Source: Planctomycetaceae bacterium
Lineage (GTDB): Bacteria > Planctomycetota > SZUA-567
Assembly: GCA_021201355.1 (NCBI GenBank)
Contig: JAJQFC010000017.1
Coordinates: 1-36,392, forward strand
DNA: 36,392 nucleotides
Direction of reading: 5' to 3'
The notes beneath the pieces are model-generated. The model was given only the letters and a program-made list of their open reading frames with translations, was not told the DNA's origin and made no database searches. Shown piece by piece: positions 1 to 36,392 of the stretch; position 1 is the stretch's first letter, and the number at the start of each line of letters is the position of its first letter. The position numbers and the translations under genes were made by a program.

Positions 1-9
1 GCCGTCTCC

Positions 10-1376
10 CTACCGGCGCGGCGGGGGGCCACCGGGTCCGGGACCGGCCCGGCCGGCCCAGCGGCTCTGGGCCGCTTCGTGGAGAACGACGGTCTCGCCG
101 GCCTCGAGTCCGGAGACGATTTCAATATCGACGCCGTCCGTGATGCCGGTTTCCACCGCCCGTTCCTCCTGGACGCCGTCCGGCCGAACCACGGTGACGT
201 AGGACTGGCGCCGCGAATAATCGACCCGCGCTTCGCCGTCGGCCGCGTCGTTTTCCCGGACGGCGCGGCGGACCACGGCCGAGGCCGGGACGAGGACGGC
301 GTCGGACCGCTCGTCCACGAGGAAGAGGACATTCGTGGTCATTTCCGGCTTCAGAAGCGCTTTCCGCCGGCTGTCGACCTCGACCTTGACGTCGAAGGTG
401 ACGACGTTCGACTCGATGGTGCCGGTGGCGGCGACGCGGACGACCTTGCCGGTGAATTCCATTCCCTTGTAGGCGTCGGCGGTGACGATGGCCCTGACGC
501 CGGGCTGGACGCCGCTGATGTCGGCTTCGTCCACGGCGGCGATGGAGTAGATGCGGGACAGGTCGATTAATTTCATCGCCGTGGTGCCGCCGCCGACATT
601 GGACACGCCGGACGCGACAATCAGGCCTTCCTGAACCGTCCGTTCGGAGACGACGCCGTCAATCGGGGAGAAAATTTCGGTGTCGCGGAGTCGCTGGAGG
701 GCGTCTTCGAGGGCGACGGTGTCGTTCTCGACCTGGCCTCGGCGATGGGGACTTCCTGCCGGGTCTTGTCGAGTTCGAGGGCCTGGACCTTCAGATCGTC
801 TATTTTAATCCGGGCCTGGTCGAGCTGGGCCTGGGTCTGGACGCCTTTCGTGACAGCGGTATCGTATTCCTCACGGGATACAACCTTCTGATCGTACAAT
901 TGACGGGCGCGTTCAAGTCGGGCCTGGTATTCGTCGCGTTCCGCTTCGGCCGACTTGAATTCGGCGTCGGCCCGGGCGGTGTCGGCGGCCAGTTTGGCTT
1001 CGGCGGCGGCGACGCCGAGACGGGTCTGTTCCAGTTTGGCCTTCGACATGTCGAGGGTGGCCTGGAGCTTGGCGACGGACCGTTCCTCGTCAGTCGGATC
1101 GAGCTTGAAGAGGAGGTCGCCCTGCTTGACTTCATCCGACACGTCGAAATTGACCCGGACGACTTCGCCGGAGGCCTTCGACTTGATTTCGACCTCCCGT
1201 TCCGGTTCGACCCGGCCGGAGGCGGAGACGGTGATGGACAGGTCTCCCCGGCGGGCGACGGCGGTGGTCGGCGCGGCGTCGGCTTCTCCGGCGTCGACGC
1301 CGGTAGAACTGGAGTAGAGGAAATAGCCGCCTATTACCACGACGGCAAGAACGAGGATGACGATGTATTTTTTCAT
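10..1376 (-). pseudogene. HlyD/RND-type efflux periplasmic adaptor subunit, split into two ORFs (621..1385 and 10..606) by an apparent 1-nt frameshift near 735
   Basis: N-terminal ORF has a single TM/signal segment (MKKYIVILVLAVVVIGGYFLYSS), a barrel/lipoyl-like segment (GRVEPEREVEIKSKASGEVVRVNFDVSDEVKQGDLLFKLDP) and a coiled coil. Inserting one G in the GG run at about 735-736 restores ...PIAEAQVENDTVALEDALQRLRDTEIFSPIDGVVSERTVQEGLIVASGVSNVGGGTTAMKLIDLSRIY, continuing into the second ORF. May be a true mutation or a sequencing/assembly indel. Confidence 0.8.
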
Positions 1377-1709
1377 AGGATGCAATCCTGTTCACCATGG
1401 ACCGGTTGCCCGGTGTATGTCTATACAATAATGAGGCCCCCGGCTCACAGGCGGATTGCGTACCGTTTTGGCATCAATTCCTGCGCCGCGCCTCATGAGG
1501 ATAGTATGCCTGACTTACAACGTATTACTACACATTGTACTGTTTATTTTCACGGCGTGCCATGTTCCGGCGGGACGGATTCCGGGAAAAAGTTTGTCGC
1601 GCCCGGCGTTTTTCCCGTATAGTGATGCGACGTGAGGGCCGCCCGGCGCGGCTGATCGTCAACCGGCGCCGGAAAGTCGGGAAAGTCGGCCCATAATTCA
1701 GGATTATCC

Positions 1710-1740
1710 TTGACAACCCTATTGTCGGCATGGATAGTAT
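1710..1740 (+). promoter_or_regulatory. sigma70-like promoter candidate upstream of rpmB
   Basis: TTGACA at 1710-1715 and TAGTAT at 1735-1740; the 19-nt spacer is longer than optimal. Confidence 0.35.
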
Positions 1741-1869
1741 AGTGTTCTCAGGCGCGGCTGCCGGTCGGCGGTCGCGATTTATTATTGTACACGCTCCAGA
1801 GCGAGTCATGTTCCGTGAAGGCGCCGTTGGCGCACCATGCATGATTGAAGACGATAAAGGAGACATATC

Positions 1870-2136
1870 ATGGCCAACGAATGCGCGATTTGCGGCAAAA
1901 AGACCACGTTTGGCACCAAGTACGCCCGTCGCGGCGCCGCCAAGGCCAAGGGCGGCTCCGGCGCGAAAATCTCCGGCAAGACCGGCCGAACCTTCAAGCC
2001 GAACCTCCAGAACGTCCGGGCCGACGTCAACGGCACGGCGAAACGCATCCGCGTTTGCACGTCCTGCCTGTCCGCGGGCAAGGTGAAAAAGGCCGCGCGC
2101 GGCCAGATGAAGATCCGGAAGGCCATGGCGTCCTAG
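1870..2136 (+). CDS. rpmB: 50S ribosomal protein bL28
   Basis: MANECAICGKKTTFG...GRTFKPNLQNVRADVNGTAKRIRVCTSCLSAGKVKKA matches bL28 hallmarks including paired CxxC; SD aaaggag upstream. Confidence 0.95.
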   Translation: MANECAICGKKTTFGTKYARRGAAKAKGGSGAKISGKTGRTFKPNLQNVRADVNGTAKRIRVCTSCLSAGKVKKAARGQMKIRKAMAS

Positions 2137-2234
2137 TCGGGACGATAACGGCCGTACGGTCCAGAGCCGGTTCCCAGGTATCGATGGCCGAAGAACCCGT
2201 ACTTTCATGCGCCGCATCCATCGCATTACCCACA

Positions 2235-2264
2235 CCTCACCGATACTTCGGTGAGGTTTTTTTT
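2235..2264 (+). terminator. Rho-independent terminator after rpmB
   Basis: CCTCACCGA-TACT-TCGGTGAGG perfect 9-bp stem followed by T8. Confidence 0.92.
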
Positions 2265-2314
2265 ACCCCGAGGAAAGGTGTCCACTGGACAACGCGAGGC
2301 GGTCCCGGCGCGAG

Positions 2315-2719
2315 CTACTTTTTCCCGCGTCCGTACCGGGCGCGCCGGGCTTTGTCCCTGGCGCGGGCCGGGGTGTCGGGCCGGGCGAGACGTTCCGGAA
2401 AGAGGGAATTGATGGCGTCCTCGTATTCCGGGTGGTCCTCAAGACGGACCGGTGCGCGGTAGCCGACCACGTTCCGGACATAGGGGCAGTCGGCCGGAAG
2501 GCTCTGAAGGGTCACAGAAGTGGCGGCGCTGGAGCAGAGCGGCTGTTTCGCGAACCGATCCGGATAGACGGTGCAGAGGTTGGTCTCGGTGTCGAGGAAC
2601 TCGCAGGGGACGTCCGTAATAACGACGACGTCGCCGAAGCGGACCTTCTGGTGGCAGCAGACGCCGCAGCGGGTGCAGAGGTTTTCGTAGGCTTCCAGGG
2701 CGTCGTCGTCCGTGGCCAT
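2315..2719 (-). CDS. YkgJ-like cysteine-cluster (metal/Fe-S binding) family protein
   Basis: LCTRCGVCCHQKVRFGDVVVITDVPCEFLDTETNLCTVYPDRF...C...CPYV cysteine pattern. Confidence 0.8.
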   Translation of the reverse strand: MATDDDALEAYENLCTRCGVCCHQKVRFGDVVVITDVPCEFLDTETNLCTVYPDRFAKQPLCSSAATSVTLQSLPADCPYVRNVVGYRAPVRLEDHPEYEDAINSLFPERLARPDTPARARDKARRARYGRGKK

Positions 2720-2723
2720 GGCG

Positions 2724-3371
2724 TCACACTCCCCGTTCGATATCGGGCCAGATAAAGCGGTGCAGTTGCAGATTCAGACGGACCGGCAGGGCGTCGTCAA
2801 GGATCCATTTCGCCAGGGTGGCTGGAGCCACCTTGCCGTGGATCGGCGACAGGGATGTCGTCACCGCGCGCGGAAAGCCTTCGTCCTGGAGGACTGTCCT
2901 GGCCCAATCATAGTCCATTCGGTCGGCAATGCCGATTTTTATTTCGTCGCCGTGGCGGAGATGGGCGAAGTTGGCGAGGCGGTTTCGGGCCGCCATGCCG
3001 GAGGACGGCGGTTTCAGATCCATTATCCTGGCGACCGGGTAGGGAAGGACGGAAACGTCCAGGGAGCCGTTGGTCTCGACAAGCACCTCGTAGCCTTCCG
3101 CCAGGAGGCGGCGGGCTAGTTCCGGCGTCGCCGGCTGGAGCAGCGGTTCGCCGCCGGTGATTTCGGCCAGGCCGGCCCGGTGGGGGCGGATGGCTTCGAG
3201 AATAAGCGGGAGCGGCAGGTCGCGGCCGGTTTCCGTCAGGGAATAGCGGGTGTCGCACCAGGCGCATTCGAGGTTGCAGCCGGCGAGGCGGATAAAACTG
3301 CACGGCCGGCCGGCCCGGGTCGATTCGCCCTGGATGGAATGGAAGATCTCGTTGACGAGTAGTGACGGCAT
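2724..3371 (-). CDS. queE: 7-carboxy-7-deazaguanine synthase (radical SAM)
   Basis: NEIFHSIQGESTRAGRPCSFIRLAGCNLECAWCDTRYS (CxxxCxxC-type cluster site) and EITGGEPLLQ...VLVETNGSLDV...IMDLKPPSSG motifs; likely start MPSLLVNE. Confidence 0.92.
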   Translation of the reverse strand: MPSLLVNEIFHSIQGESTRAGRPCSFIRLAGCNLECAWCDTRYSLTETGRDLPLPLILEAIRPHRAGLAEITGGEPLLQPATPELARRLLAEGYEVLVETNGSLDVSVLPYPVARIMDLKPPSSGMAARNRLANFAHLRHGDEIKIGIADRMDYDWARTVLQDEGFPRAVTTSLSPIHGKVAPATLAKWILDDALPVRLNLQLHRFIWPDIERGV

Positions 3372-3500
3372 TGTCGGTGGCTCCAAAGTCCTCTTTTAAC
3401 AGGGTATTGATGGTAGAACGAGCCGTTCGGCCTTGAGACGGTAATGGTGTCAGGCGTTGCACACGCAATTCCGGAATATCTTCCCCGGATGCATTTCTAC

Positions 3501-3547
3501 AAAAAACCCGTAGAGACCGGACCGGTTTGGTCCTGCGGCTCTACGGG
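3501..3547 (-). terminator. Rho-independent terminator downstream of yidC
   Basis: CCCGTAGAG (3507-3515) pairs with CTCTACGGG (3539-3547); A6 on the + strand (T6 on the - strand) at 3501-3506. Confidence 0.8.
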
Positions 3548-3579
3548 CTATATGGTTGTGGCTCATGTCGCGCCGAACC

Positions 3580-5598
3580 CTATTTCTTTTTCTTCTTGTG
3601 CTTGCCGTCCTTGGTCTGGACGCCGGCGGCGCCGGATCCGGCCTTGACCGACGGTTCGACGCTGACGCCGACGCCGGCGGCCGGGACGTCGCCGAGGCCG
3701 AGCTTCGGCAGGAGGATTTTCCGCATATAGGCGTTTTCAGCCACGCCGCAGAGGGCGGAGATGGTGAAGTACAGGACCAGCCCGGCCGGCATCGAGTAGA
3801 AGATGAAGACAAACATGAGGGGCATTATCTTCATGATCTTCTGCTGCTGGGCCTGCTGCGGGTCGGACGGCTTCGGTTGCAGGCTCATCTGGATGTACTG
3901 GAGGATGAAGTAGAGAATCGGCAGGAGACTGAGCTGGCTCCAGCCGACGATCGGCAGGGAAAAGCCGAAGTCGAACAGGCTGTCCGGCTTGGACAAATCC
4001 TTGATCCACGGCGCCAGGAACGGGGCGTGGCGCATGGAAAAGCCCTGGGAAAACGCACCGTAGAGGGCGATAAAGATCGGCAGTTGCAGGAATACCGGGA
4101 GGCAGCCGCCGGCCATGCTGACGCCGTTCTCCTTGTAGAACTTGCTCATTTCCACCTGCATCTTGGCCCGGTCGCTTCCGTATTTCTTCTGGATCTCCTT
4201 CATCTGCGGCGCCAGCTTCGACATCTTGTTCATGGAGACGAAGGACTTCCGGTTCAGGGGATGAAGGATGAGCTTGATGATGATGGTCATGACGATAATG
4301 GCGACGCCGTAGTTCCCGAACACCCGGTCGAGGAAGGTCAGAACCCGAACCATGAAGCGGCTGATGTAGTCGAGGAAGCTCCAGGAATAATGCACCACGC
4401 CGGCGAGGCGGTCGTCGGCGTTCCCGAGGAAGGCGTCGACGGCCGGTCCGGCATAGAGGAGGTAGTTGGCCTGGTAGGATTCTCCCGTCCTGACGACGCC
4501 GGCCTCGACGGTGAGGCTGACCTCGGAAAAGGCGGTGACGTCGCCGACGTTCGTGGTGACGACGGGCTGGTGTTTCAGGTTGGCGATGACGTCGGGCTCG
4601 GTCGGCATATAGGCGGGCGACCCGGGGAAGAGAAGCCGGGTGGCGCCGTCGGATTCCGTCAGGGCGCTCGCGTCCGTCGACATGGTGGCGACGAAGAAGC
4701 GGTTCTTGCTGCCGACCCAGGCGAGGTTGGCGCGGTTATCCTTGTCCGCCATGTAGCGGACCTTTGTCAGGTCGTTTATGAGCTTCTGTTCCATCTCCAC
4801 CGACGCAGAGGCCGGGGACGGCTGGCGGGCGGTCAGGATGTTGATGGCGCTGAACTGGGCCGAATCGTCGTCGGCGATGAGGCCGGCCGGACCGACCAGG
4901 TCGTAACTAAGGATCTGGTTCGATTCGGACAGGTTCCGCCATTCGAGGGCGAGGTTGACGGTGAAATCGGCGCCGCCGCCGTGGCCGGGGAAGGTGTAGA
5001 CGCGCCTGACTTCCCACTCGCCGACAACGGTACGAAAGACAAGGCGTTCGCCGCGAACGACGTCCGGTCCCGGTTCCGGGCTGACCTCGGCCCAGGCCGG
5101 GGCTTCGACCAGTTCGTGCGGCGTTTCCCGCATTTGCAGCCGTTCCATGGCCTGGCGACCGGACCCGTAGGAGACGTTGTCGATACGGAGGCTGTCGCGG
5201 CCCGGCGCCATGCGGTCGAGGAGGGTGATGCGGTTTTCCGGCGACGCGTCCAGCGGCACCCGGAAAAAGCCGAGGAGGCGGTAGCGGCTCAGGCCGCCGC
5301 CGACGCTGGAGAACACCGCCTCGTATCCTCGGGCATTAATGCCTTCCTCGCCGACCCGGACGGTGACGGTGTAGTCGGTATCGGCCTGAATCTCCGGGAG
5401 GACGGCCGGGCCGGACGCCGACGGCGGCGTCGCGGACGCGGGCGCGGCGGCGGCGGCGGCCGGACGCTGATCGCCGTGCTGGCTCACCTCCGGAGCGCGG
5501 GGCGTCTCCGGTTCCGGCAGGATGAACTGGAGCGCCACCATGGCGGTCAGGGCGATGAGCATGGTGAAGAAAAATCGTTGCTTTTGGTCGCTGTTCAC
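3580..5598 (-). CDS. yidC: membrane protein insertase YidC
   Basis: N-terminal TM, large periplasmic domain, C-terminal core (NYGVAIIVMTIIIKLILHPLNRKSFVSMNKMSKLAPQMKEIQKKYGSDRAKMQVEMSKFYKENGVSMAGGCLPVFLQLPIFIALYGAF) and Lys-rich tail. Confidence 0.97.
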   Translation of the reverse strand: MNSDQKQRFFFTMLIALTAMVALQFILPEPETPRAPEVSQHGDQRPAAAAAAPASATPPSASGPAVLPEIQADTDYTVTVRVGEEGINARGYEAVFSSVGGGLSRYRLLGFFRVPLDASPENRITLLDRMAPGRDSLRIDNVSYGSGRQAMERLQMRETPHELVEAPAWAEVSPEPGPDVVRGERLVFRTVVGEWEVRRVYTFPGHGGGADFTVNLALEWRNLSESNQILSYDLVGPAGLIADDDSAQFSAINILTARQPSPASASVEMEQKLINDLTKVRYMADKDNRANLAWVGSKNRFFVATMSTDASALTESDGATRLLFPGSPAYMPTEPDVIANLKHQPVVTTNVGDVTAFSEVSLTVEAGVVRTGESYQANYLLYAGPAVDAFLGNADDRLAGVVHYSWSFLDYISRFMVRVLTFLDRVFGNYGVAIIVMTIIIKLILHPLNRKSFVSMNKMSKLAPQMKEIQKKYGSDRAKMQVEMSKFYKENGVSMAGGCLPVFLQLPIFIALYGAFSQGFSMRHAPFLAPWIKDLSKPDSLFDFGFSLPIVGWSQLSLLPILYFILQYIQMSLQPKPSDPQQAQQQKIMKIMPLMFVFIFYSMPAGLVLYFTISALCGVAENAYMRKILLPKLGLGDVPAAGVGVSVEPSVKAGSGAAGVQTKDGKHKKKKK

Positions 5599-5695
5599 TG
5601 GCTGTACCCGTTTCTATTACACTCGAAAAAAAGAAAAATGCCGGCCGGGGCCGGTGGTGGTACGTGCGTCAACACTGTCAATGACTGTAGTGGAG

Positions 5696-6055
5696 TCACT
5701 CTTTTTCAGCCGATCCGCTGTCCGCTTCGTCGTCCGGCGCCGGGTCGTTTACCCGCGCTTCGTAGGCCCGGACGGCGTCCTCGTAACCGGGCGGCGGATC
5801 GTAGCCGCCCCGGGCGAACGGGTGGCAGCGGAGGATGCGCCAGCCACCAAGGATACCCCCGCGAATCAGGCCTTTCCGGGTGATGGCGTGGATCATGTAC
5901 GTGCTGCAACTCGGGTGGTACATGCAGATATTCGGCCACAGGCGGCTGAGCGTCCGCTGGTACAGCCGCACCAGCCAGATGGCGAAACAGGAAAACGGCC
6001 GGCGCCAGGGACTGATGGCCGGCGGCGGCACCGGCGGCGGCCACATCGCCATCAT
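5696..6055 (-). CDS. yidD: membrane protein insertion efficiency factor YidD
   Basis: LVRLYQRTLSRLWPNICMYHPSCSTYMIHAITRKGLIRGGILGGWRILRCHPFARGGYDPP motif; overlaps rnpA by 4 nt. Confidence 0.95.
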   Translation of the reverse strand: MMAMWPPPVPPPAISPWRRPFSCFAIWLVRLYQRTLSRLWPNICMYHPSCSTYMIHAITRKGLIRGGILGGWRILRCHPFARGGYDPPPGYEDAVRAYEARVNDPAPDDEADSGSAEKE

Positions 6056-6426
6056 TTCCCGGTCGCCCTCGCCAATGCCTTTTCAACATCCCGCCGCACA
6101 TCGCTCCACGGAGCCGTATCAAGGCCGCGCCGGGCGATAAGGACGACATCCCATCCCGGCGGGCAGGCTGATTTGCGTTCCCGGTAGGCGGCGCGGAGGC
6201 GGCGGCGAAGGCGGTTCCGGACCACCGCCGAGTTCGCCAGTTTTTTCCCCGCCACCACGCAGACCCGCGTCGGGGTCTTCCCGGCGGCGTCAGGGTCCGG
6301 GCGTTCCAGGGCCTTGGCCATGACCGTGCCGGCGGCGGCGTGGCTGCCGGCGGTAAAAATTTCGCCGATGCGTACCTTTCCGCGCAGCCGTTCGTGTTTT
6401 GGTAATGAAGACATAGGCATCCGCCA
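6052..6426 (-). CDS. rnpA: ribonuclease P protein component
   Basis: LPKHERLRGKVRIGEIFTAG...RVCVVAGKKLANSAVVRNRLRRRLRAAYRERK...DVVLIARRGLDTAPWSDVRRDVEKAL; start placed at MPMSSLPKHERL (approximate; the ORF extends to 6549). Confidence 0.93.
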   Translation of the reverse strand, partial: WRMPMSSLPKHERLRGKVRIGEIFTAGSHAAAGTVMAKALERPDPDAAGKTPTRVCVVAGKKLANSAVVRNRLRRRLRAAYRERKSACPPGWDVVLIARRGLDTAPWSDVRRDVEKALARATGK

Positions 6427-7180
6427 CCCGACGGCGCGTCTTGCCGGGTCAGTGGCCGGACCATATGCCGGCATGGGAAAAGGGTAGATTGTGCCGCTCC
6501 CGGCGGCAAAGTCAAGCACAAAGCAACCGTGAACAACCCGAAACGGCACGGCTGGAACGCGTCATGGAGAGTACTGTCACGCCAGGCGACACGGCACCTT
6601 TCGCTGTCCGGCATGAACGCGGTTCTACGCTTTTTTCATCCTCTAAAAAATTCCGGATAATGTCGTTGCTTTTGCCCCGACTGTCCATATAAGTAGGTGG
6701 ACTGGCTGGTACAAACGATAATATAAAAAAGAGGCGTTTTGCATTCCGGTGCTCCCGGAGTTACGGTTTTGGTTGTAAACCGTTGTGAGAAAACTGGTTT
6801 GCGTTTCATGTAAAATAAATTTTAATCTTTTTATATGGTACAGTACGTAATCATAGCCAATAGGCTTACCCCGTAGGGGCGACTTTTGTTCGGACCGGGA
6901 AAATGGTAAAAAAGAGCCGTTTTTCCGCACTTTGTAACATGCAATCAGCGCTGATGTTACCAGCCCGACAGCCCTGATTGGGATCGATGATGCGGTCAAT
7001 ATCCACTGAGCCACACGAGAATTCGTTTCCTACACCACTGCGCTCACATTTCGCTTATAAAAATTTTTTATTAGATGATTCCGTATATAATGTCGACAAA
7101 GCATGGTGTACTGTGTGCATTAATACGACAAAGGCGTCTGGCCTGTTGGGCATCAGTGTCCCCTCGTAAGGAGATGTGGC

Positions 7181-9196
7181 ATGAGTTTGATTACGAAGAT
7201 TTTTGTCGCTTTCGCCGTGGTGGTGGCGATAGCCGTTGCCTGCGGCATAGTCGGTTGGCAGGGGGTCGACCGTATCAATGATACGCAGGCGCGGGTCATT
7301 GAGTTCGAGGTCGTCGCGGCCGGCGATCTCCGGATGGCGGAAACGGTCATCCAGGGCATGAGCGTGGCCCAGCGGACGCTTCTCAATTCCAGCCTGAGCA
7401 TGGAAGAACGGAAGGAGCAGCTCACCGTCCTCCAGCAACAGAAGGACGCCCTCGCCGAAGTAAGCGCCGAACTGGCCGACCTTTTCCGCCGGGGCGGTTC
7501 GGTCGTCAACGGCTGGCAGACCCTGAATGCCGAGTGGAACCAGGTCCGGAACCAGCTTACGGCCTGGAATACCATTGTCGACGACGGCGTCGCCAAACTG
7601 AAGGCGTGGGAAGACACCACCATCCTGAACCCGGACGGCCTTCTCCGCGACCTCAACCAGTACCGGGGCGACCACTTCCAACTCGCCGCCCGCCTCGGCG
7701 AAATGATTGCTAAAGAGGAGCCGGACGGCAGCGAAGTCGGTTCGGCCGACAATCTGTGCGCGTTCGGCCGCTGGCGCACCCGGTTCGAGCAGGGGCAGGA
7801 AGTGTTCAGCCAGAACGAGAACATCCGCCGCGCCCTTGACATCATGACAAAACCGCACCGCGACTTCCACCAGTCGGCCCACGACGTTTACACCCTCATC
7901 GCCGACGGGTATGAAGAGAACGCGGAAACCATCACCACCCGCTATATCGAACACCTCGCCGCCGCCCGGGAGGTCATCGCCAGCTTCCAGATGATTATCG
8001 AGGAAGTCGATCGGGCCCGGCAGCTCTATACCGCCGCCGACTCCTTCATTATGGGCGAAACGCGGGAGAGCCGGGCCGCGACCATGGCCGCCCTCGACCA
8101 TTTCACCGAAGAGACGATCAAGAACATGGACGCGAACGTCCTCGCCGCCGCCGCCGGCCGGAACGGCGTCCGCACCATGCAGGGACTGGCGACGTTCGCG
8201 CTTGTTCTCGGTCTCGTCGTGTCGATTGTCCTTTACATCACCATCCGGCGTCAACTGACCGGTCCCCTGACCCGGGTCATCGCCGCCTTGGCTTCAGACG
8301 CCAACCAGGTCGCCGGCATGGCCGGGGACGTCGCCACCAGTTCGTCGTCCCTGTCCCAGGGGTCGGCCGACCAGAGCGCCTCCCTTGAAGAGACCTCGGC
8401 GGCGCTGGAGGAAATCACCTCGATGGCGCGGAAAAACCTGGACAACGCCCAGGCCGCCAACGTCAGTATGCAGGACAATTCGAAACAAATCGCCTCGTCC
8501 TCGGAAGCGGTGGGCCGGATGTCGACGGCGATGTCGGAAATCCGCGATTCCTCCGAGAAGATCGGGAATATCCTGAAAACCATCGAGGAAATCGCCTTCC
8601 AGACCAACCTCCTCGCCCTGAACGCGGCGGTCGAGGCCGCCCGCGCCGGCGAGGCCGGCAAGGGCTTTGCCGTGGTGGCGGACGAGGTCAGGAATCTGGC
8701 GCAGCGGTCGGCACAGGCGGTCAAGGACACGGCGGAACTCATCACCGGCACGGTGGACCGGGTCGGGAACGGCGTCCGCATCACGTCGGAAATCGAATCC
8801 AGCTTCCGGGAGATCGCTTCGACGACGGAACAGATAACCAGGATGGTTGAGGAAATCGACGTCGCCACCGGCGAACAAACCCAGGGTCTCGAGCAGATTA
8901 ATCAGTCGGTCTCCCAAATTGACCAGGTCAATCAGCAGAATGCCCGCCACGCCGAAATGAACGCCCAGGCCAGCGTCCAGTTGAACGACAGTTCGTCCAG
9001 CCTGATGGACCAGATCGACCAGCTTGGCGGCGTGCTCCGGATTATCGTTGGCCGGGGCGCGGTGAACCGTACCGCCATCGGCACGCAGAACGGTAATGGG
9101 AATGGCAACCGGCGCCTTGGCGACGGCAACGGTCCGGTGGAAGTGACGGCGCGGCCGGCGATGCGGGCCTTGCCGATGCCGGACGACCGTTTCTAA
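7181..9196 (+). CDS. methyl-accepting chemotaxis protein with CZB-like motif in the N-terminal periplasmic region
   Basis: TM1, long periplasmic region, TM2 ([20 protein letters not shown]), MCP signalling hairpin ([62 protein letters not shown]). SD aaggag. Confidence 0.95.
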
Positions 9197-9224
9197 CGTT
9201 CGTTATAATTAGGTTATCAGTTAT

Positions 9225-9263
9225 CGAAACAAGGGAGAGCCGGCGCGGCTCTCCCTTGTTTCG
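9225..9263 (+). terminator. strong hairpin terminator after the MCP gene
   Basis: CGAAACAAGGGAGAGCCG-GCG-CGGCTCTCCCTTGTTTCG: perfect 18-bp stem, 3-nt loop. Confidence 0.8.
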
Positions 9264-9658
9264 TCTTGTCCGGCCGGCCGCCACCATGAGAGCATTGAGG
9301 GGAATTTTCGAGATAAACCCGAAGTGGTCGCGAGCTTGATAAGGGCATTTTTCCAAATCGCCGGGAAAAACCTCTACGCTCCTTGTAGCGCCTAATCCGG
9401 ATTATCGCAGAATTTGCATAATGGCTTTTGAATGTCGCACACCCGTTCCGTGGTGGACGCGGGACCGGCCAACAAGCCGGTTCGGAAAGGCATGGAGGCC
9501 CGGAGTACCGAGTTTCCGCTTCGGATTTTCTGGACCTGAGTTTTATTCACAACGATTTATTAACTGGCATAATTTTCTTTTCCGACCGCATCATCCTGTC
9601 ATTAAAGACGTTACTGTAAGAAATAGTCAAACGTCCTACCTTTTTATTAAATATTTGG

Positions 9659-9715
9659 TTGACTAATGTTAAAATGCCAGATACGTTAACCATTGAAGAT
9701 CTGTGGTTAACCATT
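9659..9715 (+). promoter_or_regulatory. promoter/operator candidate of the ABC sugar operon
   Basis: TTGACT (9659-9664), 17-nt spacer, TACGTT (9682-9687); GTTAACCATT direct repeats at 9685-9694 and 9706-9715. Confidence 0.45.
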
Positions 9716-9765
9716 AATCATTGAAAGATGCCTATACCTAATTTTCTTATCGAGAGAGGCGGACT

Positions 9766-11268
9766 ATGCAGCCGATCCTGGAAGCCAAAGACATCAAAAA
9801 AAGCTTTGGCGGCATCCACGCGCTGAAAGGCGTCAACTTCTCCCTGCGGCGCGGCGAGGTCCACGCCCTTCTGGGAGAAAACGGGGCGGGAAAAAGCACC
9901 TTTATCAAGATAATTTCCGGCGCCCACCTTCCCGACACCGGCGAGTTCACCATCCGTGGCGAACACTTGACGAATTATTCCCCGCAGCGCGCCAGGGAAA
10001 TGGGCATCGCCACCATCTACCAGGAAACCAGCCTGTTCCCCGACCTCACCGTGGCGGAAAACCTCTTCGCGGGCGAGCAGCCGCGCACCGCTCTCGGCAT
10101 GGTGGACTGGAAAACCATGCGGAAACGCGCCAGGGAAATATTCGACCAGCTTGGCGTCTACATCCCGGTCCACGAGCGCCTGGGCGACCTCGGCAAGGCG
10201 AGCGCCCAGATGGTGGAAATCGCCAAGGCCCTGTCCCGCGACGCCGACATCCTCATCATGGACGAACCCACCGCCGCCCTGTCCGGCGCCGACGCGGAAA
10301 ACCTCTACGGCATTATCGAACGCATCAAGGCCAAGGGCACGGCCATCATCTTCATCAGCCATCACCTCGAAGAGATCTTCAAGGTCAGCGACCGCGTCAC
10401 CATCCTCCGGGACGGCGTCGTCGGCGGCACCGCCGAGACGAAAGAGGTGGACGAGAAGTGGGTCATCACCCAGATGATCGGCAAGGAAATGGACGAGTCG
10501 AAAATCCGGACCTACCGGACGCCCGGCCGCGAACTCCTCCAGGTCAAGGGCCTGACCCGGGAAGGCTACTTCACCGACGTCAATTTCACCCTTTACGAAG
10601 GGGAAATCCTCGGCATCGCCGGACTGGTCGGGGCGGGAAAGACGGAACTCCTCCGCACCCTCTTCGCCATCGACGGCATGGACGGCGGGCAGATCCTCAT
10701 GGAAGGCGAACCGCTCCCGAGGAAGCCGTACGAAGTGGCACGGCGCGGCATCGGCCTGGTGCCGGAAAACCGGGGCCGGGAAGGGCTTCTTCTCGATCTC
10801 GAGGCGACCCTTAACCTCTCCATGATCAATTACCGCCGCTCGTCCCGCTACGGCCTCCTGAACCGGGCGTCGGAACGGACCACGGCCCGGGACAGCTTCG
10901 AATCCCTCCGCATTAAACCGGCCAACGCCTACAAGCTGAAGGCGGCCAACTTCTCCGGCGGCAACCAGCAGAAAATCGTCCTCGGGAAGTGGCTGGCCGA
11001 CAACCCGAAAGTCATGCTCCTCGACGACCCGACCCAAGGGGTCGACATCAATGCGAAAAACGAAATCCACCGGCTCCTCGACCAGCTCGTCAACCAGGGC
11101 ATGGGTATCGTCCTCGTGTCGTCCGACTTCCAGGAAATTGCCAACCTGGCCGACCGGGTCATGATTATGCGCTCCGGCCGCATTGACACCATTCTTCAAG
11201 ACAAGCCGACGGTCGCCGCCCTCCATGAGGCGGTCAGCGGCACCAGGGAAAGGACGGGCGATGAGTAA
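9766..11268 (+). CDS. sugar ABC transporter ATP-binding protein (RbsA/MglA-type, two ATPase domains)
   Basis: Walker A GENGAGKST and signature-region motifs; second half with VGAGKTELLR and FSGGNQQKIVLGKWLADNPKVMLLDDPTQGVD. Confidence 0.96.
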   Translation: MQPILEAKDIKKSFGGIHALKGVNFSLRRGEVHALLGENGAGKSTFIKIISGAHLPDTGEFTIRGEHLTNYSPQRAREMGIATIYQETSLFPDLTVAENLFAGEQPRTALGMVDWKTMRKRAREIFDQLGVYIPVHERLGDLGKASAQMVEIAKALSRDADILIMDEPTAALSGADAENLYGIIERIKAKGTAIIFISHHLEEIFKVSDRVTILRDGVVGGTAETKEVDEKWVITQMIGKEMDESKIRTYRTPGRELLQVKGLTREGYFTDVNFTLYEGEILGIAGLVGAGKTELLRTLFAIDGMDGGQILMEGEPLPRKPYEVARRGIGLVPENRGREGLLLDLEATLNLSMINYRRSSRYGLLNRASERTTARDSFESLRIKPANAYKLKAANFSGGNQQKIVLGKWLADNPKVMLLDDPTQGVDINAKNEIHRLLDQLVNQGMGIVLVSSDFQEIANLADRVMIMRSGRIDTILQDKPTVAALHEAVSGTRERTGDE

Positions 11269-12214
11269 CGATCGAAAACGCCAGATTACCATTGCGGTGA
11301 TTATCGTGGTTCTCACCATCGCCTCGGGAATCAAGGATCCCAGCTTTTTCGCCATCTCGAACATCCGGGACATGGCGATAAGCGCATCCTACGTGGTCCT
11401 CGTCGCCATCGGCATGCTCGGGATCATCATCACCGGGGAAATCGACGTCTCCACCGGCGCGGTCCTCGCCATCAGCGGCGCCATCGCCGGCGAACTGGCG
11501 AAGCAGGGGGCGCATCCGGTCGTCTTCATCGGCGCGGCCATCCTCGCCGGGTGCCTCCTCGGCGCCATTAACGGACTCCTTGTCGTCAAGGCGCGCATTC
11601 CCGCCATCGTCGCCACCCTGGGCACCCTGAGCGTCTTCCGCGGCTGTTTCATTCTCGTCACCAGCGGCAAGTGGGTGACGAACCTGCCGCCGTCCATCCT
11701 CCAATTCGGGCGCGGGCAGCTCCTGGGGATTCCTGTCTCCATCCTTATTGCCGTGATTGTGGTGGCGATCGCGGGGCTGGTCCTTCAGTCGACCCGCTAC
11801 GGACGGAACATTTTCAGCCTTGGGTCGAACGCCTCCGCCGCCCACCTGGCCGGCATCAACACACCCTGGGTCAAGGCGTCCACTTTCGTGGTCAGCGGCG
11901 GCCTGAACGGCCTCGCCTCCGTCATCTTTGCCGGCCTCTATGGGAGCATCCAGTCGGGGACCGGCACCGGTCTCGAAATGACCGCCATCGCCTCCGTCGT
12001 CGTCGGCGGGGCCAGCATCAACGGCGGCTCCGGGACGGCTCTCGGAACGGTGTTCGGCGCCATCCTCATCACCATGATTTCCACCGTCCTCATTTTCTTC
12101 CAGATTAGCGCCTACTGGGAGCAGGCGGTGCACGGACTCCTTATCCTGTTTGCCGTCGGCTACTACTCCGTCGCCACCGGCAGGGTGAAGAGGAAGCGTC
12201 CGACATCCGCCTGA
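11261..12214 (+). CDS. sugar ABC transporter permease (RbsC-type)
   Basis: ATG overlaps the ATPase stop (ATGAGTAA). IGMLGIIITGEIDVSTGAVLAISGAIAGELA and VVVGGASINGGSGTALGTVFGAILI are RbsC-family motifs. Confidence 0.93.
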   Translation: MSNDRKRQITIAVIIVVLTIASGIKDPSFFAISNIRDMAISASYVVLVAIGMLGIIITGEIDVSTGAVLAISGAIAGELAKQGAHPVVFIGAAILAGCLLGAINGLLVVKARIPAIVATLGTLSVFRGCFILVTSGKWVTNLPPSILQFGRGQLLGIPVSILIAVIVVAIAGLVLQSTRYGRNIFSLGSNASAAHLAGINTPWVKASTFVVSGGLNGLASVIFAGLYGSIQSGTGTGLEMTAIASVVVGGASINGGSGTALGTVFGAILITMISTVLIFFQISAYWEQAVHGLLILFAVGYYSVATGRVKRKRPTSA

Positions 12215-12265
12215 TGACGCGTCACCCGTATTGAAATCCGCGACCCGCTCGCTTTGGAGAACGTT

Positions 12266-13234
12266 ATGCAAGAATCCTCGCCCGTTATGGGATTTGTGAA
12301 AAAGCACAAGGAAATCGTCGTGCTCCTCGTGGTGCTGGCGGTGGTGCTCCTCGTCATGTCCCAATTGTCCCGCTTCTTCCTGTCCTTCCGGAATCTTCTC
12401 GAGGCGACCCGGCTCGGATCGGAAATCGGCATTATTGCCATCGGCATGGCCATGGTCATCCTCTTGGGCGGCATCGACCTATCCGTCGGCGCGGTGTTCG
12501 CGGTGAGCGCGGTTACTATGGGGATGGTCGTCGATTCCGGATCGCCGGTCGTCCTCGCCATGGCGGCGGCGCTCGTCACCGGCGCGGTCCTCGGCTCGTT
12601 CAACGGACTGGTCGTCAGTACGATCAAAATACCGCCCATTATCACCACTCTCGGCACCATGAGTCTGTTCCGGGGCTTGGCCATGGGGATTTCCCGGGGA
12701 AAATCCTTCCCCATTCCGGAAGCGCTTTACGACAGTATCGGCGGCAAGTCCGTCCTCGGCGTGCCGCTCCAGTTCCTCATTTTCCTGGCCGCCGCCCTGG
12801 CTGTCGTGTTCCTCCTTCGCCGCACCACCCTCGGCCGTAGCCTCATCGCCACCGGGAACAATCCGGTCGCCGCCATGTTCTCCGGCGTCAACACCCGCCT
12901 GGTCACCATTTTCGCCTACGGCCTGTCCGGCTTTTTCTGCAGCCTCGCCGGCATCCTCTTCGCCTGCCGCGTCACCAGCGCCAAGGCAGACTTCGGCATC
13001 GGCTACGAAATGGACGCCATCACCATCGTCGTCCTCGGCGGCGCCTCCCTGAAGGGCGGCAAGGCCAACATCATCGGCGTGGCGCTGGGCATGCTCATCC
13101 TTATCCTCACCCGGCGCGGCCTGACCATGGGGCTGGTCCAGCCGGAACTGCAGACGGTGATTTTCGGCCTCCTTCTTATCGCCGCCGTCGGCTTCAACGC
13201 CTTGTCCACGCCGGTGGGGCGGGGCGGAAAGTAA
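12266..13234 (+). CDS. sugar ABC transporter permease (RbsC-type), second subunit
   Basis: IGMAMVILLGGIDLSVGAVFAVSAV and VVLGGASLKGGKANIIGVALGMLIL; start MQESSPV with SD ggag. Confidence 0.93.
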   Translation: MQESSPVMGFVKKHKEIVVLLVVLAVVLLVMSQLSRFFLSFRNLLEATRLGSEIGIIAIGMAMVILLGGIDLSVGAVFAVSAVTMGMVVDSGSPVVLAMAAALVTGAVLGSFNGLVVSTIKIPPIITTLGTMSLFRGLAMGISRGKSFPIPEALYDSIGGKSVLGVPLQFLIFLAAALAVVFLLRRTTLGRSLIATGNNPVAAMFSGVNTRLVTIFAYGLSGFFCSLAGILFACRVTSAKADFGIGYEMDAITIVVLGGASLKGGKANIIGVALGMLILILTRRGLTMGLVQPELQTVIFGLLLIAAVGFNALSTPVGRGGK

Positions 13235-13308
13235 AGTTTTAGTGTCCACGCCGCCGTCCGTCCGTGGAAGACGGGAGCGGCTTTCCATTCACAAGAAAGG
13301 GAACCGTC

Positions 13309-14301
13309 ATGTCAAGAATTTCCAGGCTGTTGGTGGCTGCGCTGATCGTCGTCGGACTCGCGGCCGGTATGTCCCGGGCGCGGGCGGAAGAGTATCGCAT
13401 CGTCGTCATGCCGAAGGTGGTCGGCATCGACTACTTCAACGCGGTCGAAGAAGGGGTCATCGACGCCGGCAAGGAACTTGAAGGGAAGGTCGAAGTCATC
13501 TGGATGGGCCCGACCCAGGATCAGGTGGAACGGCAGATCGAAATGATCGACAACCTCATCGCCACCCAGCCCCACGCCATTTGCGTCGCCAGTAACGACA
13601 ACGCCGCCATCGTCCCCATTCTCCGCCGCGCCAGCCGGGAAGGCATCAAGGTTCTGAGCTGGGACGGCGACGCCGACTTCCGCGACTTCTTCGTCAACCT
13701 CGTCGACTACGACGAATTCGGCAAGGGCCTGGTCGAAGCCCTGGTCAAGGAAATGGGCCCGGAAGGCGACATCGCCATCATCACCACCTCCTTCACCGCC
13801 CCGAACCAGGTCAAATGGATTGAAGGCATCGAAAAACACATCGCCGCCGCCTATCCCGGCCTGAAAATCGTCGACACCCGGCCGGCCGGTGAAAACACCG
13901 AACGCGCCTACCGCCTCACCCAGGATCTCCTGAAGAGCATGCCGAATCTCAAGGGCGTGATCGCCCTCGGCGTGCCGAACGTTCCCGGCGCCATCGACGC
14001 CATCAAGGAAGCGGGCATGATCGGCAAGGTCGCCATCGTCGGCAACGCCACTCCGAACGTCGCCCGGAAATACCTGAAGGACGGCGACGTCAAGTCCATC
14101 CTCCTCTGGGACGCGCCCGCCCACGGCTACCTCACCGTCTACTCGGCCTACCGCCTCCTCACGGACGGTCTGGAAGAAGGCGTTCCCTACGACGCCGGAC
14201 GGATGGGCCAGTTCACCCCGGTCAAGGACAATATCAGCCTTCAGGTGTCCCTGCCGATCATGACCTTCACCAAGGACAATATCGACGACTTTAATTTTTA
14301 A
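13309..14301 (+). CDS. ABC transporter periplasmic sugar-binding protein (LsrB/RhaS-like)
   Basis: Signal peptide MSRISRLLVAALIVVGLAAGMSRARAEE followed by a periplasmic-binding fold (YRIVVMPKVVGIDYFNAVEEGVIDAGKEL...VIWMGPTQDQVERQIEMIDNLIATQPHAICVASND). Confidence 0.9.
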   Translation: MSRISRLLVAALIVVGLAAGMSRARAEEYRIVVMPKVVGIDYFNAVEEGVIDAGKELEGKVEVIWMGPTQDQVERQIEMIDNLIATQPHAICVASNDNAAIVPILRRASREGIKVLSWDGDADFRDFFVNLVDYDEFGKGLVEALVKEMGPEGDIAIITTSFTAPNQVKWIEGIEKHIAAAYPGLKIVDTRPAGENTERAYRLTQDLLKSMPNLKGVIALGVPNVPGAIDAIKEAGMIGKVAIVGNATPNVARKYLKDGDVKSILLWDAPAHGYLTVYSAYRLLTDGLEEGVPYDAGRMGQFTPVKDNISLQVSLPIMTFTKDNIDDFNF

Positions 14302-14319
14302 AAGGCATCATCCACGGGG

Positions 14320-14349
14320 ACGGCCGCGCACGGGATTGTGCGCGGCCGT
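14320..14349 (+). terminator. intercistronic hairpin between binding protein and hydrolase genes
   Basis: ACGGCCGCGCAC-GGGATT-GTGCGCGGCCGT perfect 12-bp stem; no strong T tract, so possibly a stabiliser or attenuator. Confidence 0.6.
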
Positions 14350-14386
14350 GTTCCATCCGCAGTGGGAATAGAAACCGGAGATTCAC

Positions 14387-15220
14387 ATGAGTGCGACCAA
14401 GCTGCACGTCTTCAACCTCGGCGACATGAAAATGGACAAATCGCTGTTAATCAGCCGGGCCACCGTGGCCAGCGTGTCGAAGCCCGCCGCGCCGGCCATT
14501 TTCGCCTCGTTTTCGGTGACGGCGTTCCTCCTCGAGCACGAGGAGGGACTGGTGCTCTTTGACGCCGGCTGCCATCCCGATTCCATGGGAAAAAATGGCC
14601 ACTGGACGGCGTTCCAGCAGGAGCATTACCCGTTTTTCGGCACGCCGGAGCAGAACCTGGTGCGCCAGGTGGAACGGCTCGGAGTGAAGCCGGCGGACGT
14701 TCGTTACATTGTCCTCTCCCACATGCATAACGACCACGCCGGCTGCCTCGAATTTTTCCCCAACGCCACCGTTTACGTTCATGAGGACGAGTTTGCCGCC
14801 GCCATGCAGGCCTACGCCCGGGGCGATCAGGAAACGTCGTATGTGTTGAAGGATATTGACGGCTGGATCGGAAAGCACCTGGACTGGCGCTTTGTTCGTC
14901 GCGATCAGGGGGACATTCCCTTTATGAAGAATGTCACCATTCTGAATTTCGGTCCGGGCCATTCCAGCGGCATGATGGGACTGGAAATCGAACTGGCAAA
15001 CAGCGGCACCATTATCCTCGCTTCGGACAGCATTTACTGTCAGGAAAATTTCTATCCCGAGTTCAAGCCGCTCGGCATCACCTTCGACAGTAAAAACGCC
15101 CGCGCCACGTTGGATCGTATCTACTGGCTATCCAAACAAAAGGATGCCCAGGTTTTCTTCGGACACGACTCCACCCAAACCGCCACGCTGAAGCTGAGTC
15201 CCGACGGTTACTACGACTAA
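14387..15220 (+). CDS. metallo-beta-lactamase-fold hydrolase, N-acyl homoserine lactonase (AiiA/AttM)-like
   Basis: YIVLSHMHNDHAGCLEFFPNATVYVHEDEF (HxHxDH), later GPGHSSGMMGLEIE and LASDSIYCQENFYPE, FFGHDSTQ: ligand order typical of the lactonase family. Confidence 0.82.
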   Translation: MSATKLHVFNLGDMKMDKSLLISRATVASVSKPAAPAIFASFSVTAFLLEHEEGLVLFDAGCHPDSMGKNGHWTAFQQEHYPFFGTPEQNLVRQVERLGVKPADVRYIVLSHMHNDHAGCLEFFPNATVYVHEDEFAAAMQAYARGDQETSYVLKDIDGWIGKHLDWRFVRRDQGDIPFMKNVTILNFGPGHSSGMMGLEIELANSGTIILASDSIYCQENFYPEFKPLGITFDSKNARATLDRIYWLSKQKDAQVFFGHDSTQTATLKLSPDGYYD

Positions 15221-15353
15221 TGCGTCCTGGCGAGGCTTCTATTTTACACGACGACATCGCTCGTCACCGCTCTCGCGGCTGAGCCTCGTCGGCAAACCGC
15301 GCCTTGATGACGCGCAGAACCATTCGCTTATGTTATGCATGAGCGCGCGCGGT

Positions 15354-16151
15354 TCAGCCTATTCCGCGCCGGCGGAGAAACCGGCGGAACAGGGCGGGCC
15401 AGATGCGGTTCAGGTAGACGCCGCCGCATTCAATGCCGCCGATGAGCTGTTCCGGGACGTCTTTCCGGATGGCCGGGAGGGCCCGTTTGGCGCATTCCGC
15501 CGCTGAAATGCCCCGTTCCTGACCGACGTCCATGACGCCGTGCTGGCTGCCGTCCGCTTCCAGGGCTTTTTCCGAAATCTCCGTTTTCACCCAGCCGGGC
15601 ACAAGAAGGGTGACGGTAACGCCGGCGCCAAGAAGTTCTTCCCGGAGCGAATCGAACCAGCCGTGGAGGGCGTGCTTCGATGCAGAGTAGAACGACCGCC
15701 GGGGCGCGCCGAACTTGCCGAGACCGCCTGTCAGGGTGACGATCTGTCCCCGGCCCCGGCCGACCATCGGGCCGACAACGCCCCGGGTGAGTTCCACCGC
15801 GCCCCAGAAATCGGTGTCGAAAATCCGGCGGGCGACCGGGAGTTCCGTGTCGGTGGCGAGGCCGCGCATGCCGACGCCGCCGATGTTGCAGAGAATGTCG
15901 ATGCCGCCGAGGCGGGCGTCGGCGTCGGCGGCGAGGTGACGGAGGCGGTCCGTGTCCGCCAGGTCGAACGGCAGTTCCTCCACCCGGGCGGCTCCCCGGC
16001 GGCGGCAGGCCTCGCCGACGGCGGCGAGCCTCTCGACCCGGCGGGCGGAGAGGAGGAGGCGGGCGCCGGCCGAGGCCATTTCCAAAGCCATTGCCTCGCC
16101 GATGCCGGACGAAGCGCCGGTTACCCACACAGTGCGATTTTTTATTTCCAT
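15354..16151 (-). CDS. SDR family NAD(P)-dependent oxidoreductase
   Basis: VWVTGASSGIGEAMALEMASAGARLLLSAR, NIGGVG, YSASKHALHGWFDSLREEL (YxxxK). Confidence 0.93.
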   Translation of the reverse strand: MEIKNRTVWVTGASSGIGEAMALEMASAGARLLLSARRVERLAAVGEACRRRGAARVEELPFDLADTDRLRHLAADADARLGGIDILCNIGGVGMRGLATDTELPVARRIFDTDFWGAVELTRGVVGPMVGRGRGQIVTLTGGLGKFGAPRRSFYSASKHALHGWFDSLREELLGAGVTVTLLVPGWVKTEISEKALEADGSQHGVMDVGQERGISAAECAKRALPAIRKDVPEQLIGGIECGGVYLNRIWPALFRRFLRRRGIG

Positions 16152-16154
16152 CTA

Positions 16155-16187
16155 CTCAAGTCTCCACCCCTCGCGACCGCTAATACC
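16155..16187 (+). promoter_or_regulatory. sigma-28 (FliA)-like promoter candidate
   Basis: TCAA-N16-ACCGCTAA (consensus TAAA-N15-GCCGATAA); shares the 14-mer GCGACCGCTAATAC with the site at 18385-18415. Confidence 0.5.
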
Positions 16188-16334
16188 TGTATACTGTGTG
16201 GGAGGCCATGAACCGCCTCTTCCACAGCGGACCGCGCGTGAGGAGGGCGGAAGGAGTCCGTCCGCCGGCGCGGCCCGGAGGATCACCCTGTATACTACCG
16301 GAAACGGTCGGGGTATACCAGATGCGAGGAGCGC

Positions 16335-16517
16335 ATGATGAGTGTTGGAGGCGTTGGCGGTGGAGCCGCCGATATGAGCGGGCTGATGCAGGTGCTGCAG
16401 ACGGGAATTCAGAAGCAGACCGACCTGTCGAAAAACATGATTTCCATCGGGGTGGAGAATTCCATTATCGGCAATAAAATGTCGATAGCCCAGGAAATCA
16501 TCGACGTTTACGCGTAA
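16335..16517 (+). CDS. 60-aa hypothetical small protein, possibly motility-associated
   Basis: MMSVGGVGGGAADMSGLMQVLQTGIQKQTDLSKNMISIGVENSIIGNKMSIAQEIIDVYA; SD gcgaggagc upstream; terminator downstream; sigma-28-like promoter upstream. Confidence 0.65.
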   Translation: MMSVGGVGGGAADMSGLMQVLQTGIQKQTDLSKNMISIGVENSIIGNKMSIAQEIIDVYA

Positions 16518-16591
16518 AATCGGCCCGAGGTATTTTTCGCCCGGCGGCGTGCGACTGCGTACGCGGCAGGGCACATTCGTTGTGTCTCACT

Positions 16592-16628
16592 GCCCGGCGT
16601 CCGCCCTTGTGGCTGGCGCCGGGCGTTT
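16592..16628 (+). terminator. terminator-like hairpin after the 60-aa gene
   Basis: GCCCGGCG (16592-16599) / CGCCGGGC (16617-16624) followed by GTTTTAATTA. Confidence 0.65.
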
Positions 16629-16757
16629 TAATTATGTATAGTGGGACGTACCTGTCTCCATGGGGGGAGACGGGCGTCCGGGGCCGGTTCCGCCTCACGG
16701 GTTGTCGGGTAACAGCCGGATAGGCGAACGGACGGACAAGGCGGGAGACGGGAATAC

Positions 16758-17783
16758 ATGTTTGCCGGAATGCGCTGGGACGGGTGGGAAGTGGTCGGTC
16801 TGATCGGCGAAGGCCTGTTCTTCGCCAGGATGGCGGCCCAATGGGTCATGTCCGAGAGGGCCCGGCGGCCGGTCATCCCTACCGCATACTGGTACATGTC
16901 CCTGGCCGGCGCGGTTATCCTGATTCTCTATGCCCTGCATCTGGGCAGTTTTGCCGTATTGTTACCGCAGGTGGTGGGGGTGGTCTTTTATGCGCGGGGA
17001 CTGCATTTGGACATTCTCTCACGGCGCCGCGACGCCCGGCGCCAGGAATTCGGTTTCGACAACGACACCTATCCGTGGCCTGCCGTTTCCATCATTGTTC
17101 CGGTTCATAACGAAGAAGCGACGCTTCGGGAAACCCTCGCCGGCCTGACCGCGCAGGTGTACGCCGGTCCGCAGCCGGAAATCATCGCCGCCTTGAACGG
17201 CTGCACCGACCATTCGCGTCGCGAAGCCGAGGCCGTTCCGGGCGTAACTATCGCTGAAAGCGACCGCTCCGGCATGTCGTTCGGGAAAAACCTCGGCGCC
17301 GGGGCCAGCCATGGCGATTTCCTCGTTTTTATCGATGCCGATACCCGCGTGCCGCCGGACGCGGTGCAGCGCCTCGTCGAGGCGGCGGCCGGGCTGGACC
17401 GGTTTATCGGCACCGTCGCCGGCGCGCCGGACCGGGGCGGGTTTGTCGTGAAAACCTGTTTCCGTATCGCCAATTGGGCGACCCGGCGGAAACAGGCCCA
17501 CGCGCCCGGCGGCGTCATGCTCATGGACCGGGAGACGCTTTCCCGGGTCGGCGGCTTTGACGAAACGCTGCCGCAGGGCACGTCCACCGACATGATCTGG
17601 CGCGGCATCGAATCCGGCGCCCGTTACGTGTATGTCGATTCGTTCCAGGCGGTAACGTCTATTCGCCGGTTCGAGAAAACCGGCATTATCCGCCAGATGC
17701 TCAGTTGGCGATCAAACCACCGCGCCTTCGCCGCCGGCCGTCGCGAAACCGTGTCCGGGAAGGCGTACGAGGACATTCGGTGA
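16758..17783 (+). CDS. fusion of LAB_N (lipid-A-disaccharide synthase N-terminal-like membrane domain) with GT2 glycosyltransferase
   Basis: N-term GLIGEGLFFARMAAQWVMSERARRPVIPTAYWYMSLAGAVILILYALHLGSFAVLLPQVVGVVFYARGLHL resembles LAB_N; C-term VSIIVPVHNEEATLRETLAGL...FLVFIDADTRVPPDAVQRLVEAA is GT2 (DAD motif). Confidence 0.85.
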   Translation: MFAGMRWDGWEVVGLIGEGLFFARMAAQWVMSERARRPVIPTAYWYMSLAGAVILILYALHLGSFAVLLPQVVGVVFYARGLHLDILSRRRDARRQEFGFDNDTYPWPAVSIIVPVHNEEATLRETLAGLTAQVYAGPQPEIIAALNGCTDHSRREAEAVPGVTIAESDRSGMSFGKNLGAGASHGDFLVFIDADTRVPPDAVQRLVEAAAGLDRFIGTVAGAPDRGGFVVKTCFRIANWATRRKQAHAPGGVMLMDRETLSRVGGFDETLPQGTSTDMIWRGIESGARYVYVDSFQAVTSIRRFEKTGIIRQMLSWRSNHRAFAAGRRETVSGKAYEDIR

Positions 17784-18145
17784 AAATTTCCTTTCTCCGG
17801 GGCGAATTCTCCATCTGCCAACTCCGGGATCTGAGCCGGCTCGACCTGTCCGCGAATATCCTCTTCCTTGCCAAGACGCCGGACGAACTGTCCCTCGTCT
17901 GCCCGACGGAATCGGTGCCGGACAATGTCCTGAAGGTCGATCGCGGCTGGGCCGCCTGCTATATCGAGGGCGAACTTGACTTTTCCCTCGTCGGCATCCT
18001 CGCCGAAATCAGCCGCGTCCTGGCCGAGAACCGGATAAGCCTGTTCGCCGCCTCTACCTACAATACGGATTACGTTCTCATCAAACAGGTCAAGGTCGAG
18101 GCGGCCAGGGAGGCATTCCGGCAGGCCGGGTACGACGTGGTCTAG
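17780..18145 (+). CDS. ACT domain-containing protein (tandem-ACT/CASTOR-like)
   Basis: GTG start overlaps the GT2 stop (GTGA). Ends ELDFSLVGILAEISRVLAENRISLFAASTYNTDYVLIKQVKVEAAREAFRQAGYDVV, typical ACT. Confidence 0.82.
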   Translation: MKISFLRGEFSICQLRDLSRLDLSANILFLAKTPDELSLVCPTESVPDNVLKVDRGWAACYIEGELDFSLVGILAEISRVLAENRISLFAASTYNTDYVLIKQVKVEAAREAFRQAGYDVV

Positions 18146-18384
18146 ACCGCCACATACCGCCGTGCGGGACCGGCCACCGGAGACTGCCCATGTGTATTGG
18201 ATCGCCCACCGTATCGACGGCGGGACGGGTCAAAAGCCCCGCCTGAAAAAATGGTCAACCCGTTCTTTTACAACCTTTACCGGATACGGTTTTTCTTGAA
18301 AAATCTTTCGCCCGGCTCAGGTTAATCCGCGTAAACCTAAACCACAAACCATTTTCCCGTTAACTACACCAAGTCTCGCTTTTT

Positions 18385-18415
18385 CTCAAGTTTTGTCCCG
18401 TGCGACCGCTAATAC
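18385..18415 (+). promoter_or_regulatory. sigma-28 (FliA)-like promoter candidate
   Basis: TCAAGTTT-N11-ACCGCTAA (TCAA-N15-ACCGCTAA) against consensus TAAAGTTT-N11-GCCGATAA. Confidence 0.55.
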
Positions 18416-18514
18416 TACCACTGGCCGTTCATCCAAAAAACGGACGGTGCATCGTGGGGCTGCGGCGGGCATCATTGGAGCCAGGGATGGCTTCCTTGAA
18501 GAAAGGGCGGGACT

Positions 18515-20548
18515 ATGATTCAAGGCATGGGAAGCGCAGGGATAAGCGGCGCACAATACCACTCCTCCACATCGCGGAACAGCGGGTCCGGCGCGGCCGC
18601 GGGGGCGGCCGGAAAATCGGATATCGTCTCCATATCCGAAATGGCCCGGCAACTGGCGGAGCAGGCCAAAGCGGTCGAACCCTCAAAGATGTATGCCGCT
18701 GGTGAATCGAAAGCCGCTATCACCAGCACCATCGCCGGAGCGGGCCTTAGTAAATACGCCAATCTCGGCCTCGATGATGGCCAGACCGACCTGACCGCCA
18801 TGAACTTCAGCCGGAAACGCCTCGGCGGCAAGGTCGACAGCATCCTGAAGGCGGCCGGCATAAAGCTCGGCAAGGACGAGCGCGTCGCCATGTCCGTCGG
18901 CGCCGACAACAAGATCAAGGTCTCCGGCATCAAAGACAAGAAAAAGGCCGAAGCGATTGAAAAGGCCCTGAACGAAGACAAGAGCCTTGGCCGCGATCTC
19001 CGGAACCACGTCGCCACCGGCCGCATCACCAAAAACGCCCAAAAGCAGGAAGAATACGTCGATTTCCTCAAAACCAACAATATGGAAATTCCGGAGGACA
19101 TTGACGAACTGTTCACCCATTCCGGCGTCCGCGCCTTCATCCTCGACGAATACCTCCAGGAGAATGCCGGCGTCGGCATCAGTGCTCTCGGCCTTGACTA
19201 TGACAGCGACGGGAACGAAACGCTCACCGGCGTCAACGAGACTCTGAAACAGCTGTTTTACGATGATCAGGCTCTTGAGAATACCCTGAAGACCATGATC
19301 CGGGAAGGGAAAACCGACACCAGCTTTTCCGTCAGTTTTGAATTCGCCAACGGCACCCTGTCCGACCCGACCACCCTCGATATGGCTAAGAACAAGGTCC
19401 AAAGTATCCGCGACAAGGTCATGGGACACTGGGACAAGGAAAAGCAGGAGATGGTCCCGGGCGCTATCGACATCCTCCGGGATACGGTCGACAAGCACGG
19501 CGGCGGCATCGACGATCCGGAACTCCAGGAGGCGCTGAGCCGGGGATTCGCCATCAAGGTCGACAAATCCGGGAAGTTCGAAATTGTCGGCGACCACCTC
19601 TCCGGGAATGCCAAACGGATTCTTGAAGGCATTGTCCAAAAAGCCCTGGACGAGTGGGCCGAGGATCCGGAACGAAAAGCTTTGGACGGCAACGGCGGCA
19701 AGCGGGTGGCCAATTTCGCCGACGTGGCGGAAACGTTTATCGAAGAGCACCGGTTCGAGCACGGCGACGTCGACGAGCAATCACACGAGGTGATCATCAA
19801 CTTCGCCGGCAGCGTCAATGACACCAAGGTCGTCTCGGACGCGGCGGACGACGCCCAGGATGAAAAGAACAAGGAACTCGCCGGGGAACTCGGCAATTCC
19901 CTCCGGCAAATGCTGAAAGAAAACGGCATCGACGCCGACAACATGTCGATGGAAATCGACGAGAACGGTAAAATCATCGTCACCGGCGACGCCGACACCA
20001 AGGATCTCCAGAAGACGCAGCAGCTCCTCGACGCTTTTGTCAAGGATGCCAAATCCGGCGGCAACGGCCAGGCCAACGGCGAGGATTCGGACGACGACAC
20101 CACCGACCCGGCGGACCTGAATCCGAACGCCGTCAACGACCGGCTGAAAATGCACCAACAAAGAAAAGAGGAAGAGTTTACGCCGGACGGCTGGGCCAAG
20201 CGCGACGTGGTGACGACGAGCGATGTGAAAAAACCGGTCGAGGAGACGGAAGAGGAAGAGTATATCCGGAATCTCGGCTACTCGAACGAGCAGCGCCTGG
20301 CCGACATTGCGAAAAACTTCGGCCAAAACCTCCCCGGGATCAATCCGGAGGACAACCTTTATAACGGTATCGTCTCCGGCGGCGTGTCAAATATCAAAAA
20401 GTCCCGCTTCGCCATGAACCAATCGGATGAAGCCGGCGGACCGCGGTTCGGCGCCGTCGCCACCAGCCCCGCCGCCCAACTCTATCGGGAACTCATGGGC
20501 GGCATGCAGTTCCATGACCCGAAGCGGATAGCCCGGTACGCGATGTAA
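18515..20548 (+). CDS. 677-aa uncharacterised protein with repeated acidic modules
   Basis: Single long ORF with SD-like aagaaaggg upstream and a terminator after it. N-term low-complexity Ser/Gly/Ala then SDIVSISEMARQLAEQAKA; repeated D-x-x-GK-x-x-V-x-G modules. Confidence 0.85.
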   Translation: MIQGMGSAGISGAQYHSSTSRNSGSGAAAGAAGKSDIVSISEMARQLAEQAKAVEPSKMYAAGESKAAITSTIAGAGLSKYANLGLDDGQTDLTAMNFSRKRLGGKVDSILKAAGIKLGKDERVAMSVGADNKIKVSGIKDKKKAEAIEKALNEDKSLGRDLRNHVATGRITKNAQKQEEYVDFLKTNNMEIPEDIDELFTHSGVRAFILDEYLQENAGVGISALGLDYDSDGNETLTGVNETLKQLFYDDQALENTLKTMIREGKTDTSFSVSFEFANGTLSDPTTLDMAKNKVQSIRDKVMGHWDKEKQEMVPGAIDILRDTVDKHGGGIDDPELQEALSRGFAIKVDKSGKFEIVGDHLSGNAKRILEGIVQKALDEWAEDPERKALDGNGGKRVANFADVAETFIEEHRFEHGDVDEQSHEVIINFAGSVNDTKVVSDAADDAQDEKNKELAGELGNSLRQMLKENGIDADNMSMEIDENGKIIVTGDADTKDLQKTQQLLDAFVKDAKSGGNGQANGEDSDDDTTDPADLNPNAVNDRLKMHQQRKEEEFTPDGWAKRDVVTTSDVKKPVEETEEEEYIRNLGYSNEQRLADIAKNFGQNLPGINPEDNLYNGIVSGGVSNIKKSRFAMNQSDEAGGPRFGAVATSPAAQLYRELMGGMQFHDPKRIARYAM

Positions 20549-20576
20549 AGGGCGTTGCATCGAGATATTTATCCAA

Positions 20577-20605
20577 GAAGCCCCGGGTCGCGCGCCCGGG
20601 GCTTC
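20577..20605. terminator. bidirectional hairpin terminator between convergent genes
   Basis: GAAGCCCCGGG / CCCGGGGCTTC perfect 11-bp stem. Confidence 0.75.
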
Positions 20606-20653
20606 CTTATTGGTTTCTGAACGGTACGAGGGTCGGATAACCTGGGGACGGAT

Positions 20654-21973
20654 TTATGGTATTCGCGTCCGGAAAGGCGATGGCGTTTTCGTCTGCCAAA
20701 ACATGAACCCGACGCGGATACCGAAGAAATCGCCGCGTCCGCGTTCGTCGGCGCCGCCGAAGGTCCGTCGTTGCCATTCGCGGCCGTATTCGGCCAGGAT
20801 GAACAGGCTGTCCGTGAAATCGTATTTAACGGTGAAGACAAGTTTAAAAAATCGTTCCGTCACCCGGTCGGGAATCGACTGTTCTATCCGGAGGCCTTCG
20901 GCCATGAGGCCGACGCGGAGGGCGTCGGTGGCGTGATAGGCGGCGCCGAGTTGCCAGGTGTCGGTTTGGTAGTCCTTGGTGAAATTCCAATCCTGGCCGC
21001 GCTGGTATTCGCCAAAAATTTGCCACGGACCCCGGTGCCAATCGAACCCGACGGACAAGGCATAGGCCGTGGAACGGCCCGCCGCCAACGGCGACACGTC
21101 GGTCCGGTCAGCCACCCGCGCCATCGCGGACGAGCGCGCCACCATCCCGGACACTTCCAGCGTCAGGCACTCGAACGGCCGCCACCAGATCCGGCCGGCA
21201 ACGCCGACGGAAGCGCCGTTGTCGTGGCTGGCGCCGTCACGGAGCCGGTCCTTGTATTCCCATTCGGTCGGCTGGAAAGCGGCCAGCTCGACCCGCCAGC
21301 AGTCATCCCATTCATAACTCCCGCCAACCATGAAAACCCGGTCGAACTGGCCCGGCCGCATCGCCGGAAGCGGGGTCACCGCGTCGGCCGCATCGCCAGT
21401 GCCGCCAGTGCCGCCACCGAGGCCAGTGGCCGGACGATCCCAGGGTTGCCGGAGAAAGATCGGGCCTTCCGAGGAGTCGTCCTGGTTGGCCATGTGGTGG
21501 TAACTTTGGATCAGGCCGAGGGTAATATCCTGTCCGTACGGCGCCCGGCCTTTTCCGGCGAAGAAGCCGAGGCCGGTGCCGCCGACCGCCGACATGACGA
21601 CGAGGGCTTCCTCGATCAGGCGCTCCCGGTCGTTCCGGATCGCGTCGTTCCCACTGAAATCGATCTTGAACAGGGCATGGACATTCGGGTGGACATCGGC
21701 CCGGAGGCGGAGGTTGGCGCGGCGGACGGCGAGGCCGCCGGTGTCGTGGTCGGTGGGCCGGTACGGTGCGTCCGGAGCGGTGCGGGTGGTTTTGGTCGTT
21801 CGGTAGGTGTAATCGTTGGCGACTTCGCCGCCGATGGACACGATCGCGTTCCGGCGGAGAGAGACGACGCCGACCGGCGCCGCCGCCCCGTTCGGGAGGT
21901 CGCCGGCCACGAGGCCGCCGCCAATGAAGGCCAGGCACAGCCCCCAGACGAGAAGTATATTCCCCCATGCCAT
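20654..21973 (-). CDS. outer-membrane beta-barrel porin (OprO/OprP-like)
   Basis: Signal-like N-terminus, then GGLAVRRANLRLRADVHPNVHALFKIDFSG and alternating amphipathic strands (YALSVGFDWHRGPWQIFGEYQRGQDWNF, FTVKYDFTDSLFILAEYGREWQ). Confidence 0.75.
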   Translation of the reverse strand: MAWGNILLVWGLCLAFIGGGLVAGDLPNGAAAPVGVVSLRRNAIVSIGGEVANDYTYRTTKTTRTAPDAPYRPTDHDTGGLAVRRANLRLRADVHPNVHALFKIDFSGNDAIRNDRERLIEEALVVMSAVGGTGLGFFAGKGRAPYGQDITLGLIQSYHHMANQDDSSEGPIFLRQPWDRPATGLGGGTGGTGDAADAVTPLPAMRPGQFDRVFMVGGSYEWDDCWRVELAAFQPTEWEYKDRLRDGASHDNGASVGVAGRIWWRPFECLTLEVSGMVARSSAMARVADRTDVSPLAAGRSTAYALSVGFDWHRGPWQIFGEYQRGQDWNFTKDYQTDTWQLGAAYHATDALRVGLMAEGLRIEQSIPDRVTERFFKLVFTVKYDFTDSLFILAEYGREWQRRTFGGADERGRGDFFGIRVGFMFWQTKTPSPFRTRIP

Positions 21974-23240
21974 GCGCCGTTCCCCGGAGCGCTATACCGC
22001 TGTGGCGATTTTTACGTCCGTTTCAGCCGGTGCCGGACGCCGCAGCGCAGCGCTGGCGCGGCGGGCGGCGGGTGCGGACACCGGTGGCGGCGGACAAACC
22101 GGCATTTCCCCAAAAACACCGGTCAACCCTTCCAGCGCGGCTACGAGGAAATCGCTCGGAAAGCACCCGTAGCCACGCATTCTAGCGCTTGTTGAGTGGA
22201 ACCTGTTTCATAACCGGTCTCGTCGCCGCATACTTCGTCAAGTCCGGCTCTCGGCGTATTTTCCGCCACAAAATACCGGGCGAAAAGTAAGCCTGCCGGC
22301 GGCAATTCCACGTCTCCGACTGATGATACCATTTATGAAGCAGCTTCCAGTGATTGGCTTCTTATTGCGTTACGAACGGTAAATGCTGGAACAAACCGGA
22401 AAGCGCGGAAAGAAGGCTCACATTCTATCGAAGCGCTCTAAAACCGCTTAATGACATTGCTGAACGACAAGGACGGATAGACGCCGTTTTCTGTGAATAT
22501 TCGCGTAAAGTTCACGGAAAAATGGGTCTCTCAGGCTTTTCTTATCGCTCGTCGACCCGGACGCACCCTCCCCAGGCCGGGATTCGCCGAAGTGCATGTC
22601 AACTTTAATCGTACTGCTATTCTATTGAATTCAAAAAGGAAATGCAATCGCGTTGTCGTTCGGGCCTGTTTCCGGAATATGTCTACGATTGAAAAAGGCC
22701 CATTTTATGGGACAAAATGGGCAATTTACAGCGGATTTCCTTGACAATCCGGGTTTTTCGGTTATTTTGAGATTCAAATATTCGACTGTACATCGTGCTT
22801 CCGGGATTCATGGTTTCCCGTCAGGGCGGCTTTTTTCCGGGTCGCGCGTTTTTTGTTTTCCGATGACGATTCGGAACCGTAGCCATTGCCCGTTGCTATG
22901 GACCGGCGTGACGTTCCCTGCTCTCGTTTGGACGTTTGGACGGCGTGATATCACCACGCCGCTACCGCCGTTTCCGGTGCTGAACCGCGTTTCCGGGTAG
23001 CGGTGCGAGTCACGGTTCCGGGCTGCCATTGAGTTTTGAGTTTGGCCAGGACATCGCCTTTCGCGTGCGGTATTCGCCGCCGACCGAAGGCCGCCTGTCG
23101 TTTCCATCGTCTTGGAGGAGTTCCGATGGAACGCCGGCATTGCGTCCGGAAGGACGAATGCGGGGAACAGGCTGCCGCCGCCGCCGAACGAAACGCGGGG
23201 CTGTCCGCATTTTACTGTAGTGAGAAGGGGATAACCCGTT

Positions 23241-23606
23241 ATGTCGCATGAGACAAAATGCATGGTACAGGGCTGTGAGAACCGCGTGCATGCCAAAGGC
23301 TATTGCCGCAAACATTATGGACAGATCTGGCGCAAAGGCAAAATCTACACCCAGAAAGATGCCGGTTCGTCCAAAAAGATGGGTGTCAAAAATTCGCACC
23401 GCGACGATACCGACCGGATGCGGGCGCTGGAACGGGAGTTGCGCCGGGCCGAAATGATGTACAAAAACGTCATCGGCTTCGAAGGCCGGTTGAAATGGCG
23501 CCGGGAAATCGTTGAAGTCAAAAAGGAAATGACCCGCCTCGGCATGCCGATTCCGCTGCCGGAAACCGGTCAGGCCACACCGGTCGGGCTGGCGAGCAGT
23601 TTCTAA
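23241..23606 (+). CDS. small zinc-finger-like hypothetical protein
   Basis: KCMVQGCENRVHAKGYCRKHYGQIWRKGKIY: CxxxxC-x9-CxxH-type zinc-binding motif, followed by a charged helical segment. Confidence 0.7.
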   Translation: MSHETKCMVQGCENRVHAKGYCRKHYGQIWRKGKIYTQKDAGSSKKMGVKNSHRDDTDRMRALERELRRAEMMYKNVIGFEGRLKWRREIVEVKKEMTRLGMPIPLPETGQATPVGLASSF

Positions 23607-23804
23607 GACGCCGCCGGCGGGACAGGTCGGAAGGCCCGGGTTCCGGCTGTCGGCTGGGATAAGGTACACTCGAATCGGGAGTACGGGCCAGCCGGTGAAT
23701 CTCCCTTCGGCCGCACTCTACGGACGACCGATTGCAGGCGAAAACGTACGCGGTACCGGGGATGGATTCATCCGTTGTCCGCATCAAACCACAGCGCTTT
23801 ACCA

Positions 23805-23832
23805 AAGCCTTCCGTGCGCGGAAGGCTTTTTT
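23805..23832 (+). terminator. Rho-independent terminator
   Basis: AAGCCTTCC-GTGCGC-GGAAGGCTT followed by TTTT. Confidence 0.85.
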
Positions 23833-23930
23833 CATGCCATACCAGTGCCGAAACGCGATCCTGCGTTGACATATGGCGGGCTTGTCGGGATTATTGACAG
23901 TGGGTAACCATTGTTCCAAGGAGCGTTTCA

Positions 23931-24806
23931 ATGCATTATACCGGCAATGTCATCCGTCCGCCCCACGAGGCGCGGAACGTCCTTCTTCAGGTCACGGTCG
24001 GCTGTTCGTATAACCAATGCACCTTCTGCAACATCTACGACACGCCGTTCCGCGTTTCGCCGATGGCGGAAATCGAGGAGGACCTGGCCGAGGTCAGGGC
24101 CGCCTACCCGCACTGCCCCCGGGTGTTTCTTCTGAACGGCGACGCTTTTGTCCTTTCGTTCGAGAAACTGCGGGATATCGCCGTCACCATAAAAAAATAC
24201 CTTCCCCAATGCCATATCATATCCATGTACGCGGGGATTATGAATATACGGAATAAATCCGTCGAACAACTGAAGGAGCTGCGTTCCCTCGGCATCAACA
24301 AGTTGACCATCGGCGTCGAGTCCGGCGACGACGACGTCCTCCGCCGCGTCCGGAAAGGCTATACCGCCGCCGAAATCGTCACGGAATGCAACAAACTTGA
24401 CGAAGCCGGAATGCTCTACAGCATCATCTACCTGGGCGCCCTCGCCGGACACGGCCTCAGTGAGAAAAACGCCCTGGAGAGCGCCCGCACCTTCAACCAC
24501 ATCCACCCGACCCACATCGGCGCCACCTCCCTCACCCTCCTTCCCGGATCGCCTCTGTACGACGAGGCGCAGGCCGGAACGTTTGTCGAGGCGGGCGAGT
24601 TGGAACGGGCGCGGGAGCTTCTTGTCCTGGTCGAAAACCTGACCATTGAAACCTTTTTCGCCGCGAACCATGTCTCGAACGCCGTTGTCGTCAAGGGCCG
24701 GCTGCCGGATCAAAAGGAGGAAATGGTCGGACAGCTCCGCTACTATATCGACAACTACGACGAAGGATATATGCGGGAACGGCGGCGGCGGTTGCGGAGT
24801 TTGTAA
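23931..24806 (+). CDS. radical SAM protein
   Basis: LLQVTVGCSYNQCTFCNIYDTPFRVSP (CxxxxCxFC), VFLLNGDAF, LTIGVESGDDDVLRRVRKGY. Confidence 0.88.
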   Translation: MHYTGNVIRPPHEARNVLLQVTVGCSYNQCTFCNIYDTPFRVSPMAEIEEDLAEVRAAYPHCPRVFLLNGDAFVLSFEKLRDIAVTIKKYLPQCHIISMYAGIMNIRNKSVEQLKELRSLGINKLTIGVESGDDDVLRRVRKGYTAAEIVTECNKLDEAGMLYSIIYLGALAGHGLSEKNALESARTFNHIHPTHIGATSLTLLPGSPLYDEAQAGTFVEAGELERARELLVLVENLTIETFFAANHVSNAVVVKGRLPDQKEEMVGQLRYYIDNYDEGYMRERRRRLRSL

Positions 24807-24897
24807 GCGTATGGCAGGCGACGCGCGCCCCGAGTGCGGCCGAACGCGCGGTTTTCTTCTTTGTACCCGATTAAAATGCTTCACATAAAGGAACGCT

Positions 24898-25374
24898 ATG
24901 ACGGAACAGGCGAAGCGGCTCTGGATGGTGCTGTGTCTCTCGCTGACAGCGCTGGCGCTGTCGCTGCCGTCCTCTCCGCATGCGGCGGAATTCGACCTGG
25001 ACGGCGGATGGGTCGTCCTGCGCCAGCTCCAGTACTGCACCGGGTGCGGATCGGCCCTTCTCGTTACCCAGGTCCATCCCGGCAGCCATATCCGCTGTCC
25101 CGACTGCGGCAAGGAACAAACCCGCATCGCCTCCCAGTACGTCCTGAACCAGATGTACCAGCTCTGCACCCTATGCGGCGGTCCGTTGAACCACGAAGGC
25201 CATCACCCGGGAGACGTTGTCGAATGCGATACCTGCCACACCCGGCAGCCCCTGAGCCGCGATGTGTTCGCCCTTGCCCGCCACGACAACGGTCCCGGCT
25301 ACGCTCCGGGTCATCCGCCCGGAACCGGGAAAAAATCCTCCTCCTCTCGCCTGAACGCGACGACGCCAGGCTGA
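24898..25374 (+). CDS. exported protein with two zinc ribbons; possibly the N-terminal part of the downstream PPIase
   Basis: Signal peptide MTEQAKRLWMVLCLSLTALALSLPSSPHAAEF; CTGCGSALL...RCPDCG and CTLCGGPL...ECDTCH. Confidence 0.75.
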   Translation: MTEQAKRLWMVLCLSLTALALSLPSSPHAAEFDLDGGWVVLRQLQYCTGCGSALLVTQVHPGSHIRCPDCGKEQTRIASQYVLNQMYQLCTLCGGPLNHEGHHPGDVVECDTCHTRQPLSRDVFALARHDNGPGYAPGHPPGTGKKSSSSRLNATTPG

Positions 25375-25376
25375 CC

Positions 25377-27059
25377 ATGATTCCCCTGGATGACGCTGAC
25401 GGCGACGCCGTGCCGCTGCCGCCCGACATTCCGGACCGCCCGGGCGACACCGGCCGGCCGCTTCTGGCCGCCGCCGGATCCGGGAACGCCGGTACGGCGG
25501 GGACTGCCGGCGGCGCGGCGGCGCGGCGCGACGCTGGGAACGGTTCAGGCCAGGCATCAGCCTTTTCCGGCTCCGACGGTCGGGCCGGACCCGACGGCTC
25601 GGCCGGGACACCCGCTCCAGGCGGTACCGTCGGCCGCGACCGGAGCGCCGGTTTGGCTTTTGGCGCTGCCGACGACGGACTCGATGTTGTGTCCGAAACC
25701 GTCATCCGTGAACAGGTTCTCCAGCGGCACGCCCCGCCCGAATGGGCGGAACGTGATGCCGCCGCCCGGCACCGGGACCGCCTCAGTCTGCCGGACGCGC
25801 CGGCGGAGGCGTACGCCGACGCGGCGTCCCGACCGGAAGACGGCGCCGGTTCTGCCGACCTTGCCGCTCTTCCGGGTGCGCGGGATCGGTCGGGCCGTCC
25901 GGATCGATCGCGGGTCGGCGTCCAGGCGGCGCGCGATTCCGCTGGCGGAACCGGGCCGGAAAGGCGCGAACCGGCACCGGGGACCGTCGTTACGGATGAA
26001 ACGGCGGCGGCGCGACGGGCCGCCGCTCCGGCCGCGACGCCGGCATCGGCAGCCGGCGGACGGCGCGAGGCGGGAACGGAACCGCCGCCGCCTCCGCCGT
26101 CCGGACGCGGGACGACGCAGGCCCTGGCGGTGCCGGCGGTGACGGCTGATCTGTTTGGCGGCCGCCGGGCCGGCGGTTCGGACGAACGGTATATATCCAC
26201 CGGGCCGGTGGTGGCGCGGGTCGACGGCGAACCGATTTACGCCCGGGATATCGACCGGGTGGTGGAACCGATTCTCGAACGTCTTCGCGGCCAGCCCGGC
26301 GTCGACAAGGCCGTCCTTGAATCCCGGGTCATGGATTTGCGGCGGGAGGTTCTGGAACGGCTAATTGACCGCGAGGTGGCGATGCGGGAAGCGGCGGCGA
26401 TCGGCTTCCGGCCCGATCCGACGGCGATACGCGAACGCGAACAGGAACTGGCGCAAATTCTCGCCGGCACCGGCGTCGACATCCGCTCCGAAGCGCGGCG
26501 CGACGTCATCATGCAGGAGATGCGCCGCCGTTATGCCGAAAAACCGGTGTCGGCGAATCCGCAGGCGGTCCGGGAGTTTTACCAGAACAACCGCGACAAA
26601 CTCGTTCAGCCGCGCAAGGTGGCTATCGACCAACTGGTCGTCTATGAAGACCGGAGCGGCCGGTCCGACCGGCGGAGCGCCCGGGAAATCGCCATGGAAA
26701 TCGCCGCCGCTCTCGAAAGCGGCCAGCGGTTCGACGCCCTACGGCAACGCCACGACGAGTTCTGGCACGCCGCCGGCCTCGCGTACGAGCCGCCGACGCT
26801 CCAGTTCGAGGCGGCGTACGCGCGGCAGGTTTTATTGTCGGCCGGCGATCTCCGGCGCGGCGCCGTGTTCGGTCCGGTGTTCATGAACGGGATGGTGTTG
26901 TTCGGGAAAATCACCGACGACCGCCCGGAAGGACCGGTCCCGTTTGAAGAGGTGGAAAAGGAAATCCGAAACCGCATCGAGGCGGAAGCGGTAGAGAAAA
27001 ACCTCGACGCCTGGCTGAAACGGCTGCGTCAGAAGACGAACATCGAAGTGTTTCTGTAA
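25377..27059 (+). CDS. SurA/PpiC-like peptidyl-prolyl isomerase domain protein with long Ala/Gly/Pro-rich N-terminal region
   Basis: C-term VVARVDGEPIYARDIDRVVEPILERLRGQPG...VLERLIDREVAMREAAAIGFRPDPTAIREREQEL...VREFYQNNRDKLVQPRKVAIDQLVVYEDRS...GPVPFEEVEKEIRNRIEAEAVEKNLDAWLKRLRQKTNIEVFL is SurA-like. Frame is open upstream to 24834; ATG at 25377 is 2 nt after the preceding stop. Confidence 0.75.
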   Translation: MIPLDDADGDAVPLPPDIPDRPGDTGRPLLAAAGSGNAGTAGTAGGAAARRDAGNGSGQASAFSGSDGRAGPDGSAGTPAPGGTVGRDRSAGLAFGAADDGLDVVSETVIREQVLQRHAPPEWAERDAAARHRDRLSLPDAPAEAYADAASRPEDGAGSADLAALPGARDRSGRPDRSRVGVQAARDSAGGTGPERREPAPGTVVTDETAAARRAAAPAATPASAAGGRREAGTEPPPPPPSGRGTTQALAVPAVTADLFGGRRAGGSDERYISTGPVVARVDGEPIYARDIDRVVEPILERLRGQPGVDKAVLESRVMDLRREVLERLIDREVAMREAAAIGFRPDPTAIREREQELAQILAGTGVDIRSEARRDVIMQEMRRRYAEKPVSANPQAVREFYQNNRDKLVQPRKVAIDQLVVYEDRSGRSDRRSAREIAMEIAAALESGQRFDALRQRHDEFWHAAGLAYEPPTLQFEAAYARQVLLSAGDLRRGAVFGPVFMNGMVLFGKITDDRPEGPVPFEEVEKEIRNRIEAEAVEKNLDAWLKRLRQKTNIEVFL

Positions 27060-27152
27060 CAACGGCCGCTGCCGGGAAAGGGGCGGCGTTGCCGGCCCGG
27101 ACAGGCCATAATGCGGATAGACGCGCGGCACGTGACGTTATGTGCAATAAGG

Positions 27153-27185
27153 AAGTGGGTGAAACCGTTACGGCTTCACCCACTT
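27153..27185 (+). terminator. terminator-like hairpin after the PPIase gene
   Basis: AAGTGGGTGAAACCG...CGGCTTCACCCACTT, one internal mismatch. Confidence 0.55.
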
Positions 27186-27271
27186 TCAATATCGGTACCG
27201 TTGCTGCGGGAAATCGACGCACTGACGACCCTGTACGAAGTGGTTCGACGGGAGCCGTGCCGGTGGCCGGT

Positions 27272-27592
27272 TTACTCAACGACGGCGTAGTTGCCTTTCT
27301 GGCGGTCTTTGAGTTCGCCGACCTTGGACTTGTTCCAGTTTTCGACCCGGCTGAAATAGCCGACCACGCGGGTCATGTGCTGCAGGACCTGGGGTTCCCG
27401 CTGGCCGGTGAGGACGTCCTGGAGGATTCCCCAGTCCGACTCTTCGATGGCTTCGACGGGAAGCTTGGTCATGAGGTCATTTTTGGTGTACTTGACGATG
27501 ACGGACGACTTGCCTTCCTGGCAAGTGTCGATGCCGATGCCTTCAAGTTCCGGGTGGTTCTGGACAGCGTCAAAAAACGAGGTCATTTCCAT
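27272..27592 (-). CDS. stand-alone anaerobic ribonucleotide reductase (NrdD) C-terminal-like protein
   Basis: C-term HMTRVVGYFSRVENWNKSKVGELKDRQKGNYAVVE resembles the class III RNR C-terminal region around the glycyl-radical site. Confidence 0.72.
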   Translation of the reverse strand: MEMTSFFDAVQNHPELEGIGIDTCQEGKSSVIVKYTKNDLMTKLPVEAIEESDWGILQDVLTGQREPQVLQHMTRVVGYFSRVENWNKSKVGELKDRQKGNYAVVE

Positions 27593-27907
27593 GGTGCGGT
27601 CTCCTTTTCCGTTCTCAGTATATAGTAACCTATCATACTATATATGGTAATCATTTCCAAAAATACGTCAATATCTTGTGGGTTGCAGGAGTAGTTGTAC
27701 ATTTCCGGTTCGAGTTGTCAAGACCCTTTAGAACGATTCCGCCGCCAAAGAATTCGGGATTGGTTCTAAGCCCGGATTTTGAATCGGGTTGGGTCGCTAA
27801 AAAATTTTCTGGAGTTTCCGGTACGGCGTCGGGGTGGCGCCGATGCCTGATCGCCCCGCGAAAGCATTGACATTTCACTGCCGCCCGCTATAGTAAAGAG
27901 TCCCACT

Positions 27908-27993
27908 GCCGGGATGGTGGAATGGCATACACGCGGGTTTCAAAAACCCGTGGGCGCAAGCCCGTGAGGGTTCGACCCCCTCTCCCGGCACCA
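27908..27993 (+). tRNA. tRNA-Leu (anticodon CAA)
   Basis: Acceptor GCCGGGA/TCCCGGC, anticodon stem-loop CGGGT-TTCAAAA-ACCCG, variable arm GGGCGCAAGCCC, T-loop GGTTCGACC, encoded CCA. Confidence 0.95.
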
Positions 27994-28006
27994 GTTCAAC
28001 AATCAA

Positions 28007-28032
28007 GCCCTTCGGCGATGACGCCGAAGGGC
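28007..28032. terminator. hairpin after tRNA-Leu
   Basis: GCCCTTCGGCG-ATGA-CGCCGAAGGGC perfect 11-bp stem. Confidence 0.6.
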
Positions 28033-28079
28033 ATTCGTTATGTAATAAATTTCTGTATGCGAAACGGTCTAAAACCATT

Positions 28080-28508
28080 TCAATCCAAAATGATTTCGTC
28101 TGTCACCTCAAACTCATTTGCCGATATTGTTTTTCTTACCATACAAATAGACAGCGATTTGAAGCACTTAAGAACGTCAATTGCGTTTAATGTTTTATGA
28201 TAGATCTTAACCGGCAGCACCCCATTATTATTCCGAAGAAAACTATTAAATTCATCTGCCGATGAGGCAGGACATTTGGACTTGTCAAGCATCCTAACCT
28301 CAACAGATATTTCGGAGGCACTTTCCACGCAGCCTTCATCGTATCCGTAAGACAAAGAAACCCCGACAGGTTCTTCACTTGGATCGAATCCCATTTGTTT
28401 CACAGCAGAATGAATGGAATTACCTAAGTGATCCGCTATATCCCCTGCAGCTTCACCATGCATATCACCATATTGGACATTCATCGCTTTGACAGGATTT
28501 ATAATCAT
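28080..28508 (-). CDS. hypothetical protein in AT-rich segment
   Basis: 142-aa ORF; composition clearly more AT-rich than neighbours; no recognised motif. Confidence 0.55.
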   Translation of the reverse strand: MIINPVKAMNVQYGDMHGEAAGDIADHLGNSIHSAVKQMGFDPSEEPVGVSLSYGYDEGCVESASEISVEVRMLDKSKCPASSADEFNSFLRNNNGVLPVKIYHKTLNAIDVLKCFKSLSICMVRKTISANEFEVTDEIILD

Positions 28509-28800
28509 CTAATTCTCCAAAAAGATTTTTAATCAGTTTACAGTTAAACATGAAAGATACAATTAAATAATCGAATGTGAAACAAGTATAGATGTGAGTT
28601 AGGTACGAAACCAATTCTATTCGTAATTAGACCCCGCGCCGCCTTAATTGGAATACTTATCCATACGGCACTAGCGGAGGGTTCTGGCGAGGATTCCCCG
28701 TAGGTGTTCGGGAATCTGTCAATTGTGTACTTTATGTTTCTGGCCGATCCCTTCGCTAATAAATGATTGGCGTAAGTCCTGACTTACAAATGGGTGCTAC

Positions 28801-28875
28801 AAAAAGCGGCAGCCCGGACGCGGAGCGCAAAGGGCTTCCAGGCCCCTCTCCCCGCATGCCTCATCCGGGACTGCC
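28801..28875 (-). terminator. terminator-like hairpin downstream of the SDR/TRAP operon
   Basis: GGCAGCCCGGA (28808-28818) / TCCGGGACTGCC (28864-28875, one bulge) followed on the - strand by a T5 tract. Confidence 0.6.
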
Positions 28876-28913
28876 ACCGAAGTATGGCGGTTCATACTAT
28901 CTGGTCTGGTCGA

Positions 28914-29684
28914 CTATTTGACCAGATACCCGCCATCCACCGGGATGATCGCGCCGCCCAGGTAGTCGCTGGCGCTGGAGGCGAGGAAAATGGTGGCGCC
29001 TTTCATGTCCTGCGGCTTGCCCCAGCGGCCGGCGGGGATGCGCGCCATTATCTGCTGGCCGCGTTCGGGGTCGTGGACGAGGGCGTCGCACATGTCGGTG
29101 TGCATGTAGCCGGGAGCGATGGCGTTGACGTTGATGCCGCGCCCGAACCAGTCGTTCGACAGTTCCCGGGTCAACTGGGTGACGCCGCCCTTGGCCGCCG
29201 TGTAGGCGGGGACGGTTTGGCCGCCGAAATGGCAGACCATCGAACTGATGTTGATGATCTTTCCCCGGCCCTTCTTCAGCATGATTTGGCCCGCCTTCTG
29301 GCACTGAATAAAGACGGCATGGAGATTGATATTCAAAACCTCGTCCCACTCGTCCAGCGGGAACACTTCGGCCGAATGCCTCCGCTGGATGCCGGCCGCC
29401 GTGCACAGGATGTCAATGTCGCCGCCCAGAAGATCCACCGCCTGGTCGAAGGATGAAAACACTTCGGCCCGGTTCCGCAGATCCGCCTTTACCGCGTGGC
29501 AGGTAAAGCCGCGCGCGGCGAATTCGTCCCGGGAGGCGAACACGGCGTCGGACGACCCGATTATCACCGTCTCACAGCCGGCCTCCATCAAGCCTTCCGC
29601 CATGCCGTGGCCCAGTCCCCGCGTCCCGCCGGTGACAATCGCCTTTTTTCCGTCGATGCGGAATATATCGTAAATGCTGTTCAT
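28914..29684 (-). CDS. SDR family oxidoreductase (gluconate 5-dehydrogenase/KduD-like)
   Basis: KKAIVTGGTRGLGHGMAEGLMEAG, CTAAGIQRR, YTAAKGGVTQLTRELSNDWFGRGINVNAIAPGYMHTDM, GATIFLASSASDYLGGAIIPVDGGYLVK. Confidence 0.92.
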   Translation of the reverse strand: MNSIYDIFRIDGKKAIVTGGTRGLGHGMAEGLMEAGCETVIIGSSDAVFASRDEFAARGFTCHAVKADLRNRAEVFSSFDQAVDLLGGDIDILCTAAGIQRRHSAEVFPLDEWDEVLNINLHAVFIQCQKAGQIMLKKGRGKIINISSMVCHFGGQTVPAYTAAKGGVTQLTRELSNDWFGRGINVNAIAPGYMHTDMCDALVHDPERGQQIMARIPAGRWGKPQDMKGATIFLASSASDYLGGAIIPVDGGYLVK

Positions 29685-29729
29685 GTACTCTCCGTTTCCG
29701 CACTTCTTTCTTCCAGTGGTGCGTCGATC

Positions 29730-30758
29730 CTATTCGTCAAAGAGAATGACCATCTTCTTTACCTCCGGACTCGGGTTGTCCATGTGGTGGAAGACCTGGT
29801 CGATTTCCGAAAATTTGATGAAGGTGGTGGCGATGCCTTCGAGGGTGAAGGCGTGGTTCTTGAATTTTTCAATCGTCGGCTCGAACTGGTAGCAGGACAT
29901 TCGGGAACCGATGAGGTCGAGTTCCCGCTGGTCGATCATCGCCTGGATGATGGCTTCCGGCTCGGTGCAGAAGCCGAGAGAGACGACGCGGCCGGCGTTC
30001 CGCATGATGCCCGGTTCGAACAGGCTGGTCAGGGAACCCCTGAAACAGGCGGCGTCGAAGGCGAGGGAGATGCCTTTTCCCTTGGTGATTTCCCGAATCC
30101 GCTCGACGACGTTTTCCTTTTTCGTGTTGATGGTGAAGTCGGCGCCGTAGCCCTTGGCCCGGGCGAGGGAATCGTCGTTGACGTCGGAAATGATGACGGT
30201 GGCGCCGGCCGCCTTCGCGGTCTGGAGAATAATGGAGCCGATGGTGCCGGCGCCAAGGATGTAGACGATGTCGTCCTTCATAAGCCGGCCGCGCCGCGTG
30301 CAGTGGCCGCCAATGGCGAACGGTTCAATAAGGGCGGCGTCCTTCCAGGGGATGTCTTTCGGGATGACGTAGACGTCCGTTTCCGGGGCGGTGAAGTATT
30401 CCCGCCAGCCGCCGTCGGTCCCGCTGCCGCGAACCAGGACGTTTTCGCAGACGTTTTCGCGGCCGATTGTGCATTGGTAGCATTCGCCGCAGGTCAGTAT
30501 CAGGTCGACCGCGACATGGTCGCCCTCCCGCACCCGCGTGACCTTGGGCCCGACCTTGGCGATGACGCCGACGTTTTCGTGGCCGGGAATGCGGGGATAG
30601 GTGGAACAGGGATTTGTGCCGTGGTAAATGTGGAAGTCCGAACCGCAGACGCCCGCCGCCTTCATCTGGATGAGGACGTCGTGGTCGTCGGTGATTTCCG
30701 GAACAGGCACCGTCTGCACTTCGTAGACGTGCGGTCTGGTGACGATAATCTGTTTCAT
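29730..30758 (-). CDS. zinc-dependent alcohol dehydrogenase (polyol/sugar-acid dehydrogenase type)
   Basis: AAGVCGSDFHIYHG, PGHENVGVIAKVG, CGECYQCTIGRENVC, VYILGAGTIGSIILQTAKAAGATVIISDVND. Confidence 0.9.
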   Translation of the reverse strand: MKQIIVTRPHVYEVQTVPVPEITDDHDVLIQMKAAGVCGSDFHIYHGTNPCSTYPRIPGHENVGVIAKVGPKVTRVREGDHVAVDLILTCGECYQCTIGRENVCENVLVRGSGTDGGWREYFTAPETDVYVIPKDIPWKDAALIEPFAIGGHCTRRGRLMKDDIVYILGAGTIGSIILQTAKAAGATVIISDVNDDSLARAKGYGADFTINTKKENVVERIREITKGKGISLAFDAACFRGSLTSLFEPGIMRNAGRVVSLGFCTEPEAIIQAMIDQRELDLIGSRMSCYQFEPTIEKFKNHAFTLEGIATTFIKFSEIDQVFHHMDNPSPEVKKMVILFDE

Positions 30759-30770
30759 ACGGTCTCTTTC

Positions 30771-30840
30771 AAAAAGGGCTGTTTCATTCCTTCGTGACGG
30801 CGGTCAGGACGACGGCCTGGCAAAGGAACGAAACAGCCCG
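30771..30840 (-). terminator. intercistronic terminator/attenuator between dctM-type and dehydrogenase genes
   Basis: - strand GGGCTGTTTCGTTCCTTTG...CGAAGGAATGAAACAGCCC followed by TTTTT; near-perfect ~19-bp stem with two mismatches. Confidence 0.7.
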
Positions 30841-30869
30841 TCATAACGGATTGTTAATATAGTTCCTTA

Positions 30870-32156
30870 TCACCCGGATACCAGCCGCGGCAATGCCAGT
30901 GAGAACCAGGGGACAAAGGCGAAGAGGGCGGCACAGGCGACTTCCACACTGACGAAAGGAATGAGTTGTCTGGCTACCCTGCTGACCGGTTGTCCGGACA
31001 AGCCGCAGGTGACGAACATGGTGGTGCCAAACGGCGGGGTGGCCTGGCCGAGGGCGAGAAGGAACACAAACACCAGGCCGAAATGGACCGGGTCAATCCC
31101 AAAGCTGGCAGCGATGGGCGCGAGAATCGGGCCGAGGATAAGATTGGTGGCGCCGACTTCCAGGAACATTCCGCAAATAAGCAGAAGGACGAGGATAAGA
31201 ACCCAGAAGATGTACTTGTCGCTGGCGAGCGCCATGAACGCTTCGGTGACAAATACCGGAATCCGGTAATGCGTTATCAGGTAGCCGAACATCTGGGCGG
31301 TGACGACGAGGAACATGAGGCTGGCCGTTGAGACGGCGGTTTCCTTGACGATATGCCAGATCTCGAACCCGGTGATTTCCCGGTAGATGGCCAGGCAGAC
31401 GATGAATCCGTAGAAGACGGCGACGACGGCGGATTCGGTGGGGGTGAAGATGCCCGCGTAAATGCCGCCGAGAATAATGAGCGGCATAATGAGCGCCCAC
31501 ACCGCGCTCTTGAAGGTGCGGAGGAAGTTTATGAAGGAGAAGCGGTCGCCGATGGGGAAATCGCTCGTCTTCGCCTTGACGAAGGCGTACAGGCAGAGGG
31601 CGACGCCGGTGATGATGCCCGGGATGACGCCGGCGATGAGAAGTTTCGCCACCGACACGCCGGTGATGTTCCCGTAAATCACCATGACGGTGCTCGGCGG
31701 AATGACGATGCCCAACGTGCCGCCGATGGCCTGGGTGGCGGCGGCGTAGTCGGCGGGATATTTTCGTTTGGTCATCTCCGGATACATCAGGCCGCCGATG
31801 GCGGCGGTGGTGGCGACGGACGAACCGGAAATGGCGGCGAAGAAGGTGCAGGCGACAATCGACACGAGGGAGATGCCGCCGGACACCCAGCCGACCAGGG
31901 AATCGGCGAAGGCGACCAGCCGTTTCGACAGTCCGCCCTTGGCCATGACGTCGCCGGCCAGGAAGAAAGCGGGGAGGGCGAGCATGGCGAAGTTGTCGCA
32001 GCCGACGAAGATCTTCTGCGACAGGAGGGAAAACGTCAGGTAGGGATCGAGGTAAATCGCCGTGCAGCAGGCGAGGCCGAGGCACCAGGTGATGGGCACG
32101 CCGAGAGCCATGGTGGCCAGGAGCACGATAACCATAAGGGACGCGGATAACGGCAT
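30870..32156 (-). CDS. dctM: TRAP transporter large permease (DctM)
   Basis: Multi-TM; SVVATTAAIGGLMYPEMTKRKYPADYAAATQAIGGTLGIVIPPSTVMVIYGNITGVSVAKLLIAGVIPG; FTPTESAVVAVFYG. Confidence 0.96.
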   Translation of the reverse strand: MPLSASLMVIVLLATMALGVPITWCLGLACCTAIYLDPYLTFSLLSQKIFVGCDNFAMLALPAFFLAGDVMAKGGLSKRLVAFADSLVGWVSGGISLVSIVACTFFAAISGSSVATTAAIGGLMYPEMTKRKYPADYAAATQAIGGTLGIVIPPSTVMVIYGNITGVSVAKLLIAGVIPGIITGVALCLYAFVKAKTSDFPIGDRFSFINFLRTFKSAVWALIMPLIILGGIYAGIFTPTESAVVAVFYGFIVCLAIYREITGFEIWHIVKETAVSTASLMFLVVTAQMFGYLITHYRIPVFVTEAFMALASDKYIFWVLILVLLLICGMFLEVGATNLILGPILAPIAASFGIDPVHFGLVFVFLLALGQATPPFGTTMFVTCGLSGQPVSRVARQLIPFVSVEVACAALFAFVPWFSLALPRLVSG

Positions 32157-32158
32157 GT

Positions 32159-32650
32159 CTATTCTCCTTCCCGTGCGGGTTTGGCCGTGAAGCGGGAAAG
32201 TATTTTCAAGACGATGGAAACCACCGCCAGAGCGAAGCCGATAAACAGGATCATGTACATCCAGTTCATGGGAAGCTGGAGGGCGGGACTTTTCTGGAAC
32301 TTGCCGATGCGGATCATCGGGAGGGTGCTGTAGGTGAACATGATGGCGACGACGAGCGCGACCAGGTCACGGAACACCACCATGATCGGCTTCATGCGGG
32401 CGGGCAGGAAGTTGTCGATGACGTCGATTCTGACGAAGTTCTCCCGGGTGATACCGATGTTGATGCCGAGCAGAATCATGAGGACGAACAGGTAGCGGGA
32501 CAACTCCTCCGACCAGGGAAGACTGTAGAAAATGACATATCGGGTAAAGGTCTGCAGGAGGATGATGGTCAGGAGGACCATGAGGGCCAGGCCGATTACC
32601 CAGTTGATGAACCGCTGCAATTTTTGATGCAGGCTGAATAGAGTGGACAT
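32159..32650 (-). CDS. dctQ: TRAP transporter small permease (DctQ)
   Basis: Four TM; LLQTFTRYVIFYSLPWSEELSRYLFVLMILLGINIGITRENFVRIDVI. Confidence 0.93.
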   Translation of the reverse strand: MSTLFSLHQKLQRFINWVIGLALMVLLTIILLQTFTRYVIFYSLPWSEELSRYLFVLMILLGINIGITRENFVRIDVIDNFLPARMKPIMVVFRDLVALVVAIMFTYSTLPMIRIGKFQKSPALQLPMNWMYMILFIGFALAVVSIVLKILSRFTAKPAREGE

Positions 32651-32670
32651 CTCGTCTCCAAAAATGGAAT

Positions 32671-32702
32671 GAACCCGCGCCGGAGGTATCCGGCGCGGGT
32701 TC
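32671..32702 (-). terminator. intercistronic hairpin between dctP and dctQ
   Basis: GAACCCGCGCCGG-AGGTAT-CCGGCGCGGGTTC perfect 13-bp stem; T-rich stretch follows on the - strand. Confidence 0.7.
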
Positions 32703-32710
32703 ACAGCGAC

Positions 32711-33673
32711 CTATTTAAGCGCGTCGATCTTTTTCAGGGTGTCTTCGAACCGTTTCCCGAACTGCTCCCGAACAGACTGCGATTTGGCGATAAAGCCGGA
32801 TTTGTCGGGACGGGTGACGACCATGTCCTTCAACTTCAACGTTTCGACCGCTTCCGTGTCCATGGTGCGGCTGAGTTCCCGTTCGTAGACGGCGGCTTCG
32901 TCCAGGCATTCCATGATGATTTGCTGGTCGGCGGCCGGGATGGAGGCCCAGCGCATCGGGCTCATTATGAGGAAGACGGTGGCGTAGCAGTGTTCGGTGA
33001 TGGCGAGGTTCTTGTTCACTTCGACGACGTTGTTCTTGTCGATGACGGTGGTGGGGTTTTCCTGGCCGTCGATGGCGCCCTGCTGCATCGCCGTGTAGGC
33101 GTCGCCCCAGGCCATGGGAACCGGGTCGGCGCCGAGGGAGCGCCACAGTTCCTGGTGGATCTGGTTTTCCATGACGCGGATACGGAGGCCGGCGACGTCA
33201 TCGACCGAATTGACTTCGCGTTTCGAGTTCGTCAGGTTCCGGAACCCGGATTCCCAGATGGCCAGGCCCTTGATGCCGACGTTGTCGAGTTTGGCGAGGA
33301 AGTCGTTGCCGATCTCCCCGAGGAAGATTTTATCGGCGTGTTCGTAGCTTTCGATGACATAGGGAAGATCGACCGCCGAGATTTCCTGAACGAAATTGCC
33401 GAGGACCGACTGGTTGACGACGGCGATGTCGAGGTTGCCGAGCTGGATGGCTTCGACATTGTCCCGTTCGGCGCCGAGCTGGGCGTTGTGGAAGGTGTTG
33501 ATGACGATGCGGCCTTCGGTCCGTTCCTTGACGCGGGCGGCGAAGCGGTCCATGGACTGGCCGATGGCGCCGTCGGCGGCCGACACCTGGCTCATGCGGA
33601 GTTCCTGTCCCGCCTGGACGCAGTTCGGCAGGAGGGCGGCGGCGAAGGCCAGAACGAGTAGAAGTTTCTTCAC
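32711..33673 (-). CDS. dctP: TRAP transporter substrate-binding protein (DctP)
   Basis: Signal peptide MKKLLLVLAFAAALLPNCVQAG; MDRFAARVKERTEGRIVINTFHNAQLGAERDNVEAIQLGNLDIAVVNQS; LGADPVPMAWGDAYTAMQQGAIDGQENP. Confidence 0.95.
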   Translation of the reverse strand: MKKLLLVLAFAAALLPNCVQAGQELRMSQVSAADGAIGQSMDRFAARVKERTEGRIVINTFHNAQLGAERDNVEAIQLGNLDIAVVNQSVLGNFVQEISAVDLPYVIESYEHADKIFLGEIGNDFLAKLDNVGIKGLAIWESGFRNLTNSKREVNSVDDVAGLRIRVMENQIHQELWRSLGADPVPMAWGDAYTAMQQGAIDGQENPTTVIDKNNVVEVNKNLAITEHCYATVFLIMSPMRWASIPAADQQIIMECLDEAAVYERELSRTMDTEAVETLKLKDMVVTRPDKSGFIAKSQSVREQFGKRFEDTLKKIDALK

Positions 33674-33729
33674 GGTATTTCTCCTTTATACAAGAATGGA
33701 AGGGGACACGTTATTTTCTTAGAGTGCCG

Positions 33730-34977
33730 TCATGGGGTTTGCAGCGTCCCGTCCGGCAGCCGGGTCTGGGTCCAGGTGGTGACGGTATTTTCGCACCCGT
33801 ATTTTTTCGCCTCGTCCTCGTTCAGGTCGACGCCCAGACCGGGCCTGTCGTTCGGATAGACATAGCCGTTCCGGAATTCGGGAAGGCCGGGGAAGACGTC
33901 GAGCAGGGCTTCCCGGGGGCCTTTCAGATCCTGGATGACGAAGTTCGGCGGCTCCGTGCCGGACCATTCCTGCAGCCCGAAGTTCTGGGAGGCGACGTCG
34001 AGATGGATGTTGGCGGCGTGGGCCAGCGGCGACATGTCGCCCGGGCCGTGCCAGGCGGTGCGGACGCCGAACTGTTCCGCGAAGATCTGCAACTTCCGGG
34101 TCGGGGTGATGCCGCCGACCTGGCTCAGGTGGACGCGGATAAAGTCGATGAGGCCTTCCGAAATAATGTTCCGCCACTCGTAGGGATGGTTGAACAATTC
34201 GCCCTGGGCGATGGGGGTGGAGATTTTTTGGCGGAGTTCCCGGAGCCATTCGTGGCGCTCCAGGGGGATGGCTTCCTCCAGGAAAAACAGCCTGAACCGT
34301 TCCAGTTCCTGGCCGAAGATTATGCCGTCACGCGGGTGAAGTCGCTCGTGGACGTCGTGGCAGAAATCGACGTCGAAGCCGAACCGGGACCGGAGATCCT
34401 CGAACAGTTTTATGGTGTCCCGCACGTACTTCTTGCCGTTCAGGTAAATGCCGGGGGGCGAGCCGTCGGGCGCGGTTTTCGGAGCGTCGCCGAAACCGCC
34501 GCCGCCGTAGCCGCCGCACTGCACGCGGATGTGGGTGATGCCCTGCGCCATATATTTGGCGATGTTGTCGCCGATTTCATTGGTGTCGCGTCCGTCGGCA
34601 TGGCGGTAGATCGGCACGCCTTCCCTGACCTTGCCGCCGAGGAGCTGGTAGACAGGCATGCCGGCCATCTTGCCCTTCAGATCCCACAGGGCTATGTCGA
34701 CGCCGGATATGGCGTTGTTTTCAATCGGGCCGTTCCGCCAGTAGCCGTTATGGTGCATGAGGTGCCACAACTGCTCGATGTTTTCGACGTTCTGGCCGAT
34801 GAGTAACGGCTTCAGGTATTCACGAACCACCAGTTCCACCGCCAGGTGCCGGTAGGCGAAGGTGCCGCAGCCAAGCCCGTACAGGCCCGGCTCGGTCGTG
34901 TCTATTTTCACCACCACCAGATTGATGCCTTCCGGCGCGGTGGTGATTACCCGGACATCGCGGATTTTCACTGTCAT
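33730..34977 (-). CDS. enolase-superfamily mannonate dehydratase/RspA-type protein
   Basis: EGLYGLGCGT-like N-term, IENNAISGVDIALWDLKGKMAGMPVYQLLGGKVREGVPIYRHADG, GFDVDFCHDVHERLHPRDGI, FFLEEAIPLE, WHGPGDMSPLAHAANIHLDVASQNFGLQEW. Confidence 0.9.
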   Translation of the reverse strand: MTVKIRDVRVITTAPEGINLVVVKIDTTEPGLYGLGCGTFAYRHLAVELVVREYLKPLLIGQNVENIEQLWHLMHHNGYWRNGPIENNAISGVDIALWDLKGKMAGMPVYQLLGGKVREGVPIYRHADGRDTNEIGDNIAKYMAQGITHIRVQCGGYGGGGFGDAPKTAPDGSPPGIYLNGKKYVRDTIKLFEDLRSRFGFDVDFCHDVHERLHPRDGIIFGQELERFRLFFLEEAIPLERHEWLRELRQKISTPIAQGELFNHPYEWRNIISEGLIDFIRVHLSQVGGITPTRKLQIFAEQFGVRTAWHGPGDMSPLAHAANIHLDVASQNFGLQEWSGTEPPNFVIQDLKGPREALLDVFPGLPEFRNGYVYPNDRPGLGVDLNEDEAKKYGCENTVTTWTQTRLPDGTLQTP

Positions 34978-35429
34978 CCTCTATTCCCCTTTCTGGCAAC
35001 GCTTTTTAGAATGCTTTTTTCCCACGCCGACCGGGCAAACCATCCCCGTTCCCGGCAGGCATGGACGTCGTGCCGGGGCGCGGAACGTTATTGGGGTGGT
35101 GTGGGGTGGTTTTCCCTATTTCTTCCCAAAACGGCTGGCCGGTTCGGACGCACGCTTCTCATGAATGGCCGCCGCTGTTTCTCTATGTTCTTCCGGATTC
35201 CGGAATGATCCGGCCGTTGACCTCCCGGTCGGGCATCACGTCGTCCTCACGAAAATGACAATGGAACCCGTCCGCCTCCCGCAACGGATGCGAGGGCAGG
35301 GTGACAGCGGATCAACGGGTTATGTCAGAAAACAGTTTTCCGTATGGAGCAAAGGTACAATGACTGTCCGTGTCGATCGTCCCGCGCGGGCGAGAACAGA
35401 GTCGGACTGCGTCGTTACGTCGCGGACGG

Positions 35430-36107
35430 CTAGGTTTCTTGGAGTTGATCGAGAGCCTGGTTAAGATGTTCGGCCATGAGGTTTCGCGCTAAATTCGGGT
35501 CGCGACTCTCGAATGCTTTGTGAATGAGTGAGTGATAATAGACGCCGTCTTTGAAACCGAAAATATCGTTTATCTGTTTATGGTTATGGAGCGTCTCGGC
35601 GAAAACGTCGCGGAGGCTTTTTTCCACCAGCGGATTGTCCGAGGCCCGGCTGATTTCCAGGTGAAATAGCATGTCGTGCCTGACGAACTCCTCCGAATCG
35701 CCGATGCTTCCGACCAAATCGTCGAGGTGCCGCTTCAGGTTGGCGACGACCCGGTCGTCGGCGTTGCCGACGGCGAGAAAGGCCGCCTCCGGCTCGAGAA
35801 TGGCGCGGAACTCGAGAACCTTTTTAATGTCCCGGCACTGAATTTCACTGATGCTGTTCGGGTTCGTGGCAATGGGATTGAGATTGCTGGAAACGATGAA
35901 CGTCCCTTTGCCGTGGTGACTCTCCATAATGCCCAAAGCGATGAACTGCTGAATGGCCATCCGTATGCTCGCCCGGCTGACGCCAATCTCCCGCGTCAAC
36001 TCGTGCTCGGAAGGAATCTTGTCGCCTATCCGCCAGGTGGTGTTGGCGATGTTCCGCTTCAGATAATCTATGACTTTTTGTGAGGCAGTGTATTTCACCG
36101 TTTGCAT
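35430..36107 (-). CDS. GntR family (FadR-type) transcriptional regulator
   Basis: WRIGDKIPSEHELTREIGVSRASIRMAIQQFIALGIMESHHGKGTFIV wHTH plus FCD-like domain (LEFRAILEPEAAFLA...HDMLFHLEISRASDNPL); start MQTVKYTASQ. Confidence 0.93.
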   Translation of the reverse strand: MQTVKYTASQKVIDYLKRNIANTTWRIGDKIPSEHELTREIGVSRASIRMAIQQFIALGIMESHHGKGTFIVSSNLNPIATNPNSISEIQCRDIKKVLEFRAILEPEAAFLAVGNADDRVVANLKRHLDDLVGSIGDSEEFVRHDMLFHLEISRASDNPLVEKSLRDVFAETLHNHKQINDIFGFKDGVYYHSLIHKAFESRDPNLARNLMAEHLNQALDQLQET

Positions 36108-36128
36108 GGTGGCCCTTCGCATTCGCAA

Positions 36129-36277
36129 CTTGACTGCCAAGATAAGAGTATAGTACTCCATGCATGTTGTTAGTCAAGTTTATAATGGATTTTTTAGAAA
36201 TAATTTAACTTATTTAAATTAAGCCTGTTGGGTTGGAATGGACTGTTCCGGATGGTGCTGGAATCTTGTAGGACAAG
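36129..36277. promoter_or_regulatory. three CTTG-N5-CAAG-type inverted repeats upstream of the GntR gene
   Basis: CTTGACTGCCAAG (36129-36141), (G)TTGTTAGTCAAG (36166-36178, one arm degenerate), CTTGTAGGACAAG (36265-36277). Confidence 0.5.
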
Positions 36278-36307
36278 TTGAGTTATCCGGCATCCGTCCA
36301 CACAAAG

Positions 36308-36339
36308 GACGGGGACGCTCCATTCGGAGCGTCCCCGTC
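36308..36339. terminator. strong hairpin, probable terminator
   Basis: GACGGGGACGCTCC-ATTC-GGAGCGTCCCCGTC perfect 14-bp stem. Confidence 0.75.
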
Positions 36340-36392
36340 ATGTTTGGCTATCTCACGGCATAGCAGACGGCGTGGTTTAATGAGTTATCGTA

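Follow-up and report, generated by a model that had tools for sequence, protein, structure and literature searches.

Sigma-28-like promoters upstream of two uncharacterised planctomycete genes and of late flagellar genes in the same lineage

Two uncharacterised genes on one contig of a Planctomycetaceae bacterium are preceded by the same short sequence. Do they share a regulator, and, if so, does this regulator belong to the flagellar system? We addressed the question in the 36,392-nucleotide stretch that makes up the contig (here called the window; JAJQFC010000017.1, assembly GCA_021201355.1, C131 in our numbering), in the metagenome-assembled genome (MAG) to which it belongs (G000; 3.85 Mb, 83% complete), and in genomes of related bacteria.

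A bipartite site upstream of both genes

The 14-mer GCGACCGCTAATAC occurs on the forward strand at 16173-16186 and at 18402-18415, and has no further match in the window even at two mismatches. At that tolerance, chance alone would give 0.31 matches, and two matches are reached in 4 of 100 shuffled windows; this test permits mismatches and takes no account of the -35 box or of the findings across the genome. Each copy is preceded by TCAA, which starts at 16156 for the gene encoding a 60-amino-acid (aa) protein and at 18386 for the gene encoding a 677-aa protein, and is followed by 16 and 15 nucleotides (nt), respectively, before ACCGCTAA. The full sites read TCAAGTCT-N12-ACCGCTAA (16156-16183) and TCAAGTTT-N11-ACCGCTAA (18386-18412), and agree with the consensus TMAAGTTT-N11-RCCGMTAA at 15 and 16 of 16 positions, the N12 spacer of the 60-aa gene being one nt above the usual length. 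Measured from the final A of the -10 box, the ATG is 151 nt away in the 60-aa gene and 102 nt away in the 677-aa gene. The 14-mers, TCAAG boxes and spacings reported in the initial annotation all lie where it had placed them, as do the two open reading frames. The features, all on the forward strand, are as follows.

16156-16163, +: candidate -35 element TCAAGTCT of the 60-aa gene, an exact match to the pattern used genome-wide
16176-16183, +: candidate -10 element ACCGCTAA of the 60-aa gene, spacer N12, invariant in a four-genome alignment
16320-16334, +: Shine-Dalgarno sequence AGGAG in the loop of a possible 5-bp hairpin (ATGCG-AGGAG-CGCAT), read from the sequence; fold weak, z about -1.4
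16335-16517, +: gene for a small, putatively YjfB-like protein of 60 aa, with homologs in 9 genomes, its own included
16591-16629, +: predicted intrinsic terminator after the 60-aa gene, stem GCCCGGCG/CGCCGGGC followed by TTTT
18386-18393, +: candidate -35 element TCAAGTTT of the 677-aa gene, part of the 16/16 match to the consensus
18405-18412, +: candidate -10 element ACCGCTAA of the 677-aa gene, spacer N11, kept in the related locus L012
18515-20548, +: gene for a 677-aa protein of an undescribed Planctomycetota family, with homologs and paralogs; DxVxISxxA at residues 36-44
20577-20605, +: predicted intrinsic terminator after the 677-aa gene, 12-pair stem, fold z -4.34

For the 60-aa gene, an ATG at 16338 is an equally possible start and aligns better with the relatives. 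Its terminator folds with -28.5 kcal/mol (z -4.35), the same stem is legible in L012, and beyond it lie genes for a LAB_N/glycosyltransferase protein and an ACT-domain protein. In the leader of the gene (16286-16334), a hairpin GTATAC..GTATAC may form, and L012 carries GTATAG..CTATAC, a paired change. The segment ATGCG-AGGAG-CGCAT follows this hairpin and is identical in L012; the leader as a whole folds with z about -1.4. A search of the region against Rfam returned no match.

Both promoters are present in the relative G006 (locus L012). Its copy of the 677-aa promoter retains the boxes but differs in parts of the spacer and over most of the leader. For the 60-aa promoter, the -35 element is conserved in G006/L012 and takes the form TCAAG-CTC in two further relatives, G007 and G008, where TCAAG, a C-rich spacer and GCGACCGCTAA are kept within diverged DNA. 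Upstream of the 677-aa promoter (18320-18380), a block TTAATCCGCGTAAACCTAAACCACAAACC..CCAAGTCTCGC is nearly unchanged in L012 and possibly represents a further regulatory site.

The site upstream of flagellar genes

The composite pattern TCAAG-N..-GACCGCTAA has exactly three exact matches in the MAG, and its reversed control has none. Two of the three are the window copies; the third (C314:10725-10751) lies about 220 nt upstream of the ATG of a flagellin gene (Flagellin_N, E = 8.9e-25). When two mismatches are allowed, 16 forward matches stand against 20 in the reversed control, and, because there is no forward excess, only near-perfect sites are informative; matches at this tolerance were therefore counted only if they adjoin a flagellar gene. 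One such copy, at C313:3426, precedes a second flagellin gene by 79 nt. A consensus site with one mismatch is found on C78, 124 nt upstream of fliS (PF02561, E = 1.8e-37). The flagellin gene on C41 has no such site (best weighted score 22 vs. 33 for the C314 copy), and neither do several flagellin genes of the relatives. The absence of a site at C41 indicates that the regulon does not take in all flagellins. The methyl-accepting chemotaxis protein (MCP) gene at 7181-9193 of the window was rejected as a regulon member, its best upstream site matching the consensus at 10 of 16 positions. This gene carries a CZB zinc-binding domain.

The sigma factor itself is encoded in the MAG (TIGR02479 on C285, 239.6 bits vs. 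a cut-off of 189.6), and FliA_WhiG matches exceed the cut-off in 16 of 16 genomes of the family (E = 5.7e-71 in the window's own genome). FlgM was not found in the MAG, which is 83% complete. The sigma-28 reading, which the initial annotation had offered tentatively, gains support from these findings: the motif is present before flagellins and fliS, late flagellar genes before which its absence had been named in advance as speaking against the reading, and FliA is encoded.

Across the 16 genomes, TMAAGTTT-N11-RCCGMTAA has 55 sites at up to one mismatch, compared to 17 for the reversed motif (both are sums of per-genome counts over fragmented assemblies). The gene flgM is a textbook target of sigma-28, and, by comparison of coordinates, 9 of the 55 sites lie directly upstream of FlgM matches (G003:C78, G004:C70, G006:C437, G007:C81, G008:C36, G009:C83, G010:C254, G011:C130 and G012:C54), one of the nine genes being confirmed as flgM (PF04316, E = 1.3e-7). 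Further sites precede flagellins in four relatives (G005:C154, G006:C334, G012:C26 and G013:C29), fliS in G015, and a gene for a Flagellin_IN-domain protein in G003 and, at lower score, in G007. Two loci (L091, 9042-10583; L140, 1-1395) encode proteins of about 500 aa with Flagellin_IN repeats (MSTVNNNTPNYSNVMNQQ.. type) and have sigma-28-like sites upstream; they possibly represent a divergent hook-associated or filament-cap protein. In genome G004, FliA, FlgM and the 60-aa gene behind its promoter are all present and a flagellin match is absent, perhaps solely because the MAG is incomplete.

Two gene families behind the site

The profile of the 60-aa family recovers nine members (the window's own included) among 392 Planctomycetota genomes, all within the window's family or order. 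In all nine, a sigma-28-like site agreeing with the consensus at 12 to 15 of 16 positions lies within 180 nt upstream of the ATG, with an N11 spacer in seven and N12 in the two closest copies. Measured against a background of 12,000 windows, these sites give a combined P value of 1.9e-12 over seven genomes, after removal of near-duplicates, and of 4.2e-8 over the five genomes outside the window's genus.

A Pfam search with the window's 60-aa protein gave no match. For one homolog, YjfB_motility (PF14070) is the sole Pfam match (E = 0.069, below the cut-off), and the best homolog reaches 13.6 bits vs. a cut-off of 27 over profile positions 12-57. Two of the nine sub-threshold PF14070 matches in the 16 genomes fall on 60-aa homologs (G002:C46 and G014:C51). 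A phylogenomic module reported elsewhere groups YjfB with sigma-28 and FapA (PMC10802407). The protein resembles YjfB_motility, the family of Bacillus subtilis YjfB, in its length of about 60 aa and in the adjoining sigma-28 site; it differs in that its homologs score far under the Pfam cut-off and the window protein has no match. We therefore call it YjfB-like rather than a proven member, and suggest that it may be a distant YjfB-like motility protein.

The 677-aa protein is 66% identical to a protein of a close relative, a Planctomycetota bacterium. Full-length relatives occur in G006 and G007, and the copy in G008 is truncated by the contig. Divergent paralogs of about 507-599 aa were found in the window's own genome, G006, G013 and G015; those of the own genome lie on C364 (two in tandem) and on C245. 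The initial annotation had described the two window genes as unrelated orphans. The two proteins are indeed mutually dissimilar; the term orphan fits neither, one being putatively YjfB-like and the other belonging to a paralogous family.

Good sigma-28 sites precede the 677-family relatives in G006 and G007, the paralog G006:C345, the G013 tandem and the C245 paralog, the last with an exact TAAAGTTT-N11-GCCGATAA; weaker sites precede G015:C77 and the first C364 copy. Good sites of their own are absent for the second C364 copy, G006:C99 and G013:C59a. The head of the G013 tandem (C59b) is a doubtful member of the family, aligned at 17% identity. The C245 gene (L090, 1-2360) is broken by in-frame stops behind its perfect consensus site, and represents either a recent pseudogene or an assembly error. 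In G015, the paralog and the flagellar assembly gene fapA are transcribed towards each other.

Profile searches of the 677-aa family against Pfam, NCBIfam and PDB returned nothing credible. A YscD/BON-like match (E = 0.038) was rejected because it is sub-threshold and present in one member only. An AlphaFold2 model of the 677-aa protein, built from a two-row alignment, has a pLDDT of 40.7, too poor for a fold search. Three of the seven invariant columns in the alignment of 10 members (D36, S41 and A44) belong to the N-terminal motif DxVxISxxA. Among 588 distinct open reading frames of at least 90 aa, a sample enriched for flagellar loci and holding duplicate fragments of the same gene, only the 677 family and FlgM have this motif within their first 110 residues. 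The G007 member matches positions 1-21 of the FlgM profile (E = 0.044); PF04316 has no match in the window protein, and a complete sigma-28-binding C-terminal FlgM domain was not found in the family. The family thus resembles FlgM (PF04316) in its N-terminal DxVxISxxA(R), the start of the FlgM domain, and differs from it in lacking the rest of the profile and in its size (500-680 aa vs. about 100 aa). We regard this resemblance, seen at the level of sequence, as a lead rather than a demonstration.

A probable late flagellar regulon

The assignment of the two window sites to the sigma-28 promoter class is well supported. We propose, with high confidence, that FliA RNA polymerase transcribes the 60-aa and 677-aa genes along with flagellin, fliS and flgM after FlgM export, and that their products are YjfB-like and probably flagellum-associated, respectively. 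Because both genes lie behind the switch that turns on flagellin, FliS and FlgM in this lineage, they very probably belong to the late flagellar programme. The larger protein, one of a set of paralogs specific to the lineage, is probably associated with the flagellum.

Could the 14-mer instead be an operator for another regulator that the two genes share, or an unrelated repeat, and resemble a FliA site only by accident? It does reach past the core -10 element, by GCG on the left and TAC on the right, and conservation before the 677-aa gene also includes blocks further upstream, for example TTAATCCGCGTAAACCTAAACCACAAACC. We nevertheless consider this very unlikely: both boxes are conserved at fixed spacing, flagellin, fliS and flgM have this bipartite site in front of them in the family, and a search upstream of the two genes found no site of the sigma-70 type. 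Slightly less probable still is that one of two FliA-like sigma factors reads both promoters in the service of a non-flagellar programme. Two FliA_WhiG proteins do exceed the cut-off in the window's own genome (C285:14453 and C109:3280; L061 and L088) and in several relatives, and in some relatives the FlgM match adjoins the lower-scoring FliA_WhiG protein (G015:C86 and G004:C184). Since the motif precedes flagellin, fliS and flgM, whichever sigma factor reads it serves flagellar genes. That two intergenic regions share a FliA-like string by chance is scarcely credible, despite the 4 of 100 shuffles, given the third exact copy before flagellin, the site in all nine 60-aa family members (combined P = 4e-8 outside close copies), the 55 vs. 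17 sites, and the sites before flgM in the 16 genomes.

Under regulation by FliA, completion of the hook would be followed by export of FlgM and release of FliA. FliA-RNA polymerase would then recognise TCAAG(TTT) and (A/G)CCG(C/A)TAA at N11, or at N12 for the 60-aa gene. Both genes would be switched on together with flagellin, fliS and flgM, each as a separate short unit stopping at its own terminator. The late timing is drawn from what is known of FliA and FlgM in model bacteria.

The window sites resemble the class III promoters that sigma-28/FliA (SigD) reads in Escherichia coli (flgKL, flgMN and fliC; PMC4183435), the bipartite form in the window's lineage being TMAAGTTT-N11-RCCGMTAA. The E. 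coli flgKL site, TCAAGTCCGGCGGGTCGCTGCCGATAAT, likewise starts with TCAAG and has an N11 spacer, which places the TCAAG and N11 of the window within the range of proven FliA promoters, and flgMN is a sigma-28 target there (PMC4183435). The association with flagellin, fliS and flgM is also found in the window's lineage. In contrast to the E. coli promoters, the window -10 element is ACCGCTAA, with A at position 1 and C at position 5, and one of the two spacers is N12. The part of the literature covered contained no account of sigma-28 promoters in Planctomycetota. The promoter class is known, and its assignment to the 60-aa and 677-aa genes is new.

These observations yield a sigma-28 promoter consensus that can be used for an uncultured lineage of Planctomycetota, and very probably place two orphan gene families in its late flagellar regulon. 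The 677 family, which has several paralogs per genome and a FlgM-like N-terminal motif, is a concrete candidate for a flagellar component or regulator not known so far. More speculatively, and with a low probability in our estimate, the 677-aa protein may be the founding member of a family of large Planctomycetota proteins under FliA control, which carry the beginning of FlgM and act as feedback regulators or as secreted flagellar components. If so, the N-terminal motif would allow binding of sigma-28 or use of the FlgM export route, and the family would have a regulatory loop of its own.
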